Virus record (IMG/VR): IMGVR_UViG_3300031839_001380
Location: 115,847-179,846 of that record
DNA: 64,000 nucleotides
Direction: 5' to 3' (one strand)
DNA from: a virus
Shown one piece after another: positions 1-64,000 of this stretch (the first letter of the stretch is position 1; every line of letters starts with the position of its first letter). The translations under genes were made by a program, and so were the position numbers. The notes under the pieces are model-generated. The model did not search any database. It saw nothing but the letters and a program-made list of their open reading frames with translations, and was not told where the DNA came from.

Positions 1-2
1 TC

Positions 3-3000
3 CAAATTGGAGAAACAATTCGCGGAACAATTGGCGCTACTGTTTTTGAATTTAGATTAGCTGCTCCAAACCATAAGAAAGGACCATTCAATGCTCCTAC
101 AGAAACATTCACGGTTAACCCATATAGTCCTGCAGCCACTCTTCCAAATGGATACTCTCAAGCATCAACTGTTTTAAACATCGACACCACTTCATTAGCT
201 GCTCAGGCACAAGGTGCCTTCTTTGGATTTGCTCCTACCGGAATGGTAATGAGAGGTCTTACAAGCGGCGCTCAAGCGACTGTAGCAGGTGTAAGACTAG
301 TATCTGATGACTTTGGTGATCTTATTGGTTCTATCTTCTTAAGAGACCCTAATCAGACACCTACACCACAGGTTAGGATTAGATCAGGCAATAGAGACTT
401 TAGATTAACTTCTAGTCAAACTAATGCAAATCCATTACCAGGATCTACTTTAATCTCTCATGCAACAGGTCGCTATACTGCGACTGGTACAACGAGAGTA
501 GTTCAAACTGATATTAGAATTACTACTCTTGAAACTACAACTATTACCAATCTTTCTACGATTGATATTAGAGGAACAATTCCAAGTCCTCCTCCACCAC
601 CACCGCCAGTAATCATCAATAATACTAGAGTTATTGATAGAACTAGAACGATTATTAGAAACCGTACTAGAGTTATTAATAGAACTCGTGTTGTCCGTGT
701 AAGAAGAAGAGACCCTCTGGCACAAACGATTGTGACTGGACCAGAAGGAGCTTGGATTACATCGCTTGATCTATTCTTTGCATCTAAGAATCAAGGAACA
801 ACTCCAGTAAGGGTTGAAGTTAGAACAGTTGAACTGGGTACTCCAACTCTATTCGTTATTGATAGAGCTGCTCAAGCAACTATTCGCCCTTCGGATATTA
901 CAACATCTGCCGATGGATCGGTTGCAACTAACATTAAATTTGACACTCCTTTCTACTTAGATCCAGACGAATCTTATGCCATCGTTATCTTGTCAGATAG
1001 TGATGAGTATGAGGTATATTGTGGTGAAATGGGTCAAAAAGCTTTGAACGCTCAATCTCTTCCAGCTGCTAAGGGTAAGATTTACTCCCAGCAATTTGCA
1101 ATGGGTTCTCTGTTCAAGTCACAAAACGGTGCCACTTGGACACCCACACAGTTTGAAGACCTTACATTTACTTTGTATAGAGCGGATTATACTGCCGAAC
1201 AAGGTCTGTTGACATTCTTCAACCCACCGATCGAACCAAATAATGGTCTTCTTCCTCCACTAGGATTTGATCCAATTGTAGGTGTCCCTAAAAAAGGAAA
1301 GCTTGGTATTGTCACCACATCCAATTCTGGATTAATTGGTACGGTATTTACTCCTGGTAGAAAAATTAGCGAGCAAACATCTACATTCCGTTATGGGCAC
1401 ATTGAAACTAAAGGTGGTCCAGTCTTAGGAACTGTTGGAATTCTTAATGGTGGTAGTAACTATGGTACACCATCTGCTGTTGTACCAACATATAACATCA
1501 ATGGTGATGGTGATGGACTCACATTAACCGCAACTGTCGGTGCTGGCATCTCAGCTATTACTGCAGTTTCTATTGCATCTTCTGGTAGAGGATACAAAGT
1601 TGGTGATGTAGTTGGTCTTCAAACTGCATCTATGGGAGGATCTGGTTCTGGTGTTCGTATTGGTATCAACTCTCTTGGAGGTATCGATACTCTGTATTTG
1701 ACAGATGTTCAAGCACAAACTTTTGATGTTGCACCAGGCAATGAAGTTACATACAATCATGCATCTGGTAGCATAATTGCAACTGGTTTGGATATTGTAA
1801 GTTTTGATGCGACCGGAAGTGTTTACACTGGAGAGTACTTCAGACTATCTCACCGTAATCATGGTATGCATAGTTCTTTGAATAGGGTTATTCTTTCTGA
1901 TGTGGAATCTGATGTTGTACCTACTGAACTAACCGTAGATGTATTATCGAATGAAACCGCTATTTCTGTAGCATCAACATCACAATTCAATACCTTTGAG
2001 GGTGCGGTAGTTAGTGCAGCAAATACTGGATATGCATTTATCAACAGTGAGATCCTTTCGTATACAAGTGTTGGCATTTCTAGTTTGGGTGGCGTTGTAA
2101 GAGGTGTAGATGCAACTAATGCATTGAATCATCTTAAAGATGACATTATTCAAAAGTATGAGTACAACGGCGTTTCTTTGAGAAGGATTAATGCTGAGCA
2201 TGATGTCTCTAGTATTCTTAGAGGTATTGATGATTACTACTTGAAAATTGATAGAGGATCAAGTAGATCAGTTGATGATACCTCAAATAACATTCCTCAG
2301 GTTTCTTTCAAAGAAGAAGCTGCTGGTGGTGGTCAAAATGTACATGCTTCTAAAAATATCCAATTTGACGCTGTAAGACCTCTTCTCGATGCCTCTACAT
2401 TTGGACCCACAGACTTCATCTCATTGCAGATGAGAAGCGTTACAGGTACATCTCCTGATGGATCAGAGACTTCATTCATCGATAATGGATTTGAAGATCT
2501 TAACCTCAATAGAATCAACACTCTTGAGACCACAAGACTTGTCGCTTCTAGAACCAATGAGTCTGTTAGACTCGGTTCTTTACCTAGAAACAAATCTTTC
2601 TCGTTTACTGTTGAACTCGCAAATAGTGGAGATAGCTTTAATTCACCTACTGTAAATCTTGAAGGGGCAAATGCACTCTTCTATGAAAACAGATTGAATA
2701 ATCCTATTTCTGATTATAGAACGGATCCTAGAGTTAAGTCTAGATTTAATGATCCACATGCTTCTTATTATATGTCCCAACCGATCTATACTAAGAATCC
2801 CGCAACTTCAATTAAAGTTATATTTGAAGCTCGCAGACCAATTGAATGTGAGTTTAGAGTTCTCTACAGTATTCTGAAAACAGACTCTAGTGAAGTAACA
2901 CCTGATTTTGAACTATTCCCTGGATTTAGAAATCTTCTTGATACTGATGGAGATGGTATTGGTGATCAAGTTATTGATCCCAAACAAAATGATGGTATGT

Positions 3001-3164
3001 CAGACTCCTTTGTAAGTGCTGATGATACTCAATACAGAGAATATACATACTCTGTAGATGATTTGCCAAGTTTCAATGGATTACAAATCAAAATTGTATT
3101 CACTGGAACTAATCAAGCAAAACATCCTGTAATTAAGAATTTGAGAGCAATTGCGGTAGCATGA
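3..3164 (+). CDS. Virion structural protein, large, 5'-truncated by window edge
   Basis: The frame is open from base 3 with no start, so the gene begins outside the window and the first Met at 243 is internal; 1053 residues are visible. A run of seven prolines (about residue 196) is followed by an Arg-rich stretch with Val/Ile pairs every seven residues, like a short coiled-coil stalk. Gly-rich G-x-G-Y repeats lie near residues 480-530. A DTDGDGIGD calcium-loop-like motif is near residue 980. It ends ATGA-coupled to the next gene. Position upstream of gp13 matches the T4 gp10/11/12 region, so a baseplate or fibre component is likely. The exact T4 counterpart cannot be named from sequence alone. 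Confidence 0.75.
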   Translation, partial: QIGETIRGTIGATVFEFRLAAPNHKKGPFNAPTETFTVNPYSPAATLPNGYSQASTVLNIDTTSLAAQAQGAFFGFAPTGMVMRGLTSGAQATVAGVRLVSDDFGDLIGSIFLRDPNQTPTPQVRIRSGNRDFRLTSSQTNANPLPGSTLISHATGRYTATGTTRVVQTDIRITTLETTTITNLSTIDIRGTIPSPPPPPPPVIINNTRVIDRTRTIIRNRTRVINRTRVVRVRRRDPLAQTIVTGPEGAWITSLDLFFASKNQGTTPVRVEVRTVELGTPTLFVIDRAAQATIRPSDITTSADGSVATNIKFDTPFYLDPDESYAIVILSDSDEYEVYCGEMGQKALNAQSLPAAKGKIYSQQFAMGSLFKSQNGATWTPTQFEDLTFTLYRADYTAEQGLLTFFNPPIEPNNGLLPPLGFDPIVGVPKKGKLGIVTTSNSGLIGTVFTPGRKISEQTSTFRYGHIETKGGPVLGTVGILNGGSNYGTPSAVVPTYNINGDGDGLTLTATVGAGISAITAVSIASSGRGYKVGDVVGLQTASMGGSGSGVRIGINSLGGIDTLYLTDVQAQTFDVAPGNEVTYNHASGSIIATGLDIVSFDATGSVYTGEYFRLSHRNHGMHSSLNRVILSDVESDVVPTELTVDVLSNETAISVASTSQFNTFEGAVVSAANTGYAFINSEILSYTSVGISSLGGVVRGVDATNALNHLKDDIIQKYEYNGVSLRRINAEHDVSSILRGIDDYYLKIDRGSSRSVDDTSNNIPQVSFKEEAAGGGQNVHASKNIQFDAVRPLLDASTFGPTDFISLQMRSVTGTSPDGSETSFIDNGFEDLNLNRINTLETTRLVASRTNESVRLGSLPRNKSFSFTVELANSGDSFNSPTVNLEGANALFYENRLNNPISDYRTDPRVKSRFNDPHASYYMSQPIYTKNPATSIKVIFEARRPIECEFRVLYSILKTDSSEVTPDFELFPGFRNLLDTDGDGIGDQVIDPKQNDGMSDSFVSADDTQYREYTYSVDDLPSFNGLQIKIVFTGTNQAKHPVIKNLRAIAVA

Positions 3165-3364
3165 GTTTGATTCCCGTTGAAGGGCATTCTAATCTTTGGA
3201 GAGATTCTGATACCGGAGCCATCGTCAATGGCGATGACTCTGGGTATCATTCATACTTAAGAGAAAAGCATGCAAAGAAAAATGAAAGAAAAGAGCTTGA
3301 TTCAATGAAAAAAGATATTGATGATATTAAAAGTATGTTATCCAAAATTGTTGATAAGTTATGA
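3161..3364 (+). CDS. Small coiled-coil protein, unknown
   Basis: 67 residues. The start overlaps the preceding stop as ATGA. The N-terminal half is polar with GDDSGYHSYLREKH; the C-terminal 25 residues form a heptad-like helix (DSMKKDIDDIKSMLSKIVDKL region). The next small gene has the same plan and a similar helix (IDMLKADVAEIKF), so the two look like paralogues. Probably a minor fibre or baseplate accessory given the neighbours; no known family recognised. Confidence 0.6.
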   Translation: MSLIPVEGHSNLWRDSDTGAIVNGDDSGYHSYLREKHAKKNERKELDSMKKDIDDIKSMLSKIVDKL

Positions 3365-3525
3365 GTAGAAATCCACACTCTGAATTTTTAAAGTATCATG
3401 GATTTGAGACTCATGATACTCAAGATATGCATCACTCAGACATTGATATGCTAAAAGCTGATGTTGCAGAAATTAAATTCACGCTCAATCAGGTATTACA
3501 GGAATTAAGGAAACTAAATACCTAA
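3361..3525 (+). CDS. Small coiled-coil protein, paralogue of preceding gene
   Basis: 54 residues. ATG at 3361 overlaps the previous TGA (ATGA). Begins MSRNPHSEFLKYHGFETHD and ends in an amphipathic helix with the pattern IDMLKADVAEIKFTLNQVL, resembling the end of the upstream 67-residue protein. The last codons (aaa cta aat acc taa) contain a CTAAATA late-promoter-like box at 3514-3520. Function unknown. Confidence 0.55.
   Translation: MSRNPHSEFLKYHGFETHDTQDMHHSDIDMLKADVAEIKFTLNQVLQELRKLNT
3514..3520 (+). promoter_or_regulatory. Late-promoter-like CTAAATA box
   Basis: CTAAATA lies 29-35 bases before the ATG at 3549, inside the end of the preceding small gene. It resembles the T4 late consensus TATAAATA, expected to be read by the gp55 sigma encoded at 35 kb. 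AT-rich sequence makes chance matches possible. Confidence 0.4.
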
Positions 3526-3548
3526 TAGGATAATCCGTGATGTAAAGA

Positions 3549-3887
3549 ATGGCAGTTTACATTGCTAACCTTCAAGTTGATTCTGGAGTTGATTTTCAAC
3601 ACGGTTTCAGTCTAGGAGATAACGACACAGGCACTTATTTGAACCTAACGAACTATACAGCGACTTCTCAAATGAGGAAGTGGGCTGGTAGTTCTACTGC
3701 TGTATCTTTTGCGTCTACTGTTACTGACCCCGAAGTTGGTCAAATCCAAATTTCACTGGGTTCAACACTAACAGCTGACATTAAACCAGGGCGATATGTT
3801 TATGATGTGACACTTGAAGACTCTGGCGGATTTAAATATAAGGTCGTCGAAGGAATGGTCCTAGTCAGAGCAGGAGTAACAAGGTAA
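3549..3887 (+). CDS. Tail-associated structural protein with Ig-like/BppU-type fold (putative)
   Basis: 112 residues, beta-rich. The layout is typical of small phage tail domains: an opening strand on a source term (LQVDSGVDFQHGF), LTNYTATSQMRK, ISLGSTLTADIKPGRYVYDV and a terminal G-M-V-L-V-R-A-G-V-T-R. Similar domains occur in baseplate/receptor-binding proteins of many phages; this is pattern recognition, not an alignment. Ends TAATG-coupled to the next gene and lies just upstream of the giant fibre, suggesting a role at the base of that fibre. Confidence 0.55.
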   Translation: MAVYIANLQVDSGVDFQHGFSLGDNDTGTYLNLTNYTATSQMRKWAGSSTAVSFASTVTDPEVGQIQISLGSTLTADIKPGRYVYDVTLEDSGGFKYKVVEGMVLVRAGVTR

Positions 3888-4099
3888 TGCCATCATTACG
3901 AATCGGCACATCGAATCAAGTAAAAGTTATTGCCAGCGGTGCCCTCGGCGGCGGCTCTGGCGGAAGATTGACTTTGCTTGCCGATGTTGATGCATCAAAT
4001 CTACAGGACGGAAGCATTCTAGTTTACGAAGCTTCTTCTAACGCTTTTATAACAACAAAAAATTTCCCTGCTGCCATCATTGACGGAGGTGTCTTCTAA
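3887..4099 (+). CDS. Small fibre-associated protein
   Basis: 70 residues, coupled by TAATG at both ends. A Gly/Ser-rich N-terminus (GALGGGSGGRL) is followed by LADVDASNLQDGSILVYEAS, a motif common in phage fibre and baseplate proteins where it precedes beta-rich repeats. Probably a connector or accessory of the 2260-residue fibre directly downstream. No enzyme motif. Confidence 0.5.
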   Translation: MPSLRIGTSNQVKVIASGALGGGSGGRLTLLADVDASNLQDGSILVYEASSNAFITTKNFPAAIIDGGVF

Positions 4100-7000
4100 T
4101 GTCCGCAACGATTCTCTTAAAAAGGACACTTGGGACTTCCCCTCCAAACATTGCTCCCGTTGGTACTGGCGTATCGTTCGGTGAACTAGTATACGCATAC
4201 GATACCAGTGATGTAGGCGCTGGTAAGTCTTACAAAAAATTATATATTGGTAACCCGTCTGGTCCGTCTGCAGCTCCGATTGCAATTGGCGGCGAATATT
4301 ACACCAGTCTATTCCCAGAAAATCCTGCTAGTTTCGGTACTCCAGAAGCTTCTAAGGTTGTTGTCTTAGATAATCAAGGTAGAGTTGCTTCTTGGACAGT
4401 TGTAGATGATTTCTACACCTCTGGCGTTGGTACAGTTGCTGGCAACTTTAGTGTTGGTGGAAACCTCAATGTAACAGGAGACCTCGTTTATGACGAGGCT
4501 AATGCTAGAAACTGGAATGTATCTGGTATTGCAACTGCAGCAACATTAGATGTTGGTGCTGCTGGATTCTCTACTCTTGGTGTAACTGATTTCCGTGCAG
4601 TCGTTGGCGTTGTAACAACGCTAAGCGGTACTAGTGCTGATTACTACGAAGTAAATGTAGGTCATGCTCTTACTGCAAATAATGTAGAAATTACTGGGGT
4701 ATCATCCTTCAGTAATATTACATTCTCCAATGATGTTATTAGAGTTGGTCGTGATGCTGCTGTAGGTCTTAGCAGTGCTGACTCTTCAATCTTTATTGGT
4801 GACTTTGCTGGTGCTGGTATTGGACAAACTGTCCTTAACCGTCGCAATATTGCGATTGGTGCCAGTGCAATGCAATATGCTGGTATTCTTTCCAGCAGTG
4901 ACGAGTTAGAATCTAACATCGTCTTAGGTAACTTTGCAGGTTATAGACTGCAAGGTACTAAGAACCTGATGATTGGTGATAAGGTAGGTTTTGCCTTATC
5001 TTCTAGCGGCAACGATGAGAACATCGCTCTGGGTAACCAGTCGATGTATGGTGAGACTTTCCCTGTTGTTGATGGGGTAGCTCTCAGCGTTAATGTTGGC
5101 GATCAAACTGCTGTTGCAGATTATGATCAGACCGAAGATGTAACAGAAACCAGTGGATCTGGTCAAGGTCTGTTAGTTAGGTTGCAGACTGGTGCTACTG
5201 GTCTGATTACTAACATCCAAATCATGGCTCCTGGCGATGGTTACGAAGTTGGTGATACATTCACCATGCCGTTTGGTTTCCAGACTCTTACAGGTAGCGT
5301 AACCAGCAAGAATGGTCGCTTCCTGAGTGGTGGTACAGGAACCAGACAGCAGCAAAGAAATATTGCTATTGGTCCTTACACTCTCTTCAGTGTAGACGGT
5401 AGCAAGAACATTGCCATTGGTTACTCTGCTGGTAACGATACTCTTGGCAGTGGTAATGTTATCATCGGTTATGAGCGAAATGTTGCTATCGGAGATAGTG
5501 ATAATCAGCTCGTAATTGGCAATCAAAATATTAACTGGATCGACGGTAACCAACTTGGTTATGTCGGTATCGGCACCACACGACCCTTCGGGTTGCTCGA
5601 TGTTGGTGGCGTATTCATCATTGATAAGGGCACTGGTAATACAGTAATCTCTGGCGTAACATCTGTTCCGCAAATCGATGCTAACGATATCGGTGTTGAA
5701 GATATCAAGGTCACTGCTGGTTTAGCAACTGACTTTGCAATTACCAACGCTAAGATTCAGTCAGGTATTATTACTGACACTGTTGGTACTGCTGCAACTA
5801 TTACGAATGTAGACTTCGTAAATGCAGATATTGAGGCAGCTAAGATCACTGCTGGTATTATCACCAGTCAGGTTGGTACATATGCCACAATTACAACCTT
5901 TGATACTGAGGTTGCTGATCTCAAGGATATTAAGGTAACTACAGGTTTAGTTACCTCTCTGGTTGGCACCTATGCCACGATTACAACCTTCGACTCTAAT
6001 GAAGGTGATATCAACACCCTCAAAACTGTTGCTGGTGTTGTAACATCTATTATTGGTTATGGTTTAACATATACTGTTGGCGATTTTGCTAATCTTGATG
6101 CACTTGATGCCAAGATTACTACAGGCATCATCACCTCACTGACAGGTACATATGTAACCTTCCAAGACGCTGACTTCCAGAAAGATGTCAGAGTTGGTGG
6201 AGCTCTTACTGTTGTTGGTGATCTGACGGTTAATGGAACTACGAGTTTTGTTCAGAGTTCGGTTGTACAAATAACCGATAAGAACATTGAACTTGGATTC
6301 AGTTCTACTGGTGGACATGCTGATGCTACAGCCGATAACGGCGGTATCATCCTTAAGGGAACAACAGATAAAGAATTTTTATACGACCAATCTAGAGAGG
6401 CATGGGAGTCTAATCTTAAGTTCACTCCTAGTGTAGACGGCACTCTGGATATTGGTACTACTGATAGAGAGTGGAGAGACATTTATATTGATGGCACAGC
6501 ACATCTTGATGCTGCTGACATTCTAGATGCCAAGATTACTGCTGGTATTATTACTAGTCAGGTTGGTACTTATGCAACCATCACAACGGTTGACATTGAG
6601 ACTCTTGATGCCAAAGATGTAAACATCACTGGTCTTGCCGTTACTGATATTGTCGGAACCGCTGCAACAATCACAACGATTGATGCAACAGAAGGTGATA
6701 TTGTTAATGCTAAGATTACTGCTGGTATCATCACAAGCTTGGTTGGCACTGCTGCCACCATTGGTGATGTTGAGATTACTGGTGATCTCAGAGTTGGTGG
6801 AGCTACAACCTTTACTGGTAATGTAACCTTTAACGGTGGCACAATCGGTCTTGGCGACTCTACTACAGACAACATCATCTTTACTGGTGAAGTTGACTCT
6901 GACATCGTTCCTGACGATGATGACACCTTTGATCTCGGTAGTGCTACTAAAGAGTGGCGAGATATCTACATCGACGGCGTTGCTCGTGTTGATGATCTGA

Positions 7001-10000
7001 TTGTTGATTCAACAGTTGGTACATACGCGACAATTACAACTGTTGATATCGATGTACTCGATGCAAGACAGACAAATATTACTGGTTTAGCTGTTACCGA
7101 TATTGTCGGTACTGCTGCTACTATTACAACGATTGACGCCACAGAAGGCGATATTGTCAACGCTAAGATCACTGCCGGTATCGTAACCTCTCTGGTTGGC
7201 ACCTACGCTACGATCACCACGGTCGATATCGAGACCCTGGATGCAAGACAGACAAATATTACTGGATTAGCAGTCACTGATATTGTTGGTACTGCCGCAA
7301 CTATCACTACAGTTGACTTTGAAGTCGCAGACATTCTGAATGCTACCATTTCGGTTGGCATTGCAACTTCTGCATTCGTTCAAGCTGGTTTCATCACATC
7401 ACTGTATGATTCCACTGGTGTTGTTGGTCTGAACACTCAGCATATGCTGAGTACCAATCCAGATGGCACGATCACCTGGCGCGAACCTGCACAGATTGGT
7501 ATTGCCACAATCAATGCCAAGCTTGACACATGGTATGTTTCTACTAATGGTGTTGACGACGGTGACGCATCTCGTGGGCGCACTGCAGAAAGGCCATACA
7601 GAACGATTGCATACGCTCTGTCTCAAATCTCTAATATTGGTGTAAACGATGTATTAAACATCGCCGCTGGTGTTTATGAAGAAGTCTTCCCACTGACTGT
7701 TCCAGCTGGATTAACTGTTAAGGGTGCTGGACTCCGTGCTACCAAGATTTGTCCTACTGTTGCTACCAAGCAGAAGGACTGCTTCTTGATGAACGACAGA
7801 TCTGTTGTTGAGGATGTCACTATCGGTGACATGTACTTCGATACTGCTGGCAATCAGGGTTATGCGTTTAAGTTTGCTCCTGGTATCGCGATCACAAGCA
7901 GATCTCCTTATATTCAGCGCGTAACTGTATTCAACAAAGGTAGTAATACTTCTGCTAGTGATCCATATGGTTATGGTTCAGCTGATGCAAATCCTTCCTC
8001 CTACATCGCTGGTGGTGGTGCTTACCTTGATGGTTCTGAGGTAGCATCAGGATCTCTTGAGGCAGCGTTCTTGTTCAATGAAGTTACTTTCATTGTACCG
8101 AACAGCAAAGGTCTGATTATGACCAACGGTGCTCGCAGTGAGTACCTGAATTGCTTCTCCTACTTCGCTGCTGAAGCTATCAAGGGCACATCTGGTTCTC
8201 TTGGTATCAGTTCCGCTGGTGAGACCAGACTGAGACTGACTGGTATTACAACCGTTGGTGTTGGTAACACAATTACTGTCTTTGATACTGACGGAACTAC
8301 TGGTATTGCAACTGCTATTGTTTCTGGTTATGACGGAACATACCTGGATGTAACTGGAAAGCAAACTGGTTTTGAAGTTCTCAATGCCAGAACTGCTAAA
8401 GCTATTACTTTCAACGATGGTGCTCAACTAGACACTACAGTTAAGAAATTTGGCAGTGCATCGTTAGCACTTGACGGAACAAATGATTCTATCAGTGCTC
8501 CTTCTAGCGGTGATCTTGGTTTCGGCACCAATACAGACTTCACGATTGAATTCTGGGCATACGCAAATACAACTGGTCTGACCAGCGCAACTCTCTTCGA
8601 CTTAAGAGACACTGGCACTGATGCTGAGGGTATCAGCGTTGCCTTCCGTGCTGCTGGCGAAGTTGACATGCGGGTTGGTACTACAACCGCTATCACTGGC
8701 TCTGGCGCAGGCATCGCTACAGGCGTCTGGAAGCACTATGCACTCGCTAGAGAGGGTACAAACACTAGACTGTTTGTTGACGGTACTCAGAGAGGCATTA
8801 AGACCTCTGATACAACTAACTACGGTGCATCTAAAGGTCTGGTCATCGGTGCTGACTTTGATGGCGCAAGTCAAAATGTCACTGGTTGGATTGACGACTT
8901 TAGAATCGAGAGAGGAGTTGCCAAGTACAATACAAACTTCACTGCTCCGACTGCTGCACACACAGGTGATAAGGACACAGTTCTCTTACTCTCCTTTGAT
9001 GGTGCGAGTGGCGTAACAACAACCACCGACGATGTAATCCGCAACCAGGATATCCGCATCACTCAAGCTGGTGGCGGTATCGGAACTGCAACTAAGGTTA
9101 TCCTTGCTGACTACAGTCAGTTCGGTGCGGACATGCGTTCCGTTGGTTGTGCTGTTGAGTATGGTCAAAAGGGTGTTATTGCTGATGGTGATGGCGTATC
9201 TCTGAGACTGTTTGCTCTCAACTTCAATCATGTTGGTGCTGGTGGAGATTTCTCTAATGATCCTAACCTGGCAATTCAAGCTAATGAAGTTACCGAAATT
9301 AATAACGGTGATATATCATTCGTTAGTATCGACCAAAGAGGAGACTTCAGAGTTGGAGATGCATTCTTTGTTGATCAAGAAAACGGTACGGTATCGTTCT
9401 CACAACAAGTAACCAGCCTCCAAGCACTTTCATCTCTTCAGATTACTGACGGATCTAATAGCAGCACTATTACTCCTACAAGCGGTACATTTGGTAACAT
9501 CCAGATTGCTGGTAACAATATTGAATCTACCTCAGGTGATATTAATATTGATCCAGCTGGTGCTGGTTCAATTAACATCACTGGTGATGTCAATGTCCTG
9601 GGTATCCTGACTGCGACAACCATCCAGCTCGATGCATTCCAGAAGAATGATACTTCCATCGCTCTGGATGACTCAGGTGCTAACGGTACTATTCGATTCA
9701 ACACTGATAATGTTGAGGGCATGCGCCTTGACGCTAATCAGAAGTTGGGTATCGGTACTGCCGCACCTAGACAGAGACTTGATGTCCTCGACACTGCTAA
9801 GTTTGAGAGACTCGATGTAACTGGCGTATCTACATTTGCTGAGAGAGTTGACTTTAACCTTAGCATCGACGCAGTTGACGCTAAGATCACTGCTGGTGTT
9901 GTAACCTCGTTGGTCGGTACATATGCCACCATCACTACGGTTGATATTGAAACATTAGATGCTAAAGATGTCAACATCACTGGTCTTGCGGTAACAGATA

Positions 10001-10881
10001 CTGTTGGTACTGCTGCAACGATCACCACAATTGATGCAGAAGCTCTTGATGCATTTGATGCAAAACTTACTGGTATTGCTGTCACAAACGCAGTATTCAC
10101 TGGAATTGTTTCCTTCAAGGATAATGTAAAGGCACACTTTGGTGATGATGATGATCTGTCCATCTATCATGATGGCAACAACTCATACATTGATGATTCG
10201 GGAACTGGTACACTTGCTATCCGTTCTAATCAGGTAGAACTTCAGAAGTACACTGGCGAAACTCTTGCCAACTTTACTGCTGATGGTGCCGTTACTCTGT
10301 TCTATAACAACGGCATTAAGATCGAGACACTAGCTATTGGTGCTAGTGTTCGTGGTCAGACTCAAACGGGAACAATTGATGTTGCTACTAACGCAAACAT
10401 CCACTCCACACTGACTGTTGATCAAGGAACAATCCTTACCGGAATTGTAACCAGTTCTGCTGGTATTGAAGCAATCAACATTAATGTCTCTGGCATTCTC
10501 ACTACTAACAACTTTAGAGTTACTGGTGTAACAACGATCTCCGATGTCACAATTGGTGCTGGTTCTTCCTCAACCAAAATAAATACCAATACTGGAGAAC
10601 TTGTTCTTGATTCTGCTGCTGGTCAGGTAACTGTCCAAGATAATCTAAGCGTAATCGGTTACGGTACATTCCGCGACGGTCTCTATTACAGATCAGATCA
10701 AGGTGGATTAACTGGTATTGGGTATAGCGGACCTAACGGTGTTGCATTCTTTGAGGCAGATGGAAGACTGGTTAGTGGTCTTAGTACAGTAGGGTTCTTA
10801 ACAACCTCTAATTACATGCTAACCACAGATGAAAACAACATTCCAATTTGGTCCAATAGTGTTGATGGAGGTACATTCTGA
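4099..10881 (+). CDS. Giant tail-fibre-like structural protein (2260 aa)
   Basis: Modular fibre. Residues about 245-500 contain NIAIG-type beta-helix repeats ending with GIGTTRPFGLLDVGG. Residues about 555-1090 and 1925-2000 consist of tandem units of the type KITAGIITSLVGTYATITT joined by LDAKDVNITGLAVTDIVGT. Residues about 1145-1350 resemble a right-handed parallel beta-helix (WYVSTNGVDDGD, RPYRTIAYAL). Residues about 1450-1635 resemble a LamG/concanavalin jelly roll (DFTIEFWAYANT, GWIDDFRIERGVA). Residues near 2020-2060 carry the HDGNNSYIDDSGTGTL motif common in cyanophage fibres. Its place just before gp13 equals T4 gp12/wac, so a host-recognition or whisker-like fibre is inferred. LamG and beta-helix modules suggest glycan binding. 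Confidence 0.8.
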   Translation: MSATILLKRTLGTSPPNIAPVGTGVSFGELVYAYDTSDVGAGKSYKKLYIGNPSGPSAAPIAIGGEYYTSLFPENPASFGTPEASKVVVLDNQGRVASWTVVDDFYTSGVGTVAGNFSVGGNLNVTGDLVYDEANARNWNVSGIATAATLDVGAAGFSTLGVTDFRAVVGVVTTLSGTSADYYEVNVGHALTANNVEITGVSSFSNITFSNDVIRVGRDAAVGLSSADSSIFIGDFAGAGIGQTVLNRRNIAIGASAMQYAGILSSSDELESNIVLGNFAGYRLQGTKNLMIGDKVGFALSSSGNDENIALGNQSMYGETFPVVDGVALSVNVGDQTAVADYDQTEDVTETSGSGQGLLVRLQTGATGLITNIQIMAPGDGYEVGDTFTMPFGFQTLTGSVTSKNGRFLSGGTGTRQQQRNIAIGPYTLFSVDGSKNIAIGYSAGNDTLGSGNVIIGYERNVAIGDSDNQLVIGNQNINWIDGNQLGYVGIGTTRPFGLLDVGGVFIIDKGTGNTVISGVTSVPQIDANDIGVEDIKVTAGLATDFAITNAKIQSGIITDTVGTAATITNVDFVNADIEAAKITAGIITSQVGTYATITTFDTEVADLKDIKVTTGLVTSLVGTYATITTFDSNEGDINTLKTVAGVVTSIIGYGLTYTVGDFANLDALDAKITTGIITSLTGTYVTFQDADFQKDVRVGGALTVVGDLTVNGTTSFVQSSVVQITDKNIELGFSSTGGHADATADNGGIILKGTTDKEFLYDQSREAWESNLKFTPSVDGTLDIGTTDREWRDIYIDGTAHLDAADILDAKITAGIITSQVGTYATITTVDIETLDAKDVNITGLAVTDIVGTAATITTIDATEGDIVNAKITAGIITSLVGTAATIGDVEITGDLRVGGATTFTGNVTFNGGTIGLGDSTTDNIIFTGEVDSDIVPDDDDTFDLGSATKEWRDIYIDGVARVDDLIVDSTVGTYATITTVDIDVLDARQTNITGLAVTDIVGTAATITTIDATEGDIVNAKITAGIVTSLVGTYATITTVDIETLDARQTNITGLAVTDIVGTAATITTVDFEVADILNATISVGIATSAFVQAGFITSLYDSTGVVGLNTQHMLSTNPDGTITWREPAQIGIATINAKLDTWYVSTNGVDDGDASRGRTAERPYRTIAYALSQISNIGVNDVLNIAAGVYEEVFPLTVPAGLTVKGAGLRATKICPTVATKQKDCFLMNDRSVVEDVTIGDMYFDTAGNQGYAFKFAPGIAITSRSPYIQRVTVFNKGSNTSASDPYGYGSADANPSSYIAGGGAYLDGSEVASGSLEAAFLFNEVTFIVPNSKGLIMTNGARSEYLNCFSYFAAEAIKGTSGSLGISSAGETRLRLTGITTVGVGNTITVFDTDGTTGIATAIVSGYDGTYLDVTGKQTGFEVLNARTAKAITFNDGAQLDTTVKKFGSASLALDGTNDSISAPSSGDLGFGTNTDFTIEFWAYANTTGLTSATLFDLRDTGTDAEGISVAFRAAGEVDMRVGTTTAITGSGAGIATGVWKHYALAREGTNTRLFVDGTQRGIKTSDTTNYGASKGLVIGADFDGASQNVTGWIDDFRIERGVAKYNTNFTAPTAAHTGDKDTVLLLSFDGASGVTTTTDDVIRNQDIRITQAGGGIGTATKVILADYSQFGADMRSVGCAVEYGQKGVIADGDGVSLRLFALNFNHVGAGGDFSNDPNLAIQANEVTEINNGDISFVSIDQRGDFRVGDAFFVDQENGTVSFSQQVTSLQALSSLQITDGSNSSTITPTSGTFGNIQIAGNNIESTSGDINIDPAGAGSINITGDVNVLGILTATTIQLDAFQKNDTSIALDDSGANGTIRFNTDNVEGMRLDANQKLGIGTAAPRQRLDVLDTAKFERLDVTGVSTFAERVDFNLSIDAVDAKITAGVVTSLVGTYATITTVDIETLDAKDVNITGLAVTDTVGTAATITTIDAEALDAFDAKLTGIAVTNAVFTGIVSFKDNVKAHFGDDDDLSIYHDGNNSYIDDSGTGTLAIRSNQVELQKYTGETLANFTADGAVTLFYNNGIKIETLAIGASVRGQTQTGTIDVATNANIHSTLTVDQGTILTGIVTSSAGIEAININVSGILTTNNFRVTGVTTISDVTIGAGSSSTKINTNTGELVLDSAAGQVTVQDNLSVIGYGTFRDGLYYRSDQGGLTGIGYSGPNGVAFFEADGRLVSGLSTVGFLTTSNYMLTTDENNIPIWSNSVDGGTF
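5755..7360 (+). repeat. Tandem protein-level repeats in the giant fibre
   Basis: About a dozen units of roughly 20-30 codons with the consensus AKITAGI(I/V)TSLVGT(Y/A)ATITT. A longer composite unit (NITGLAVTDIVGT, ATITTIDATEGDIVNAKITAG) occurs near 6628 and 7078 with identical protein sequence but many synonymous base differences; a further partial copy is at about 9970. The block 9880-10090 is a second, separate array. These are coding repeats, not CRISPR or iterons. Confidence 0.8.
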
Positions 10882-11702
10882 TGACAAAACCAACTACTAG
10901 AGACGGATTAAAAGATTATGCTTTAAGGCAACTTGGATATCCTGTCTTAGAAATAAATGTAGCTGATGAGCAAGTAGATGATGCATTAGATGATGCTCTG
11001 CAACTTTTTTATGAGCGTCATTTTGATGGCGTTGAAAGAGTTTATCTCAAGTATAAGGTCTCAGCAGATGACATCAAAAGAGGCAGAGCAAGAGGTGCTG
11101 GCGAATCTCTTGGTATTACTACTTCTACTACAACATCTGGAGACTTTGAGGAAAACACAAATTATTTGAGTGTACCTGATTCGGTCCTCGGAGTTGAGAA
11201 AGTATTTTTGTTTGATTCTAGCTTTATTTCAAACAACATGTTTAGCTTTAAATATCAGTTGTTTTTAAATGATGTAGCTTTCAATTTGGGATACAGTGGT
11301 CTTCTCAGTTATGCGATGACTAAAACATATATTGAAGACATTGATTTCTTACTTTCAACAAACAAGCAGATTAGATATAACAAAAGAAATAATCGTTTGT
11401 ATCTCGATGTTGATTGGGGATCAGTATCAGAAGGAACATACATAATCATTGACTGCCAAAGAATCATGGACCCAGCAAATTATGCTGGTGTATACAATGA
11501 TTCTTTTTTAAAGAAGTATTTTACTCAACTAGTCAAGAAACAGTGGGGTACAAACTTAACTAAATTCCAAGGAGTTAAACTCCCTGGAGGTATTGAATTA
11601 AATGGCAGACAAATTTATGAAGATGCTGTAATGGAATTGCAGCGTATTGAAGATAGAATGTTGTCTACCTACGAACTTCCACCCCTTGATTTGATTGGGT
11701 AA
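10881..11702 (+). CDS. gp13: Neck protein gp13
   Basis: 273 residues (T4 gp13 is 309). gp13 closes the filled head together with gp14 and forms the connector between head and tail. Recognised from the N-terminus LKDYALRQLGYPVLEINV, the acidic VDDALDDALQLFYERHFDG and the C-terminal WGTNLTKFQGVKLPGGIELN region, all typical of cyanophage gp13, and by its place immediately before gp14, gp15 and gp16. Start ATG overlaps the fibre stop (TGATG); the end is coupled to gp14 (TAATG). Confidence 0.9.
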   Translation: MTKPTTRDGLKDYALRQLGYPVLEINVADEQVDDALDDALQLFYERHFDGVERVYLKYKVSADDIKRGRARGAGESLGITTSTTTSGDFEENTNYLSVPDSVLGVEKVFLFDSSFISNNMFSFKYQLFLNDVAFNLGYSGLLSYAMTKTYIEDIDFLLSTNKQIRYNKRNNRLYLDVDWGSVSEGTYIIIDCQRIMDPANYAGVYNDSFLKKYFTQLVKKQWGTNLTKFQGVKLPGGIELNGRQIYEDAVMELQRIEDRMLSTYELPPLDLIG

Positions 11703-13132
11703 TGGCATTAAATCCGTTTTTTCTTCAAGGATCTCCAAACGAACAGAGCCTTGTTCAACAACTTATTGACGAACACTTAAAAATGTTCGGATTGGATTGT
11801 TATTACATTCCAAGAAAAATGATTATCACTGATGATGTGCTCGGAGAAGTTCAGTCATCTAAATTTAATGACGCATATATTTTAGAAGCTTATCTCAATA
11901 ACTATGAGGGATATGCAAAAGGTAGTGATATCATGTCCAAGTTTGGCATTAATCTTCAAAACGAAATTACTCTCACAGTTTCCAGGGAAAGATATGAAGA
12001 TTTTATTGCCCCATTTGTTGTAACCCATAATGCCAAAAATGCTGGCACAGATATTATTTTTGGTGAGAGACCTAAAGAGGGAGATTTAATTTATTTCCCG
12101 TTAGGAGAAAGAATATTTGAAATTAAACATGTAGAATTTGAAAACCCATTTTATCAACTAGGTAAGAACTATATCTACGAACTTCAATGCGAACTGTTTC
12201 GCTATGAAGATGAGTATATTGATACCGGAGTATATGGTATTGATGAGAGAGGAATGGAAGAAGGTGAGACCAGTACTGTCATTTTGGCAGGCATTGGTTC
12301 AACAGCCATTGCTGTTGTTGATTCCTTCGCTAGTCAAGGAGCATTAGGACAAATTTTCCTGAACGATGATGGATACGGTTATACTAGCGCACCCAGTGTC
12401 ACTATCGGACCCTCTCCTGCTGGTGTTACTTCATCTAGAGCAGGTGCCTTTGCATTCACAACCGAAAGGTCCGGGTTATATTCTATTGATCAAGTAGTCC
12501 TACAAAACCCTGGATTTGCATACACAGAGGCACCGGCATTTACATTTGGTGGTCCTGGTGTAGGTGCAGCTGCAACAGCATCTCTTACAAACAGTGGTAT
12601 TACCTCAATTCGTATTACAGATCTGGGAACAAATTATGTAAGCCCACCGTTAATTACTATTCAACATCCCGCAAATGTTGCTATCGGAACTACTGGTGCA
12701 ACCGTTGGTAGTAAACCCGGTCAGGTACAAGCTACTGCTATCTCAATTTTAGATGGAGATAGTCTAAGTAGAATCTTCTTAACAAATGCTGGATCTGGGT
12801 ACGAAGAAGCTCCATTAATTACGATTGGAGATCCTCTTTCTCTTGGAATTGGAACATATTTCTTCAATGAAAGAGTAGTCGGATCCGAATCTGGAACTGA
12901 AGGATATGTGAGATCCTTTAATGCAACTGACCGAAAGTTAGAAATCTCAATAAATAATGGTGTGTTCTACCCTGGTGAGTTTATTACAGGAACTGCATCG
13001 TCTGCTAGATATCAAATCTTAAATCATACTGGAATTGATACTACAAGCACATTTACTTTCAATGACGAAATTGAAACTGAAGCAGATGGCATCCTTGACT
13101 TCACTGAGCGTAATCCCTTTGGCAACTTCTGA
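11702..13132 (+). CDS. gp14: Neck protein gp14 with long repeat-bearing C-terminal extension
   Basis: 476 residues against 256 in T4. The first ~195 residues (MALNPFFLQGSPNEQSLVQQ, DCYYIPRKM, NYIYELQCELFRYEDE) are the gp14 core for the head-tail neck. Residues ~200-476 are extra and hold about four repeats of the form G-x-x-Y-x-x-x-P-x-x-T-I (GYGYTSAPSVTIG, GFAYTEAPAFTFG, GTNYVSPPLITI, GSGYEEAPLITIG), then a beta-rich tail. Such repeats also occur in the fibres upstream, so the extension may decorate the neck or dock a fibre. Coupled to gp13 and gp15. Confidence 0.85.
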   Translation: MALNPFFLQGSPNEQSLVQQLIDEHLKMFGLDCYYIPRKMIITDDVLGEVQSSKFNDAYILEAYLNNYEGYAKGSDIMSKFGINLQNEITLTVSRERYEDFIAPFVVTHNAKNAGTDIIFGERPKEGDLIYFPLGERIFEIKHVEFENPFYQLGKNYIYELQCELFRYEDEYIDTGVYGIDERGMEEGETSTVILAGIGSTAIAVVDSFASQGALGQIFLNDDGYGYTSAPSVTIGPSPAGVTSSRAGAFAFTTERSGLYSIDQVVLQNPGFAYTEAPAFTFGGPGVGAAATASLTNSGITSIRITDLGTNYVSPPLITIQHPANVAIGTTGATVGSKPGQVQATAISILDGDSLSRIFLTNAGSGYEEAPLITIGDPLSLGIGTYFFNERVVGSESGTEGYVRSFNATDRKLEISINNGVFYPGEFITGTASSARYQILNHTGIDTTSTFTFNDEIETEADGILDFTERNPFGNF

Positions 13133-13932
13133 TGTTAGGCACTTATTTTTATCACGAAATTCTCCGCAAGACAGTTGTGTCTTTCGGAACATTATTTAAC
13201 GACATTCACATTCAAAAAGAAGACAAAGGCGGAAATACTATTAGTGACATTAAAGTTCCCTTAGGGTATGGTCCTAGATCCAAATTTCTTGCTAAGCTAC
13301 AGCAACAACAAGAGTTAGCAAAAGCAACTGCTATTACTCTACCCAGAATGTCTTTTGAGATGTCAAGTCTTTCTTATGACTCAAGTAGAAAAACTTCCGT
13401 AACGAAGACATTCAAAGCTATTGATAATCAAGATCGAGTAAAGAAAGTATTTTTACCAGTTCCATATAATGTTGGGTTTGAACTCAATATTATGACAAAG
13501 TTGAATGACGATGCTTTGCAAATTGTAGAGCAGATTCTTCCATTTTTTCAACCATCATTTAATATTACTGTAGACTTGATCAATTCAATTGGAGAAAAAA
13601 GAGATATTCCTATTATATTAGAAAATATTTCATTTACCGATGAGTATGAGGGGGATTTTTCTACAAGAAGAGTACTAATCTATACACTAAACTTTAGTGC
13701 TAAGACATACCTATTCGGTCCTATTGCAGAAAGTACAGACGGACTTATCAAGAAAGTACAATTGGATTACTACTCTGATACTGATACACAAACTGCTAAG
13801 CGTGAGGTAAGATATACGGTCACTCCTGATCCAATTGATGCAGATGCAGATGATGATTTTGGATTCAATGAGACTACTACTTTCTTTGATGATGGTAAAG
13901 TATACAGTCCTACTAGGCAAGAGGATGTATGA
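13132..13932 (+). CDS. gp15: Tail sheath stabiliser/completion protein gp15
   Basis: 266 residues (T4 gp15 is 272). gp15 caps the top of the tail sheath and joins the tail to the neck. Supporting features are MLGTYFYHEILRKTVVSFGT, the phrase VPLGYGPRSKFLAKLQQQ, TLPRMSFEMSSLSYDSSRK and IPIILENISFTDEYEGDF, all characteristic of this family. It follows gp14 (TGATG) and overlaps gp16 (ATGA), the same order as T4. Confidence 0.9.
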   Translation: MLGTYFYHEILRKTVVSFGTLFNDIHIQKEDKGGNTISDIKVPLGYGPRSKFLAKLQQQQELAKATAITLPRMSFEMSSLSYDSSRKTSVTKTFKAIDNQDRVKKVFLPVPYNVGFELNIMTKLNDDALQIVEQILPFFQPSFNITVDLINSIGEKRDIPIILENISFTDEYEGDFSTRRVLIYTLNFSAKTYLFGPIAESTDGLIKKVQLDYYSDTDTQTAKREVRYTVTPDPIDADADDDFGFNETTTFFDDGKVYSPTRQEDV

Positions 13933-14336
13933 ATAATTTTAGCGAGATAGATGCATCATTAAATACAACTAGTGAAACTATTGATGTAACTCCCAGTAAA
14001 AAGGAGAAACCAGATCGTTTAACAAAAAGCGATACTGATAAAGACTATGATTATACTAGAGCAAACTTATATTCTTTAATAGAAAAGGGTCAAGAAGCCT
14101 TAAATGGTATTATGGAGCTTGCTGAAGAAACTCAGTCTCCTAGGGCATATGAGGTTGCAGGGCAATTACTCAAAAATGTGGCAGATAATACCGACAAATT
14201 AATGAAGCTTCAGAAAGATATTAAGGAGGTAAAAGAAGAAGTAAAGAATACAACTAATGTCACAAATAATGCTATGTTTGTAGGTAGTACTGCGGAATTA
14301 CAAAAAATGTTAAAGGAAATGAATAAAAACAAGTGA
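13929..14336 (+). CDS. gp16: Terminase small subunit gp16
   Basis: 135 residues (T4 gp16 is 164). It recognises DNA for packaging and regulates the gp17 motor. The helical centre YSLIEKGQEALNGIMELAEE, SPRAYEVAGQLLKNVADNTD and the terminal VGSTAELQKMLKEM are typical of T4-like gp16. The N-terminal ~40 residues are polar and probably disordered. In T4 gp17 follows directly; here about 6.9 kb intervenes. Confidence 0.9.
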   Translation: MNNFSEIDASLNTTSETIDVTPSKKEKPDRLTKSDTDKDYDYTRANLYSLIEKGQEALNGIMELAEETQSPRAYEVAGQLLKNVADNTDKLMKLQKDIKEVKEEVKNTTNVTNNAMFVGSTAELQKMLKEMNKNK

Positions 14337-14536
14337 TGGGGTTAGATCCTGACGAGTGGTACTGCAGTGTCAATATTGGGATTGATGAAGTTCGTATGAT
14401 GTATAATCATTTAGATTACTCCCTAAAGATGTGGCCAGGAGCTCCTGCCAGACCGATAGAGGAGCAAGAATTTCTTATGGACATGAAAGATAAGTATTTT
14501 GCTATGTTAATGGAATATAATTTTTCTGAAAAATAA
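14336..14536 (+). CDS. Small conserved-type protein, unknown
   Basis: 66 residues from ATG 14336, which overlaps the gp16 stop as TGATG; an in-frame GTG three bases earlier is the alternative. Acidic, with WYCSVNIGIDEVRMMYNHLDY and LDMKDKYFAMLMEYNFSEK-like helices. No known domain recognised. Translational coupling to gp16 suggests late expression. Confidence 0.55.
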   Translation: MGLDPDEWYCSVNIGIDEVRMMYNHLDYSLKMWPGAPARPIEEQEFLMDMKDKYFAMLMEYNFSEK

Positions 14537-14556
14537 ATAAAAGAGCCTGACTCTTT
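14534..14556 (+). promoter_or_regulatory. TAAATA box followed by a 6-bp hairpin
   Basis: TAAATA (14534-14539) overlaps the stop codon of the preceding gene and is directly followed by AAAGAG-CCTGA-CTCTTT (14540-14556), a perfect 6-bp stem ending four bases before the ATG at 14561. One of several late-box plus hairpin modules in this window. Confidence 0.45.
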
Positions 14557-14560
14557 ACTC

Positions 14561-14851
14561 ATGGAATCAAATCCAAAGAAGAAAGAGGAAGCCAAAAAGG
14601 AAAATAAATTTGAGTGGGCGGATGAGGGTGTATCAACTCTCGTCCGAGTTATTATTCTTGGATGGTCAGCAGCAATTCTGACTCTTAATTATGTAACTGT
14701 TCCTGGCATTCCTCAAAAAAACATCGATCCGACTTTTATAGCCAGCGTGTTCACGGGAACTTTAGCGACTTTTGGTGTCGTTGCCTCGAAAAAGAAGGAT
14801 GAATCAAAGCAAGCACCTACTTTAGATAAGACAGAAGATAAACCTAAATAA
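14561..14851 (+). CDS. Small membrane protein with two transmembrane segments
   Basis: 96 residues. A charged N-terminus (about 25 residues, Lys/Glu rich) is followed by hydrophobic segments at about 31-48 (VRVIILGWSAAILTLNYV) and 58-76 (FIASVFTGTLATFGVVAS), then a Lys-rich charged tail. The charged ends and paired helices resemble small holin-like proteins, but position in a structural region and lack of a lysin next door leave the role open. Confidence 0.55.
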   Translation: MESNPKKKEEAKKENKFEWADEGVSTLVRVIILGWSAAILTLNYVTVPGIPQKNIDPTFIASVFTGTLATFGVVASKKKDESKQAPTLDKTEDKPK

Positions 14852-14874
14852 TAGAATCATGGTTCTATAGTTTT
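14843..14874 (+). promoter_or_regulatory. CCTAAATA box followed by hairpin and T-run
   Basis: CCTAAATA (14843-14850) overlaps the last codons (P-K-stop). It is followed at once by ATAGAA-TCATGG-TTCTAT (14851-14868) and then a short T-run before the ATG at 14880. It could be a late promoter whose transcript begins with a hairpin, or a weak terminator. Confidence 0.45.
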
Positions 14875-14879
14875 TAGGC

Positions 14880-15761
14880 ATGGCACTGTCATATTCCGAT
14901 ATTTCTAGTTTCCTATCAGAATCAAAGAAGAAGAAACCGTCAACTACAGGAGATTTTGAATCTCCTAAAGTTGATGACTCTTCTGTAAAAATTACAGAGG
15001 GAAGTTTTACTATTGGTCCTGGACATCGTGGAGCGATGAAAGGTACTAAGATTTATAATAAAGGAAAGAGCACAACTAATCCTAATGAGAAGGATGCGTT
15101 CTTAAAGAAATCTGGAGCACAACTTCCTCCTTTAGCTCAAAAGAAACCATCAACACAAATGGCTGGTTATCAACCAGAAGGTGATATGATTGGTGAAGTT
15201 GTTGGCGGCAAACCTGGAGACGGATATATTGGTCACCCCAATCTAGATATTAAAAACCCACTTGCTAAGAAACAAGTTAAGGGTCCCACTGGAAATCAAG
15301 GACTTGCTGGCAAACTTGGTGATAGAAAGATGAGGATTGATAAGATGACCAATCAAATGCTCAATCAATCTGTCGAGCCAGAAGGTAAGTTAATTGAAGA
15401 GACAGATATGAGATTCTGTCCTAAGTGTGAGAAGATGGAAGCTAGAGAAGAGTGTGCTTATGGTCCCGACTATTGGGACACATTTGCTATTAAAAATATC
15501 TCTAAGAAAGTAGAGGAAGGTGCTGCATGGACTCGCAAAGAAGGACAGAATCCTGAGGGTGGACTCAATGAGAAGGGACGAAAGTCTGCCAAAGCAGATG
15601 GACATAACTTAAAACGACCATCTAAAGTGAAGGGTAATAAGAGAAGAGCATCATTCTGTGCAAGGATGAAAGGCATGAAGAAAAAACTCACTTCTGCTGA
15701 GACAGCAAGAGATCCTGATAGCAGAATCAACAAATCACTTAGAGCTTGGGACTGTAACTAA
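14880..15761 (+). CDS. Putative internal head protein: capsid-targeting N-terminus plus DUF6321-like C-terminus
   Basis: 293 residues, very basic. The N-terminus carries S-S-F-L-S-E-S (residues 9-15), matching the F-(L/I)-x-E signal that in T4 internal proteins targets cargo into the prohead and is cut by gp21 after Glu. Around residue 179 is a Cys pair motif (CPKCEKMEAREEC). The C-terminal ~80 residues (AAWTRKEGQNPEGGLNEKG, FCARMKGMKKK, DPDSRINKSLRAWDC) match my recollection of DUF6321, a viral domain of unknown function. I infer packaging with the genome and delivery to the cell. Coupled to the next gene, which has the same N-terminal signal. Confidence 0.6.
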   Translation: MALSYSDISSFLSESKKKKPSTTGDFESPKVDDSSVKITEGSFTIGPGHRGAMKGTKIYNKGKSTTNPNEKDAFLKKSGAQLPPLAQKKPSTQMAGYQPEGDMIGEVVGGKPGDGYIGHPNLDIKNPLAKKQVKGPTGNQGLAGKLGDRKMRIDKMTNQMLNQSVEPEGKLIEETDMRFCPKCEKMEAREECAYGPDYWDTFAIKNISKKVEEGAAWTRKEGQNPEGGLNEKGRKSAKADGHNLKRPSKVKGNKRRASFCARMKGMKKKLTSAETARDPDSRINKSLRAWDCN

Positions 15762-16069
15762 TGAAAAACTTTAAAGAATTTTTGTCGGAAAGCAAAATTA
15801 CAATTACTATTGATACTGATGATATTGAGACTCCCAAAAATGAAGAGTTCGGTGCTGATGTAGTTTGGGAAGGTAAGCTCTATCGTATGGATTTATCTAC
15901 TGTTAGAGATTCTCTTCCAACAGAAAAAGAATTATCCGAACAGTTACAAAAGGAATATCCTGGAGCTATGGTCCAGAAAATATATCCAGTTTCTGAAGAA
16001 AAATCTGACATTACTGTCGTTAATAAAAAAAGATTTAACCCAGCTATGCAATCATGGGTTGAAGATTAA
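15761..16069 (+). CDS. Putative internal head protein with capsid-targeting N-terminus
   Basis: 102 residues. Begins MKNFKEFLSE then Ser-Lys, very close to the T4 IPIII capsid-targeting sequence MKTYQEFIAE, including Met-Lys, the aromatic-x-E/x-F core and Glu at position 10 where gp21 would cut. The remaining ~90 residues are acidic, with YRMDLSTVRDSLPTEKELSE and a terminal NPAMQSWVED; no known fold recognised. Start is TAATG-coupled to the DUF6321-like protein, suggesting stoichiometric co-production of two cargo proteins. Confidence 0.6.
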   Translation: MKNFKEFLSESKITITIDTDDIETPKNEEFGADVVWEGKLYRMDLSTVRDSLPTEKELSEQLQKEYPGAMVQKIYPVSEEKSDITVVNKKRFNPAMQSWVED

Positions 16070-16071
16070 TC

Positions 16072-17349
16072 ATGGCACAGTGGAATAAGAATACACAGGA
16101 CTTTCTCAATCAAGAAAGAACCCTTTTTGAAGTATATAATATTGCTGATCACTGGGGAAACCAGACAGATTGGAGACCTCAGTTTTCTAATAACAATAGA
16201 TTAAAGGTTTCTCCATATCAAACAGTCTTCTTCAATACCTTCCAGTACGGCAAAGAAACTGATGTATGGGATGAAAGATTAGTCGGAGTCGGTGCAACTG
16301 CTACCTTTAATGCATCATCCAGTAATGTAGTAATGGAAGTTGGTTCTGCTGCTGGTAGTAGTGTAGTTCGTCAGACTAAGAATGTAATGAGATACATTCC
16401 TGGTAGAAGTGCTACTCTTGCCTTTTCAATTCGTCTTGATACTCCACAAGTCGGTATTCGTAGAAGGTTTGGATTGTTTGATGATAATAATGGTGCTTAT
16501 TTTGAGGATAATGGTGGAACTTATGCTTATGTAATTCGTAGTAATACGACAGGTATTGTTACTGAAAGAAGAGTATACAGAGACGATTGGAACGGTGAGA
16601 AGTTTGATGGTAATGGATATAGTGGTGTAACTGCTGATCCAACAAAACAGCAGATGATTTCCATCAACTATGAGTGGTATGGTGCTGGTCTTGTAGAGTT
16701 TGCATGGTTAATGAAAAATGAGACAATTCCGTCTCATACATTTGAGAACTCAAATACTTTGGATACTGTTTGGTGTTCCACTCCGTTCCTTCCCATTCGT
16801 GTTGAGATTGAAAATATAACTGGTGTTGCTGGAACTCATTACCTGTATCAAGGATCTAACTCTCTAATTCAAGAAGGTGAACCAGAGAAACTTGGTATTC
16901 TTGAAAGTATTGCTAATCCTATTACTGGCACTACACTGGCAGCTGCAAATACATTTTATCCAGTCGTAAGTCTCAGATTAAAAGAGGATCAATTGGGTGC
17001 TGTTGCTCTGATTAGATCTCTACAAGCAGTAACGAATGATAATACTAATGTCTATTGGAGATTGATTGAGAACCCAACATTAACTGGTGCAAATTGGACA
17101 GATGGTTCAAATCCAAACTCCTTTATGCAATACGACACAAGTGCTACTGCTACAGCTGGTGGAAATATTGTCCTGAGTGGATTTACGATTTCTGGTGGTT
17201 CTTCTCTTGTAGAAGTTGATGATAAGGCAGCACTACAAATCGGTAGAACTGGTATTGGAACGATAAGTGATATATACACTTTAGCATGTGCTTCACCTAA
17301 TACTAACAAGAAAGCACTCGCAGTATTAAACTGGATTGAACAAAGGTAA
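16072..17349 (+). CDS. Virion structural protein, beta-rich (cyanophage type)
   Basis: 425 residues, beta-rich with few charged helices. Begins MAQWNKNTQDFLNQERTLFE. Contains ATLAFSIRLDTPQVGIRRRFGLFDDNNG, read in parts as a jelly-roll-like domain (RRFGLFDDNNGAYFEDN), an MISINYEWYGAGLVEFAWL stretch, and LGAVALIRSLQAVT followed by INKDY-free beta strands to a TNKKALAVLNWIEQR end. No catalytic motif. The composition resembles fibre/decorative proteins of T4-like cyanophages; it lies in the gp16-gp17 island. The exact location in the virion cannot be told from sequence. Confidence 0.55.
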   Translation: MAQWNKNTQDFLNQERTLFEVYNIADHWGNQTDWRPQFSNNNRLKVSPYQTVFFNTFQYGKETDVWDERLVGVGATATFNASSSNVVMEVGSAAGSSVVRQTKNVMRYIPGRSATLAFSIRLDTPQVGIRRRFGLFDDNNGAYFEDNGGTYAYVIRSNTTGIVTERRVYRDDWNGEKFDGNGYSGVTADPTKQQMISINYEWYGAGLVEFAWLMKNETIPSHTFENSNTLDTVWCSTPFLPIRVEIENITGVAGTHYLYQGSNSLIQEGEPEKLGILESIANPITGTTLAAANTFYPVVSLRLKEDQLGAVALIRSLQAVTNDNTNVYWRLIENPTLTGANWTDGSNPNSFMQYDTSATATAGGNIVLSGFTISGGSSLVEVDDKAALQIGRTGIGTISDIYTLACASPNTNKKALAVLNWIEQR

Positions 17350-17394
17350 TTGATTGGAATCCATGACTTTTATGTGTAAAAATAACAGACAGAT

Positions 17395-17423
17395 CAAATA
17401 AATATCTCTATAATGGTATAGAG
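17395..17423 (+). promoter_or_regulatory. TAAATA box followed by a 7-bp hairpin
   Basis: CAAATAAATA (17395-17404) is followed after one base by CTCTATA-ATGG-TATAGAG (17406-17423), a perfect 7-bp stem with a 4-base loop, 14 bases before the ATG at 17438. A TATAAT (17409-17414) lies inside the stem with CAGACA 17 bases upstream, so a sigma-70 promoter is an alternative reading. Confidence 0.45.
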
Positions 17424-17437
17424 TTGATACTTTTCTT

Positions 17438-17632
17438 ATGACAGGATTTTATCTACTAGTAGCATGTTTCGTTTTACTCATTGCCTATGGGGGCATAGAG
17501 GAAACGATGAAGCTAATTCATTATATTGATCTTACTATCAGATATGCAATTATAAAAGTAAAGCTTTATTTTATGAAAAAAAAATTAGAAAAAGAATTAG
17601 GAATTTTCTCCCGGAGTGATAACAATGGCTGA
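17438..17632 (+). CDS. Small membrane protein, unknown
   Basis: 64 residues. An N-terminal hydrophobic helix (YLLVACFVLLIAYGGIEE) is followed by an amphipathic basic region ending in KKKLEKELGIF. Probably inner-membrane anchored with a cytoplasmic tail. Overlaps the next gene by 8 bases. No family recognised. Confidence 0.5.
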   Translation: MTGFYLLVACFVLLIAYGGIEETMKLIHYIDLTIRYAIIKVKLYFMKKKLEKELGIFSRSDNNG

Positions 17633-17921
17633 CGATAAATTTTCGGACCTCAAGCTGCAGCGTGAAGAATGCGAAAAATGTGGGGCAACTTGGATTAATG
17701 GAAAGCATGTATGGAGAGGTACTGCTAACGAAGGTAGTGAATTAGACCTTGCTGGTTTAGTCTGTAACAAGTTAGGTAATGAACAATGCATCAATCCATC
17801 AAAAGGTATTGAAGGCGGTGTAACATGGGCATATAGAGCGGGATTTATTGACGGTGCAATTAAGGAGAAAAAAGAGTCTATGGAGAAGATGAGAGACTTC
17901 GGAGAGGAGATGGGTTTTTAG
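17625..17921 (+). CDS. Small cysteine-containing protein, unknown
   Basis: 98 residues from ATG 17625, chosen because CCGGAG lies about 8 bases upstream; a GTG at 17616 is less likely. Motif CEKCGATWINGKHVWRGT followed by VCNKLGNEQC suggests a metal-binding or disulphide-linked knuckle. The C-terminal half is helical and charged (IDGAIKEKKESMEKM). Function unknown. Confidence 0.55.
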   Translation: MADDKFSDLKLQREECEKCGATWINGKHVWRGTANEGSELDLAGLVCNKLGNEQCINPSKGIEGGVTWAYRAGFIDGAIKEKKESMEKMRDFGEEMGF

Positions 17922-17940
17922 TTCTGAAACCCTAATAATT
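17912..17940 (+). terminator. Weak terminator-like hairpin before petE
   Basis: GGGTTT (17912-17917) pairs with AAACCC (17927-17932) around a 9-base loop that contains the stop codon of the preceding gene; a short AT-rich run follows. Could attenuate read-through into petE. The T-run is poor. Confidence 0.3.
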
Positions 17941-17992
17941 TTAGGAATAAACTACTAAGAATGTGCTAGATAGTACAGTTGCATAATACTCA

Positions 17993-18316
17993 ATGAGAGC
18001 TATTTGTTTCTTTCTAGTTACATTCTTTTTTGCTATTCCTGCATGGGCAGTTGATGTCTCAATGGGTGCTGGTGGTAATCTAGTATTTGAACCGAATGAG
18101 ATCACAATCTCTGCAGGTGACACAGTTCATTTTGTTAATGAGGCTCTACCTCCTCATAACATTATTGTTGAAGGTCGTGCAGATCTTTCAAGAGAAGCAC
18201 TACTGTTTGCTCCTGGCGAATCACAAGATGTTGTATTTGCTGATAAAGGTGACTATAATTATTTCTGTGGTCCTCACCAAGGTGCAGGCATGACAGGCGT
18301 AATTCATGTGGAGTAA
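17993..18316 (+). CDS. petE: Plastocyanin precursor
   Basis: 107 residues. Plastocyanin is the blue-copper carrier moving electrons from cytochrome b6f to photosystem I in the thylakoid lumen. The type-1 copper ligands are all present: His55 (PPHNII), Cys92, His95 and Met100 (FCGPHQGAGM). Residues 1-19 form a signal peptide with hydrophobic core and an A-W-A cleavage site, as needed for export to the lumen. Phage petE is a known auxiliary photosynthesis gene of cyanomyoviruses and would keep linear or alternative electron flow running during infection. The mature part is near cyanobacterial length with no broken residue. Confidence 0.93.
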   Translation: MRAICFFLVTFFFAIPAWAVDVSMGAGGNLVFEPNEITISAGDTVHFVNEALPPHNIIVEGRADLSREALLFAPGESQDVVFADKGDYNYFCGPHQGAGMTGVIHVE

Positions 18317-18508
18317 ATGTCCAAAAGTTACATAACAAAAGAACAATGTCAAGGGATGATCGATGACGCAATTCGTAGACACAACCGTAATGCTGGAATT
18401 ATTTCTATGTGTGTCGGTTGGGTTGTTCTCGCTTTATTTGCTGAGGGTCTCCTTAGACTTATAGGCATAATACCACCACTGTTACCTTGGTTAGAATTAA
18501 AGCTATGA
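18317..18508 (+). CDS. Small single-pass membrane protein
   Basis: 63 residues, starting directly after the petE stop. A polar N-terminus (SYITKEQCQGMIDDAIRRHN) is followed by a hydrophobic stretch at about 28-57 (ISMCVGWVVLALFAEGLL and IGIIPPLLPWL). The immediate link to petE suggests co-expression. Function unknown. Confidence 0.55.
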   Translation: MSKSYITKEQCQGMIDDAIRRHNRNAGIISMCVGWVVLALFAEGLLRLIGIIPPLLPWLELKL

Positions 18509-18642
18509 GTGGATTATTCGGAAACATATTACTGTGGATTTCAATTCCATTTGTATTATCGACAGTATTCTTCGCATTTTATCGGGGAGAAAATTTTTAT
18601 TATGAAAGCGATGATTATGATGGAAATGGAACAGCACATTAA
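18505..18642 (+). CDS. 45-residue membrane microprotein
   Basis: ATG 18505 overlaps the preceding stop (ATGA). Product MSGLFGNILLWISIPFVLST followed by VFFAFYRG and an acidic tail ending DGNGTAH: one clear transmembrane helix at residues ~5-26. ATGA coupling on the left and overlap with the next gene on the right support expression. Not a known family. Confidence 0.55.
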   Translation: MSGLFGNILLWISIPFVLSTVFFAFYRGENFYYESDDYDGNGTAH

Positions 18643-18835
18643 ACTGCGTTATGATTTTGCTATGAGTGCATTCGCTAGAATGTTTGGCGTAAATCATGTA
18701 ATGGCTTCAAATGATATTTCTAGATTCTGTAAAAAGTGGTCTGAGACTGAGAATGAAGAAGCACCTAATGGAACTATAAGTGAGATTAACTTTTACTTTT
18801 TAGACTTCTGGAAAACCTGGGGAGGATATGTATGA
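18602..18835 (+). CDS. Small soluble protein, unknown
   Basis: 77 residues from ATG 18602; several nearby Met codons (18611, 18617) are possible starts. Helical, with IKLRYDFAMSAFARMFGV and ISEINFYFLDFWKTWGG. Start overlaps the 45-residue gene by 41 bases; the stop overlaps the next ATG (ATGA). No known domain. Confidence 0.45.
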   Translation: MKAMIMMEMEQHIKLRYDFAMSAFARMFGVNHVMASNDISRFCKKWSETENEEAPNGTISEINFYFLDFWKTWGGYV

Positions 18836-19011
18836 CCAATATAGCCCTCAAGGCAGCACACTTTGCTGCTGCTACACTCAATAACCCTTTTGGAGTTGGT
18901 GCATTAAGTCTTGCACTAATTGTTGTACCTATTGTAGGGATGGATTTAGTACATAGGTATGGATGGCAGCACTGGGAACCATTCAATAAAACTAGAAGGG
19001 TATCTAAATAA
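18832..19011 (+). CDS. 59-residue membrane protein
   Basis: ATG 18832 overlaps the preceding TGA. Hydrophobic middle (GVGALSLALIVVPIVGMDLV) with a His/Trp-rich cytoplasmic-type end (HRYGWQHWEPFNKTRR). The last codons TCT AAA TAA create a CTAAATA box (19004-19010). Function unknown. Confidence 0.55.
   Translation: MTNIALKAAHFAAATLNNPFGVGALSLALIVVPIVGMDLVHRYGWQHWEPFNKTRRVSK
19004..19010 (+). promoter_or_regulatory. Late-promoter-like CTAAATA box
   Basis: CTAAATA overlaps the terminal S-K-stop codons of the upstream gene, about 22 bases before the ATG at 19032. A short TCAC-N5-GTGA hairpin (19020-19032) sits at the start codon. Confidence 0.4.
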
Positions 19012-19031
19012 TTATAAAGTCACTTGTTGTG

Positions 19032-19976
19032 ATGAATAGGTATCAAAAAGCAATACAATACACAAAACCACTTGTTAAAATTGATGAGAAGATTGCTTTT
19101 CTTAAAGAGAAGATGGTAACAGCCGGTATGTATTCTGTAGTGGATACATCCCCCGAAGTGCTTGAGGTTGGACCAACATTTGAGCCAGCACCTCTTGGTG
19201 ATTTTTCTGACCTAAGTTCTTTTGTATGGGATAGTGCAGCTCAAGGAGATGGTACTCCGGGTGTTCTTCCAAATCTTAGTCAATTGCAGACTACAGATAT
19301 TAATGGGGTTACCCAACCTAGATTAGAAATGCCTCAAATTGAAACCAGTGACGGCAGTAAGTATATTGGAACACCATATGCTATGGCATTTTCTGGTAGT
19401 ATGGCATTGACTGGAACTTCTCTTGGGTATATTAATGAGAATGGGTATAACCATGTATATCAATTGAGTAATGTTTTTGGTGTAAGTTATAATGAGTTTG
19501 CTAGAAAATTTGCTCAAGCTTACACAGAAGGAAATTTTACACAAAAAACAATTTACATGTGGTCGGGTATAGATTGTTTGCTTGGTCAGTGCAGAGGGGG
19601 TGCCGCATATTACCCACCTGGTACAAGTAATGTTGCACCCCATGCATCAAGAGTTTTATATCCGTATACATTATTGATTCCAGTTGATGGGAGTGGGATT
19701 CCCAAAGGAAATCCAGTAATGACTGATGTAGGTGTAAGATCACAATCAAAAAGAGTCGCTTCGATTATAAGTCGGGATGGTATTGGCGATCCAAATTATT
19801 ATCCAGGACCAATCGCTATGGGTCCTGATACTCTTTGGGAAATGATTAATGAATATAAAAGTCCAGCAACTCCTGCTTACATGAAGCAAAACATTATAAA
19901 GGGATTAAGTGACTGGGCTAAACCTGGATCTAATAATCGTCGCAAACTTCAAGGTTTAGGACTTCCGCTAGTTTAA
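19032..19976 (+). CDS. Unknown protein, possibly structural (315-aa class)
   Basis: 314 residues from ATG 19032 (a GTG sits one codon earlier). A helical N-terminus (RYQKAIQYTKPLVKIDEKIA, FLKEKMV) leads into a beta/loop-rich body with YIGTPYAMAFSGSMALTGTS, CLLGQCRGGAAYYPPG and YPYTLLIPVDGSGIPKG. A region with RSQSKRVASIISRDGIGD precedes a helical end (MKQNIIKGLSDWAK). I recognise no catalytic motif. Preceded by a late-type box, so virion or assembly roles are most likely. Confidence 0.45.
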   Translation: MNRYQKAIQYTKPLVKIDEKIAFLKEKMVTAGMYSVVDTSPEVLEVGPTFEPAPLGDFSDLSSFVWDSAAQGDGTPGVLPNLSQLQTTDINGVTQPRLEMPQIETSDGSKYIGTPYAMAFSGSMALTGTSLGYINENGYNHVYQLSNVFGVSYNEFARKFAQAYTEGNFTQKTIYMWSGIDCLLGQCRGGAAYYPPGTSNVAPHASRVLYPYTLLIPVDGSGIPKGNPVMTDVGVRSQSKRVASIISRDGIGDPNYYPGPIAMGPDTLWEMINEYKSPATPAYMKQNIIKGLSDWAKPGSNNRRKLQGLGLPLV

Positions 19977-19977
19977 A

Positions 19978-20361
19978 ATGATAGAATATAACGGTAAAAA
20001 AATAACAGCAGAAAATATTACTATTGAGGATATAGAAGTTCTCTTTGATTTTGATAAAGATGTAATGCTTCAACATAGATTGAATTTAGGAAAGGATTAT
20101 GTTAATAAACAATTCCCAGAAAATGTAGAGCAGACTTCAAGAGTTAAAAAACTTTTGAAGAGAAATCTTGAACTGTCTGACCCCAAAACATTTAAAGATC
20201 CTAAACCAGTGATGACCTATGGTAAATTATTTGGTGGTGATCATAAGAATAAGCGTGTTAAAATTAAGGAGCATGGTGGGAAGTCTTTACTCTCTGTTAA
20301 TAGATTTCTAATGAAAGAAAAACGGAAAGATACTTCTAGACTTAGGTGGTTAAAATCATGA
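19978..20361 (+). CDS. Basic protein, unknown
   Basis: 127 residues, starting one base after the preceding stop. Begins MIEYNGKKITAENITIEDIE and becomes strongly basic toward the end (KNKRVKIKEHGGKSLLSVNR, FLMKEKRKDTSRLRWL). A nucleic-acid or virion-interior role is possible by charge, but no domain is recognised. Confidence 0.45.
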   Translation: MIEYNGKKITAENITIEDIEVLFDFDKDVMLQHRLNLGKDYVNKQFPENVEQTSRVKKLLKRNLELSDPKTFKDPKPVMTYGKLFGGDHKNKRVKIKEHGGKSLLSVNRFLMKEKRKDTSRLRWLKS

Positions 20362-20561
20362 ATTTACTATTACAACCACATACTAATGTAAACGATCCTG
20401 TATGGTCGGTGATCTTTATGGTATTTCTTTCTGTTTGTATGGCTCTTTATGTCATTTACTATATACTAGGAATCGACGAAAAAGAAAATGGGAGCCATGA
20501 CACCACCGAGCAGGAAGAGTTGCTACAACTTCCGAGTGACGGAGATCAATCGTGTCCTTGA
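20358..20561 (+). CDS. Small membrane protein, unknown
   Basis: 67 residues from ATG 20358, which overlaps the preceding TGA. A single transmembrane helix (WSVIFMVFLSVCMALYVIYY) is followed by a polar acidic tail. The 3' part overlaps the thermonuclease gene by 74 bases in another frame. Confidence 0.5.
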   Translation: MNLLLQPHTNVNDPVWSVIFMVFLSVCMALYVIYYILGIDEKENGSHDTTEQEELLQLPSDGDQSCP

Positions 20562-20946
20562 TGGTGATACTATTGATGTTACTATCGACCTCGGGTTTGA
20601 TCTATACAAGAAAGAAAGAGTTAGAGTTGCAGGAGTTGATACGCCAGAGAAGAGGACCAGAAACTTAGAGGAGAAGGCACTTGGAATCGACGCAACCAAC
20701 TGGCTCAAAGAAAAACTCGAAGGCACTTTGGCTGGTGATGATGAGTTGTCTGTTAGGACTGAACTTGTTGGTGGCACTGGCAAATACGGGCGTCTTCTGG
20801 GTTGGCTTTACATTGGGGACGACAGTGTGTCCCTTAACGAGCAAATGATTGAGGAGGGTTATGCTCATGCTTATGACGGAGGAACAAAAAACATGGACCT
20901 TGAAGCACTCAGAGAAATCAGAAGGGCACACGGCACGATGGTGTAG
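20488..20946 (+). CDS. Thermonuclease (staphylococcal nuclease family)
   Basis: 152 residues. SNase-type, Ca2+-dependent phosphodiesterase. The conserved core is visible: VLDGDTIDVTIDLGF, then RVRVAGVDTPEKR with the catalytic Arg, Asp-Thr and Glu, then the second catalytic Arg in GKYGRLLGWLY, and NEQMIEEGYAHAY. Length matches the family domain. No signal peptide, so intracellular action is inferred, for example host nucleic-acid degradation or recycling. ATG 20488 is used; ATG 20497 would remove three residues. The overlap with the upstream membrane gene is unusually long. Confidence 0.88.
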   Translation: MGAMTPPSRKSCYNFRVTEINRVLDGDTIDVTIDLGFDLYKKERVRVAGVDTPEKRTRNLEEKALGIDATNWLKEKLEGTLAGDDELSVRTELVGGTGKYGRLLGWLYIGDDSVSLNEQMIEEGYAHAYDGGTKNMDLEALREIRRAHGTMV

Positions 20947-21029
20947 AAGTGTTGTCTGTGGATCTAGTGTCTTTATCCCAGACTCTGAGTTTGGAGGAGA
21001 AAAATGCGAACTAACATGTGATATCAACT

Positions 21030-21206
21030 ATGAATTTTGAATTAGATATGGATGACTATGCTATCATCCTTAATGCATTACATTACTACAAGAAAGTTGA
21101 GAAGCGAGGAAACTTCAAGCAGTACAACGAAGAGCGTGTAAATAAATTAAGAGACAAAATGGCATATCAATTAATCCCCAGTCCCGATTCTAAGCCAAGA
21201 TCATGA
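21030..21206 (+). CDS. Small protein, unknown
   Basis: 58 residues from ATG 21030 (a GTG at 21018 is possible). Helical and charged: MNFELDMDDYAIILNALHYY, EERVNKLRDKMAYQL. The stop overlaps the next ATG (ATGA). No family recognised. Confidence 0.5.
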   Translation: MNFELDMDDYAIILNALHYYKKVEKRGNFKQYNEERVNKLRDKMAYQLIPSPDSKPRS

Positions 21207-21286
21207 GCGCAGTATTTGTATTTTCTTTTGTCTCATTGCTATGTTTTGCAATGCACATTACTTGGCCACTACCTTATAGAAAATAA
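21203..21286 (+). CDS. 27-residue membrane microprotein upstream of gp17
   Basis: ATG 21203 overlaps the previous TGA and TAA 21284-21286 overlaps the gp17 ATG (TAATG). The product MSAVFVFSFVSLLCFAMHIT plus WPLPYRK is one short transmembrane helix with a basic end. Double translational coupling argues that it is translated; it may also serve as a coupling leader for gp17. Confidence 0.45.
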   Translation: MSAVFVFSFVSLLCFAMHITWPLPYRK

Positions 21287-22950
21287 TGTCTTCAAATGAA
21301 ATTTACTTAGGTAATCCTAACCTAAAAAAAGCAAATACTTCTGTAGAATTTTCCAAAGAAGATGTCAAAGAATATTTAAAATGTAAAGATGATCCAGTAT
21401 ATTTTGCAAAGAACTATGTAAAAATTGTTTCTCTGGATGAAGGTCTTGTACCTTTTAAGATGTGGGGATTTCAAGAGAAATTAATTCGCAATTTCCATGA
21501 GAAACGATTTAATATCTGTAAGATGCCAAGACAGACTGGTAAGTCTACAACTTGCGTATCTTATCTTTTACATTTTATTGTTTTTAATGATAGTGTCAAT
21601 GTTGGTATACTTGCCAACAAAGCAGCAACAGCAAGAGAGCTTTTAAGTAGGTTACAAACTGCATATGAGAACTTGCCAAAGTGGATGCAACAGGGTATTC
21701 TATCCTGGAACAAAGGTAGTATGGAGCTAGAAAATGGCAGTAAGATATTGGCAGCATCTACATCTGCAAGTGCTGTCAGAGGTATGTCGTTTAACATCAT
21801 CTTCCTCGATGAGTTTGCGTTCGTTCCAAATCATATTGCAGAGTCGTTCTTTGCCTCTGTTTATCCTACTATTACTTCTGGTAAAAGCACAAAGGTAATC
21901 ATGGTTTCAACGCCTCACGGCATGAACCATTTTTACAGATACTGGCATGATGCACAAAGAGGAAAAAACGAATATACTGCAACAGAAGTTCACTGGTCTG
22001 AAGTCCCTGGTAGGGATGCAGCGTGGAAGGCACAAACCATTGCCAACACCTCAGACCAACAGTTTAAAGTTGAGTTTGAATGCGAATTCCTTGGATCCGT
22101 TGATACTCTTATTAGTGTTGCTAAATTAAGAAATCTTGTTTTTGACGACCCAATACAAAACAATGGAAAGGGACTCGTGGTATATGAAGAACCAAAGAAG
22201 GATCGTGATTATATCGTAACTGTTGACACTGCGCGTGGCATTGATCATGACTATTCGGCATTTGTAATTTTTGATATTTCAGAGTTCCCATATAAAACTG
22301 TAGCAAGATATAAGAATAATGAAATTAAGCCCATGCTATTCCCAAATATTATTTTGGATATGGCGAAAGCTTATAACAATGCTTATGTATTGGTTGAGGT
22401 TAATGATATTGGAGAACAGGTTTCATCAATTTTACAATACGATCTAGAATATGAGAATATGCTGATGTGCTCTATGAGAGGTAGAGCAGGTCAACAAGTA
22501 GGTACAGGTTTCAGTGGTAAGAAAACCCAACTGGGTGTCCGAATGACCGCTGCTGTAAAGAAGACTGGTTGCTCAAATCTAAAGGCATTAATAGAAGAAG
22601 ATAAACTCGTAACCAGTGATTATGATATCATTGCAGAATTGACGACATTCATCCAGAAGAAACAGTCGTGGGAAGCGGAAGATGGATGCCACGATGACCT
22701 TGCAATGTGTTTAGTTATTTTTGCATGGTTAGTAGCTCAAGATTACTTCAGAGAGATGACGGACAATGATGTCCGCAAGAGAATCTATGAAGATCAGAAA
22801 GATCAGATCGAACAAGATATGGCACCTTTTGGATTTATCAGTGATGGATTAGATGATGAGACATTTGTTGAAGGTGGAGATAGGTGGACTGTAGATAAGG
22901 AGATGTCATCAACATATGGTGATATGTCTTACATGTGGGATTACAACTGA
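21286..22950 (+). CDS. gp17: Terminase large subunit gp17
   Basis: 554 residues (T4 610). Packaging motor ATPase and headful nuclease. The ATPase domain has Walker A MPRQTGKSTTCVSYL (about 80-94) and Walker B IIFLDEFAFV (about 170-179) with the adjacent catalytic Glu. The RNase H-like nuclease has VTVDTARGIDHDYSAFVIFD (about 311), VLVEVNDIGEQV and GCHDDLAMCLVI (about 466). No intron or homing endonuclease is visible. Start couples to the 27-residue microgene and the stop to a small zinc-knuckle gene. Confidence 0.97.
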   Translation: MSSNEIYLGNPNLKKANTSVEFSKEDVKEYLKCKDDPVYFAKNYVKIVSLDEGLVPFKMWGFQEKLIRNFHEKRFNICKMPRQTGKSTTCVSYLLHFIVFNDSVNVGILANKAATARELLSRLQTAYENLPKWMQQGILSWNKGSMELENGSKILAASTSASAVRGMSFNIIFLDEFAFVPNHIAESFFASVYPTITSGKSTKVIMVSTPHGMNHFYRYWHDAQRGKNEYTATEVHWSEVPGRDAAWKAQTIANTSDQQFKVEFECEFLGSVDTLISVAKLRNLVFDDPIQNNGKGLVVYEEPKKDRDYIVTVDTARGIDHDYSAFVIFDISEFPYKTVARYKNNEIKPMLFPNIILDMAKAYNNAYVLVEVNDIGEQVSSILQYDLEYENMLMCSMRGRAGQQVGTGFSGKKTQLGVRMTAAVKKTGCSNLKALIEEDKLVTSDYDIIAELTTFIQKKQSWEAEDGCHDDLAMCLVIFAWLVAQDYFREMTDNDVRKRIYEDQKDQIEQDMAPFGFISDGLDDETFVEGGDRWTVDKEMSSTYGDMSYMWDYN

Positions 22951-23180
22951 TGGAAATAGATGATGAATTTGAATTAGGTCATCTATACCTTTCTGAGAGG
23001 AAATGTAGGACTTGCAATAAGATGAAAGATTTGATGAATGATTTTTATAGAACTCATAAAGATAGAGGAGATTCTCCATCAGCATATTCATATGAATGCA
23101 AGTCATGCACTAAAGAAAGAGTAGTTATGACAAGGAAACAAAAAGATAAATTATTGTATTGGTGCTATCCAGATTGGTAG
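22950..23180 (+). CDS. Zinc-knuckle protein (HNH/EndoVII-upstream type ribbon)
   Basis: 76 residues from ATG 22950 (TGATG overlap with gp17). Motif KCRTCNKMKDLMNDFYRTH with SYECKSCTKERV gives paired C-x2-C knuckles around a K-x4-F-Y spacer. This is the ribbon commonly found before HNH or endonuclease VII domains, but no nuclease His/Asn motif follows. Possibly a stand-alone zinc protein or a remnant of a homing nuclease. Confidence 0.5.
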   Translation: MEIDDEFELGHLYLSERKCRTCNKMKDLMNDFYRTHKDRGDSPSAYSYECKSCTKERVVMTRKQKDKLLYWCYPDW

Positions 23181-23219
23181 TGTTCATGTATGGTTTCCCC
23201 ACTCAAAAAGGTCTAAACT

Positions 23220-23226
23220 CTAAATA
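23220..23226 (+). promoter_or_regulatory. Late promoter box for gp18
   Basis: CTAAATA within CTAAATATTAG, a short palindrome, 37 bases upstream of the gp18 ATG. A GGGAG ribosome-binding site lies near 23251. Confidence 0.5.
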
Positions 23227-23262
23227 TTAGTAGACAAAATTGGATTCTATTGGGAGTTAAAG

Positions 23263-25629
23263 ATGCCGCTCAACCTAGCATCTCCTGGAATTGTCGTAAA
23301 GGAAGTTGACCTAACCCAAGGTAGAGTAGACCCCACTTCTACTCTAGCTGCAGGTATCGTAGCTCCCTTTGCAAAAGGACCAGTCGAGAAACCCACACTT
23401 ATCGAAACCGAGGCGGATCTTCTAGAGACCTTCGGTTCACCATACAAAGACAGCAACCACTACGAATATTGGTTGACAGCTTCATCGTACCTAGCATATG
23501 GCGGCGTACTTCGCGTTGTTAGATCTAACGATACAGAGCTCAAGAACTCCTTTGTTGGTACTGCTAGCAGCGTCACGATTAAAAGCGTAGACGATTATAT
23601 CAACAAAGGATATTCTGAAAACAACATTACTAATGTTGTTGTTGCTGCTAGAAACCCTGGTTCCTGGGCAAATGGAATTAAGGTTGCCATCCTAGACAGT
23701 CTTGCAGATCAAATCATCACTGGTGTTGACACTAGTGCTATTCTTGGATTTTCTTCTACTGCTAATGGCGGTCTTGCTGCTGTTGCCGGATACGAAAACG
23801 GTATTTCAGATATTGATCTGACTGTAGGTCTGGGTGTCACTCAGGCAGTACCTGCTGGAACAGTTGTTGCTGGTGTTGGCGCTACCTCACTGCTTGATGG
23901 ATACCTTAAGGGTGTAATCACAGAAGTTGGTTCTGGTCAAGTTTCAGTTAAGCTTGTATCACATGTCAGTTCTGCTGGAACAGAAACTTCTGTTGAATAT
24001 ACTCCTGGTGGAGTTTATGAATTCCAGAATACTGGTTCATTCTCACTACATGTTCAATCCACTGTAGGTTCTTCCAAACTTGGTTGGGTATCAGGAACAG
24101 TTTCTTACGGTTCTAGTTTTGCATCTAGTGATTTCTTCACAGCTCTGACTGGTGCAGGTATTACTAGTGGAGATGCTCGCTGGGTTGCAGCTGCAGCATA
24201 TGATGGAGACATCGATTACACTGGTGCTACCGATTGGTTCGACAATCAAACCATTACTCTTACCAATGGATCTACAATTGCTTGGAATTCCCTTGCAGAT
24301 AGACCCGGTACTTCTGCATTCGCTGCAGCCAGAAACGCCAAGAACGATGAAGTTCATGTTGCTCTGATTGACGACGCTGGTAAAATCACCGGCAACGCTG
24401 GTACACTTCTTGAGAAGTATATCTCAGCATCTAAAGCAAAAGATTCAGTATACTCTGCTGGTTCTTCTTCTTACTGGAGAAAACTTTTTGAAGTTTCTAG
24501 TCAGTATGCATTTGGCGGTGGAGCTCCCGCAGGTGTTGTAACAACAGACCTGGATGCAAACTTTGATCCTAAGACTGATGTTGCATGGGATCAAGATACT
24601 GAGAATGTTTCTTTCGCTTCCATCGGAAACTATCAAGCATCATTTGCCATGGGTCTTAACTATGGCGGCAAAGCTGGAATCAACAGTACAGGTGCTCTTA
24701 GCGTAAGCGTAGGAGACCTTTCTAGTGGTTACGATCTTCTTGCAAATAAAGATGCATACGAGTTAGATTTCCTGATGATGGGATCTGCTGCTCACGGTAG
24801 AGAGGCATCACAAGCTCTTGCAAATAAACTAATTGCAGTCGCAGAAATTAGAAAAGATTGTGTTGCATGCATCTCTCCCCATAGACAAGCATTCCTTGCT
24901 ACATCTGGAGATGGAGAAGACCTAACGCTAAGTTCCGATACTGTTACTTCTGCTATAACTGCCTTCTACTCTTCAGTAACCTCATCTTCTTACGCTATTC
25001 TTGATAGTGGTTACAAGTACATGTATGATCGCTTCAGTAAAGCGTTCCGTTATGTACCCCTTAATGGTGATATTGCTGGCCTTTGCGCTAGAAATGATAT
25101 CAATAACTTCCCCTGGTTCTCACCGGGTGGAACTACACGAGGTGCAATCCTCAACGCTGTAAAATTAGCGTACACTCCCTCACAAGCTGAGAGGGATAAG
25201 TTATACTCTGCAAGAGTTAACCCAGTAATTTTCTCGCCTGGTGCTGGTATTATCCTCTTTGGTGATAAGACAGCTCTTGGTAAATCCTCGGCATTCGACA
25301 GAATCAATGTCCGTCGTCTGTTTATTTACTTAGAGAAAGCAATCTCAGCCGCCGCAAGAGATCAACTCTTTGAGTTCAACGATGAGATTACGAGACTCAA
25401 CTTCCTGAACATTGTTGAACCTTTCCTTCGCGATGTACAATCTAAGAGAGGTGTTACCGATTTCGTCGTAATTTGCGATGAAACAAATAACACTGCTGCG
25501 GTAATTGACAACAACGAATTTGTTGCTGACATCTTTATCAAACCTGCTAGGTCGATTAACTTCATCGGTCTGACCTTCGTCGCTACCCGCACGGGAGTCA
25601 GTTTTGAAGAAGTTATTGGTCGAGTTTGA
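23263..25629 (+). CDS. gp18: Contractile tail sheath protein gp18
   Basis: 788 residues (T4 659), the extra length being in the middle. Forms the contractile sheath. Begins MPLNLASPGIVVKEVDLTQG with the typical GIVAPFAKGPVEKPTLIE, and ends with the conserved assembly domain: LFIYLEKAISAAARDQLFEF, FNDEITRLNFLNIVEPFL and RGVTDFVVICDETNNT, plus a beta-strand arm. The variable centre (about 150-420) is Gly/Ser/Thr-rich and probably surface exposed. Codon choice is richer in C/G endings than small neighbours, as expected for an abundant protein. Confidence 0.96.
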   Translation: MPLNLASPGIVVKEVDLTQGRVDPTSTLAAGIVAPFAKGPVEKPTLIETEADLLETFGSPYKDSNHYEYWLTASSYLAYGGVLRVVRSNDTELKNSFVGTASSVTIKSVDDYINKGYSENNITNVVVAARNPGSWANGIKVAILDSLADQIITGVDTSAILGFSSTANGGLAAVAGYENGISDIDLTVGLGVTQAVPAGTVVAGVGATSLLDGYLKGVITEVGSGQVSVKLVSHVSSAGTETSVEYTPGGVYEFQNTGSFSLHVQSTVGSSKLGWVSGTVSYGSSFASSDFFTALTGAGITSGDARWVAAAAYDGDIDYTGATDWFDNQTITLTNGSTIAWNSLADRPGTSAFAAARNAKNDEVHVALIDDAGKITGNAGTLLEKYISASKAKDSVYSAGSSSYWRKLFEVSSQYAFGGGAPAGVVTTDLDANFDPKTDVAWDQDTENVSFASIGNYQASFAMGLNYGGKAGINSTGALSVSVGDLSSGYDLLANKDAYELDFLMMGSAAHGREASQALANKLIAVAEIRKDCVACISPHRQAFLATSGDGEDLTLSSDTVTSAITAFYSSVTSSSYAILDSGYKYMYDRFSKAFRYVPLNGDIAGLCARNDINNFPWFSPGGTTRGAILNAVKLAYTPSQAERDKLYSARVNPVIFSPGAGIILFGDKTALGKSSAFDRINVRRLFIYLEKAISAAARDQLFEFNDEITRLNFLNIVEPFLRDVQSKRGVTDFVVICDETNNTAAVIDNNEFVADIFIKPARSINFIGLTFVATRTGVSFEEVIGRV

Positions 25630-25664
25630 TCGCCTTATAATAAACTCATAGGAGAACCCAAACA

Positions 25665-26285
25665 ATGGCTATCAACCAACAAAATCCCCCAAAGACTTCA
25701 GACAGGACAATTGACAAGTTTAAGTCAAGACTGTCTGGTGGTATTGCAAGACCTAACCTCTTTGAGGTGGTCTTGGCATTTCCAGACGGAGTAGTAGATT
25801 CCTCAGTAAATGATCTTGATGCAAAAGCAAGATTTCTTGTGAAGGCAGCTGCTCTTCCTGCGTCAAACATTGCACCAATTAGTGTTCCTTTTAGAGGTCG
25901 TACTCTTAAGATCGCTGGCGACAGAACCTTTGACGAATGGACTATTACTGTTATTAACGATACGGACTTTGCAATCCGCTCTTCTTTTGAGAGATGGATG
26001 AATTCCATGTCGAAAGTATCTGATAATTCGGGTACTACTAATCCTGAAAGCTATACCAAAGATGCTTATGTTTATCAATTAGGCAGATCTGCGGTTGCAC
26101 CTAATTCTCAGGAATCTGACGCAAATCTTCCTGTTCTTAGAACTTATAAGTTCTATAGCGTATTCCCAACAAACATCTCACAGTTAGACCTATCTTACGA
26201 TTCTGCAGACGCTGTTGAAGAGTTCACAGTTACTCTTCAAGTACAGTGGTGGGAATCTGCCGGAAATGGTGGAGATGTCGCTTGA
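25665..26285 (+). CDS. gp19: Tail tube protein gp19
   Basis: 206 residues (T4 163). Stacks as hexamers to form the inner tube for DNA passage. Supporting motifs: GGIARPNLFEVVLAFPDGV near the N-terminus, KAAALPASNIAPISVPFRGR, FDEWTITVINDTDFAIR and YKFYSVFPTNISQLDLSYDS, which are classic tube-fold landmarks. Preceded by AGGAGAA as ribosome-binding site and a TATAATAA late-like sequence at about 25637. Sits directly after gp18 as in T4. Confidence 0.95.
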   Translation: MAINQQNPPKTSDRTIDKFKSRLSGGIARPNLFEVVLAFPDGVVDSSVNDLDAKARFLVKAAALPASNIAPISVPFRGRTLKIAGDRTFDEWTITVINDTDFAIRSSFERWMNSMSKVSDNSGTTNPESYTKDAYVYQLGRSAVAPNSQESDANLPVLRTYKFYSVFPTNISQLDLSYDSADAVEEFTVTLQVQWWESAGNGGDVA

Positions 26286-26309
26286 TAAATAGTCTTTGAT
26301 ATCAAAGAC
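26284..26309 (+). promoter_or_regulatory. GATAAATA box plus 18-base perfect palindrome
   Basis: GATAAATA (26284-26291) at the gp19 stop is followed immediately by GTCTTTGATATCAAAGAC (26292-26309), a perfect palindrome able to form a 7-bp hairpin with an ATAT loop in RNA. It precedes the gp20 ATG at 26322. Likely a late promoter with a hairpin at the 5' end of the transcript. Confidence 0.55.
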
Positions 26310-26321
26310 AAAATATTTAAA

Positions 26322-27980
26322 ATGTCGAAACTCTTCGGATTTTCTATTGAAGATAATGAAAAGACCCCCAAGGGTGTAGTCAGTCCCATTCCCACTACAG
26401 GTGAGGGTGGGGCTGATTACTATATCCAAGGGGGTTTTTCTAGTCAAGTTGTAGATATTGAAGGAATCTACAAATCAGAACATGAACTGATTAGAAGATA
26501 TAGAGAGATGTCTCTCCACCCAGAGGTGGATAATGCAATCGAAGATGTTGTAAATGAAGCTATTGTTTCAGATCAAAATGATTCTCCGGTAGAGATTGAT
26601 CTAGAAAATCTTAATGCGAGTGATGGTATTAAAAATATTATCCGCAAAGAATTTAAGCACATTAAAGATCTTTTAGACTTTGATCTCAAGTCTCATGAGA
26701 TTTTTAGAAATTGGTATGTTGATGGTAGACTATACTATAATAAAGTAATTGACATTCAAAATCCACAAGAAGGTATTCAAGAGCTTAGATATATTGATCC
26801 TCTCAAAATGCGCTATGTTCGTAAAGAGAAGAAAGGACCAAATGATAGAAATGATATTTTTACAAGTAGAGGCGAAAGAGAAGAGCAAAGAGTAGCCTTC
26901 CCTGAGATTGAAGAGTATTTCATGTATACTCCCAAACCTCAGTACCCAACAAATATTGCAACTCCTGGCGGAAGCACCGCAATGAAGGGAGTAAAGATCA
27001 CAAAAGATGCAATTACATATTGCACTTCTGGTCTTGTAGATAGAAACAAAGGATCAGGACTTTCTTATCTTCATAAGGCAATCAAGTCTCTCAATCAACT
27101 TAGAATGATTGAAGATTCTCTTGTCATCTATAGATTGTCACGCGCACCAGAGCGCCGTATTTTCTACATTGATGTTGGCAATCTTCCTAAGGTAAAAGCA
27201 GAGCAATACCTCCGTGAAGTAATGATGCGCTACCGTAATAAGTTGGTGTATGATTCCAACAGCGGTGAGATTCGTGACGACAAAAAAATGATGAGTATGC
27301 TGGAAGACTTCTGGCTTCCTCGCCGTGAGGGTGGTCGTGGCACAGAAATTACCACACTTCCTGGTGGTCAAAATCTTGGCGAACTTGCTGATATTGAATA
27401 CTTCCAATCCAAACTCTATAGATCTTTAGGTGTGCCTGAATCTAGAATCGCTGGTTCTGGTGACGGTTTCAATCTAGGTCGTTCTTCTGAAATTTTAAGA
27501 GATGAACTGAAGTTCTCTAAGTTTGTTGGTCGTCTCCGTAAGCGTTTTAGTGCAATGTTTATGGATATGCTCAAGACACAATTGCTTCTTAAGAATATTG
27601 TTACTCCCTCAGATTGGGAAGTGATGTCTGAGCACATTCAGTTTGACTTCTTATATGATAATCACTTTGCAGAGCTTAAGGACAAAGAATTACTTGAAGG
27701 CCGTCTTGGACTTCTTGCAATGATTGAACCTTATGCTGGTCGCTATTACTCCACGGAGTACATCCGTCGTCAAGTTCTGCGTCAAAGAGATCAAGAAATT
27801 GTTGAGATTGATCAACAAATTGAAGAGGAAATTGCGTCTGGGGTTCTCCCAGATCCAAATCAACAAATGCTTGAGATGGAAGCAGGAGACCCAATGCTGC
27901 AAGGGCAAGAAGATCCCAATGCATTGCCAGGTCAAGCTCCACAACCCCAATTACCAAAAGCATCAGAAGGGGAAATCTGA
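26322..27980 (+). CDS. gp20: Portal vertex protein gp20
   Basis: 552 residues (T4 524). Dodecameric portal through which DNA enters and leaves the head. Recognised from VVDIEGIYKSEHELIRRYRE, MSLHPEVDNAIEDVVNEAIV, QELRYIDPLKMRYVRK, ITYCTSGLVDRNKG, LSRAPERRIFYIDVGNLPKV and LGVPESRIAGSGDGFNLGRS, all conserved in T4-like portals and used as a cyanophage marker gene. The C-terminus is Gln/Pro-rich. The order gp19-gp20-gp67-gp21 is T4-like. Confidence 0.97.
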   Translation: MSKLFGFSIEDNEKTPKGVVSPIPTTGEGGADYYIQGGFSSQVVDIEGIYKSEHELIRRYREMSLHPEVDNAIEDVVNEAIVSDQNDSPVEIDLENLNASDGIKNIIRKEFKHIKDLLDFDLKSHEIFRNWYVDGRLYYNKVIDIQNPQEGIQELRYIDPLKMRYVRKEKKGPNDRNDIFTSRGEREEQRVAFPEIEEYFMYTPKPQYPTNIATPGGSTAMKGVKITKDAITYCTSGLVDRNKGSGLSYLHKAIKSLNQLRMIEDSLVIYRLSRAPERRIFYIDVGNLPKVKAEQYLREVMMRYRNKLVYDSNSGEIRDDKKMMSMLEDFWLPRREGGRGTEITTLPGGQNLGELADIEYFQSKLYRSLGVPESRIAGSGDGFNLGRSSEILRDELKFSKFVGRLRKRFSAMFMDMLKTQLLLKNIVTPSDWEVMSEHIQFDFLYDNHFAELKDKELLEGRLGLLAMIEPYAGRYYSTEYIRRQVLRQRDQEIVEIDQQIEEEIASGVLPDPNQQMLEMEAGDPMLQGQEDPNALPGQAPQPQLPKASEGEI

Positions 27981-28005
27981 TAAATAAGTTATATATCTGA
28001 CTTAT
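27979..28005 (+). promoter_or_regulatory. GATAAATA box plus 6-bp hairpin
   Basis: GATAAATA (27979-27986) overlaps the gp20 stop. ATAAGT (27984-27989) and ACTTAT (28000-28005) form an inverted repeat just downstream, ending five bases before the ATG at 28010. Confidence 0.45.
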
Positions 28006-28009
28006 ATCC

Positions 28010-28177
28010 ATGGAAGAGCTAGTAAATATGATTGCGACGGATTCGTCTGCTGTGAATATTAGCGACCAAATTAAAGATCTCCTTTACCAAAAAGCTGCTT
28101 CTAAAGTAGATGCTTTGCGTCAACCAACTGCAGCTAGTTTGTTTGGTGAACCATCACAAGAAACTGAGGAAGAATAA
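28010..28177 (+). CDS. gp67: Prohead core protein gp67-like
   Basis: 55 residues: MEELVNMIATDSSAVNISDQ then IKDLLYQKAASKVDALRQPT, ending in an acidic tail. T4 gp67 is an 80-residue acidic scaffold protein cut to peptides by gp21. Size, helix plus acidic tail and position between gp20 and gp21 agree; sequence identity cannot be measured here. TAATG-coupled to the next gene. Confidence 0.65.
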   Translation: MEELVNMIATDSSAVNISDQIKDLLYQKAASKVDALRQPTAASLFGEPSQETEEE

Positions 28178-28443
28178 TGGCAAGAACTTTAATCCTTGCT
28201 GCGGAAACTCCGCTGGCAGCTGGTATTGGTAATAGTACTTCCGTAGGTAACGCTACTGTTGTCAGAGTATTAAATGACTCTGGTAGTACCGTTGTTCTTC
28301 ATGTTCAGGATTCTTCTTTTTCTGGCATTGGTTCTATTACCATGCTTAACAATACATCTGAATTGATCGAAAAGAAAGCCTCTGATATTATCTATGGCAT
28401 TGGAGGAGCACTTAAAGTAGCTAAAGTAGGATTCACAGGGTAA
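28177..28443 (+). CDS. Beta-rich small protein in the gp68 position
   Basis: 88 residues, almost wholly beta-strand and loop: GIGNSTSVGNATVVRVLNDS, VVLHVQDSSFSGIGSITML, SDIIYGIGGALKVAKVGF. T4 has the helical scaffold gp68 here, which this does not resemble. It could be a small capsid or tail decoration protein. Coupled to the gp67-like gene and followed closely by gp21, so made with the prohead set. Confidence 0.5.
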   Translation: MARTLILAAETPLAAGIGNSTSVGNATVVRVLNDSGSTVVLHVQDSSFSGIGSITMLNNTSELIEKKASDIIYGIGGALKVAKVGFTG

Positions 28444-28447
28444 TCAA

Positions 28448-29098
28448 ATGAAACTGATCACGGAAGAAATCGAACAGGTCGAACTTATCGTTGAAGAACG
28501 CAACGGTAAGAAATCTATGTTCATCGAAGGAGTATTCCTTCAGGGAGACATTCAGAACCGAAATGGTCGGATGTATCCTATGGATACTCTTCGCAGAGAA
28601 GTATGTCGTTACAACGAAAGTTTTGTCAGCAAAGGCAGAGCTCTTGGTGAACTCGGTCATCCCGAAGGACCTACTCTCAACCTGGATCGAGTATCTCATA
28701 AAATTACATCTCTCAGAGAAGAGGGAACTAATTTTATAGGTAAAGCTAAAATTCTCAATACCCCCATGGGTAAGATCGCACAAAATCTTATCGATGAAGG
28801 TGTAAAGTTGGGTGTTTCTTCCCGTGGACTTGGAACTTTAGCGGTAAATGAGAATGGTATTAAAGTCGTCTCAAACGATTTTATGCTTGCAACTGCTGCA
28901 GATATTGTAGCAGATCCATCCGCACCTGATGCATTTGTATCAGGAATTATGGAAGGAAAAGACTGGGTAATGGATGGTGGAATCGTCAGAGAAAGGCTTG
29001 TAGAGAAGACCTACAAGCAAATTAATACCTTGGTCGATCAAAAAGCACTTGAAGAAAACAAGTTGGCACTGTTCAATAATTTCCTGTCAAGTCTCTAA
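28448..29098 (+). CDS. gp21: Prohead core protease gp21
   Basis: 216 residues (T4 212). Serine protease that matures the prohead by cutting gp23, scaffold and internal proteins after the (L/I)-x-E signal. Catalytic landmarks are LGELGHPEGPTLNLDRVSH with the His (about 71) and VKLGVSSRGLGTL with the nucleophile Ser (about 122); both lie in the usual S78-type fold context. Lies between gp67 and gp22 as in T4. Its predicted signal occurs in gp23 (LSE) and in the N-termini of two or three putative cargo proteins of this window. Confidence 0.94.
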   Translation: MKLITEEIEQVELIVEERNGKKSMFIEGVFLQGDIQNRNGRMYPMDTLRREVCRYNESFVSKGRALGELGHPEGPTLNLDRVSHKITSLREEGTNFIGKAKILNTPMGKIAQNLIDEGVKLGVSSRGLGTLAVNENGIKVVSNDFMLATAADIVADPSAPDAFVSGIMEGKDWVMDGGIVRERLVEKTYKQINTLVDQKALEENKLALFNNFLSSL

Positions 29099-29100
29099 TT

Positions 29101-29136
29101 TATAAATAAATATAGATTATATCAACGATTATAATC
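29101..29136 (+). promoter_or_regulatory. Consensus late promoter TATAAATA plus 7-bp hairpin
   Basis: TATAAATA (29101-29108) matches the T4 late consensus exactly. GATTATA (29115-29121) and TATAATC (29130-29136) form a perfect 7-bp stem just downstream. A CGGAGAG ribosome-binding site follows, then the gp22 ATG at 29150. The strongest late promoter candidate in the window; probably drives gp22 and gp23. Confidence 0.65.
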
Positions 29137-29149
29137 GGAGAGTTCACCA

Positions 29150-30196
29150 ATGTCCGCTAAGGAATTACAAGAAATGGAAAATCCCGTAACAAGGGGTGCG
29201 AAAGGAGCTGAGGCTATGCCTAAGCTTTCTGATCCTGGAACTGGTTTGGCTGCTGTTCAAGATCTTGGTGGGCCTACCCCCGAGAACTACAAAGCCGACG
29301 ATGATTCCGCGAAACTCGCAGAACCCAAAGTTAAAACTGTCAAAGATGTCGTAAATCGTGGCGCTAAAGCTGCTGAACCGATGCAAAGTCTTTCTGCTGG
29401 CGATACCGTCGAAGCAGAAGGCGAGCAAGAAGTTGTAGCTGAAGATGAGACCACGCAAGAGGAGGTAACTCCTTCTGTTGATATCGAAGAAGATCTTTCT
29501 GCCCTTTTTGGTGGCGAAGAACTTTCCGAAGAATTTCAATTAAAAGCTCGCACAATCTTTGAGGCTGTAGTTACTGCTAAAGTAACTGAAGTCCAAGAAG
29601 AGATGGCTGCACAATACGAAGAGCAACTTACTGAACATCTTGAGACTGTAAAGTCTGAACTTGTAGAGCGCGTTGATGCATACCTTGAGTATGTTTCAGA
29701 AGAGTGGATCTCCGAGAACAAGATCGAAGTAGAGCACGGTCTTAAGACCGAAATGACTGAATCATTCCTTTCTGGAATGAAGGGTCTATTTGAAGATCAT
29801 TATGTAACAATTGCTGACGACAAATACGATGTCCTGGAGAGTATGGTCTCCAAACTTGATGAAATGGAAGGCAGACTTAACGAACAGATCGAAGCTAACA
29901 TTTCTCTTAACAAGCGCCTTGGCGAATCTACAGCTGATGGAATTTTCCGTGAAGTAACCGAGGGTCTTGCTGTAACACAAAGAGAGAAATTAGTCGCATT
30001 GTCTGAAGGTGTTGAGTTTGAGGGTGAAGAATCTTATCGTGAGAAGCTGGTTACACTGAAGGAATCTTATTTCCCCAGTGAGCAAAAACTTTCTTCTAAC
30101 AAAGTGGAAACACTTTCTGAGGGCGTAACCTCAGAGACTGGTGTTGAGGCATCTGCTTCAATGACCCAGTACTTGAAAGCCCTTGGGATGAAGTAA
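29150..30196 (+). CDS. gp22: Prohead scaffold core protein gp22
   Basis: 348 residues (T4 269), acidic and coiled-coil. The major scaffold around which gp23 assembles, later digested by gp21. The central helix (FQLKARTIFEAVVTAKVTEV, VQEEMAAQYEEQLTEHLETV) and ISLNKRLGESTADGIFREVT are typical. The N-terminal ~110 residues carry two similar blocks (NPVTRGAKGAEAMPKLSDPG and DVVNRGAKAAEPMQSLSAGD), an internal duplication. Several L-S-E sites (for example VALSEG, ETLSEG) fit gp21 processing. Confidence 0.93.
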   Translation: MSAKELQEMENPVTRGAKGAEAMPKLSDPGTGLAAVQDLGGPTPENYKADDDSAKLAEPKVKTVKDVVNRGAKAAEPMQSLSAGDTVEAEGEQEVVAEDETTQEEVTPSVDIEEDLSALFGGEELSEEFQLKARTIFEAVVTAKVTEVQEEMAAQYEEQLTEHLETVKSELVERVDAYLEYVSEEWISENKIEVEHGLKTEMTESFLSGMKGLFEDHYVTIADDKYDVLESMVSKLDEMEGRLNEQIEANISLNKRLGESTADGIFREVTEGLAVTQREKLVALSEGVEFEGEESYREKLVTLKESYFPSEQKLSSNKVETLSEGVTSETGVEASASMTQYLKALGMK

Positions 30197-30226
30197 AAAA
30201 CTCCGCAAATTTAAACACTAAAACTA

Positions 30227-31672
30227 ATGTACAATCAAGAATCATTAATGGAGAAGTGGGGTCCACTTCTCGACGCCGATGGAGTTGATCCTATTAAGGA
30301 CTCACATCGCCGTGCTACAACTGCTGTTCTCCTTGAGAACCAAGAGCGTTTCCTCAAAGAGCAATCTGCTTTTGAAAGCGGCAACGGTATGCTCTCAGAA
30401 GCTGCTCCTACTAACAGCGGCAACGCTGTAGGTGCTTCTGGTGCTTTCAGTGGCGGTTCTGCTGCTGCTGGTCCTACCGCCGGTTTCGATCCCGTTCTGA
30501 TCAGCCTGATTCGCCGCTCGATGCCGAATCTGGTTGCTTATGAACTCGCTGGCGTTCAGCCGATGAACGGTCCTACCGGACTGATCTTCGCAATGCGTTC
30601 ACGCTACACCAATCAAGCTGGTACTGAGTCGTTCTTCGACGAGCCCGATTCCGCATTCTCTGCGAACAAGGCAGGCACCAACATCGGTCAAGCAACCCAA
30701 GGTGATTACACCGCTGCTACCGATGACGACGGCACCGTTGGTTTCGGTTCTACTGGTACTCAGCGTGGTACTAACCCCGCTATCCTGGAAGGCACTGCTT
30801 CCGACGCTGTACAAGCTCAGTATTCACTGGGTCAAGGTATGGCAACTGGCGACTCTGAGGCACTCGGAGACGGCAGCAATGGCGATTTCAACGAGATGGC
30901 ATTCTCGATCGAGAAAGTCACGGTCACCGCTAAGTCCCGTGCTCTGAAAGCAGAGTACAGCATGGAATTGGCACAAGACCTTCGTGCTATCCACGGTCTT
31001 AACGCTGAAGCAGAACTCGCTAACATCCTGTCTAGCGAAATCCTTGCTGAAATCAACCGCGAAGTTATTCGTACCATCTATAAGACTGCTGAAGCTGGTT
31101 CACAGGCAAATGTTGCCAACGCTGGTTTCTTTGACCTCGATGTTGACTCCAACGGTCGTTGGTCAGTTGAGAAGTTCAAAGGTCTTCTGTTTAACATCGA
31201 AAGAGATGCTAACAGAATCGCCCAAAGAACTCGTAGAGGGAAGGGTAACATCATCATGACATCTGCTGATGTTGCTTCCGCTCTGACGATGGCTGGTGTA
31301 CTTGATTACACCCCTGCTCTTAACGCTAACCTTCAGGTTGACGACACCGGCAACACCTTCGCTGGTACTATCAACGGTAAGTACAGAGTCTACATCGACC
31401 CCTTCGCTGCTAACTCTGCCGCTAACCAGTACTATGTTGTTGGTTATAAGGGTACTAGCCCTTATGATGCTGGTCTCTTCTACTGTCCTTATGTTCCCCT
31501 CCAGATGGTTCGCGCCGTTGGTGAGAACAGCTTCCAGCCCAAAATTGGCTTCAAGACCCGTTATGGTCTTGTCTCCAACCCTTACGCTGAAGGCACCACT
31601 CAAGGTTTGGGTCGTATCACCTCTAACAGCAACCGCTACTACCAGCGTACTGTTGTTAAGAACCTCATGTGA
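30227..31672 (+). CDS. gp23: Major capsid protein gp23
   Basis: 481 residues (T4 521). HK97-fold shell protein. Landmarks: WGPLLDADGVDPIKDSHRRA, LISLIRRSMPNLVAYELAGV, QPMNGPTGLIFAMRSRY, MAFSIEKVTVTAKSRALKAE, YSMELAQDLRAIHGLNAEAE. A gp21 site is apparent at M-L-S-E58/A59, comparable to T4 cleavage near residue 65. Codon use is strikingly biased to C-ending codons relative to the neighbours. No obvious Shine-Dalgarno precedes the ATG (only A/C-rich sequence). Followed by a strong terminator. Confidence 0.98.
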   Translation: MYNQESLMEKWGPLLDADGVDPIKDSHRRATTAVLLENQERFLKEQSAFESGNGMLSEAAPTNSGNAVGASGAFSGGSAAAGPTAGFDPVLISLIRRSMPNLVAYELAGVQPMNGPTGLIFAMRSRYTNQAGTESFFDEPDSAFSANKAGTNIGQATQGDYTAATDDDGTVGFGSTGTQRGTNPAILEGTASDAVQAQYSLGQGMATGDSEALGDGSNGDFNEMAFSIEKVTVTAKSRALKAEYSMELAQDLRAIHGLNAEAELANILSSEILAEINREVIRTIYKTAEAGSQANVANAGFFDLDVDSNGRWSVEKFKGLLFNIERDANRIAQRTRRGKGNIIMTSADVASALTMAGVLDYTPALNANLQVDDTGNTFAGTINGKYRVYIDPFAANSAANQYYVVGYKGTSPYDAGLFYCPYVPLQMVRAVGENSFQPKIGFKTRYGLVSNPYAEGTTQGLGRITSNSNRYYQRTVVKNLM

Positions 31673-31696
31673 TTTATATCTCACATACTTAACACT

Positions 31697-31722
31697 GAGA
31701 CCCGAAAGGGTCTCTTTTTTTT
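31697..31722 (+). terminator. Strong rho-independent terminator after gp23
   Basis: GAGACCC-GAAA-GGGTCTC (31697-31714) followed by eight T (31715-31722): a 7-bp stem with GNRA tetraloop. Ends the capsid operon. Confidence 0.93.
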
Positions 31723-31762
31723 GTGCATATTTAATTTACTTCATTAAGTTAGCATACGCTGA

Positions 31763-31769
31763 CTAAATA
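31763..31769 (+). promoter_or_regulatory. Late-type CTAAATA box after the gp23 terminator
   Basis: CTAAATA in GACTAAATAG, 68 bases upstream of the ATG at 31837. A TTGACT (31779-31784) with TATATT 21 bases later is a poor sigma-70 alternative. Some promoter is needed here because the preceding terminator is strong. Confidence 0.4.
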
Positions 31770-31836
31770 GTAACAGAATTGACTACTACCATGATCTGAG
31801 ATCTCTATATTATATTCAATAACTAAGGTGATTCAA

Positions 31837-32013
31837 ATGCACAATCTATTATCAATGGCTCAACTTAATGAGTGGAAAATTGCAGAAACCCCAGTTGACG
31901 ATTTCGCAGTAGAGGAACAAGAAAGATTGAATGATTATTATGAGTGTTTAATTGAATGCAGCTCACTAAGGGCTCCAGAATGCAAAAGAATTTGCAAGGA
32001 AGTTCTTATGTGA
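31837..32013 (+). CDS. Twin C-x3-C small protein between duplicated terminators
   Basis: 58 residues from ATG 31837, with TAAGGTG about 7 bases upstream. Cysteines 37, 41, 49 and 53 form two C-x3-C motifs (ECLIEC and ECKRIC) on predicted helices: a helix-hairpin that could be disulphide-linked or bind metal. The N-terminal half is acidic. It is its own transcription unit, bracketed by near-identical terminators. Function unknown. Confidence 0.6.
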   Translation: MHNLLSMAQLNEWKIAETPVDDFAVEEQERLNDYYECLIECSSLRAPECKRICKEVLM

Positions 32014-32042
32014 TATAATATAATGTCCGTGTGAAGGAAGTG

Positions 32043-32068
32043 AGAGACCCGAAAGGGTCTCTTTTTTT
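32043..32068 (+). terminator. Second copy of the gp23-type terminator
   Basis: AGAGACCC-GAAA-GGGTCTCT with seven T (to 32068). Identical over about 25 bases to the terminator at 31697-31722, so the small gene between them sits in a repeat-flanked cassette. Confidence 0.92.
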
Positions 32069-32070
32069 GT

Positions 32071-32077
32071 CTAAATA
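32071..32077 (+). promoter_or_regulatory. Late-type CTAAATA box for gp3
   Basis: CTAAATA three bases after the terminator T-run and 10 bases before the ATG at 32087. A transcript from it would have almost no leader. Confidence 0.4.
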
Positions 32078-32086
32078 AAAATAAAA

Positions 32087-32617
32087 ATGTCCTTCCTCGG
32101 CAAGCAGATAACAAACAAGAATTACTTGTCACCTACGGGATTTAAATTTAACATTGTCAAGACACCAAAGGTAGATTTTTTCTCCAACAGTGCAAGAATT
32201 CCTGGTATCCAATTGGGAAATGTAAAAGTTGGTAATTATCTGAAAGCTATTGATCTTCCTGGAGACAACATTCAGTTTGAAGATCTAACACTTCAATTTA
32301 TTGTAGACGAGAATCTAGAAAATTATTTAGAGATTCATAACTGGATCTATGGTCTTGGATATCCTGAGAGTGTAGATGAGTTTAAAACTTTAATTACATC
32401 TGCAGATGGATCTAAAGATGTTAAAGAACAATTTAGTGACGGAACTCTGGCTATTTTGAATAGTAATTTCAATGTAAGTGCTAGGGTTAAGTTTAGAGAT
32501 TTGTTTCCAGTATCACTGAGTTCTCTCGAATTTACTGCCACCGAAACCGATTATACATACTTTACAGCAACAGTGACATTTAAGTATCTGTTCTACACTA
32601 TTGAGGCTGCAACTTAA
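32087..32617 (+). CDS. gp3: Tail completion/tube terminator protein, gp3-like
   Basis: 176 residues, the same length as T4 gp3. Tube-fold landmarks: YLSPTGFKFNIVKTPKVDFF, ARIPGIQLGNVKVGNYL, LPGDNIQFEDLTLQFIVDEN, LEIHNWIYGLGYPES, DLFPVSLSSLEFTATETDYTY-type strand ends. In cyanophages a protein of this kind lies between gp23 and uvsY and is annotated gp3; T4 gp54-like tube initiator is the alternative as both share the fold. Confidence 0.75.
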   Translation: MSFLGKQITNKNYLSPTGFKFNIVKTPKVDFFSNSARIPGIQLGNVKVGNYLKAIDLPGDNIQFEDLTLQFIVDENLENYLEIHNWIYGLGYPESVDEFKTLITSADGSKDVKEQFSDGTLAILNSNFNVSARVKFRDLFPVSLSSLEFTATETDYTYFTATVTFKYLFYTIEAAT

Positions 32618-32620
32618 CTT

Positions 32621-33046
32621 ATGGATCTTGAGACTATACAAAGTATGTGGGAGAAAGACTCACAGATTGATCAAGACAATTTACATGATGAAGCAGCGAA
32701 GATTCCGTCTCTTCATGCAAAATATTTTGACATCTACAACAATATAAAGTTGTTAAGAGAAAGAGCAACAACTTTGGAGAACAAGATTAAGTTAGAACGA
32801 CACCTGTATTATACGGGCAAATCAGATCCCAAGGTTTATGAGACCGATCCTTTTCCTTACAAAGTTAGGGAGAAAGATGCAGTGCAAAGATATATGCTAG
32901 CTGATGAAAAAGTTCAGGCAGCATCTTTAAAAATTAAATACTACGATGTCATGTTGACATACCTAGAAGATATTATCAAACAGGTAAGTAATAGAGGATA
33001 TCTAATTAAAAATATTATTGATTGGCACAATTTTCGTGCGGGGTAA
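32621..33046 (+). CDS. uvsY: Recombination mediator UvsY
   Basis: 141 residues (T4 137). Loads UvsX recombinase onto gp32-coated single-stranded DNA. Recognised from MWEKDSQIDQDNLHDEAAKI, IPSLHAKYFDIYNNIKLL, HLYYTGKSDPKVYETDPF and the helical C-terminus YLEDIIKQVSNRGYLIKNII. Directly precedes uvsW, with uvsX at 56 kb. Confidence 0.95.
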   Translation: MDLETIQSMWEKDSQIDQDNLHDEAAKIPSLHAKYFDIYNNIKLLRERATTLENKIKLERHLYYTGKSDPKVYETDPFPYKVREKDAVQRYMLADEKVQAASLKIKYYDVMLTYLEDIIKQVSNRGYLIKNIIDWHNFRAG

Positions 33047-33048
33047 CG

Positions 33049-34524
33049 ATGACTAAGTTAGTCATGTCCAAAAAGAATGAAGTCTTTTTAAAGATTGAAT
33101 CCGAGCCTCATGTATACCAAGAATTATCTGACCACTTTTCATTTGATATTGAGGGTGCTAAGTACATGAATCAGTATCGCAAAAGATACTGGGATGGAAA
33201 GATTAGATTATTCTCAACACATACTAGAGAGTTGTATGTTGGGTTATTAGATAAGTTGATATCCTTTTGTAAAAGACAAGGATATGAATATGAATTTTGC
33301 GATAATAAATTCTATGGCACACCTTATGAAGAGAATGAATTTATCTCTAAAGAAGGAACCAAAGATTATATGCTGACTATTTGTAATCGTCAGCCTCGTG
33401 ATTATCAAGTAGAGGGAGTATTCGATGCTCTAAGACACAATAGAAGGTTAGTGATAAGCCCCACAGCCTCCGGCAAATCTTTGATGATTTACTCAATCGT
33501 GAGGTACTATACAGAGCGCAAACAAAATATCCTCCTAGTTGTTCCAACGACATCTCTGGTAGAGCAGATGCATAAGGACTTTGAGGAGTATGGATGGGAT
33601 GCTTCTTCATATTGTCAAAAAATTTATGCAGGTAAGGAACGAGAGGCAAAATCACCTGTCGTAATAACAACCTGGCAATCTATCTATAAGTTGGAGAAAA
33701 GTTATTTTGAACGATTTAATGTCGTGATTGGCGATGAGGCTCATTTGTTTAAGGCAAAGTCTCTTACTAGTATTATGACTAAGTTACATCAAGCAAAATA
33801 TCGTTTTGGTTTTACTGGCACACTAGATGGAACACAAACTCACAAATGGGTATTAGAAGGATTGTTTGGACCATCATATAAATTGGTTCGTACAGAAGAG
33901 TTAATGAATAAAGGGTATCTTGCAAAACTAAATGCAAAAATTCTTTTATTAAAACATGATGAGAGAGTATTTGATTCATACTTGGAAGAAATTGATTATT
34001 TAATTTCTCACGACAAAAGAAATAAATTTATTAAAAATTTAAGCTTAGACTTAAAAGGAAATACTCTAGTGCTCTTTGCAAGAGTTGAAGATCATGGGAG
34101 GGTTCTTTTTGATATGATAAATAAAAACATAGAAGAAAATCGAAAAGTCTTCTTTATTCATGGTGGAGTAGATGTTGAGGATAGAGAGCTAGCCCGTTCC
34201 ATTATTGAAACTGAAACCAACTCAATTATTGTTGCTTCTTACGGAACTTTTTCCACTGGAATTAATATTAAAAATCTACACAATGTAATATTTGCATCTC
34301 CATCTAAATCAAGAATTAGAAATTTACAATCAATTGGTAGAGTGCTTAGAAAAGGTACTAACAAATTTAGCGCAACACTTTATGATATTGCTGATGATTG
34401 TACTTTTCGTTCAAAAAGAAATTACACATTAAACCATCTCATCGAAAGAATTAAAATTTACAAAGAAGAAAAATTTAATTATGATATGGTAACTATCAAC
34501 CTGAGGGAAAAGCATGAACGATGA
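33049..34524 (+). CDS. uvsW: UvsW helicase (SF2)
   Basis: 491 residues from ATG 33049, three bases after the uvsY stop and preceded by GCGGGG; an in-frame TTG at 33022 would add nine residues. Unwinds branched DNA and R-loops, shifting the phage to recombination-dependent replication. Walker A VISPTASGKSLMIYSI (about 138), DEAH box VVIGDEAHLFK (about 230), motif III FTGTLDG, and motif VI QSIGRVLRKG. The N-terminal domain FDIEGAKYMNQYRKRYWDGK is the typical UvsW DNA-binding part. The last 11 bases overlap the Sm-like gene. Confidence 0.95.
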   Translation: MTKLVMSKKNEVFLKIESEPHVYQELSDHFSFDIEGAKYMNQYRKRYWDGKIRLFSTHTRELYVGLLDKLISFCKRQGYEYEFCDNKFYGTPYEENEFISKEGTKDYMLTICNRQPRDYQVEGVFDALRHNRRLVISPTASGKSLMIYSIVRYYTERKQNILLVVPTTSLVEQMHKDFEEYGWDASSYCQKIYAGKEREAKSPVVITTWQSIYKLEKSYFERFNVVIGDEAHLFKAKSLTSIMTKLHQAKYRFGFTGTLDGTQTHKWVLEGLFGPSYKLVRTEELMNKGYLAKLNAKILLLKHDERVFDSYLEEIDYLISHDKRNKFIKNLSLDLKGNTLVLFARVEDHGRVLFDMINKNIEENRKVFFIHGGVDVEDRELARSIIETETNSIIVASYGTFSTGINIKNLHNVIFASPSKSRIRNLQSIGRVLRKGTNKFSATLYDIADDCTFRSKRNYTLNHLIERIKIYKEEKFNYDMVTINLREKHER

Positions 34525-34945
34525 CTTTTACGCAAGTATCAAATTAGTATCTGGTGAAGAAATCTTTGCCATTACTTCTTCGGAAGAAGACACTTTAATT
34601 TTACAAGACCCTGTTTGTATTGAAACAATACATGGACCAAGAGGCTCCTTTATAAGAGTTGAACCATGGATGCATGTTCCTAAGGATCAGTTTTATTTTA
34701 TTGATAAGAGACAAGTTATTACAATGACTGAAGTTGAAAGTGATAACGAAATGATTGATTATTATACAAATTATATAATTGACGCCGCTGAAGATAGAAT
34801 GGGAATCAACACTAGATCTAGTGGTAAGGTAAAGCCATCTGAAAAGATGGGATACAGAGGCAGCGTTAAATCTGCTAAAGAAAAACTTGAACAGATTCTG
34901 GAATTAGAGTGTGATCCTAAAGCAGGCATTGCAACTCATGCTTAA
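34514..34945 (+). CDS. Sm-like (LSm/Hfq-type barrel) protein, paralogue 1
   Basis: 143 residues. The first ~90 show a five-strand barrel pattern: YASIKLVSGEEIFAITSSEE, TLILQDPVCIETI, FIRVEPWMHV, QFYFIDKRQVITMTEVES. The same order (I-K-L/E start, strand-turn-E/D-P-x-x-I, P-W, then V-x-T) occurs in two genes at 52.8-53.4 kb. A cyanophage-type Sm-like fold of this kind is, as I recall, known structurally. RNA binding is the usual role of the fold; here it is inference. The C-terminal ~45 residues are a helical basic tail. Confidence 0.55.
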   Translation: MNDDFYASIKLVSGEEIFAITSSEEDTLILQDPVCIETIHGPRGSFIRVEPWMHVPKDQFYFIDKRQVITMTEVESDNEMIDYYTNYIIDAAEDRMGINTRSSGKVKPSEKMGYRGSVKSAKEKLEQILELECDPKAGIATHA

Positions 34946-34958
34946 GCTTCAAAGCTTA
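34943..34958 (+). other. Small hairpin after the Sm-like gene
   Basis: TAAGCT-TCAA-AGCTTA, a 6-bp stem containing the stop codon, with no T-run. Could stabilise the mRNA 3' end; not a convincing terminator. Confidence 0.35.
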
Positions 34959-35021
34959 GATACAGTGCTTCTGAACTTCGACAAAGTTATTCTACAGAGA
35001 AAAGCATAGTTTGTCAAGTTA

Positions 35022-35030
35022 TGCTATAAT
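35022..35030 (+). promoter_or_regulatory. Extended -10 promoter upstream of gp55
   Basis: TGC-TATAAT (35022-35030) is a consensus extended -10 for the host housekeeping sigma; no good -35 lies 17 bases upstream. Start of transcription would be near 35037, 17 bases before the gp55 ATG. Fits expression of the late sigma factor before late transcription. Confidence 0.6.
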
Positions 35031-35053
35031 GTAAACATAAACTTACAGCAGAT

Positions 35054-35527
35054 ATGCCTAAAAAAAGATCTGAACATTATGTGAATAATAAAGAATTGTT
35101 AGATGCGATGGTTGAATATCGTATCAAAGCAAAAATTGCTAAAGAGAATGGAGATGCTCCTCCACCTATTAGCAATTATTTGGGTGACTGTTTTCTTAAG
35201 ATTGCTACACACCTTTCATATAAACCTAACTTTGTGAATTATATGTTCAGAGAGGATATGATTGGTGATGGGATTGAGAATTGTGTTCAATATATTCATA
35301 ACTTTAATCCAGAGAAATCAACAAATCCTTTTGCGTATTTTACTCAAATTATTTACTACGCATTTCTTCGTAGAATTCAGAAAGAAAAAAAGCAATTAGA
35401 AATTAAAACAAAAATTATTGAAAGAACTGGATATGATCAAGTAATGGTTATTGAAGATGGAGCTAATGGATCTACAAGCGACTATAACACCATCAAAGAT
35501 AATATTCAGTATAGGACATCAAGATGA
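35054..35527 (+). CDS. gp55: Late sigma factor gp55
   Basis: 157 residues (T4 185). Directs host RNA polymerase to late promoters with the gp45 clamp as activator. Recognised from YLGDCFLKIATHLSYKPNF, REDMIGDGIENCVQYIHNF and NPEKSTNPFAYFTQIIYYAF, the region-2-like core shared by T4-like gp55. No region 4 is present, as in T4. Preceded by a host-type promoter. ATGA-coupled to a small gene. Confidence 0.95.
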   Translation: MPKKRSEHYVNNKELLDAMVEYRIKAKIAKENGDAPPPISNYLGDCFLKIATHLSYKPNFVNYMFREDMIGDGIENCVQYIHNFNPEKSTNPFAYFTQIIYYAFLRRIQKEKKQLEIKTKIIERTGYDQVMVIEDGANGSTSDYNTIKDNIQYRTSR

Positions 35528-35664
35528 ACGACAAAGAGCGTCTTACTAAGCAAGTAAAAGAATCAGACCCATGTCGAGATAATTCTGATAGGGGGTATTG
35601 GCGTAAAAGACTTCGTGATTTAGAACAAGGTAAAGTAAATGAAACTGACTCAAGATCTAATTAA
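35524..35664 (+). CDS. 46-residue charged protein, unknown
   Basis: ATG 35524 overlaps the gp55 stop. Highly charged: MNDKERLTKQVKESDPCRDN, RGYWRKRLRDLEQGK. Overlaps the next gene by 26 bases. Coupling to gp55 suggests shared regulation; function unknown. Confidence 0.45.
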   Translation: MNDKERLTKQVKESDPCRDNSDRGYWRKRLRDLEQGKVNETDSRSN

Positions 35665-35857
35665 TGAAATAGCATGTGCTATGGACATGCGTAAAAAGAA
35701 TGGTGATCCAGTATGGGAAGATGGTGACGAAATTGCAATTGAAATAGCTGGCACATTTGCTGCAGATAAATTTATTGTTATTAAAAACAAAAGTAAATCT
35801 CCAGTAATTTCATCCTTACCTCTGGATAGAGAACACAAACCACATCATTTGAAATGA
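35639..35857 (+). CDS. Small protein, unknown
   Basis: 72 residues: MKLTQDLINEIACAMDMRKK, DPVWEDGDEIAIEIAGTFAA. The stop overlaps the gp47 ATG (ATGA). Looks like a small alpha/beta regulatory protein; no family recognised. Confidence 0.5.
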   Translation: MKLTQDLINEIACAMDMRKKNGDPVWEDGDEIAIEIAGTFAADKFIVIKNKSKSPVISSLPLDREHKPHHLK

Positions 35858-36906
35858 AAATTGGAATCATAACTGATCAACACTTTGGTGCTCGTAAGGG
35901 TAGTAAATTGTTTCATGATTATTTTTTAAAATTTTATAATGAAACTTTTTTTCCTACTCTTCTTGCTGAGGGTATCACAACTATTATCGATATGGGAGAC
36001 ACTTTCGATAATCGTCGGAGCATTGACTTCTGGTCTCTCAAATGGGCTAAAGAGAATTACTATGATCGTCTCCGTGATATGGGGATCACTGTATACACTG
36101 TTGTGGGTAATCATACTGCCTACTATAAAAATAATAACTCAATTAATACAATCGATTTATTATTACGAGAGTATGATAACATCATCCCTATCACTGATTA
36201 TGCTGAGCACTTGATTGGTGGTACAAAATTTGCATTTATTTCTTGGATTAATAAAGAGAATGAACAGCAAACTCTAAACTTGATTAATAAGAGCACTGCA
36301 AAAATTGCTGTTGGTCATTTGGAACTTAACGGGTTTGCTGCTTATCGTGGGTTCATGCAAGACCGTGGATATGAAGCAGAGTATTTGAGGAAATTTGATC
36401 GTGTATTTACTGGACACTATCACACTCGTAGTAACGATGGTCAAGTCTTTTATTTGGGAAATCCTTATGAATTGTATTGGAACGATGTTAACGACCCTAG
36501 AGGCTTCCATCTCTTTGATACTGAGACATACGATTTAGAACAGATTGATAATCCCAATCATATGTTCTACAACATCTATTATGAAGATACTCCTCATCAG
36601 ATGTTGAATGCTTCAGAATATGCTGGTAAAATTGTTAAAGTTATTGTTCGTAAAAAAACAAAACCAAAAGACTTTGAGAAGTTTATTGATAAACTGTATA
36701 CTGTTGGTGTAGAAGAACTCAAAGTTATCGAGAATTTTGATTATAATCAAGGATGGTTACATGGAGAAGATTTAGATATTAGTGAAGAAGAGAATACGAT
36801 GTCTATTTTAAACAGATGTATCGAAGATACTGAAACAGATATTGATAAGTCTAGAATTAAAACCCTATTTGGTTCTTTATACTCAAAAGCTTGTGAAGTT
36901 GAATAA
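35854..36906 (+). CDS. gp47: Recombination endonuclease subunit gp47 (Mre11-like)
   Basis: 350 residues (T4 339). Metal-dependent nuclease of the gp46/gp47 end-resection complex. Phosphoesterase motifs: GIITDQHFGARKG (motif I, Asp/His), IIDMGDTFDNRR (motif II), YTVVGNHTAYY (motif III, Asn-His), VGHLELNGF and FTGHYHTRSND. All metal ligands are present. Couples to the small gene separating it from gp46. Confidence 0.96.
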   Translation: MKIGIITDQHFGARKGSKLFHDYFLKFYNETFFPTLLAEGITTIIDMGDTFDNRRSIDFWSLKWAKENYYDRLRDMGITVYTVVGNHTAYYKNNNSINTIDLLLREYDNIIPITDYAEHLIGGTKFAFISWINKENEQQTLNLINKSTAKIAVGHLELNGFAAYRGFMQDRGYEAEYLRKFDRVFTGHYHTRSNDGQVFYLGNPYELYWNDVNDPRGFHLFDTETYDLEQIDNPNHMFYNIYYEDTPHQMLNASEYAGKIVKVIVRKKTKPKDFEKFIDKLYTVGVEELKVIENFDYNQGWLHGEDLDISEEENTMSILNRCIEDTETDIDKSRIKTLFGSLYSKACEVE

Positions 36907-37175
36907 TGTTTTTATTGACTGAGAAAGATAAAAAAGAAGAAGGGGCATATGCCGTAAAAGATCGTAGAGGAAACAAGGTCCTTTTTATCTTTGAGGAAGA
37001 AGACGATGCAATTAGATATGCTCAGCAACTCGAAGAAGATCATGGAGTTGCAATGTCAACGATTGAGATTGAAGAAGACCTTGCAATAAAAGCCTGTGAG
37101 CTGTATAATTATAAGTATTCAGTGATTACTTCCCAAGACATCGTAATTCCACCTTCACAAGATGATAACATTTGA
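36906..37175 (+). CDS. DUF3110-like small protein between gp47 and gp46
   Basis: 89 residues. VLFIFEEEDDAIRYAQQLEE resembles the core of cyanobacterial DUF3110 proteins, followed by STIEIEEDLAIKACELYNYK. T4 has small genes 46.1/46.2 in this gap but not this type. Overlaps gp46 by 14 bases, so it is probably made with the resection nuclease; a modulatory role is conceivable. The family call is tentative. Confidence 0.5.
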   Translation: MFLLTEKDKKEEGAYAVKDRRGNKVLFIFEEEDDAIRYAQQLEEDHGVAMSTIEIEEDLAIKACELYNYKYSVITSQDIVIPPSQDDNI

Positions 37176-38892
37176 AAAAATTAGATGGAAGAATTTTTTA
37201 TCTACTGGAGATCAGTGGACAGAAATTCAACTCAATAAGAGTTCCACTACATTAGTTATAGGTACAAACGGTGCTGGCAAATCCACAATGCTTGATGCAT
37301 TATGTTTTGCACTATTCAATAAACCATATCGTAAGATTAACAAACCACAACTAGTTAATAGTTCTAATGAGAAGGGATGCTTAGTTGAGGTTGAGTTTTC
37401 TGTAGGACCTAAAAAGTATATGGTTCGTAGGGGCATCAAGCCAAATGTGTTTGATGTTCTTGTTGATGGTGAAATGAAAAATAAAGAATCTGATGACAGA
37501 GCAAATCAAAAGATTGTAGAAGATCAGATTCTTAAACTAAACTACAAGTCTTTCACTCAGATTGTTATATTGGGTAGTAGCAACTTCGTGCCCTTCATGC
37601 AGTTGTCTCAGTCGCACCGTAGAGAGGTGATTGAGGACCTTCTTGATATTCGTATCTTCTCAGCTATGAACAACCTGCTGAAGGAGGATATTCGGCAGTC
37701 TAGAGAGATTATTAAAAGTCTTACTCTAAAGAAATCTAACATTAAAGATAAGATTTCAATGCAATCATCTTTTATTGAAGATTTAGAGACTAGACACAAA
37801 GATAATATTGATAAGAATGAGACAAAGATAGAGAGACTCATTCAGGATGCTTTGAATGCAGACGAAAGTAATAAAAAACTTTCGTTACAGATAGAATCTT
37901 TGCAGAATGAGATAAGTAAATATAACAATGCAACTAGCAAACTTCGTGAGCTTGGTGGATTGAAAGGAAAGATATCTAATAAAGTAGCTACTATTACTAA
38001 AGAGCATAAGTTTTTTACAGAGAATACGGTATGCCCCACCTGCACCCAATCTATCGAAGAAGATTTTAGAATAAATAAAATCAGTGACGCTCAATTTAAA
38101 GCAAAGGAACTCCAAGAAGGTTTCTTAAAACTGGAGGAGTCGATACGGATAGAAGAAGATAAAGAGCGTCACTTCAAAAAATTATCAACGGAGATTACTG
38201 AACTCACACATGACATTTCTCAAAATAATGTTAGGATTTCTGGATTCCAGCGTCAAGTCAGAGATTTACAATCGGAAATTCAAACTCTTACCAGTCAGTT
38301 ACAAAACAGAAATTCTGAACATGAGAAGTTAGATGGGTTTAAGGAAGATCTTCAAGTAGTATTTGAGAAACTTGCCGATAAAAACGAGGAAGTTAAATAC
38401 AATGATTTTGCTTACTCCATGCTCAAGGACGGTGGAGTAAAGACAAAGATAATCAAAAAGTATCTTCCCCTTATTAATAAGCAAGTTAATCGGTATCTTC
38501 AGATGATGGACTTTTATGTCAACTTACATCTTGACGAAGAATTTGGAGAGACGATTCAAAGCCCGATCCATGACAAGTTTACTTATTCCTCGTTTTCTGA
38601 GGGGGAGAAAATGAGAATTGACTTGGCACTTCTCTTTGCTTGGAGGGAAGTTGCCAGGTTCAAAAACTCTGCTAATACAAATCTTTTAATTCTAGATGAA
38701 GTATTTGATAGCTCTCTTGATACTGTAGGTACGGATGAGTTTACTAAGATTATTAGATTCGTTATTCAAGATGCAAATACCTTTGTGATTTCTCATAAAG
38801 CAGACATGTTGGACAAATTTAATAATGTGGTAGAATTCTCTAAGAAAGGTGGGTTCTCCTACATGAGTGAAAAAACATCCGTTGAGGGATAG
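37162..38892 (+). CDS. gp46: Recombination endonuclease subunit gp46 (Rad50-like)
   Basis: 576 residues (T4 560). SMC-type ATPase partner of gp47. Walker A VIGTNGAGKSTMLDAL (about 34-43), zinc hook CPTC (about 291-294) at the apex of long coiled coils, signature FSEGEKMRIDLALLFAW (about 478) and Walker B LLILDEVFDSSLD (about 509). The N-terminus ITFEKIRWKNFLSTGDQWTE is typical. Confidence 0.96.
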   Translation: MITFEKIRWKNFLSTGDQWTEIQLNKSSTTLVIGTNGAGKSTMLDALCFALFNKPYRKINKPQLVNSSNEKGCLVEVEFSVGPKKYMVRRGIKPNVFDVLVDGEMKNKESDDRANQKIVEDQILKLNYKSFTQIVILGSSNFVPFMQLSQSHRREVIEDLLDIRIFSAMNNLLKEDIRQSREIIKSLTLKKSNIKDKISMQSSFIEDLETRHKDNIDKNETKIERLIQDALNADESNKKLSLQIESLQNEISKYNNATSKLRELGGLKGKISNKVATITKEHKFFTENTVCPTCTQSIEEDFRINKISDAQFKAKELQEGFLKLEESIRIEEDKERHFKKLSTEITELTHDISQNNVRISGFQRQVRDLQSEIQTLTSQLQNRNSEHEKLDGFKEDLQVVFEKLADKNEEVKYNDFAYSMLKDGGVKTKIIKKYLPLINKQVNRYLQMMDFYVNLHLDEEFGETIQSPIHDKFTYSSFSEGEKMRIDLALLFAWREVARFKNSANTNLLILDEVFDSSLDTVGTDEFTKIIRFVIQDANTFVISHKADMLDKFNNVVEFSKKGGFSYMSEKTSVEG

Positions 38893-38895
38893 ATT

Positions 38896-39429
38896 ATGTA
38901 CATTGTAAAAAACCTTTTATCCAAAGCTGATGTTGAACAAATATATGGGCACTTGATGGAATCTTCGAGTTGGAAAATTGGTGGTGCGTATGGTGGTGTA
39001 GATGATCCACTTACGCATTATCCAAGAACAGTGGCTATGGATATTAATGGTATGCATAGCCCGTTCTTATCTGGGTACTTTATTTGTTTGATGAGTGTTC
39101 TTCGTGATAGAGTACAAGAAGAGTATGGGTTTACTTTACCAGTTGGTGGACTAGGTGCGATTGGATTTAACGCACAAAGAAAAGGAAATATTTCTGTATT
39201 CCATACAGATGGTGATTCTGAAGGTAAATATATTTGGAGCGTTGTTGGATTTCTTACTCCTCAATGGGACCCTTCATGGGGAGGTGAACTGCAAATAGAG
39301 GATCGTACTTATACTTTTGAGCCTGGAGATTTTGTTGTCTTTAGATCAAACGAACTTCATGACGCTCTTCCTATCAAAGTAGATACTCCTTTCTGGAGAG
39401 TTAGTGTTGCTTGTATGATGGGTAGGTAG
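38896..39429 (+). CDS. 2OG-Fe(II) oxygenase-like protein
   Basis: 177 residues. Double-stranded beta-helix pattern with the iron ligands His and Asp in SVFHTDGDSEG and distal His in SNELHDALPI, followed by the 2-oxoglutarate-binding Arg in PFWRVSVAC. GGELQIEDRTYTFEPGDFVV is the usual strand pair before the distal His. Substrate is unknown: protein, nucleic acid or small molecule. Follows gp46 by three bases. Confidence 0.75.
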   Translation: MYIVKNLLSKADVEQIYGHLMESSSWKIGGAYGGVDDPLTHYPRTVAMDINGMHSPFLSGYFICLMSVLRDRVQEEYGFTLPVGGLGAIGFNAQRKGNISVFHTDGDSEGKYIWSVVGFLTPQWDPSWGGELQIEDRTYTFEPGDFVVFRSNELHDALPIKVDTPFWRVSVACMMGR

Positions 39430-39482
39430 ACGCATTACAAACTGTCCACTAAAGACCTCTGGCTCCCACCAGGGGTTTTATA

Positions 39483-41627
39483 ATGGATGCATACGAGAGA
39501 GGTCGCATGTTTCACGAGATCAAAGGCAAACTGGCACGATTGCTCGCTACTGAGAACCTAATTGTTGAGCATCGCGCTGTTGAGACTGCTCAGTTTGATG
39601 TAGTTCGTCGTGTACTAACTCTACCTAATTGGAAGATATCTTCAACTGATGTATATGATCTCTTGGTATCTCATGAGGTTGGTCATGCTCTATTCACAGA
39701 TCCTAGGAATTGGTCTGTAGAATTGGAATGGAGTGATGTACCTCAAACTTTTGTAAACATTACTGAGGATGCTCGCATTGAAAAGTTGATGAAGCGTAGG
39801 TATGCTGGGCTTTGTAAGACATTTTATCGTGGATATTCTGACCTTAACGATAGTGACTTCTTCGATATTGAAGGTCAGGATTTAGATAGGTTTTCTTTTG
39901 CTGATAGGATAAATTTGCATTTTAAACTTGGCACTCATGTCAATATCGAATTCTCCGAGAAAGAGATGGTAGTTGTTGATGCCGTTGAAAACGCTGAGAC
40001 TTTTGATGACGCTTTGATGGCAGCAAAGCTTTTAAATAATTTTGTGAATGACGAACCTTCCACCCCAGAAATCCAACCACAAGTGGGAAATACTACTAGT
40101 GAAGTTGAGCAAGAAGGTATGACGCATGAAGAGATGCTGGAAGAAGCAGAGAGTAGGGAAGAAGAGAATGAAAATACTGAGCAAGATAGTGAACAGTCCG
40201 ATGAAACTGAAACTGAAACTGAAACTGAAAGTGAAGATTTTGAGACCGTTGATGAACAAGAGCCTAAAACTGTTGAGGCATTTGAGAATCGTCTAAAGAA
40301 TCTTGCTGACATGGAAGTTCATGAAAATAATTATGTGACAATTCCTAAGATTGATTTGAAGCATACTGTTATTTCTTCTAAGGAAATTCATGAATATGCT
40401 GAGGGAGAATGGCAAAAGTGGTTTGAGGAGCGTAAAGAATACCACTCATACTATACTGATATTCTAGATCGTCAAGATAATGAATTTAATAAATTTAAGA
40501 AAGATTCAAACAAAGAAGTTAATTATTTGATTAAAGAATTTGAATGTAAGAAGTCTGCAGATTCTTATGCTCGTGCAACAACTAGTCGTACTGGAGTTCT
40601 GGATTGCACTAAACTGCATACCTACAAATACAATGAAGATCTTTTTAAAAAAGTTACTACTACTCCAGACGGTAAGAACCATGGATTGATTTTTGTTTTG
40701 GATTGGTCTGGATCTATGGCAAATTCTCTCATCCCAACTATTAAACAACTCTATAATTTGATCTGGTTCTGTCGTAAGGTAGGTATTCCTTATGATGTAT
40801 ATGCATTTACTTCTGAGTGGAATTATAAAGCGTGTCGTTTTTCTAGTATTGAAAAGAAAGAAGGTACGATATCTGTTAGTGATGAGTTTTCCATGCTCAA
40901 TCTTTTGACTAGTAGTGTAAATAATGCCACTGCTAATCGTCAAATGTTGAATGTTTGGAGACTTGCTAGCTCCTTTACAGATCACTCTGGGCTTTGTCCT
41001 GCTCGTTTATACTTATCAGGTACTCCTTTAAATGAAGCTATCATAACTCTTCATTATATTATTCCTGATTTTAAAAAAAGGAACAGAGTAGAAAAAATAA
41101 ATTGTGTTATTCTTACTGACGGTGAGGCACAAGTTCCCTCTCGGACTGTCATGATGAAGCGCAGTTGGGAATGTGATTATAGTGTTCGTAATCGTAGGAT
41201 TGGTGACAATACTATTCTTAGAAATCTCAAAACTGGAACGGTTCGTCCTCTCTCTTGGATCTACTCTCAGTTTACTAAGTGTATGTTGACTGACTTAAAA
41301 GAAACTTTCCCCAATACAAACTTTATTGGATTTCGTATTTTAGAACATGGTGGGTCTTACTCGGCAATGATTCGTCAGTATATCGATAGATGGGAAGATC
41401 AAGATAAAGCGATGCGTAGTTGGAAGAAAGAAAAAACCTTTACTATTAAAAATGCTGGATATGATTCTTATTTTGTTGTGGGCAATTCATCTCTTTCTAA
41501 TAGTACTGAGTTTGCTGTTAACGCTGGAGCATCAAAGGCAACCATCAAAAATGCTTTTAAAAAATCATTGTCTAGTAAAAAAATGAACAAGAGGATTTTA
41601 AATGAATTTATTTCTTTGGTAGCATGA
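39483..41627 (+). CDS. CobT-like VWA protein with N-terminal HExxH metallopeptidase motif
   Basis: 714 residues. HEVGH at 64-68 in LVSHEVGHALF is a zinc metallopeptidase-type motif. It is followed by an acidic low-complexity linker (about 205-260, repeated Glu-Thr pairs) and a C-terminal von Willebrand A domain with MIDAS DWSGSMANS (about 405) and LTDGEAQVP. VWA proteins of this layout partner MoxR/CobS AAA+ ATPases; the partner is the next gene. In cobalt chelatase the acidic linker and VWA form CobT, but CobT lacks the peptidase motif. Start ATG 39483 has AGGGG 7 bases upstream; ATG 39507 is a second possible start with AGAGAGG. Confidence 0.75.
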   Translation: MDAYERGRMFHEIKGKLARLLATENLIVEHRAVETAQFDVVRRVLTLPNWKISSTDVYDLLVSHEVGHALFTDPRNWSVELEWSDVPQTFVNITEDARIEKLMKRRYAGLCKTFYRGYSDLNDSDFFDIEGQDLDRFSFADRINLHFKLGTHVNIEFSEKEMVVVDAVENAETFDDALMAAKLLNNFVNDEPSTPEIQPQVGNTTSEVEQEGMTHEEMLEEAESREEENENTEQDSEQSDETETETETESEDFETVDEQEPKTVEAFENRLKNLADMEVHENNYVTIPKIDLKHTVISSKEIHEYAEGEWQKWFEERKEYHSYYTDILDRQDNEFNKFKKDSNKEVNYLIKEFECKKSADSYARATTSRTGVLDCTKLHTYKYNEDLFKKVTTTPDGKNHGLIFVLDWSGSMANSLIPTIKQLYNLIWFCRKVGIPYDVYAFTSEWNYKACRFSSIEKKEGTISVSDEFSMLNLLTSSVNNATANRQMLNVWRLASSFTDHSGLCPARLYLSGTPLNEAIITLHYIIPDFKKRNRVEKINCVILTDGEAQVPSRTVMMKRSWECDYSVRNRRIGDNTILRNLKTGTVRPLSWIYSQFTKCMLTDLKETFPNTNFIGFRILEHGGSYSAMIRQYIDRWEDQDKAMRSWKKEKTFTIKNAGYDSYFVVGNSSLSNSTEFAVNAGASKATIKNAFKKSLSSKKMNKRILNEFISLVA

Positions 41628-41655
41628 TTTACACTACGAGAGATCCAGTTGCCAG

Positions 41656-41699
41656 ACTGTCTACTCTGCCCCTGACTCTGCCCCACTCTGCCCTATAAT
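41656..41699 (+). promoter_or_regulatory. Promoter with three ACTCTGCCC direct repeats upstream of the CobS-like gene
   Basis: ACTCTGCCC occurs at 41663-41671, 41675-41683 and 41685-41693, directly abutting TATAAT (41694-41699), 24 bases before the ATG at 41723. CTGACT 16 bases upstream of the -10 is a weak -35. The preceding ACTGTCTACT (41656-41665) resembles ACTGTCCACT (39451-39460) before the VWA gene. Likely an operator for an activator or repressor. Confidence 0.5.
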
Positions 41700-41722
41700 A
41701 ACTACATCAACAAACAAAGCAA

Positions 41723-42811
41723 ATGACTCGTCCTTCTCAAGTCGATATGATCCAACTGTTCTCCTACATCGAGAACAACTATGGTACTGAAGTTGGAACT
41801 GATGCCATCAAGGCATCTGCTGATCACATGGGTTATTCTTATGCTACTATCTGTAACCGTATGGAACCATATAAGTCTGGTCGTGGAAAATGGAACTTGA
41901 CTATTCAAGAAAAACTTGAAGAAACTTACACTGCACCATCAGCTCCTCCTTCTTTGGAAACTCAAAATCTTATTCCCCCCAAAGATCCTCAATATATTCC
42001 CTTTGGTAACTTTTCTGATGTGAAGAAAATTATCAAATCAGGTGAATTCTATCCTTGCTTTATCACAGGACTCTCTGGCAATGGTAAGACACTCTCTGTT
42101 GAACAAGCATGTGCTTCTCTAAATAGAGAACTCATTCGTGTTAACATCACAATTGAGACTGACGAAGATGATCTTATTGGTGGGTTTCGTCTTGTTAATG
42201 GCGAAACTGTCTGGCATAATGGACCTGTCGTGGAGGCTCTTTCACGGGGAGCTGTGTTGCTTCTAGATGAAGTTGACCTTGCATCTAACAAAATCTTGTG
42301 TCTTCAATCAATCCTAGAAGGTAAGGGTGTCTTCTTGAAGAAGATTGGTAAGTATGTTCAACCTGTAAACGGATTCAATGTAATAGCTACTGCCAACACT
42401 AAAGGTAAGGGATCTGAAGATGGTCGTTTTATTGGTACTAATGTATTGAATGAAGCATTTCTTGAAAGGTTCCCTGTAACCTTTGAGCAGTCTTATCCTC
42501 CCTCCACGGTAGAGCAGAAGATTCTTACAGCACTCTGTAGTGATAATGACTTCTGTAAGCGTCTCTGTGACTGGGCGGACATTATCCGTAAGACCTTCTA
42601 TGATGGGGGTATTGAGGAGGTTATTTCTACCCGCCGTTTGGTTCATATTGCCCGTGCTTATTCTATCTGGAATGATAAGCAGAAAGCTATTGAAGTTTGT
42701 GTGAATCGTTTTGATGATGAGACAAAACAAGCATTCCTAGAACTCTATGACAAAGTTGATGCTGACTTTGATTTGACCGCTACTGAGGAAAAGACATATG
42801 CCGATTCTTAA
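41723..42811 (+). CDS. cobS: CobS/MoxR-type AAA+ ATPase
   Basis: 362 residues. Walker A FITGLSGNGKTLSVEQA (about 114-125), Walker B GAVLLLDEVDLAS (about 175-186), sensor FNVIATANTKGKG and arginine-finger region FLERFPVTFEQSYP. The N-terminal ~85 residues are a small helical domain plus Pro-rich linker. Cyanophage cobS is usually described as a cobalt-chelatase subunit gene; the neighbouring VWA/peptidase instead suggests a MoxR-VWA remodelling pair. Overlaps the oxygenase gene by 14 bases. Confidence 0.85.
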   Translation: MTRPSQVDMIQLFSYIENNYGTEVGTDAIKASADHMGYSYATICNRMEPYKSGRGKWNLTIQEKLEETYTAPSAPPSLETQNLIPPKDPQYIPFGNFSDVKKIIKSGEFYPCFITGLSGNGKTLSVEQACASLNRELIRVNITIETDEDDLIGGFRLVNGETVWHNGPVVEALSRGAVLLLDEVDLASNKILCLQSILEGKGVFLKKIGKYVQPVNGFNVIATANTKGKGSEDGRFIGTNVLNEAFLERFPVTFEQSYPPSTVEQKILTALCSDNDFCKRLCDWADIIRKTFYDGGIEEVISTRRLVHIARAYSIWNDKQKAIEVCVNRFDDETKQAFLELYDKVDADFDLTATEEKTYADS

Positions 42812-43370
42812 TCTATTTGCTTCTCCCATATACCACAATCAAATTTCTGACGAGTTTCTTCTTTATCTTCAAGAGGTTGCTCGTCAATGTGAAGATGGTG
42901 AAAGTGTTGGTTATGATCTTGCTGGAAACATTGACTCTCAAAAACATGCAGTAGTTGATCCAAAAAAATTTACAGATGAGATCTATCTCCATGTTATAGA
43001 ATACCTGAATGTTGAATCAGTATCATTTAATCTTGGTACTGGGCCTTGGATTAACTACATGAAAAGGCATGAATTTAATCCATTGCATACTCATGATGGT
43101 ATGTTGAGTGCAGTTATTTTTATTGATGTACCAGAAGAAATTGAAAAAGAAAAAACTGAATGGGAAGGTAGAACTAATTGTTTTTCCGCTGGAGCTCTTG
43201 AGTTTGTTCATGCAAAATCGTTTATGAATAATGGGCATGCTAAAGTAATTCCAAAAACTGGAGACATGTATATTTTTCCTGCAAATATGCCTCATACTGT
43301 CTATCCTTTTTCCAGTGATGTAACTAGAATCTCAATGAGTTTTAATGTATTCAACTTGCAATTTAACTAA
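42798..43370 (+). CDS. 2OG-Fe(II) oxygenase-like protein (PF13759 type)
   Basis: 190 residues. Begins PILNLFASPIYHNQISDEF, the typical opening of this cyanophage family. EFNPLHTHDGMLSAVIFID holds the first His ligands and FPANMPHTVYPFSSDVTRIS the distal His and the 2-OG Arg. A loop insert after the first strand pair is strongly charged (EEIEKEKTEWEGR). Substrate unknown. Confidence 0.7.
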   Translation: MPILNLFASPIYHNQISDEFLLYLQEVARQCEDGESVGYDLAGNIDSQKHAVVDPKKFTDEIYLHVIEYLNVESVSFNLGTGPWINYMKRHEFNPLHTHDGMLSAVIFIDVPEEIEKEKTEWEGRTNCFSAGALEFVHAKSFMNNGHAKVIPKTGDMYIFPANMPHTVYPFSSDVTRISMSFNVFNLQFN

Positions 43371-43382
43371 GAAGGTGCTACA

Positions 43383-43877
43383 ATGACTTCATGGTCTTTC
43401 CTATATGATGAAATGTACGGTCCAGATGATGAGCTTGAATGGGTAAAACAAAATGGTGGGTTTGAATATACCCCAGAAAACAGTAATTATGAACTGACTG
43501 CAGATGGGTTTACTTGGCCTAAGCAAAACGATGAGGTTGAAAAACCTAAACAATATAAGAAGGTTGATCCTAAACAGTATAAGAGTGTTTATAAGTATGA
43601 CGAAGACAAAATTCTTGAAGAGGTAAAAGAATACATCAGTGGCACATATCGTGCTCACTACAATGCTTCCAACGGCATTCAGACACTTGATCTGATTGAA
43701 TCCTGTGGAGACGGTGCTGCGTTCTGTCGTGGCAACATTCTTAAGTATGCATCCCGTTACAACAAGAAGGGATCTGCTAGAATGGACATCAAGAAGATCA
43801 TCCATTATGCTGTTCTTCTCTATCACTTTTATGGCTTAGACCAGGAGACTATCGAGCGTGGATATGAAACTTTCTGA
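43383..43877 (+). CDS. DUF3310 domain protein
   Basis: 164 residues. The C-terminal ~75 match DUF3310, a nucleotide-metabolism-associated phage domain: ASNGIQTLDLIESCGDG, FCRGNILKYASRYNKKG, DIKKIIHYAVLLYHFY. The N-terminal 80 residues are charged and probably flexible (repeated KPKQYKKVDPKQYK). Starts after an AGAAGG sequence; overlaps gp45 by 14 bases, so co-expressed with the clamp. Confidence 0.75.
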   Translation: MTSWSFLYDEMYGPDDELEWVKQNGGFEYTPENSNYELTADGFTWPKQNDEVEKPKQYKKVDPKQYKSVYKYDEDKILEEVKEYISGTYRAHYNASNGIQTLDLIESCGDGAAFCRGNILKYASRYNKKGSARMDIKKIIHYAVLLYHFYGLDQETIERGYETF

Positions 43878-44535
43878 TAAAACTATTGATTTGCTTGAGA
43901 ACTTTTCTTCTATCAACCAGTCTATTTTGGTAAAGAAGGGATCTAAGCTCCGTACTATTTCTGTAATGAAGAACATTCTCGCAGAAGCAGAAGTTGACGA
44001 AAACTTTGAAAAGGACTTTGGTATCTATGATCTACCTCAGTTTTTGAACGGTGTGGGTCTTATGAATGATCCTGACATTGATCTCAAGCACGATTCTTAC
44101 ATGATCATCCGTGAAGGTAAGAGCACTAAGGTTAAGTTTGCTTTTGCCGATCCTGATGTCATTATCACTCCTCCTGATAAAGAAATCTCTCTTCCTAGTA
44201 TTGATGTTCGTTTTCAATTGGAATCGTCACAACTTGCTAAGCTTCTGAAAGCATCTTCTGTTTATCAACTACCTGACTTAGCTGCTGTTGGTGATGGTGA
44301 AAGTATTACCCTGACAGTTCGTGACAAGAAGAATGATAACTCTAATGAGTTTGCTCTAATTGTAGGCAAGACTGACAAAACTTTTGAGTTTAACTTTAAG
44401 ATTGAGAACATCAAACTGATCCCTGGATCTTATGATGTTGTGATCTCAAAGAAACTTCTTTCTAAGTTCACAAATTCTAGTTACAACCTTGATTACTTCA
44501 TCGCACTGGAACCAGATTCAGCCTACGAAGGTTGA
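43864..44535 (+). CDS. gp45: Sliding clamp gp45
   Basis: 223 residues from ATG 43864 (T4 228); an in-frame GTG at 43858 is an alternative. Trimeric processivity clamp for gp43 and activator of gp55-dependent late transcription. Recognised from MKLSDKTIDLLENFSSINQS, ILVKKGSKLRTISVMKNILA, YDLPQFLNGVGLMNDPDID, FQLESSQLAKLLKASSVYQL and DYFIALEPDSAYEG. Lies upstream of gp44/gp62 as in T4, with two small genes and an oxygenase between. Confidence 0.95.
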   Translation: MKLSDKTIDLLENFSSINQSILVKKGSKLRTISVMKNILAEAEVDENFEKDFGIYDLPQFLNGVGLMNDPDIDLKHDSYMIIREGKSTKVKFAFADPDVIITPPDKEISLPSIDVRFQLESSQLAKLLKASSVYQLPDLAAVGDGESITLTVRDKKNDNSNEFALIVGKTDKTFEFNFKIENIKLIPGSYDVVISKKLLSKFTNSSYNLDYFIALEPDSAYEG

Positions 44536-45037
44536 TCTGTTTAATATCTCTGTAATTCAATATTTTATTAGAGAGTGGGAACAGGTTAAGGAGAGCATTC
44601 TCCTTTCCATCCCTTCTTCAAATGATGCAGAAAAGCATATTGGATTTACAGATTATTTTGAAAAGAACGATGCTAAGTATAAGGAAAATATTTTTAAAAT
44701 ATTAGAACCATACCTACAAGAATTCTGTAAGACATCACTTTATAAATTTACTGGCATCTCTAATATGTGGTGTCAGAGGTATAACGCAAGAGATTATCAT
44801 GTCCCCCATGATCATGGGGCTCTAGGATACTCTTGTGTTTTTTATGCTAAAATGTCAGAGGAACACTCAGGCACTCTTTTCTTTTCTCCTTTCAATGATG
44901 AGACTGGAACTCATGCATGCAATTCCGTTGCATGTAAAGAAGGTGATTTAATAATCTTCCCTTCTAACCTGATGCACATGGCTCCTCCACATGATAGTAT
45001 AGAAGAAAGGGTCATTATCTCGTTTAATTTGGTATGA
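44489..45037 (+). CDS. 2OG-Fe(II) oxygenase-like protein with no ATG start
   Basis: About 170-182 residues. YHVPHDHGALGYSCVFYAKM and FPSNLMHMAPPHDSIEERVI (distal His and Arg) give the iron and 2-OG ligands of the PF13759-like family. The reading frame contains no ATG before residue ~92; homologues of this family typically begin near the VDLFNISVIQYF stretch (44528 on). Initiation is thus by TTG 44489 or another non-ATG codon, overlapping the gp45 end in another frame. ATGA-coupled to the next gene. Confidence 0.65.
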   Translation: MITSSHWNQIQPTKVDLFNISVIQYFIREWEQVKESILLSIPSSNDAEKHIGFTDYFEKNDAKYKENIFKILEPYLQEFCKTSLYKFTGISNMWCQRYNARDYHVPHDHGALGYSCVFYAKMSEEHSGTLFFSPFNDETGTHACNSVACKEGDLIIFPSNLMHMAPPHDSIEERVIISFNLV

Positions 45038-45546
45038 ATATCTTTGTTACGGATGAATCTCCTCACAAGTCTGCTGAGGTTCTACCCGACAAGCACATTG
45101 TCAAGATGCCCTTAGAGACCTGTCAGATGCTCGCTATAGTCGCCTCAGACAAGTGGGGACATGGTTATGGTACATTGCCTAAGAAAGATGGCACACCCTA
45201 TGCTACGGACAAGGGAGCGTTTCGTAATCACCCATGTACTATCTGGGCTAATGAGACTGTAGAAAATTCTAGATGGTTGCTTACTCACGGTATTGCATTA
45301 TGTGAAGAGTATTTCAATCGGTATGGAAAAAACCATAGCTGCTTTAAGACTCTCCTTGCTGCTGATGAGATTATTCCTTGTGTGAAATGGGCTGGTCACA
45401 CTCCTTTCGTTCGCGCAATGCCTGAAGAGTTTAAGTTTGATGATAGTATCACTACCATCGAAGCATACAAGATGTATATTGCATCTAAACCCTGGGTGTG
45501 CGATAATTATATTCGTCTCCCCAACCGCAAACCTGAGTGGGTGTAA
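45034..45546 (+). CDS. Conserved phage protein, possible pyrimidine-dimer-glycosylase-like fold
   Basis: 170 residues. MNIFVTDESPHKSAEVLPDK, HIVKMPLETCQMLAIV, NHPCTIWANETVENSRWLL and TPFVRAMPEEFKFDD are conserved in a family widespread in T4-like phages. The opening D-x-x-P-x-x-S-A-x-x-L-x-D-K-H-x-x-K-x-x-x-E-x-x-Q resembles the PF03013-type arrangement by eye. Treat the glycosylase link as a hypothesis. Confidence 0.55.
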   Translation: MNIFVTDESPHKSAEVLPDKHIVKMPLETCQMLAIVASDKWGHGYGTLPKKDGTPYATDKGAFRNHPCTIWANETVENSRWLLTHGIALCEEYFNRYGKNHSCFKTLLAADEIIPCVKWAGHTPFVRAMPEEFKFDDSITTIEAYKMYIASKPWVCDNYIRLPNRKPEWV

Positions 45547-45695
45547 TGAAAACTACTTTGACCGTTGATGAAAACGGAATTCTAACATTCCCCGAAAAGT
45601 TTCTTGAAGAGCTTGGATGGAAAGAGGGGGATTTGTTAGAATGGATTCCTAATGATGACAACTCATTTACTTTGGTGAAAAAAGAACATGCGTAA
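45546..45695 (+). CDS. AbrB/MazE-type swapped-hairpin protein (49 aa)
   Basis: TAATG-coupled to the preceding gene and overlapping gp44 by 8 bases. Product MKTTLTVDENGILTFPEKFL then EELGWKEGDLLEWIP, the strand-turn-strand-helix-G-W-x-x-G-D pattern of SpoVT/AbrB domains: (V/I)-D-x-x-G-I-L-x-x-P at the start and L-G-W-x-x-G-D after. These bind DNA as dimers. Possible autoregulator of the clamp/clamp-loader operon. Confidence 0.65.
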   Translation: MKTTLTVDENGILTFPEKFLEELGWKEGDLLEWIPNDDNSFTLVKKEHA

Positions 45696-46632
45696 TGAAT
45701 TTCTTTGGGTCGAAAAATATCGTCCTAAAACTATTGATGAGTGTATCCTTCCTGAGTCTACTAAAAAAACTTTCAGTGAGTTTCTTAAGCAGGGTGAGAT
45801 TCCTAATCTTCTTCTTGCTGGCCCTGCTGGTTGTGGTAAAACTACTATAGCTCGTGCTCTGTGCGAGCAACTTAATTGTGACTACATAATTATAAATGGA
45901 TCAGATGAAGGAAGATTTCTTGACACGGTGCGGAATCAAGCAAAGAACTTTGCTTCGACCGTATCACTTTCGTCAGATGCTAACCACAAAGTCATCATCA
46001 TTGACGAAGCTGATAACACAACCCATGATGTACAGCTCCTCTTACGGGCAAACATTGAGGCATTTTATAACAATTGCAGATTCATCTTCACCTGTAACTA
46101 CAAAAACAAACTCATCGAACCACTCCACTCCAGATGTGCAGTCATTGAGTTTGGAATTACAGGAAGCAAAAAACCAGCAATTGCAGCAGAATTCTTCAAC
46201 CGTCTCAGGACTATACTTGAGACAGAAAATGTTGACTATGATCAAAAGGTTCTTCTAGAACTTATTAACAAGCACTTCCCCGATTGGCGTCGTGTATTAA
46301 ATGAGTGTCAAAGATACTCTGTTGGTGGTAAAATTGACTCAGCTATCCTTGCTGAATTTGGAGATGTAAAAGTAAATGACCTTATTCAAAAACTTAAGAA
46401 CAAAGATTTTCCGGCGGTTAGGAAGTGGGTCGTTTCTAATCTGGACAACGATTCTAGTGTACTTCTTCGTCGTGTGTATGACGCTCTTGTTCCATCCTTG
46501 GACGGTCCTAGCATTGCTGCTGCTGTGCTCATTATTGCTAAGTATCAATATCAAATTGCGTTCGTAGCTGATCAGGAGATTAATCTTCTCGCAGCATTAA
46601 CTGAAATTATGGTGGAATGTACATTTAAATGA
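45688..46632 (+). CDS. gp44: Clamp loader large subunit gp44
   Basis: 314 residues (T4 319). AAA+ ATPase of the gp44/gp62 clamp loader. FLWVEKYRPKTIDECILPES is the family N-terminus. Walker A LAGPAGCGKTTIARAL (about 44-56), Walker B KVIIIDEADNT (about 104), arginine finger SRCAVIEFG. The downstream half is the collar domain. Start overlaps the AbrB-like gene; the stop overlaps the dam start (ATGA). Confidence 0.96.
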   Translation: MRNEFLWVEKYRPKTIDECILPESTKKTFSEFLKQGEIPNLLLAGPAGCGKTTIARALCEQLNCDYIIINGSDEGRFLDTVRNQAKNFASTVSLSSDANHKVIIIDEADNTTHDVQLLLRANIEAFYNNCRFIFTCNYKNKLIEPLHSRCAVIEFGITGSKKPAIAAEFFNRLRTILETENVDYDQKVLLELINKHFPDWRRVLNECQRYSVGGKIDSAILAEFGDVKVNDLIQKLKNKDFPAVRKWVVSNLDNDSSVLLRRVYDALVPSLDGPSIAAAVLIIAKYQYQIAFVADQEINLLAALTEIMVECTFK

Positions 46633-47459
46633 AAGCCTATAAAACTCCATTAAGATACCCTGGTGGTAAATCTAGAGCAGTGCAAAAATTGTTTGCATAT
46701 CTGCCAGATAAATCATACGATGAGTTTCGTGAACCTTTTTTAGGAGGTGGATCTGTTGCTATTGAATGGACTAAGAGATATCCTAACACTACAGTATGGG
46801 TTAGTGATCTTTATGAGCCTCTGGTAAACTTCTGGCAACATCTACAGTCATCTGGTATTGAGATGCGTAATGAGTTGAATCAACTCAAGCATCGTCATGT
46901 TGACCATGCTAGTGCAAAGTCTTTGTTTCTTGAATCAAAGGATTATCTCAATGATGGGAAAGATAACTTTCATCGGGCTGTTAGTTTTTATATCATAAAT
47001 AAATGTTCCTTCAGTGGTCTTACTGAATCATCTTCTTTCTCAAAACAAGCTTCTGATAGTAATTTTAGTTTCAGAGGTATTGATAAACTTCCAGTATTTT
47101 CTGAACTAATTAAGGACTGGTCTATCACAAATCATCCCTATGATTATCTTATGGATGAGAGTTCTGAGAGAGATATATTCATGTATCTAGATCCACCATA
47201 CGAAATTAAGGATCATCTCTATGGAAAAAAAGGATCAATGCATAAAGGATTTGACCATGACAAGTTCGCTTCGGATTGCAATTGCAATTCATTTGACTCT
47301 CTTGTCAGTTACAATTCTAGTCAGCTTATTAAGCACCGTTTCAAAGACTGGAATGCTGCAGAGTTTGATTTGACTTATACTATGCGTTCTGTTGGTGAGT
47401 ACATGAAGGAACAGCAAGATCGTAAAGAATTAGTTCTCATGAATTATGAGTTAAGATAA
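46629..47459 (+). CDS. dam: D12-class DNA adenine N6-methyltransferase
   Basis: 276 residues. LRYPGGKSRAVQKL (SAM-binding start, about 8-20), EPFLGGGSVAIEWT (about 34), and catalytic YLDPPYE (about 193). Methylates adenine in a short DNA target, likely GATC by family habit but not provable here. Would mask phage DNA from restriction or mark it for replication control. Sits between gp44 and gp62, where T4 has no gene. Coupled on both sides. Confidence 0.9.
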   Translation: MKAYKTPLRYPGGKSRAVQKLFAYLPDKSYDEFREPFLGGGSVAIEWTKRYPNTTVWVSDLYEPLVNFWQHLQSSGIEMRNELNQLKHRHVDHASAKSLFLESKDYLNDGKDNFHRAVSFYIINKCSFSGLTESSSFSKQASDSNFSFRGIDKLPVFSELIKDWSITNHPYDYLMDESSERDIFMYLDPPYEIKDHLYGKKGSMHKGFDHDKFASDCNCNSFDSLVSYNSSQLIKHRFKDWNAAEFDLTYTMRSVGEYMKEQQDRKELVLMNYELR

Positions 47460-49159
47460 TGAAAATTATTGGAATCTATGGTGCCTTAGATTGGGATGCA
47501 AATGTTTTTGACCAAGGTGAAACTTATATTCATGATGCAGGAGCAACTCTGTTTATCAATGGTATTCATATTAGAAGTATTAATGAAGAAAGATTAACCC
47601 GTATCAAAGACGAAGGTAACTTTCCATATAAGTCTATTGAATATGTTCTTGGGGAATATAAAAAAGAAGAAATTGATGTTGTTTGTTACCCCATATCTTA
47701 TCCTGATGTATTTCAGAAAAAACTTGTAGATGGTACTGCAAGTAGAATGATTAAGGAACAGTTTCCTAATGCTGAGATTTGGTTATTGTCACATCATCTT
47801 TGCCATGCAGCGTCTACAGTCTTTACTTCACCTTTCAATAGTGGTAGTTTCTTAACTCTTGATGGCCTTGGTAGTGCGCTTTGGGATTTTGCTAGTGGTC
47901 ACCCTCGTGGTGGTGAGAATAATAGTATTGGATATTTTGATAAGAGTAAACGCATCTTTAGATTTTTTAGGGGAACTGGTGATCTAGGCATGAACTCATT
48001 TGGTGAGTTCTATTGTAATATGTCTAAGATGATTTATGATGATAAACATAAAGAATTGATGCGGCAAGAGTCTAACTTGAATTCTGATGTATTTGAAAAC
48101 ATTAAGTTTGCTCAAAACTTTGATGTAACCCCAAAAGAGGGTAAGATCATGGGGTTGTCATCTTACGGTAAATTGTTAGAAGGGCAAGGACCTCCCACAT
48201 GTATATCTACTTTGTTTCCTACATCTCATTTTGGCATTGATCGCTGGGAATCTGGAATGCCAGAAGTGCATTTCTATGACTATGAAATGTTGTATAATAA
48301 TTTAAAGGGGACTACAGAAGATAAAGCACACTATGTTCAGTTTTGGTTTGAAAAAAGTCTTGAGTATTTTGTTTCTGAATTAAGAAAAGATTATCTAGAA
48401 GAAGATACTTGTTTTGCTGGAGGAACTTTCCTTAATGTATGTGCAAATACTATATTGAGACCACTGTTTCGTAACATTCATATTCCTCCGTTTACTAATG
48501 ACTCTGGAATCCATTTTGGTGCAGCAGCTTGGGGTGTTTATAGATCTAAAGAAACTATTGAATTGCCACACAACATTGCACTACTAGGTAAATCTTATGA
48601 TGACTTTGTTCCAGAAGAAAAAAATTGTAAGCATTATGATAATTTTGATGATCTCTGTGAATTCCTAGCAAAAGAATTGGATGATAATAAGATCGTTGGT
48701 TGGTTCCAAGGCAGGTCAGAATACGGTCCTAGGTCTTTGGGATCTAGGTCATTGTTGATGAGTCCCAAGAGATCGGAAAACAAAGATATTCTGAATGATA
48801 GGGTTAAAAAGAGAGAGACCTGGCGTCCTTTTGCTGGTATAATGTTAGAAGAAAAAGTTGGTGAGTACTTTGATCCTGGTTTTGTAAGTCCATATATGCT
48901 GTACTCTCAAACTTCTATCACTAAAAAACTTCCCGCAATTACTCATAAGGATAAGTCATGTAGAATTCAAACTGTAAATGAGCAACAGAATGCTAAAATG
49001 TATCAGCTTCTTTCTAAACTTGAACCACCAGTATTATTGAATACTTCGTTTAATCAGAGTGGAGAACCAATCATTGAGACTCCAGAGGATGCCATCTCCT
49101 CTTTTAAAAAAATGGATATTGATTATCTTGTTATTGGAAACTATCTGTTGTGGAATTAA
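47459..49159 (+). CDS. Carbamoyltransferase (NodU/TobZ/CmcH family)
   Basis: 566 residues, full length. N-terminal ASKHA-like domain with LLSHHLCHAASTVF (metal ligands) and SFLTLDGLGSALWD; C-terminal domain SEYGPRSLGSRSLLMSP, RETWRPFAGIMLEE, LLNTSFNQSGEPIIETPEDA. Transfers carbamoyl from carbamoyl-phosphate via carbamoyl-adenylate to a hydroxyl of a sugar or other acceptor. Known from some cyanophages, with an unknown acceptor. Placed between dam and gp62, so nucleic-acid or nucleotide-sugar modification is an attractive inference. The gene begins right at the dam stop and runs into gp62. Confidence 0.88.
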   Translation: MKIIGIYGALDWDANVFDQGETYIHDAGATLFINGIHIRSINEERLTRIKDEGNFPYKSIEYVLGEYKKEEIDVVCYPISYPDVFQKKLVDGTASRMIKEQFPNAEIWLLSHHLCHAASTVFTSPFNSGSFLTLDGLGSALWDFASGHPRGGENNSIGYFDKSKRIFRFFRGTGDLGMNSFGEFYCNMSKMIYDDKHKELMRQESNLNSDVFENIKFAQNFDVTPKEGKIMGLSSYGKLLEGQGPPTCISTLFPTSHFGIDRWESGMPEVHFYDYEMLYNNLKGTTEDKAHYVQFWFEKSLEYFVSELRKDYLEEDTCFAGGTFLNVCANTILRPLFRNIHIPPFTNDSGIHFGAAAWGVYRSKETIELPHNIALLGKSYDDFVPEEKNCKHYDNFDDLCEFLAKELDDNKIVGWFQGRSEYGPRSLGSRSLLMSPKRSENKDILNDRVKKRETWRPFAGIMLEEKVGEYFDPGFVSPYMLYSQTSITKKLPAITHKDKSCRIQTVNEQQNAKMYQLLSKLEPPVLLNTSFNQSGEPIIETPEDAISSFKKMDIDYLVIGNYLLWN

Positions 49160-49527
49160 AAGACTGGCTTAATTCGATCAACCTCACTAAGAATGATTTG
49201 AGTGAGGATCAAGATGAGATTAAAAAGTATCCTGCTTACATTGTAAACCGGTGTCTCTCTGGACATTTAGATGCTGTCTTGTTTGCAAATGAAATGAATA
49301 AGAACGCTCATTTATCTAAAGATATGCAGTACCAATTCCTACTACATAGCATCAGGAAGAAGAAAAGATTCTCTCCTTGGTTGAGGCAAGACAAGATTGT
49401 TGATCTTGAGTTGGTAAAAAAATATTACGGTTATAGTAACGAAAAAGCACAACAAGCTTTAAAGATTCTGACTCCAGAACAAATAAACTTTATTCGTAAA
49501 AAATTGGATACTGGTGGTATCAAATGA
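49150..49527 (+). CDS. gp62: Clamp loader small subunit gp62
   Basis: 125 residues (T4 187). GTG start at 49150 gives MELKDWLNSINLTKNDLSED, the conserved N-terminus; there is no ATG for it, and it overlaps the carbamoyltransferase stop by 10 bases. YPAYIVNRCLSGHLDAVLFA and KKKRFSPWLRQDKIVDLELV are family landmarks. Separated from gp44 by dam and the carbamoyltransferase. ATGA-coupled to the next gene. Confidence 0.88.
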   Translation: MELKDWLNSINLTKNDLSEDQDEIKKYPAYIVNRCLSGHLDAVLFANEMNKNAHLSKDMQYQFLLHSIRKKKRFSPWLRQDKIVDLELVKKYYGYSNEKAQQALKILTPEQINFIRKKLDTGGIK

Positions 49528-50378
49528 AAGTTCTTAGTATTGATGTTGATTATTGTTTTCCTGCTATTGAGAAATGGCCTAATGAGGATGGTGAACTTTG
49601 GGACGAGTGGCATGCCTTTACAAAGTGGGAAAATTATTTTAAGAACTATCCTGATCTAAATTGTAGAGAAGAGATTGTAGATGAGAAGTGTCTAGATTAT
49701 ATGATTGAGACTTTTACTAAGGCTCTGAGTGCAAATCCTAATGCAACAGTTGCTTTTGGATTGGATCATGATTATATTCTCGAAGAACTTCTTGATAAAG
49801 AAGATTTAGAAATTGTCAATATTGATCACCATGATGATTTCCTAGCAGGTTCATACTTGGATCAACTCACCAATTTTCATAAAACAGGAAATGATGATGA
49901 TGACACTTGGTTACAGTTCTTGTCATGTCACCTCCTTGAATATCATTATGCTATAACTTATGGGAAAGTTGATGAGGGTAGTTGGGGAGGATACTTACAT
50001 GCTTTAGGAAAATTGAAGGCCATGACATGGATTCATAATGATGATAAAGATGAGTATGATACTAGAAGTATTGTGAATAGATTTATTTGTAATAATGTTG
50101 GTAAGTATGCTGACTGGGGATTTTCTACGGCAGAAGAATATGATCATGGTAATTATGAGTATGATCATATCTTTGTCTGCCTATCTCCACAATATTTTCC
50201 ACACAGTCAATGGGATATCTTTAGTATCTTTCTAGGAATCTATGAAGATTTTACAGGTAAAGACTGTAAGTTAGATGAGTTTTGGAATAGGAGAACTATC
50301 AATACGATGGCATATAGGAATGTGTATGATACTTTAAAGCCTGCATTAGAGGATATCAAAAGAAGTTTAGCTAAATAA
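49524..50378 (+). CDS. Arginase/deacetylase-fold protein (UPF0489-like)
   Basis: 284 residues. Metal-site-like motifs: VLSIDVDYCFPAIEKWPNED at the N-terminus, VAFGLDHDYILEEL, and IVNIDHHDDFL near residue 93, the D-x-H-x-D pattern of ureohydrolase-fold enzymes and UPF0489 proteins. A later YDHIFVCLSPQYFPHSQWD strand fits the same fold. Coupled to gp62 and two genes from the carbamoyltransferase. Substrate unknown; hydrolysis of a C-N bond is the family habit. Confidence 0.55.
   Translation: MKVLSIDVDYCFPAIEKWPNEDGELWDEWHAFTKWENYFKNYPDLNCREEIVDEKCLDYMIETFTKALSANPNATVAFGLDHDYILEELLDKEDLEIVNIDHHDDFLAGSYLDQLTNFHKTGNDDDDTWLQFLSCHLLEYHYAITYGKVDEGSWGGYLHALGKLKAMTWIHNDDKDEYDTRSIVNRFICNNVGKYADWGFSTAEEYDHGNYEYDHIFVCLSPQYFPHSQWDIFSIFLGIYEDFTGKDCKLDEFWNRRTINTMAYRNVYDTLKPALEDIKRSLAK
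50371..50377 (+). promoter_or_regulatory. CTAAATA box before regA
   Basis: CTAAATA overlaps the terminal A-K-stop codons of the arginase-fold gene, 24 bases before the ATG at 50401. It may be a chance match, since regA is normally an early gene. Confidence 0.25.
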
Positions 50379-50400
50379 TAAAAAGTTTTTGTTTTGTGAC

Positions 50401-50841
50401 ATGAGCGTCGTTATTGAACCGACCGTTGAGTGGTCGCCTGAGAGCATGATTGAGGTTGTACTAGGGGAACCTGACGATTTCTTAAAAGTGCGAGAAACGC
50501 TGACTAGAATCGGTGTTGCATCTCGTAAAGAAAAAAAATTATACCAGTCTTGTCATATCTTACATAAGCAAGGTAGATATTTCATTGTTCACTTTAAAGA
50601 ATTGTTTGCTCTTGATGGTAAGAAAGCAAATCTTACTGTTAATGATGTTCAACGCCGCAATAGAATTACACAACTCCTTGCTGATTGGGGATTAATTTCT
50701 GTAGTTGTGGCTGAAATGATTCAGGATATTGCTCCTTTAAATCAGATTAAAGTTTTATCCTACAAAGATAAAGGAAATTGGGTCTTAGAGACTAAGTATA
50801 ATATTGGTCGTAAGGTTAAAGTTGAAGGCGAAGAAGGTTAA
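50401..50841 (+). CDS. regA: RegA translational repressor
   Basis: 146 residues (T4 122). RNA-binding repressor of early mRNAs. MIEVVLGEPDDFLKVRETLT from residue 16 aligns with the T4 RegA start, then LYQSCHILHKQGRYFIVHFK and RNRITQLLADWGLISVV are conserved. The 15-residue extension (SVVIEPTVEWSPES) is absent from T4; the true start may be ATG 50446, which is preceded by a GAGAG sequence while ATG 50401 lacks one. Follows gp62 as in T4. Confidence 0.92.
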   Translation: MSVVIEPTVEWSPESMIEVVLGEPDDFLKVRETLTRIGVASRKEKKLYQSCHILHKQGRYFIVHFKELFALDGKKANLTVNDVQRRNRITQLLADWGLISVVVAEMIQDIAPLNQIKVLSYKDKGNWVLETKYNIGRKVKVEGEEG

Positions 50842-50851
50842 TAAATAAATC

Positions 50852-50871
50852 GTCGCTCTTTCGTGCGCGAC
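50852..50871 (+). other. Hairpin after regA
   Basis: GTCGC (50852-50856) and GCGAC (50867-50871), within an outer CGTCG/CGACG pair, just after TAATAAATAAAT. Possibly an mRNA 3'-end structure; no T-run follows directly. Confidence 0.4.
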
Positions 50872-50903
50872 TCTCTACGACGGATTCGCTACCAAAGTAG
50901 ATA

Positions 50904-50925
50904 GGGGGCTTGACGCCCCCTTTTT
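50904..50925 (+). terminator. Terminator after regA whose loop carries a -35 box
   Basis: GGGGGC-TTGAC-GCCCCC followed by five T. A strong 6-bp GC stem. The loop base run TTGAC plus the next G is the -35 hexamer of the following promoter. Confidence 0.93.
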
Positions 50926-50938
50926 AATGGTGTATAAT
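50910..50938 (+). promoter_or_regulatory. Sigma-70-type promoter TTGACG-N17-TATAAT overlapping the terminator
   Basis: TTGACG (50910-50915), exactly 17 bases, TATAAT (50933-50938). A near-consensus host promoter whose -35 is in the terminator loop and whose spacer includes the T-run. Transcripts would begin near 50945 and enter the structured leader of the ParB-like gene. Confidence 0.85.
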
Positions 50939-50944
50939 ATGGAG

Positions 50945-51092
50945 GTCAAGGAGGGAAACCACCTTGGCTGCGGTGCTCCCCTTAGTAGGTTCAGGAGTAG
51001 CGGCGATAGGAACCTACTAAATATAATGTCTCAACAGTTTTTGCTACTGAGACACCTAACGGTACAACCGTAGATTTTTATCTAAAGAATTA
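50945..51092 (+). promoter_or_regulatory. Structured 5' leader of the ParB-like gene
   Basis: About 148 bases. Hairpin 1: GTCAAGG (50945-50951) with CCTTGGC (50962-50968), extended by GG-GAAA-CC to a GNRA loop. Hairpin 2: TTAGTAGGTTC (50982-50992) with GAACCTACTAA (51010-51020), 11 perfect base pairs and a 17-base loop containing AGGAG. Then CTAAATATAAT (51017-51027) and hairpin 3: TGTCTCA (51027-51033) with TGAGACA (51048-51054). No known riboswitch class recognised; a cis-regulatory RNA is likely. Confidence 0.6.
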
Positions 51093-52127
51093 ATGACTAA
51101 CGCAGAAAACACCAGAAAAGGTTTTGGCAACACCCTGGATCTCGAAAATCCACAGTTAAAGAACCTACCCAAGCCTAAGCAAAAAAACGCAACATTCATC
51201 AAGTTTTCTTTCCTTGATCTCGATACCGTCGATGAAGAGGATGAGTATTATTGGAACCTTGCTGTCCGGGATGATCAGAACAATTCCTCTCGGATTGAAG
51301 CAATGCAAGTTTCATACCTTAACTATGGATGGCTTTATAGCGATTTCCCCCCTTGTATTGGTACTGACAATCGTCCTAGAGACGGTAGGACTCGTATCCT
51401 TGCAGCAAAGCGTGCTGGAGAGAAGTGGATTATTGTTGCTATCTTCTCATACGATGACAACGGTAGTCCAATCACTAACTACATTTCCAATTCTCTTGCC
51501 TGTCAGCAGCGTCCTGCATCCACTGGTGTATGCCAGGCCGATTTTGTTATGGCAGGGATTGCTTGTGTTAATGCTGGGGAATGCTTGCCAGAGAGATCTG
51601 CAGTAGAAGACCTCGTTTACAATGAACTGCAAGTTGAGAGCTTCTTCTCTCCTCGTGGAGGTGCTATAACCAAGATCGTTAACAAAATCCTTGATGATGT
51701 CTTGGAAGAAGGTACATCTGGTGGAATCACTGTTGTTAGGAGTCGTGACGAGTGGCAAACTTGGTTGTCAAAAGCTGGTTATGTAAAGGGATCTTATATT
51801 CTTTTATCTGTTGACAATCCAACCTATGCTATGAGGGCATGGTGTCAGCACTTGCTTCCACACTTTTCTAAGAACAAGGCAATAGCAACTATTATCCTTT
51901 ATACCAACGCTAAGACTGGTAGTAAAGCCAGGAGGTATATTTCTGAATTTGCAGTAAACCTCCAGTATTACTATACATCTTCATTTGCTATGGTAAATAG
52001 AGCACAGTCTGCTGTAGAGATCAAAGTAGCTGATCCCGCACCATTCCACATTGCTGGAGCAATTCCTCAGATCCATGACAATCACAACATTAATTCTTTT
52101 GAATTGGTAGATATCTCGGACTACTGA
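51093..52127 (+). CDS. ParB/sulfiredoxin-like domain protein
   Basis: 344 residues. NRPRDGRTRILAAKRAGEKW (about 92-111) is the D-G-R-x-R-x-x-A motif of the ParB/Srx superfamily, preceded by YLNYGWLYSDFPPCIGTD. The C-terminal two-thirds have no recognised domain (QQRPASTGVCQADFVMAGI; VYNELQVESFFSPRGGAI). The motif is used by ParB CTPases, nuclease-like phage proteins and DNA-modification factors. It has its own promoter, leader and terminator, implying strong independent expression. Confidence 0.6.
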   Translation: MTNAENTRKGFGNTLDLENPQLKNLPKPKQKNATFIKFSFLDLDTVDEEDEYYWNLAVRDDQNNSSRIEAMQVSYLNYGWLYSDFPPCIGTDNRPRDGRTRILAAKRAGEKWIIVAIFSYDDNGSPITNYISNSLACQQRPASTGVCQADFVMAGIACVNAGECLPERSAVEDLVYNELQVESFFSPRGGAITKIVNKILDDVLEEGTSGGITVVRSRDEWQTWLSKAGYVKGSYILLSVDNPTYAMRAWCQHLLPHFSKNKAIATIILYTNAKTGSKARRYISEFAVNLQYYYTSSFAMVNRAQSAVEIKVADPAPFHIAGAIPQIHDNHNINSFELVDISDY

Positions 52128-52144
52128 TAACCGAATAAAAATGT

Positions 52145-52168
52145 AGGGGTGGCAACACCCCCTTTTTT
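52145..52168 (+). terminator. Terminator after the ParB-like gene
   Basis: GGGGTG-GCAA-CACCCC plus six T (52163-52168): a 6-bp GC stem with GNRA loop directly after the stop of the ParB-like gene. Confidence 0.92.
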
Positions 52169-52176
52169 ATGCCTTG

Positions 52177-52185
52177 TGCTAATAT
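52177..52185 (+). promoter_or_regulatory. Extended -10 promoter for hsp20
   Basis: TGC-TAATAT (52177-52185), an extended -10-like element directly after the terminator. No -35 at the right distance. Transcripts would start near 52191, at the first arm of the hsp20 leader hairpin. Confidence 0.4.
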
Positions 52186-52189
52186 ATAC

Positions 52190-52300
52190 TTGTGGATCAT
52201 ATTTTTCATTCTATTAACTACAAAGAACTTTGTTGTTAATGCGTGATCCACAAACGGATGCCTTCGGGGTCCACACAACATAAACTCGCTTTTAAAGGAG
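52190..52300 (+). promoter_or_regulatory. Structured leader of hsp20 (candidate RNA thermosensor)
   Basis: TTGTGGATCA (52190-52199) pairs perfectly with TGATCCACAA (52244-52253). Inside, ATTAAC (52213-52218) pairs with GTTAAT (52235-52240) and CAAAG with CTTTG. A TTCG-capped hairpin follows (GGATGCC TTCG region, 52256-52272). AAAGGAG (52294-52300) is an excellent ribosome-binding site 6 bases before ATG 52307. CCTT in the TTCG hairpin could pair with AAGG of that site. Confidence 0.55.
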
Positions 52301-52306
52301 CTAAAA

Positions 52307-52741
52307 ATGACCGACCTTACTAAGTATGGTGCGTCTAACATTGACCAATTTTTGGATCGTGTTCATCGCAACAGCATTGGTATGAACGAATACTTTGATC
52401 GTTTATACTCACTACATGAGACCACTACTAACTATCCTCCCTACAACCTAGTATCCATAAATTCTGTAGAGTCCAGGCTAGAGATCGCCCTGGCAGGGTT
52501 TAAAAAGGCAGAGTTGTTTGTCTATACACAGGATGGCAAACTCTTTGTAGAGGGTCAGAAAGAGGACAAGGAGACCGAGACTACCTATCAGCATAAGGGA
52601 CTAGCACAGAGGTCCTTTACGAGGGTATGGACGCTCTCTGAGGATGTAGAAGTGAAGAGTGTAGAATTTGAGGATGGACTCCTTTCAATATGTTTGGCTA
52701 GGATAGTTCCAGAGCACCATCAACGCAAGGATTGGTTCTAA
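52307..52741 (+). CDS. hsp20: Small heat-shock protein Hsp20
   Basis: 144 residues. Alpha-crystallin domain at about 45-130: PYNLVSINSVESRLEIALAG, FKKAELFVYTQDGKLFVEGQ, RSFTRVWTLSEDVEVKSVEF, DGLLSICL. N-terminal helix (NEYFDRLYSL) typical of IbpA-like proteins. Holds unfolding proteins in the infected cell, possibly helping photosystem or capsid protein folding. Hsp20 is a near-universal auxiliary gene of T4-like cyanophages. It has its own leader and terminator. Confidence 0.93.
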   Translation: MTDLTKYGASNIDQFLDRVHRNSIGMNEYFDRLYSLHETTTNYPPYNLVSINSVESRLEIALAGFKKAELFVYTQDGKLFVEGQKEDKETETTYQHKGLAQRSFTRVWTLSEDVEVKSVEFEDGLLSICLARIVPEHHQRKDWF

Positions 52742-52746
52742 ATATC

Positions 52747-52770
52747 GGGGGGTTGATCACCCCCCATTTT
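52747..52770 (+). terminator. Terminator after hsp20 whose loop carries a -35 box
   Basis: GGGGGG-TTGATCA-CCCCCC then ATTTTT. Preceded by CTAAATA (52738-52744) at the hsp20 stop. The loop bases TTGATC form the -35 of the next promoter. Confidence 0.9.
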
Positions 52771-52781
52771 TATGGTATAAT
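52753..52781 (+). promoter_or_regulatory. Sigma-70-type promoter TTGATC-N17-TATAAT overlapping the terminator
   Basis: TTGATC (52753-52758), 17 bases, TATAAT (52776-52781). Same architecture as at 50904-50938. Start of transcription near 52788, 16 bases before the ATG at 52804. Likely drives the Sm-like genes, gp43, uvsX and gp41. Confidence 0.82.
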
Positions 52782-52803
52782 ACCAAGAGGTAAAAAGCAT
52801 ACT

Positions 52804-53118
52804 ATGTCTGTTAGAGTAGCCATCATCGGCAATGATCAAATCATTGCTGATATCAAAGAGTTGATTGATCCTGAAGACAAGGCTCGTCAATATATGTTCA
52901 ACAATCCATATCGTGTTATCATGCAACCCACCATGTTGCTGAGCGAAGATGCAGGAGAAACCGCAGAAAATACATCCCAAGTATCTCTTGCTACTTGGCA
53001 ACCACTCACGCAAGAGACAACTTTTATTGTCAACCCAAACTCGGTTCAAACTATCTTTGAACCAGTTGCTGATCTCAAGTCAATGTACCAGGAGCTAGTC
53101 AATAATGTCACAAATTAA
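52804..53118 (+). CDS. Sm-like protein, paralogue 2
   Basis: 104 residues from ATG 52804, which lies just after the promoter; AAGAGG is about 15 bases upstream. Pattern shared with the next gene and with 34514-34945: MSVRVAIIGNDQIIADIKEL, NNPYRVIMQPTMLL, SLATWQPLTQETTFIVNP, YQELV. First gene of the polymerase operon. RNA binding is inferred from fold type only. Confidence 0.55.
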   Translation: MSVRVAIIGNDQIIADIKELIDPEDKARQYMFNNPYRVIMQPTMLLSEDAGETAENTSQVSLATWQPLTQETTFIVNPNSVQTIFEPVADLKSMYQELVNNVTN

Positions 53119-53395
53119 AGTCATTGTATTTAAAGAAGACTACAAGTGTATTATCGCTGGAATTAAGGAAATTGGTGCTGACATTGGTGAGCCTGATTGT
53201 GAATTAGAAAACCCTTATGAGTTTGTAATTCAAGATGATGATTTCGATGGAGAGTACAAGGATCGTTTGACACCTTGGAAAGTTCTGAATATTTCCTCCG
53301 ATAAGAAGTGTAGAATTCAAAGTGATACTATTCTAACTCTAGTTGACCCAGAGTCATTTATTCTCGAAGCATACACCGAACTTACCAGTGAATGA
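53105..53395 (+). CDS. Sm-like protein, paralogue 3
   Basis: 96 residues, overlapping the previous gene by 14 bases and gp43 by 4 (ATGA). IKVIVFKEDYKCIIAGIKEI, ELENPYEFVIQDDDF, LTPWKVLNISSDKKCRIQSD, TILTLVDPESFILEAYTEL follow the same strand order as its neighbour. The pair could form a mixed ring. Function unknown. Confidence 0.55.
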   Translation: MSQIKVIVFKEDYKCIIAGIKEIGADIGEPDCELENPYEFVIQDDDFDGEYKDRLTPWKVLNISSDKKCRIQSDTILTLVDPESFILEAYTELTSE

Positions 53396-55887
53396 AATTT
53401 TACACTAATGTACAAATGATCGGGGACCAGTTTCTGGTTCGTGCTTATGATAATGGTGAGTACATTCAGTTTCGCGAAAAATACAAACCTACATTATTTG
53501 TTCCTGCTAAAAAGAAAACATTCTATAAAACTCTCGACGGTGATTATGTTGAACCAATTAAACCTGGTTTCGTCTCTGACTGTAGGGAGTTTTTAAAAAG
53601 CTATGGTGAGGTAGACAACTTCAAGGTTTATGGTAACGAAAGGTATATCTATCAGTATATTTCTGATAAGTATCCTCAAGATGAAATTAAATTTGACTCT
53701 AGTAAGATTCGTCTTATTACCGTTGACATTGAAACTCGTGCTGAAAATGGATTTCCTGATGTTGAAGCAGCAGACCAAGAGATTCTGCTGATTACAATCC
53801 AGGATTATAATACAAAGGAGATCACAACTTGGGGTCAAGGTCCATTTAAGATCAAGCAGGATAATGTTCGCTATATTCAATTCAATAATGAGCGAGATCT
53901 TCTAAGTTCTTTCATCAACTGGTGGATGGAAAATACACCTGATGTTGTGACCGGTTGGAATATTCAGCTTTTCGATATTCCATTTATTGCAAAGCGTATT
54001 GATCGTGTTCTTGGCGAAAAACTTGCTAAGAGATTATCGCCTTGGGGATTAGTATCTCAAAAAGAAGTCTTTATCAAAGGTCGTAGACAAGTCTTCTATG
54101 ATATTGGTGGTATTACTCAGTTAGATTATCTTGATCTGTATAAGAAATTTACTTATACTAATCAGGAATCATATCGTCTTGATCATATTGCCAATGTAGA
54201 ACTCGGACAGAAAAAACTTGACCATTCTGAGTATGATACCTTTAAAGATTTCTATACGCATGGTTGGCAGAAATTTGTAGAATACAACATCATCGATGTG
54301 GAGCTCGTAGACCGTCTTGAGGATAAGATGAAGTTGATCGAGCTAGCACTAACTATGGCATATGACGCCAAGGTAAATTATAATGATGTCTTCTATCAGG
54401 TAAGGATGTGGGATACTATAATCTACAACTACCTTAAGAAAAAGGGTATTGTTATTCCCCCCAAAGAAAAAACTGATAAGGATGAGAAGTATGCAGGTGC
54501 ATATGTTAAAGAACCGGTTCCGGGAGTTTATGATTGGGTTGTCTCTTTTGACCTTAACTCTCTATACCCTCACCTTATTATGCAATATAACATCTCGCCA
54601 GAGACCCTCCTTGAAGAGAAACACCCAACAGCAACTGTTGATAAGATCCTTAATGAGGAAATAAACTTTGAGATGTATAAGGACAACGCTGTTTGTCCAA
54701 ATGGTGCTATGTTTCGTAAGGATAAGAAGGGATTCTTACCTGAGTTGATGGAGAAGATGTATGGTGAGAGAGTCATCTTCAAGAAGCGTATGCTCAAAGC
54801 CAAGCAAGAGTTTGAGAAGACTCCTACTGATACACTTAAGAAAGAAATCTCCAGATGTAACAACATTCAAATGGCGAAGAAGATTTCTCTTAACTCTGCT
54901 TATGGTGCTATTGGTAATCAATACTTCAGGTACTTTAAATTAGCGAACGCAGAAGCTATCACTCTATCTGGTCAGGTCTCTATTCGCTGGATTGAGACCA
55001 AGATGAATCAGTATCTAAATAAACTTCTATCTACAGATGGTGAAGACTATGTTATCGCATCTGACACTGACTCAATTTATCTTAATCTTGGACCTCTTGT
55101 TACTAAATTTCTTGGTAATAAGTCTGGCAATAAAGCAGCAATTGTGGGGTTACTTGATAAGATCTGTGAAGACAAGTTGGAACCGTTCATTGATCAGTCG
55201 TATCAAAATCTTGCGGATTATGTTTCAGCATACGAACAAAAAATGCAAATGAAGCGTGAGAATATCGCTGATCGTGGTATCTGGACTGCAAAGAAAAGAT
55301 ATATTCTTAATGTTTGGAACAGCGAAGGCGTTCAATATACAGAGCCTAAATTAAAAGTGATGGGTATTGAGGCTGTCAAGTCATCTACACCCGCACCCTG
55401 CCGTCAAATGTTAAAAAATTCTTTTAAAATTATGATGTCTGGGTCGGAAGATGATATGATTGATTACATAGATAAGTGTCGCCAACAATTTAAAAAATTA
55501 ACTCCTGAAGAGATTTCTTTTCCTAGATCTGTTAGTGATGTAGCAAAGTATAAATCCTCAGCAGACATTTACTCTAAAGGAACTCCCATTCATTGCCGTG
55601 GAGCTCTTCTATACAATCATTATATTAAGAAAGCGAATCTTACTAACAAGTATTCGCTCATTCAAAATGGTGAAAAGATTAAATTCTGCTATTTGAAGAA
55701 ACCAAATATCATTCATGAGAATGTTATTTCCTTCATTCAAGATTTTCCCAAGGAATTAAATGTTACTAGATATGTTGACTATGACCTTCAATTTGGCAAG
55801 GCATTCTTAGAACCTTTGAGGACAATTCTAGATGCTATTGGATGGTCTGTAGAAAAAACCGCAACTTTAGAGGACTTCTTCTCATGA
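53392..55887 (+). CDS. gp43: DNA polymerase gp43 (family B)
   Basis: 831 residues (T4 898). Exonuclease I LITVDIETRAENGFPD (about 104), exo II VVTGWNIQLFDIPFI, exo III YNIIDVELVDRL. Polymerase motif A SFDLNSLYPHLIMQYN (about 384), motif B KKISLNSAYGAIGNQYFRYF (about 492) and motif C IASDTDSIYLNLG (about 553). The C-terminal end (FFS region) is the likely clamp-binding tail. Single uninterrupted reading frame, unlike the split gp43 of some phages. Confidence 0.97.
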   Translation: MKFYTNVQMIGDQFLVRAYDNGEYIQFREKYKPTLFVPAKKKTFYKTLDGDYVEPIKPGFVSDCREFLKSYGEVDNFKVYGNERYIYQYISDKYPQDEIKFDSSKIRLITVDIETRAENGFPDVEAADQEILLITIQDYNTKEITTWGQGPFKIKQDNVRYIQFNNERDLLSSFINWWMENTPDVVTGWNIQLFDIPFIAKRIDRVLGEKLAKRLSPWGLVSQKEVFIKGRRQVFYDIGGITQLDYLDLYKKFTYTNQESYRLDHIANVELGQKKLDHSEYDTFKDFYTHGWQKFVEYNIIDVELVDRLEDKMKLIELALTMAYDAKVNYNDVFYQVRMWDTIIYNYLKKKGIVIPPKEKTDKDEKYAGAYVKEPVPGVYDWVVSFDLNSLYPHLIMQYNISPETLLEEKHPTATVDKILNEEINFEMYKDNAVCPNGAMFRKDKKGFLPELMEKMYGERVIFKKRMLKAKQEFEKTPTDTLKKEISRCNNIQMAKKISLNSAYGAIGNQYFRYFKLANAEAITLSGQVSIRWIETKMNQYLNKLLSTDGEDYVIASDTDSIYLNLGPLVTKFLGNKSGNKAAIVGLLDKICEDKLEPFIDQSYQNLADYVSAYEQKMQMKRENIADRGIWTAKKRYILNVWNSEGVQYTEPKLKVMGIEAVKSSTPAPCRQMLKNSFKIMMSGSEDDMIDYIDKCRQQFKKLTPEEISFPRSVSDVAKYKSSADIYSKGTPIHCRGALLYNHYIKKANLTNKYSLIQNGEKIKFCYLKKPNIIHENVISFIQDFPKELNVTRYVDYDLQFGKAFLEPLRTILDAIGWSVEKTATLEDFFS

Positions 55888-56051
55888 CCGATCAAGAAAA
55901 GTGGAATAGAGGGCTTGATCTTTTTATCGAGTCCGTTCATAAACCAGATCAGGAACTTAGGTCCTGTGCTCACAACCAAAAATGTTTTAATGAACTGATG
56001 TTAGTGCGTGAAAATGTGCTAGAATACTTGAAAACCTTGAGATGGAACTGA
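55884..56051 (+). CDS. 55-residue protein between gp43 and uvsX
   Basis: ATG 55884 overlaps the gp43 stop; uvsX starts directly after its stop. MTDQEKWNRGLDLFIESVHK and CAHNQKCFNELMLVRENVLE suggest a small helical protein. Perhaps an accessory of the replisome by position. Unknown family. Confidence 0.5.
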   Translation: MTDQEKWNRGLDLFIESVHKPDQELRSCAHNQKCFNELMLVRENVLEYLKTLRWN

Positions 56052-57056
56052 ATGGATTTTCTTAAAGAAATTGTAAAAGAGATTGGAGATGACTATACTC
56101 AACTGGCAAAAGATATTGACGACTCTGAAACTTATGTGGACACGGGTTCGTACATTTTTAACGGACTCGTATCAGGTAGTATATTTGGTGGTTGTTCTGG
56201 GAATAAGATTACTGCCATTGCTGGTGAGTCTAGCACTGGCAAAACTTTCTTTAGCCTCGCCGTTGTTCAAAATTTCCTTAACGCTAATCCTGACGGTTAT
56301 TGTCTCTACTTTGACACTGAGGCAGCAATTAATAAGTCTCTTCTGGAGAGTCGTGGATTACCTCTTGATCGCTTGGTAGTTGTTAATGTTGTAACTATCG
56401 AAGACTTTCGTAGTAAGGCATTGAAGGCAGTTGATTTGTATCTGAAGAAATCAGAGGAAGAGCGTAAACCATGTATGTTTGTGTTGGACTCTCTTGGTAT
56501 GCTTTCAACTGAGAAAGAGATCCGTGATGCTTTGGATGAAAAGCAAGTTCGTGATATGACAAAATCCCAACTGGTCAAAGGTGCCTTTAGGATGTTGACA
56601 TTGAAGCTGGGACAGGCTAGAATACCTATGATCGTTACCAACCATACTTACGATGTCATTGGCGCATATGTACCTACAAAGGAAATGGGAGGAGGCAGTG
56701 GCCTTAAGTATGCAGCAAGTACAATCATCTATCTCAGTAAGAAAAAAGAGAAGGATGGAACAGAAGTCATTGGAAACCTTATCAAAGCTAAGACTGCTAA
56801 GTCTCGTTTAAGTAAGGAAAACAAGGATGTTACTATTCGTTTATTCTATGATGAGCGTGGTCTTGATAGGCATTATGGTCTACTTGAGTTGGGAGAACTT
56901 GGTGGACTTTGGAAAAATGTAGCAGGTCGTTATGAAATTGATGGTAAGAAAGTTTATGCCAAGCAAGTCTACAAGGAACCTGAAAAGTATTTTACTGAAG
57001 AAGTAATGCAACAACTTGACGAGATTGCTCGCAAAGAATTTAGCTATGGAGAATGA
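56052..57056 (+). CDS. uvsX: RecA-like recombinase UvsX
   Basis: 334 residues (T4 391). Strand-exchange ATPase. Walker A AIAGESSTGKTFFSLAV (about 56-66), catalytic Glu in YFDTEAAINK, Walker B CMFVLDSLGMLST (about 138), and the DNA-binding loop ELGGGSGLKYAASTIIYLS region (MGGGSGLKYAAST). Works with UvsY (32.6 kb) and UvsW (33 kb). ATGA overlap with gp41. Confidence 0.96.
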   Translation: MDFLKEIVKEIGDDYTQLAKDIDDSETYVDTGSYIFNGLVSGSIFGGCSGNKITAIAGESSTGKTFFSLAVVQNFLNANPDGYCLYFDTEAAINKSLLESRGLPLDRLVVVNVVTIEDFRSKALKAVDLYLKKSEEERKPCMFVLDSLGMLSTEKEIRDALDEKQVRDMTKSQLVKGAFRMLTLKLGQARIPMIVTNHTYDVIGAYVPTKEMGGGSGLKYAASTIIYLSKKKEKDGTEVIGNLIKAKTAKSRLSKENKDVTIRLFYDERGLDRHYGLLELGELGGLWKNVAGRYEIDGKKVYAKQVYKEPEKYFTEEVMQQLDEIARKEFSYGE

Positions 57057-58435
57057 TGAGTGACCGGATTGAATTGACTATTCTGAGGAACCTCATCCAC
57101 GATGAAGAGTTTCTCAGAAAGGTTCTTCCTTTTATAGAACCCGATTATTATGATGACCGTTCTGAAAAAATTATTTTTGAGGAGATAAGTTCTTTTGTAA
57201 ATGAGTATGATAAGATTCTCACTCCAGAGATTCTTAGTATTGAAGTTCAGAATCGTGATGATCTTTCTGAACAGGAATGCAGGGATATCTTAAATTTGGT
57301 TGAGGTTCTCACTCAAAGTGATACTCATACTCAGTGGTTACTTGATGCTACTGAGAAGTGGTGTCGCGACCGTGCCATCTATTTGGCTTTGATGGAGTCC
57401 ATTCAAATTGCTGATGGGCAAGATTCTAAAAAGACTAGAGATGCTATTCCCAGTATCTTGTCTGATGCTCTTGCAGTCTCTTTTGATAATCATATCGGAC
57501 ATGATTATCTTGCGGACTATGAGGAACGCTACGAATCGTACCATCGTAAAGAAAATAAGATTCCATTTGATCTCGAATACTTTAATAAGATTACAAAAGG
57601 TGGTCTGCCCAATAAAACACTCACTATTGGTTTAGCTGGTACTGGTGTTGGTAAGTCTCTCTTTATGTGTCATGTTGCAAGTTCTGTACTTCTTCAGGGA
57701 AAGAATGTCCTCTACATAACCATGGAGATGTCTGAAGAAAAGATTGCTGAAAGAATCGATGCTAATCTTCTTGATGTTAACATTAGAGATTTAAGTGAGT
57801 TACCTCGTCAGTTATTCGAGACAAAGGTATCTAAGGTTGCTGCAAAAACTCAAGGAACTCTTATAATTAAAGAATATCCAACGGCAAGTGCCCATAGTGG
57901 ACATTTTAAATCTCTGCTCAACGATCTGGCACTTAAGAAATCTTTTCGCCCTGATATTATTTTCATTGACTACCTTAATATTTGTGCTTCCGCTAGGTAT
58001 CGCGGAGCAGTCGGTGTCAATTCTTATAGTTATATCAAGGCTATTGCTGAAGAACTTAGAGGATTGGCTGTCGAAGCCCAGGTCCCTATCGTATCTGCCA
58101 CCCAGACCACTCGTTCTGGTTATAGCAGCAGTGATGTTGACATTACTGACACTAGCGAGTCCTTTGGCCTCCCTGCTACTGCTGATCTTATGTTTGCCCT
58201 TATTTCATCTGAAGATCTTGAAGGACTCGGACAAATTATGGTGAAGCAATTGAAGAATAGATACGGTGATCCAACAATGAATAAGAGGTTTGTGGTGGGA
58301 ATAGATCGTGCTAAGATGAGGTTATATGATTGTGAACAATCGGATGGCGGATCTCTACTTGATTCTGGAGATGAAAACAATGTAGCTGATTCTTTTGCAA
58401 AGGAGAATAAGTTTGAGGGATTTAAATTTGATTAA
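57053..58435 (+). CDS. gp41: Replicative helicase gp41 (DnaB-like)
   Basis: 460 residues (T4 475). Hexameric 5'-3' helicase of the replication fork. Walker A LAGTGVGKSLFMCHVA (about 197), Walker B IIFIDYLNICASARY (about 302), a Q-rich QVPIVSATQTTRSGY (motif H3) and arginine finger region KNRYGDPTMNKRFVVGIDRA. Two ATGs lie at 57053 and 57056. The last 23 bases overlap the next gene and include its ribosome-binding site. Confidence 0.96.
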   Translation: MMSDRIELTILRNLIHDEEFLRKVLPFIEPDYYDDRSEKIIFEEISSFVNEYDKILTPEILSIEVQNRDDLSEQECRDILNLVEVLTQSDTHTQWLLDATEKWCRDRAIYLALMESIQIADGQDSKKTRDAIPSILSDALAVSFDNHIGHDYLADYEERYESYHRKENKIPFDLEYFNKITKGGLPNKTLTIGLAGTGVGKSLFMCHVASSVLLQGKNVLYITMEMSEEKIAERIDANLLDVNIRDLSELPRQLFETKVSKVAAKTQGTLIIKEYPTASAHSGHFKSLLNDLALKKSFRPDIIFIDYLNICASARYRGAVGVNSYSYIKAIAEELRGLAVEAQVPIVSATQTTRSGYSSSDVDITDTSESFGLPATADLMFALISSEDLEGLGQIMVKQLKNRYGDPTMNKRFVVGIDRAKMRLYDCEQSDGGSLLDSGDENNVADSFAKENKFEGFKFD

Positions 58436-59288
58436 CTCATCAACAAAAATTTGGAAAGAAATCTCAGAGGTAAATAACCTTGAGTTTGAATATCATTTAC
58501 TGCCTGGTAATGTTCCGATCCTTATTGCAAATAATGTTTTTCTTTATCCAGACAAAGTTCAAGAGTTTTTAGAAAGTCTTGACTACTGGGAGACTAAAGA
58601 CTTTGATGATACTGATATTGTTCGTCCTGGAATGACACATCAGTTCACTCCAAATCTTTTCTCTATGCTTGGATCTCAACTTACTCAAAAATTTAAGAAA
58701 ATTTTTGGTGTTAGTGAGATGTCAATAATTGATATGTACACTCAAGCTACGAGTGGTACAATGGGATTAGATGTTACTGGGGGACTTTGTTGTTATCCCC
58801 ATATGGATTCAGATCCATTTGATAGTGTTGAGACTGATAGACCATGTATTGTTGCAAACATCAATCTCTCAAAAAGCTCTGATCCTGTAACTACTGGATT
58901 TTGGTCTTGGAGGGGTAAGAACAATGTCTTAGATTTTAATCGGGAAGATAAAAATACTTTAATAAATTTCTATGATCGTCATGAGGAACAGTCAATAAAT
59001 GAATGGTTTCAAGTTCATGACTATGAGGATTTTAAATTTGAAAGTTCTGCTATTATGATGTATAATAGCCTTGTGGTTTATCCCACAGGGTGTATTCATA
59101 ATCCTTACATCAAACCTAGCTGGTTTTCTGATAAGGAAAGGTTAGTATTATCTGCTTTTTATTCTATTCAACCAGAACATTTAGACTTTGAAGAAAGAAA
59201 TGCTGATATTGTCTCTTATACCTGGGAGCATTTTCGACTAGATACATTATTCAACTATCACCCACAATTCACTTCTCCACAATCGTAA
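58413..59288 (+). CDS. DUF6445/2OG-Fe(II)-oxygenase-like protein with TTG start
   Basis: 291 residues from TTG 58413, chosen because AAAGGAG (58399-58405) is 7 bases upstream; the frame has no ATG before residue ~70. GGLCCYPHMDSDPFDSVETD (iron-ligand-like H-x-D) and VYPTGCIHNPYIKPSWF with ERLVLSAFY fit an oxygenase beta-helix. The family is common in cyanophages; substrate unknown. The start and its ribosome-binding site lie inside gp41. Confidence 0.6.
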   Translation: MRDLNLINSSTKIWKEISEVNNLEFEYHLLPGNVPILIANNVFLYPDKVQEFLESLDYWETKDFDDTDIVRPGMTHQFTPNLFSMLGSQLTQKFKKIFGVSEMSIIDMYTQATSGTMGLDVTGGLCCYPHMDSDPFDSVETDRPCIVANINLSKSSDPVTTGFWSWRGKNNVLDFNREDKNTLINFYDRHEEQSINEWFQVHDYEDFKFESSAIMMYNSLVVYPTGCIHNPYIKPSWFSDKERLVLSAFYSIQPEHLDFEERNADIVSYTWEHFRLDTLFNYHPQFTSPQS

Positions 59289-59290
59289 TT

Positions 59291-59947
59291 ATGCCTACCT
59301 ATTCTAATGCAATCGCTGATGGTACACCCGATCCTCAGCGTCCTACTGCTACTCCCCCTCGCCGTCCTCGTGTTAAGGAGTTTTGGGAAGTAGAACCTGG
59401 TGATCCTGGTACTGAGGGTTGGTCTGATAATCCAGAAGATCCTAAGGGTGCTCAACTTGGTAACCCAGCTGTTGTTAATACACCCACTCCTGTTCCCCCT
59501 GCTCCCCCTGAACCTACCATTCCGGTAGTTTTGACTTCTTCTCAAGACTCTCCTAAGGATGGATACCTTGAGTTTGTTGATCAAGTAACTAGTGCTCCCT
59601 CTAAAGATCCTTCACAATTTATTGCTAGAATTGCTGCTCTTCAAGCAGGTGGTTGTGAGGTTCAGCGTCTCCTAACTGCTGCTGTAGGTATCTCTGCAGA
59701 AGGTGGTGAGTTTATGGAGATTGTTAAGAAGATCATTTTCCAAGGAAAGCCTTGGGAAGAAGATAATATTGAGCATCTAAAGATTGAATTAGGTGATGTT
59801 ATGTGGTATGTTGCTCAGGCATGTATGGCACTTGATATTTCTATTGAAGAAGTTCTTGATCGTAATATTGATAAATTGTCAAAGCGTTATCCCACGGGAA
59901 CCTTTGATGCATATTACTCAGAGAATCGTAAATCTGGCGATAGATAA
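59291..59947 (+). CDS. mazG: MazG-like nucleotide pyrophosphohydrolase
   Basis: 218 residues. The C-terminal ~120 carry the MazG helices: AEGGEFMEIVKKIIFQGKPW (E-x-x-E), LKIELGDVMWYVAQACMALD (E-x-x-D) and VLDRNIDKLSKRYPTGTFDA. Cleaves (d)NTPs or, as proposed for cyanophages, modulates alarmone or nucleotide pools. The first ~95 residues are a Pro/Thr-rich tail (TATPPRRPRVKE, TPVPPAPPEPTIP) not seen in short phage MazG proteins. TAATG-coupled to the next gene. Confidence 0.85.
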   Translation: MPTYSNAIADGTPDPQRPTATPPRRPRVKEFWEVEPGDPGTEGWSDNPEDPKGAQLGNPAVVNTPTPVPPAPPEPTIPVVLTSSQDSPKDGYLEFVDQVTSAPSKDPSQFIARIAALQAGGCEVQRLLTAAVGISAEGGEFMEIVKKIIFQGKPWEEDNIEHLKIELGDVMWYVAQACMALDISIEEVLDRNIDKLSKRYPTGTFDAYYSENRKSGDR

Positions 59948-60141
59948 TGCTCAGTCTCTGGATCCACCTACGAGCATTCTTTGCTGTTGTAGTGGTGAGT
60001 TGTTCTCACCCCGTCAACTGGGCGCAGTGTGTTCGTGTGGACCAGTGGCTCTTGCCAGAAGTCAAGGAAGGGTATAAACTATGGACAGGTGAGACAAAGC
60101 CGTATCAGTTTGAAAAGGACTATCTAAATAACAGGAAGTAG
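59947..60141 (+). CDS. Putative small lipoprotein
   Basis: 64 residues. A hydrophobic N-terminus (LRAFFAVVVVSCSHP) ends in a V-V-S-C lipobox-like site, suggesting lipidation at Cys19, followed by a soluble part with CVRVDQWLLPEVKEGYKLWT. TAATG-coupled to MazG. Might be an outer-spanin-like or superinfection protein; neither is provable. Confidence 0.45.
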   Translation: MLSLWIHLRAFFAVVVVSCSHPVNWAQCVRVDQWLLPEVKEGYKLWTGETKPYQFEKDYLNNRK

Positions 60142-60155
60142 TACTCCCTTTTTTT
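60124..60155 (+). promoter_or_regulatory. CTAAATA box plus hairpin and T-run before the 444-aa gene
   Basis: CTAAATA (60124-60130), then GGAAGT-AGT-ACTCCC (60134-60148, one mismatch) and seven T (60149-60155), followed two bases later by the ATG at 60157. Could terminate upstream transcripts or be a late promoter with a 5' hairpin. Confidence 0.45.
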
Positions 60156-60156
60156 A

Positions 60157-61491
60157 ATGGCTGAACCGTCTGAAGGATTTTTTGCTGGTTGTGCGTTATG
60201 CAACAATCAAGAAATGGATGCTGCTGTCAAAGATGAGACAAGTCTTCAAAACTTTTACAACCTCATGTATCAGAGGTATATGGGTCCCGCTGTTATTGGT
60301 GCTGGGAATGTAAAAAAAGATTTTGAGAAAGCTGTAACCTTAACCCCATCAACAAAAAAAGATAAGTTTTATTCTGATCTTATTGTAGGTATCTCTGCAG
60401 TAAAAGCAGTCAGATCTTTTCTTGCTAAAAATTCTGCAATGAAAGGTATATCTGGGAATGCAATACCCAATGCAGTATACCTGACAGGAACTCAATGGCC
60501 TCAAGAAGTTCAGCAATTTAAGTTTGCTGCTTTTGGTATGGCAGACTTTAACTCTTCTGATTTGATTCTTCAGTATGGAGCTAATTATGTTGGGGTATCT
60601 CTGAAAAAGAAACCAAAAGGAACTGCACCGGACCCGACTCTAATCAATAAAGCATTTGATACTGTATTGAATGGATCTCAATTTGCTCCTATCAAGGCAC
60701 AGTTACAGCAAGCACGACAGCAGTTTTTTGCTGGAGTAATTAGGGATGCATTAACTACTGGTCCTTTGGTTGGACTTGCTCAACTTCCTGATGGATCTAA
60801 TCCTAGAAATGCTCCACCGGAAAAACTTTGGAGTACTAGGATTGGTATCTATAAAAATGGTAAGATTCAAACAGTTCCTTTAATTAATCTAAAAGATGTA
60901 TCTGCTATTGGTGATCCAGCTCTTTTGAATACTAGAGAGGTTGATACCAAAACAACTAATGCGATGCGTGATTATGTAAACATGAGGCTTGGCAAAGTTG
61001 GAAATCAACCCAACACATTATATAAACAATTCCTAAGTATTATTAAAAGAAATCAGCAGTTGTTTGCTGATACCCTAATCAATCTTATTCTTAAGAAACA
61101 ATTGATGGATGAGATGAGTGAGTATACTAGAAATAACTTTGAATTTATCTTGACCACTGGGGTAGGGCAGGTTACAATATCTAAGTCTAATGGTATGAAT
61201 ATTCAGGAAGGTAGTGGTACTTGTATTGGTATTGATAGCGTTGCACTTGCTCTTGCTTATCTTAGAAGACAACCTAAGACTATTGATATAGATACTGCAA
61301 AAACAGAGTCCTCAAATGCGGCTAAGTTATTTTTCAAAGTTAGGGCAGGTACACTAGATCTCTTAGAACTTGAGTTAAGATATAAAGGTGACTTTAAATC
61401 TCAACCTCAGTTCCAAGCATTTCTTTCACCCCAATTTAAATCCTTACTTAAGGGTGACTTTGGAAACGCACGAAACATTATTTTTGGTTAA
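60157..61491 (+). CDS. Unknown protein with nuclease-like D-x12-S-L-K motif
   Basis: 444 residues. ADFNSSDLILQYGANYVGVS then LKKKPKG: an Asp135 followed by a strand ending in S-L-K150 resembles the PD-(D/E)xK variant with Ser replacing the acidic residue, seen in some phage and restriction nucleases. N-terminal CALCNNQEMDAAV and helical VKDETSLQNFYNLMYQRYMG precede it. TTGVGQVTISKSNGMNI and KLFFKVRAGTLDLLELELRY follow. No second acidic cluster is obvious. Confidence 0.4.
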   Translation: MAEPSEGFFAGCALCNNQEMDAAVKDETSLQNFYNLMYQRYMGPAVIGAGNVKKDFEKAVTLTPSTKKDKFYSDLIVGISAVKAVRSFLAKNSAMKGISGNAIPNAVYLTGTQWPQEVQQFKFAAFGMADFNSSDLILQYGANYVGVSLKKKPKGTAPDPTLINKAFDTVLNGSQFAPIKAQLQQARQQFFAGVIRDALTTGPLVGLAQLPDGSNPRNAPPEKLWSTRIGIYKNGKIQTVPLINLKDVSAIGDPALLNTREVDTKTTNAMRDYVNMRLGKVGNQPNTLYKQFLSIIKRNQQLFADTLINLILKKQLMDEMSEYTRNNFEFILTTGVGQVTISKSNGMNIQEGSGTCIGIDSVALALAYLRRQPKTIDIDTAKTESSNAAKLFFKVRAGTLDLLELELRYKGDFKSQPQFQAFLSPQFKSLLKGDFGNARNIIFG

Positions 61492-62097
61492 ATGTACACT
61501 GATTTATTTCCAACTCGAATATTCAAATACAATTTACAGGCACCTGATCTAAGACAAAATATGTTGGATAGGTATGTATCTTGGAAAGATCATTCAATAA
61601 ATGGAACTCCAGAAGGATGGAGTTGTGATGTTAGAACAGAATTTCAAGGAGCTTTCCCTCAAGAGATTAAGCAGCATTATGATGATGCCCTAAGAGAATG
61701 GAGGGATGAATTTGGACTATTTGATCGTCCATATATTGATGAGATTTGGATGAACGCTTATGAGAAATCTCAATTTCAAGAGTCTCATTCTCATCTACCT
61801 GGATTTTTTTCTGGGATTCATTATCTAGTATTTGATCCAGAAGATCATGTAGCTACTACATTCCAAAATCCACAGGACTCTATACATTCTTTTATGTTTG
61901 ATGATGAGTTTCTGGATGGAAATATTAATCAGCACCTATGTGAGAATCATACCCCTAAGGTTGAGGAGGGTGATATTATTTTATTCCCATCTCATTTGAG
62001 ACATTTTGTTAAAAAGAATAACAGTAAAAAGCTTCGTATAACTATATCCTTTAACATAAATAGAATTGCGGAGTCTACTCGACGGGTTTTTTCGTAG
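61492..62097 (+). CDS. 2OG-Fe(II) oxygenase-like protein (PF13759 type)
   Basis: 201 residues. MYTDLFPTRIFKYNLQAPDL opening; QFQESHSHLPGFFSGIHYLV contains the H-x-H iron pair and S-G-x-x-Y-L strand; GDIILFPSHLRHFVKKNNSK the distal His, and KLRITISFNI the Arg. The best match among the window's oxygenases to the family consensus. Two bases separate it from the next gene. Confidence 0.75.
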   Translation: MYTDLFPTRIFKYNLQAPDLRQNMLDRYVSWKDHSINGTPEGWSCDVRTEFQGAFPQEIKQHYDDALREWRDEFGLFDRPYIDEIWMNAYEKSQFQESHSHLPGFFSGIHYLVFDPEDHVATTFQNPQDSIHSFMFDDEFLDGNINQHLCENHTPKVEEGDIILFPSHLRHFVKKNNSKKLRITISFNINRIAESTRRVFS

Positions 62098-62099
62098 TA

Positions 62100-63296
62100 A
62101 TGAAGAATTTCTTTCAATTCTTAAATGAGGCGCAGACAAACGCTGCAAAGCAAGCAAAGAAGCTTGGTTTGAAGGGTGATGGCCATGGGTCATGGGTTGA
62201 TCCAGCTGGAAAAATTGTTGGTAGAACCATAGAAGGTGAGTTGGTTTTTTCTAGTGGTAGAAAACCATCACAAGAAACTGATCCAACAAAACCTGGACGG
62301 GCAGCAAGAGCTTTACCTCCAGAAAATCCTCCTCCTTCAGCACCACAAAGTGGTGGAGTTGGTGAACCAGAAGAGCAGGAAGAGGTAGAAAAGACTCGCG
62401 GTACTGTTACTATTGGGTTTGGTAGATTTAATCCCCCTACAGCAGGTCACGAAAAATTACTTGATACTATTAAAGATACTGCAGAGGGTGGGTCCTATAT
62501 GATATACCCATCCCACTCAGTAGATCCACAGAAAAATCCTCTTGATTCTGAGACTAAAGTTCTCTTTATGAAGAAGATGTTTCCTGCACATGCGAATGCG
62601 ATCATATATGATCCTGGCATTCGTACCATACTAGACGCACTGAAGCAAGCCGATGTCGAAGGATATAGTAGCGTCAACATCGTGGTTGGTGCTGACAGAC
62701 AAAAAGAGTTTGAGGGGCTCGCGAACAAATACAACGGGCAACTCTATAATTTTGATGCGATTAATGTCATCTCTGCAGGAGAACGGGATCCCGATGCTGA
62801 AGGGGTTGAGGGTATGTCTGCTTCCAAATTACGAGCCTTAGCTGCTGATGGTGACTTTGAGTCTTTCAAGAAAGGATTACCCAAGTCTGCTAAAGGAATG
62901 GTTGCAAGAGAACTATTCAATACAGTACAGAGATCTATGGGTGCTGCAGCTGTAACAGAGGGCGTAGAGATGTGGCAAATTGCTCCTAAGTTTGATGAAA
63001 AAACTTTGAGAGAGCATTACATTATTGGCAATATGTTTGATCTGGGATCTCTTGTAGAATCTTTAAATACCGGACTTGTTGGTAGGATTATTAGACGCGG
63101 TGCAAATCATGTTATTGCAGTTACATCTGAGGGTATTATGTTCAAATCTTGGATTAGAGATTTGACTGAATATGTTTCTAGAATTCCTTCTGGAGTTCCT
63201 GCAAATAAGAGAGAAGTTGGAACAGATTCTTATCGAGAGTATGTACAGAGACTTACTCCATTGGAAAAAGTTAAGTCCTTTATAAATAAAAGATAG
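62100..63296 (+). CDS. Nucleotidyltransferase (NadM/cytidylyltransferase-like) with capsid-targeting N-terminus
   Basis: 398 residues. Residues 1-10 MKNFFQFLNE match the T4 capsid-targeting signal (MKTYQEFIAE) with a gp21 site after Glu10. Residues ~15-55 form a small module (KKLGLKGDGHGSWVDPAG) I have seen in other cyanophage proteins. A Pro-rich linker leads to the enzyme: FGRFNPPTAGHEKL (108-120, the H-x-G-H-type nucleotide motif) and GMSASKLRAL (238-247, the terminal S/T-x-x-R motif). This fold transfers AMP/CMP, for example NMN adenylyltransferase. The C-terminal ~100 residues are another module. Confidence 0.7.
   Translation: MKNFFQFLNEAQTNAAKQAKKLGLKGDGHGSWVDPAGKIVGRTIEGELVFSSGRKPSQETDPTKPGRAARALPPENPPPSAPQSGGVGEPEEQEEVEKTRGTVTIGFGRFNPPTAGHEKLLDTIKDTAEGGSYMIYPSHSVDPQKNPLDSETKVLFMKKMFPAHANAIIYDPGIRTILDALKQADVEGYSSVNIVVGADRQKEFEGLANKYNGQLYNFDAINVISAGERDPDAEGVEGMSASKLRALAADGDFESFKKGLPKSAKGMVARELFNTVQRSMGAAAVTEGVEMWQIAPKFDEKTLREHYIIGNMFDLGSLVESLNTGLVGRIIRRGANHVIAVTSEGIMFKSWIRDLTEYVSRIPSGVPANKREVGTDSYREYVQRLTPLEKVKSFINKR
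63281..63288 (+). promoter_or_regulatory. Consensus late promoter TATAAATA
   Basis: TATAAATA inside the last codons of the nucleotidyltransferase gene, 33-40 bases before the ATG at 63321. Identical to the T4 late consensus. A CTGA-GCTT-TCAG mini-hairpin (63304-63315) follows. Confidence 0.6.
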
Positions 63297-63320
63297 GAGA
63301 CTGCTGAGCTTTCAGGATCG

Positions 63321-64000
63321 ATGAAAAATTTTATTGAAGATACAGCCGATCAGATCATGCTTAATAGCATGGCAAATGTTTTTATGGAAAAACTTGATCC
63401 TGTAGGTATGGAAGATGATGATATTGACAATGATGGTAAGAAGAATACTAAGTCTGATTCTTATTTAAGAAACCGTCGTAAGTCTGTCGGTGCTGCTATT
63501 GCTGCTGATAAGGCACAGAGAGTAAAGAAAGAGCAGGTTGAATTATCTCTCCGTGAGAGAGTAGCGGAATTAACCGAAAAAAAGCTTTATAAGTCTGAGA
63601 AAGCTACGACCTCAGACGAAAAAGAAGTAGAAATTTCAGAGAAGTCTGTAAAAAATAAAGTAACTATTAATCCTGATATTCAAGAAGAGAAGAAAGGACT
63701 CTGGGCAAACATCCATGCTAAGCGTAAGCGTGGCGAAAAGCCTGCTAAGAAGGGTGATAAGGATTATCCTAAGACATTGAATGTTGAGGAAACCGAAGAT
63801 TCTTTGAGAGACCGTCGCATGGAGCGCGGTGGAGTTGATGGCAACAACCGTTACAATAAGGCACCAGGTAAACCTAATACCTTTGGTAAGAAGAAGCGTT
63901 CTTCTGATGGACCTTCTGCCATGGATGTTGTGAAAGCAAAGATCCGTGCTAAGTATGGCGATAAAGCAATCATTGATACTAAGAAGAAAAAAGAAAAAGA
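63321..64000 (+). CDS. Lys-rich protein, truncated by right window edge
   Basis: 226 residues visible, no stop. Begins MKNFIEDTADQIMLNSMANV; it shares Met-Lys-Asn-Phe with the capsid-targeted proteins but lacks the F-L-x-E core. Body is very charged with DDDIDNDGKKNTKSDSYLRN and KKGLWANIHAKRKRGEKPAK, a motif I recall from cyanophage structural or internal proteins. Preceded by a consensus late promoter, so late expression and a head-interior role are plausible. Confidence 0.5.
   Translation, partial: MKNFIEDTADQIMLNSMANVFMEKLDPVGMEDDDIDNDGKKNTKSDSYLRNRRKSVGAAIAADKAQRVKKEQVELSLRERVAELTEKKLYKSEKATTSDEKEVEISEKSVKNKVTINPDIQEEKKGLWANIHAKRKRGEKPAKKGDKDYPKTLNVEETEDSLRDRRMERGGVDGNNRYNKAPGKPNTFGKKKRSSDGPSAMDVVKAKIRAKYGDKAIIDTKKKKEK

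Follow-up and report, generated by a model that had tools for sequence, protein, structure and literature searches.

A terminator hairpin that probably carries the -35 box of the next promoter in its loop, and a structured leader RNA behind it, in a T4-like cyanophage

Downstream of regA in a T4-like cyanophage we find a hairpin with the signature of an intrinsic terminator whose loop falls within the -35 box of a sigma70-type promoter, and on the sequence data a composite terminator-promoter joint is very probably the best explanation of this arrangement. A sequence-only reading of this DNA had claimed that the same bases serve as the loop of an RNA fold and as a -35 box in DNA, and comparison supports it: unrelated stems keep TTGA, the T-run, and TATAAT, the enrichment is specific to TTGA, and the spacing stays at 16-17 nt. 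The promoter is followed by a structured leader RNA, which that reading had missed and which is more novel than the terminator-promoter itself.

The window, i.e., the whole stretch of 64,000 nucleotides that was analyzed, forms the end of a virus record of 179,846 bp (IMG/VR IMGVR_UViG_3300031839_001380) and encodes regA and DNA polymerase B, which are core genes of T4-type phages. The nearest relatives of regA in an annotated phage collection are mostly from cyanophages, and the source is a T4-like cyanophage with a genome of ~180 kb. The first element lies between the clamp-loader/regA operon and the genes after it, and a second between hsp20 and the phrog_431/DNA-polymerase block (Table 1); both thus separate gene blocks, in keeping with the proposal that the element ends one operon and starts another.

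Table 1. Positions in the window of the two elements, the leader RNA, and neighboring genes
Feature	Position	Strand	Basis
regA, translational repressor, final gene of the upstream operon	50389..50841	+	PF01818 (E 1e-44), phrog_242
Terminator hairpin, 7 bp, 5-nt loop: AGGGGGC (50903-50909), TTGAC (50910-50914), GCCCCCT (50915-50921), then TTTT	50903..50921	+	Sequence, folding
-35 box TTGACG (loop and first base of the descending stem)	50910..50915	+	Sequence
T-run, where the regA operon RNA is predicted to end	50921..50925	+	Termination inferred
-10 box TATAAT, 17-nt spacer	50933..50938	+	Sequence
Leader hairpin P1 (50944-50951 with 50962-50969)	50944..50969	+	First base is the predicted +1
Leader pseudoknot helix (50974-50979 with 50994-50999, P2 loop)	50974..50999	+	Covariation
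Leader hairpin P2 (50984-50992 with 51010-51018)	50984..51018	+	Covariation; CM 77.7 bits, G000:166814-166867
344-aa ORF, 3' of the predicted promoter	51093..52127	+	Without Pfam or PHROG match
hsp20	52307..52741	+	PF00011, phrog_432
Second terminator hairpin GGGGGGT-TGATC-ACCCCCC, then ATTTTT	52747..52765	+	Sequence, folding
Second promoter: TTGATC (52753-52758), 17 nt, TATAAT (52776-52781); next ATG 52804	52753..52781	+	Sequence

The terminator GGGGGC-TTGAC-GCCCCC-TTTTT is present exactly as it had been described, with the two hallmarks of intrinsic terminators, a GC-rich stem (5 bp or longer) and a U-run directly after it. It is one-directional, because its minus-strand version lacks a T-run, and its RNA folds at -14.4 kcal/mol (z -3.05). 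The promoter said to begin in its loop is confirmed as near-consensus, with TTGACG-17 nt-TATAAT agreeing with the consensus at 11/12 positions; together with the second promoter (10/12), it has the TTGACA/TATAAT-like hexamers and a spacing (17 nt in both) within the 16-18 nt of sigma70-type promoters. The recurrence of the design after hsp20 likewise holds, with a different stem and the same 17-nt spacing, the copy reading CGGGGGG-TTGATCA-CCCCCCATTTTTATGG-TATAAT (52747-52781). Elsewhere in the record (G000:C1:47682-47721), beyond the window, a third copy reads AAAGAGGACTC-TTGAC-GAGTCCTCTTT-TTTTGTG-TATAAT, with an 11-bp stem and 17 nt. All three copies share the 17-nt spacer and an exact TATAAT, differ in their stems, and fold as RNA at -14.4, -14.6, and -16.1 kcal/mol. 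Among the 31 terminator-like hairpins of the record, three have a promoter scoring at least 9/12 with its -35 box inside the hairpin, all with an exact TATAAT.

Upstream of the second copy, we also observe a terminator (52146-52161) and, ahead of hsp20, a leader that contains a long GTGGATCA...TGATCCAC stem (within 52140-52300). A short segment here (52122-52197) shows 83-93% conservation in several contigs. The GCCTTCGGGG element of this leader occurs in P-SSM2 too, and a permissive Rfam search gave a weak ROSE-like score, below threshold; from its sequence, the leader is possibly heat-responsive or processed.

The sequence-only reading had proposed a pattern search for recurrence in cyanophages, and a scan of IMG/VR with a similar motif, GGGG-NN-TTGA-NNN-CCCC-(0-3)-TTTT-(3-9)-TATAAT, retrieved at least 120 viral contig stretches, and only 3 once the loop word was changed from TTGA to GATT. 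The 120 matches listed comprise 66 distinct sequences, and the spacer is 17 nt in 74 of them and 15 nt in 19. The latter include a subclass GGGGGTTTGAGACCCCC...TATAATAACTTCAGTT (L017, L018, L029-L031, L048, and others), which may represent a different promoter type or a shifted -35 box. A further control with TAATAT as the -10 box (26 matches) was rejected as background, being contaminated by at least 10 loci that are true sites reading TATAATAT. Across 84,980 bacterial and archaeal species, each represented by one genome, the motif matches only 5 times, which indicates that the design is typical of phages.

Matches to a 40-base probe place the design in numerous phages of Synechococcus and Prochlorococcus, and also in unrelated Enterococcus phages. 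The loop-type element is present in S-CAM1, S-PM2, and P-SSM2; a scan of terminator-like hairpins did not find it in Syn9, S-CRM01, T4, or RB49, and it is therefore not universal among T4-like phages. All matches in T4 and RB49 are weak (9/12) and have the -35 box in the descending stem. Enterococcus phage VD13 (Saphexavirus; L174-L176) resembles our cyanophage in that 5 of 10 terminators place TTGACA or TTGACG over the loop, 17 nt from a TATAAT-like -10 box, but it is an unrelated siphophage with a Firmicute host, and its design appears, from the sequences, to be convergent.

The site 3' of regA allows the element to be compared among relatives. A terminator is found there in 36 of 80 viral contigs, and 14 of these 36 have an overlapping promoter. 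Several of the stems are unrelated (cacccTTGACagggtg, gaaggACTTGACAccttc, gagggtTGACCaccctc, and gggggcTTGACgccccc), and TTGA, the T-run, and TATAAT at ~17 nt persist with them. In other relatives (e.g., L396, L400, L407, and L433), the terminator is followed instead of TATAAT by TATAAATA or TTAAATAG, which we take to be T4-type late promoters, suggesting that the terminator persists where the promoter class has been exchanged. The P-SSM2 element reads GGGGGACTTGACACCCTC-T7-ATGC-TATAAT, and behind it stands a manA RNA (L152 1547-1744, 181.6 bits) in place of the leader described below, so that one joint seems able to take different leader RNAs.

We propose that polymerase arriving from the clamp-loader/regA operon transcribes GGGGGC-UUGAC-GCCCCC-UUUUU, that the RNA folds, and that transcription would stop near 50924. 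In double-stranded DNA, TTGAC would act as the -35 box and the T-run as spacer of a host-sigma70-type promoter, with initiation near 50944 giving a new mRNA that begins with the structured leader (a 5'-terminal hairpin and a pseudoknot); early timing is suggested by the host-like promoter. The leading edge of a polymerase stopped near 50924 would cover the -10 box and +1 of the next promoter, and since these footprints overlap, the two events, arrival and initiation, should not occur together. The joint may also be used for recombination, as papers citing them propose for promoter-early stem-loops (PeSLs).

PeSLs, known from T4-type myoviruses, combine a promoter and a terminator in one motif (Arbiol 2010, 10.1093/gbe/evq006; Comeau 2014, 10.1093/gbe/evu129) and are here compared through the descriptions in citing papers. 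As so described, they share with our element a terminator stem-loop and an early-type promoter within a single intergenic unit that recurs in the genome of a T4-type phage (three copies here), apparently where gene content changes; cyanophage S-PM2 is reported in these sources as PeSL-poor. The differences are in geometry: the -35 box occupies the loop here, whereas KVP40 (aaagggTTGACtacggtcagcccttt-CTTG-TATTAT) has it in the ascending stem, and RB49 has hairpin-like repeats in the spacer between -35 and -10, without a T-run. The element thus matches PeSLs as these descriptions define them, and a -35 box in the loop is at most a new variant; we found no report of this loop geometry in a literature search that covered few subscription papers.

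The cassette may alternatively be kept mainly as a recombination joint for module swapping, the role for which PeSLs are cited as mediators of shuffling in T4-like phages (PMC4503421, as far as this citing source goes), with the overlap a by-product of compactness; we regard this as a tentative reading, possible though the less probable one. Homology between relatives and the window does stop at the element, at the end of TATAAT (50938-50939) in L056/L082 (88.7%) and L038/L087/L368 or at the end of the leader RNA (51016) in L013/L086/L364, and restarts in L038, L087, and L368 only at 52256, upstream of hsp20, with different genes following regA in different relatives. A further break occurs just inside the second element (52773), in a few relatives. 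These breakpoints agree with the elements being module borders, as judged from sequence in few independent cases. The stems differ, however, leaving ~20-30 nt of shared homology, and recombination without selection on the promoter would leave the conserved TTGA and its 16-17-nt spacing unexplained.

It is improbable that the terminator is real and its TTGA coincidental, with an extended or strong -10 box alone driving the promoter, as perhaps in many cyanobacterial promoters. The hairpin does lack TTGA in 61 of 80 distinct terminators with TATAAT behind them, so a -35 box in the loop is optional, and the loop design is absent from the majority of terminators of these phages. Against coincidence, the loop-scrambled form is nearly absent, one genome carries three copies, and TTGA is enriched in a second test set of 522 terminator-like hairpins from cyanophage loci outside the matches of the scan pattern. 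Hairpins with TTGA numbered 50 with a downstream TATAAT and 36 without (odds ratio 6.4), an association that holds when identical inner hairpins are collapsed, given that related sequences are not independent, although p weakens from 1e-13 to 2e-4. TTGA occurs in 17 of 73 distinct cyanophage terminators with TATAAT after them versus 29 of 337 others, while the other 11 permutations of TTGA reach 0-4 of 73 and none is enriched before TATAAT. The distance from TTGANN to TATAAT is 16 or 17 nt in 48 of 53 combinations, with 0-36 allowed.

A hairpin at the 3' end of an mRNA also stops 3' exonucleases, and this, with the T-run-less repeats inside the RB49 promoter spacer, would favor a promoter-regulatory cruciform or RNA 3'-end stabilizer instead of a terminator, a reading made very unlikely by the T-run directly after the stem in the three copies and the listed relatives, which is the intrinsic-terminator signature, and by the single direction of the hairpin.

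Behind the composite joint, the structured leader (50944-51018; CUGCGGU RNA) starts 5 nt past the -10 box, at the predicted +1, and comprises P1, CUGCGGU-NNUCC-CCUU, P2, and a pseudoknot from the P2 loop. Two pattern scans retrieved at least 119 and at least 120 contig stretches, and blastn found the leader in 59 annotated records, all from cyanophages or marine viruses. An alignment of 41 diverse sequences has standard pairs in 99.5% of cells, with 75 cells of two-sided changes versus 18 in shuffles, occurring in both P2 and the pseudoknot, and a covariation score of 0.433 versus 0.158 when shuffled and at most 0.09 when slid. P1 starts exactly 5 nt after the -10 box in 64 of 73 scorable cases, and its first base is a purine in the examples listed, which would be expected of an RNA with its 5' end at this position. 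A P2-based model finds the leader in this record and in P-SSM2, with no match in Syn9, S-PM2, S-CAM1, S-CRM01, T4, RB49, KVP40, or VD13.

The window gave no Rfam match at gathering thresholds, and the leader matches no family at gathering or permissive thresholds. Permissive searches excluded manA and other Rfam families as its identity, weak matches to SNORD39 and STnc50 at the element are attributed to chance, and a tRNA within the spacer was rejected. Like manA RNA (RF01745), wcaG, glnA, and PhotoRC-II, which are cis-regulatory RNAs, it is a structured cyanophage leader, but none of these families hits it, even with permissive thresholds, and a literature search that covered few subscription papers found no report of it. 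Between the leader and the 344-aa ORF (51025-51077), we observe a strong TGTCTCA...TGAGACA hairpin and another, short stem, ACGGT-ACA-ACCGT, followed by ATTTTT, which from their sequence could be an attenuator behind the leader RNA.

Genes behind copies of the leader encode PurM, PsbA, PstS, peptide deformylase, phrog_431/483/552 proteins, and small unknown proteins, and some copies sit 5' of tRNA genes. Because it precedes such different early genes (purM, psbA, pstS, and others), the leader would more likely be a general module than a sensor of one metabolite. On balance, we lean toward a three-part modular cassette of cyanophages, consisting of a -35-loop terminator, a promoter, and an undescribed RNA class with a +1 hairpin and a pseudoknot, which would serve as a general 5'-end protection or expression module.

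The joint is a space-saving design in which the loop of a terminator would form half of the start signal of the next gene, placing the same few bases under selection for both an RNA fold and a DNA-protein contact, and a simple word pattern now finds such operon joints in uncultured cyanophages. The leader RNA that follows is supported by covariation, common in cyanophages, and absent from Rfam, and its defined predicted start site and many unrelated downstream genes make its role in the stability or translation of early phage mRNA directly testable.

Follow-up and report, generated by a model that had tools for sequence, protein, structure and literature searches.

The window analysed here, a stretch of 64,000 bp, covers positions 115847–179846 of a 179,846-bp virus record, a contig of a T4-like marine cyanophage. 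T4-like genes in the window encode the tail sheath, tail tube, portal, a gp21-like protease, a gp22-like scaffold, and a gp23-like capsid protein. Positions 62100–63296 (+) hold an intact open reading frame (ORF) of 398 codons, and the parts of the encoded 398-aa protein are as follows (here and below, slashes mark putative cleavage sites).

62100–62129 (+): capsid-targeting sequence (CTS) MKNFFQFLNE, residues 1–10, with the T4 IPIII determinants and a predicted prohead-protease cut after Glu10
62133–62258 (+): GDGHG module, residues about 12–53, a short helix plus beta segments, common to other cyanophage virion proteins
62259–62399 (+): Pro/Glu-rich linker, residues 54–100 (pLDDT about 30 over 53–95; pN/pS 0.44)
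62400–62957 (+): predicted adenylyltransferase-type nucleotidyltransferase domain, residues 101–286 (AlphaFold2, Foldseek, PF01467, phrog_395)
62421–62450 (+): motif 1, GRFNPPTAGH, of the (T/H)xGH type, residues 108–117 (homolog alignment)
62811–62834 (+): motif 2, GMSASKLR, of the SxSxxR type, residues 238–245 (ISGTKMR in the S-CAM1/Syn1 relatives)
62952–62963 (+): VTE/G junction between enzyme and C-terminal domain, residues 285–288, speculatively a weak second prohead-protease site
62985–63251 (+): C-terminal domain, residues about 296–384, built of five strands and encoded by its own gene in the split clade S-CAM1, Syn1, S-PM2

The AlphaFold2 model has a mean pLDDT of 66.8 over the whole protein, with low-confidence N-terminal residues; the enzyme-domain block is mostly at 80–91 over residues 101–280, with lower values at 141–150 and 231–240. 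An earlier sequence-only reading had placed the nucleotidyltransferase domain at residues 108–247, and these limits are corrected here to about 101–286, with an extra module (about 12–53) and a separate C-terminal domain (about 296–384). At the enzyme/C-terminal junction, 10/32 homologs carry the pattern [LI]xE[AGS] (IKEG, IQEG, LKEG), and the window protein has V in this pattern; we offer VTE/G as a speculative lead to a second cleavage site.

The protein matches phrog_395, the profile of the cyanophage cytidyltransferase, with an E-value of 8e-98 over residues 94–397 (enzyme plus C-terminal domain). This family comprises 558 phage records, mainly from Synechococcus and Prochlorococcus phages, and corresponds to the cyanophage core "cytidyltransferase" T4-GC190 as presented by Sullivan et al. 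2010 (PMC3037559); in the passages of papers that treat it, names vary between cytidyltransferase and NMNAT. S-SM1_190, S-SCSM1_91, S-CREM2_154, and S-SZBM1_140 form one gene family with the window ORF, the best cyanophage relatives share about 40–55% identity with the window protein, and in several of these four phages the gene lies near mazG. Standalone enzymes of ~180 aa, with neither the tag nor the C-terminal domain, occur in jumbo phages (PBECO4, Callisto). They also occur in a cyanophage clade termed split (Syn1, S-CAM1, P-HM2), in which a gene for the C-terminal domain comes after the enzyme gene. Cellular relatives amounted to just two matches on bacterial MAG contigs, possibly phage sequence.

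Downstream of the gene, one ORF continues past the window end.

63321–63998 (+): next ORF, with a DNDGKKNTKSDxYLxNRRK stretch in common with S-SCSM1_92 (labelled a virion protein)

The upstream ORF at 60157–61491 (+) encodes 444 aa (phrog_3060), and its GVSLKKK stretch recalls nuclease-like folds. Despite its equal length, it was not called an ortholog of the virion protein S-SCSM1_90, because a sequence match is absent. In S-SZBM1 (_141), S-SM1 (_189), and Syn9 (gp183), the gene immediately preceding that of the adenylyltransferase codes for a ligase-like protein with a K(W/Y)DGAP motif; no such gene was seen beside the adenylyltransferase gene in the window.

The nucleotidyltransferase fold with both motifs that had been proposed from the letters alone is upheld: the fold is predicted by the model, GRFNPPTAGH and GMSASKLR lie at the positions given above, and the catalytic residues are invariant. 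Across 32 aligned homologs, the invariant positions are G108, R109, F110, N111, P112, P113, G116, H117, D142, and K145, together with N146, P147, G197, D199, R200, S240, A241, S242, and R245. T114 is replaced by His in 3/32 homologs and also in S-SZBM1 and S-CREM2; TxGH in place of HxGH is a PPAT-style variant. Foldseek searches of the PDB with the model returned PPAT, NadD, and NadM first (E 4e-6 to 1e-4; TM-score by target about 0.5–0.7 for single-domain enzymes), PPAT being the best match by E-value, and the best 50 matches listed were all ATP enzymes of the PPAT, NadD, or NadM type. The name cytidylyltransferase in the CTP-using sense was rejected, since no CTP transferase appears among those best 50 matches listed. 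On the predicted model, fold and motifs speak more for adenylyltransferases that use ATP (NadM/NadR/NadD or PPAT) than for CTP transferases.

The commonest named NCBIfam matches among the 32 members were NadD (31) and NadR (29), with CoaD at 12, and NMNAT models were also the commonest named matches for distant members, with scores far under the cut-offs. For the window protein itself, PF01467 fell just under its cut-off (E 0.0018), TIGR00482 gave 12.8 bits against a cut-off of 112.45 with the other named NMNAT models not listed, and every named-family match stayed below its curated cut-off, so that profile scores do not place it in an NMNAT family. By motif it does resemble NMNATs, with TAGH and SASKLR (SGTKMR in relatives) set in a predicted adenylyltransferase fold. 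A profile search of the PDB produced best matches at E 0.17–0.9, of which only M. jannaschii NMNAT 1f9a and UPF0348 3gmi (a similar motif-2 stretch, E 0.29, weak) are sensible, neither being firm. A single-sequence PDB search yielded only an alanyl-tRNA synthetase match to the C-terminal domain (E 0.14), which we took as chance. The earlier description of an NMN-adenylyltransferase-like enzyme stands as far as fold, motifs, and best named sequence matches go, and is tempered by scores far under cut-off and by PPAT as an equal fold match. Tentatively, and at a little less than an even chance, we take the likeliest single reaction to be one in which NMN or NaMN is adenylylated; a different acceptor, also a small phosphorylated molecule, is possible. 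In a survey of phages, those bearing NadM always had NadV (PMC9503650). Members of the NadV, NadE, and Nudix families were not found in this phage's own record, and a phage NAD salvage pathway is therefore unsupported.

In T4 IPIII, head targeting needs no more than the first ten residues, of which 4 and 7 are important for targeting and 8 and 10 for processing (PMC9026906). With F at 4 and 7, L at 8, and E at 10, followed by A, the window protein matches 4/4 of these tested positions, and both the targeting and the processing residues of a CTS are present in MKNFFQFLNE. The likeness to IPIII includes the length of ten residues, the MK start, the aromatic residue at position 4, the F, L/I, and E at positions 7, 8, and 10, and the small residue next to the last of these, as well as the setting, with the presumed processing and docking partners both encoded in the window.

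28448–29098 (+): gp21-like prohead protease (phrog_207, E 4.5e-82), the predicted processing enzyme acting at L-N-E/A
29150–30196 (+): gp22-like head scaffolding protein (phrog_237, E 2.6e-106), the predicted docking partner of the CTS

Unlike IPIII, which is a small basic protein, the cargo here is an enzyme, and its cleavage is predicted. Among 79 full-length IMG/VR homologs, M1 and K2 are found in 79, F4 in 78, F7, L/I8, and E10 in 77 each, and A/S11 in 76. The pN/pS ratio of the tag is 0.11, lower than that of the enzyme (0.18) and of the linker (0.44), indicating purifying selection on the tag codons. A degenerate DNA pattern of the tag occurs at two places in the 179.8-kb record, and the reversed control at none. 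The tag is not a chance match, because it is conserved in 77/79 homologs, has a low pN/pS, and gave an empty reversed-pattern control. Another ORF of the window also bears a CTS.

15761–16069 (+): second CTS-bearing ORF, MKNFKEFLSES, 102 aa, among structural genes (phrog_1742, next to a virion structural gene)

Its tagged relatives in S-SCSM1 (_30) and S-SZBM1 (_191) are on neither phage's virion list. The 293-aa ORF at 14880–15761 (+), which starts MALSYSDISSFLSES, has a longer CTS-like start with an LSE/S site at residue 14.

Orthologs of the enzyme have been detected in virions by mass spectrometry in four phages, according to the published virion lists: GC190 in S-SM1 (PMC3037559), S-SZBM1_140 (PMC9146016; 2 unique peptides), S-SCSM1_91 (PMC9602691; also labelled a virion protein in its sequence record), and ORF154 in S-CREM2 (PMC10665884; 3 unique peptides). 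All four translated starts are CTS-like: MKKFSAFLNE/A in S-SM1, MKSFLQFLKE/A in S-SCSM1, MKNFSSFLTE/A in S-CREM2, and MRFRQFIIE/A in S-SZBM1. The Syn9 copy also bears the tag. GC190 of S-PM2 is among the proteins that Sullivan et al. list as not detected in S-PM2 virions (PMC3037559), and the S-PM2 enzyme is without the tag; as annotated, the sequence in front of it looks like the C-terminal portion of GC71, the ligase-like protein encoded upstream. At S-PM2 7026–8805, the GC71 gene is apparently truncated, with its missing C-terminal part joined before the adenylyltransferase (annotated GTG start), possibly through a frameshift or a real fusion. The original proposal that MKNFFQFLNE is a capsid signal gains from each of these lines: agreement with the tested IPIII positions, conservation, presence in four virion-detected orthologs, and absence from the undetected S-PM2 protein. 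As judged from sequence, the tag encoded in 62100–63296 is real and of the kind found on T4 internal proteins, and the enzyme that bears it is a known virion enzyme. The virion location that the same proposal implied is backed for the four orthologs by these published lists, which do not cover the present, uncultured phage, and the authors of PMC9602691 and PMC10665884 note that virion matches may be carry-over. The idea of delivery at infection is not new: entry of a virion NMNAT/cytidyltransferase into the host has been put forward as speculation in passages of both papers.

The 156 annotated proteins of S-CREM2 were compared with the published virion list (50 virion ORFs, 106 others). The pattern MKx[FYLW]xx[FY][LIM]xE occurs in 4/50 virion ORFs and 0/106 others (one-sided Fisher p 0.010), namely in ORFs 6 (SAM hydrolase), 13 (78 aa), 14 (kinase), and 154, and a slightly wider CTS pattern adds ORF136 (Fisher p 0.003); because the pattern was shaped after the data were seen, these p values are only indicative. 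No enrichment among the virion ORFs on that list was seen with a looser pattern for cleavage, M...[LI]xE[AGS] (3/50 vs 3/106). The CTS-like N-terminus of ORF14 has a GTG start, and in ORF12 a CTS-like FASFMAEA lies internally, at about residues 19–26, upstream of a GDGHG module. An HMM of residues 14–53 of the window protein, used to search for this module, matched ORF12 (annotated Cas9/Csn1, virion; E 1.8e-17), the virion kinase ORF14 (E 8.6e-15, two copies), and S-CRM01 128c (E 3e-18). Its occurrence in ORF12, ORF14, and the adenylyltransferase means that the module is common to unrelated cyanophage virion enzymes, and these profile matches indicate that, placed behind the tag, it is a reusable part of such enzymes. 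A further S-CREM2 virion protein, gp156 (phrog_36119), contains GGNANYNYTPYSDIDLHLVV, resembling a polymerase-beta-type nucleotidyltransferase motif.

Late-promoter-like motifs precede the gene and its downstream neighbour. The late promoter of T4, TATAAATA, has ATAAATA as its core.

62056–62062 (+): ATAAATA, T4-type late-promoter-like, ending 37 bp before the ATG of 62100–63296
63282–63288 (+): ATAAATA, its end 32 bp ahead of the next gene

All 14 ATAAATA copies in the window are on the + strand (14/14), 7 of them precede a start codon by 15–60 bp (binomial p 2e-6), and several lie ahead of portal, scaffold, and other structural genes. The total count in the window is by itself not above chance; the motif was judged by strand bias and distance to start codons, as its reversed form is identical to itself and gives no valid control. 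The motif lies ≤80 bp upstream in 47/73 homologous loci. S-SCSM1_91 also has it upstream, as does S-CREM2_154 in the form TATAAATA; S-SM1_190 and S-SZBM1_140 lack it there.

We favour, as the probable explanation, that the gene encodes a head-internal, CTS-packaged, ejected ATP-using adenylyltransferase of the NMNAT/PPAT branch in a T4-like cyanophage. Late in infection, the first ten residues would dock the protein to a gp22-type prohead core, the gp21-like protease would cut after Glu10, and about 388 residues would stay in the DNA-filled head, the virion presence of the four relatives being shown by mass spectrometry. Since the enzyme starts with a T4-like head-loading tag, it is probably carried into the host cell together with the phage genome, and ejection would proceed as for the T4 internal proteins and Alt, so that the enzyme could act before phage transcription. 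Its working part, with a predicted fold and invariant catalytic residues, would be the ATP-using adenylyltransferase, and adenylylation of NMN/NaMN, the tentatively chosen reaction, would top up NAD(H). Relatives of the split clade and of jumbo phages, whose sequences lack the tag, appear to count against packaging as the whole account; they suggest that the enzyme also works outside the head. T4 Alt is likewise a head-packaged enzyme with an N-terminal propeptide, and it is injected along with the DNA. A further cut, at LTE-619, removes a piece from the C-terminus of Alt (PMC5694885), which parallels the possible second site of the window protein. Unlike it, Alt is an ADP-ribosyltransferase of unrelated fold with a shorter propeptide.

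The delivery route would be the same if the packaged adenylyltransferase used another substrate than NMN/NaMN, either PPAT-like (CoA pathway) or some other small-molecule, RNA, or protein acceptor. The top PPAT fold match, the TxGH rather than HxGH of most members, the other NAD-pathway genes not found in the phage record, and the weak motif-2 likeness to 3gmi all speak for such a substrate, but NMNAT models outnumber CoaD in the NCBIfam matches, and likeness to NadM is seen in GRF(N/Q)P, in the KNPL stretch, and in SxS/TxxR; we rate it as rather unlikely. Modification of host proteins by a delivered AMPylator, which the sequence-only reading had raised, found no specific support. The delivery route is plausible and T4 Alt is a precedent for head-delivered modification, but the fold is that of a small-molecule HIGH-type nucleotidyltransferase, not of a Fic, SelO, or Pol-beta-type adenylylator, and a substrate-peptide feature was not found in the protein; we regard this role as highly improbable.

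The protein might instead be an ordinary cytoplasmic enzyme of infected cells, with carry-over behind its virion detection and an incidental N-terminal match. The published caveats, the low peptide counts in S-CREM2 and S-SZBM1, and the tag-less relatives are compatible with this, but the tag is kept at exactly the T4-tested positions with a pN/pS of 0.11, there are four independent virion detections in the published lists, the tag is confined to virion ORFs on the S-CREM2 list, and a late-promoter motif lies upstream, so we judge carry-over improbable. Marginally less probable still is a role as a structural or core protein, with the enzyme domain serving assembly only as a fold. Three extra modules flank the enzyme, DNA-filled heads contain many internal proteins, and neighbours of the S-SCSM1 gene include virion-labelled proteins; against this, active-site residues are invariant in the tagged family, and both motifs remain recognisable in the jumbo-phage and split forms without the extra modules.

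With the ejected adenylyltransferase as the preferred reading, a wider one comes close to an even chance: cyanophages may use modular head delivery, in which an IP-like CTS, often with the ~40-residue GDGHG module, is placed on unrelated enzymes that are injected together before phage genes are read. The cargo would be the adenylyltransferase, a protein kinase, and a Cas9-annotated nuclease, with the CTS alone on the SAM hydrolase, and the target would be the host and its defences. Compared with NadM/NadR/NadD and PPAT (CoaD), the window protein shares the predicted fold and the (T/H)xGH and SxS/TxxR motifs, but scores under curated cut-offs, has neither a Nudix nor a kinase domain, and is flanked by phage modules. 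A capsid-targeting sequence is not mentioned in the passages of papers that deal with the T4-GC190 relatives, and in the literature searched, "cyanophage" and "capsid targeting" occurred together only in a T4 review. Three things seem to be new, being undescribed within that literature: the connection to a CTS, the confinement of this tag to virion proteins in S-CREM2, and the common GDGHG module.

In several cyanophage proteomes, metabolic enzymes are listed for virions and the question of contaminants is left open; a conserved tag offers a mechanism for their presence. It also provides a rule by which sequence would predict what is packaged into the heads of these very abundant marine phages. 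If the reading is true, a NAD- or CoA-related enzyme would be in the host before phage transcription, which would be relevant to NAD-based antiphage defence.
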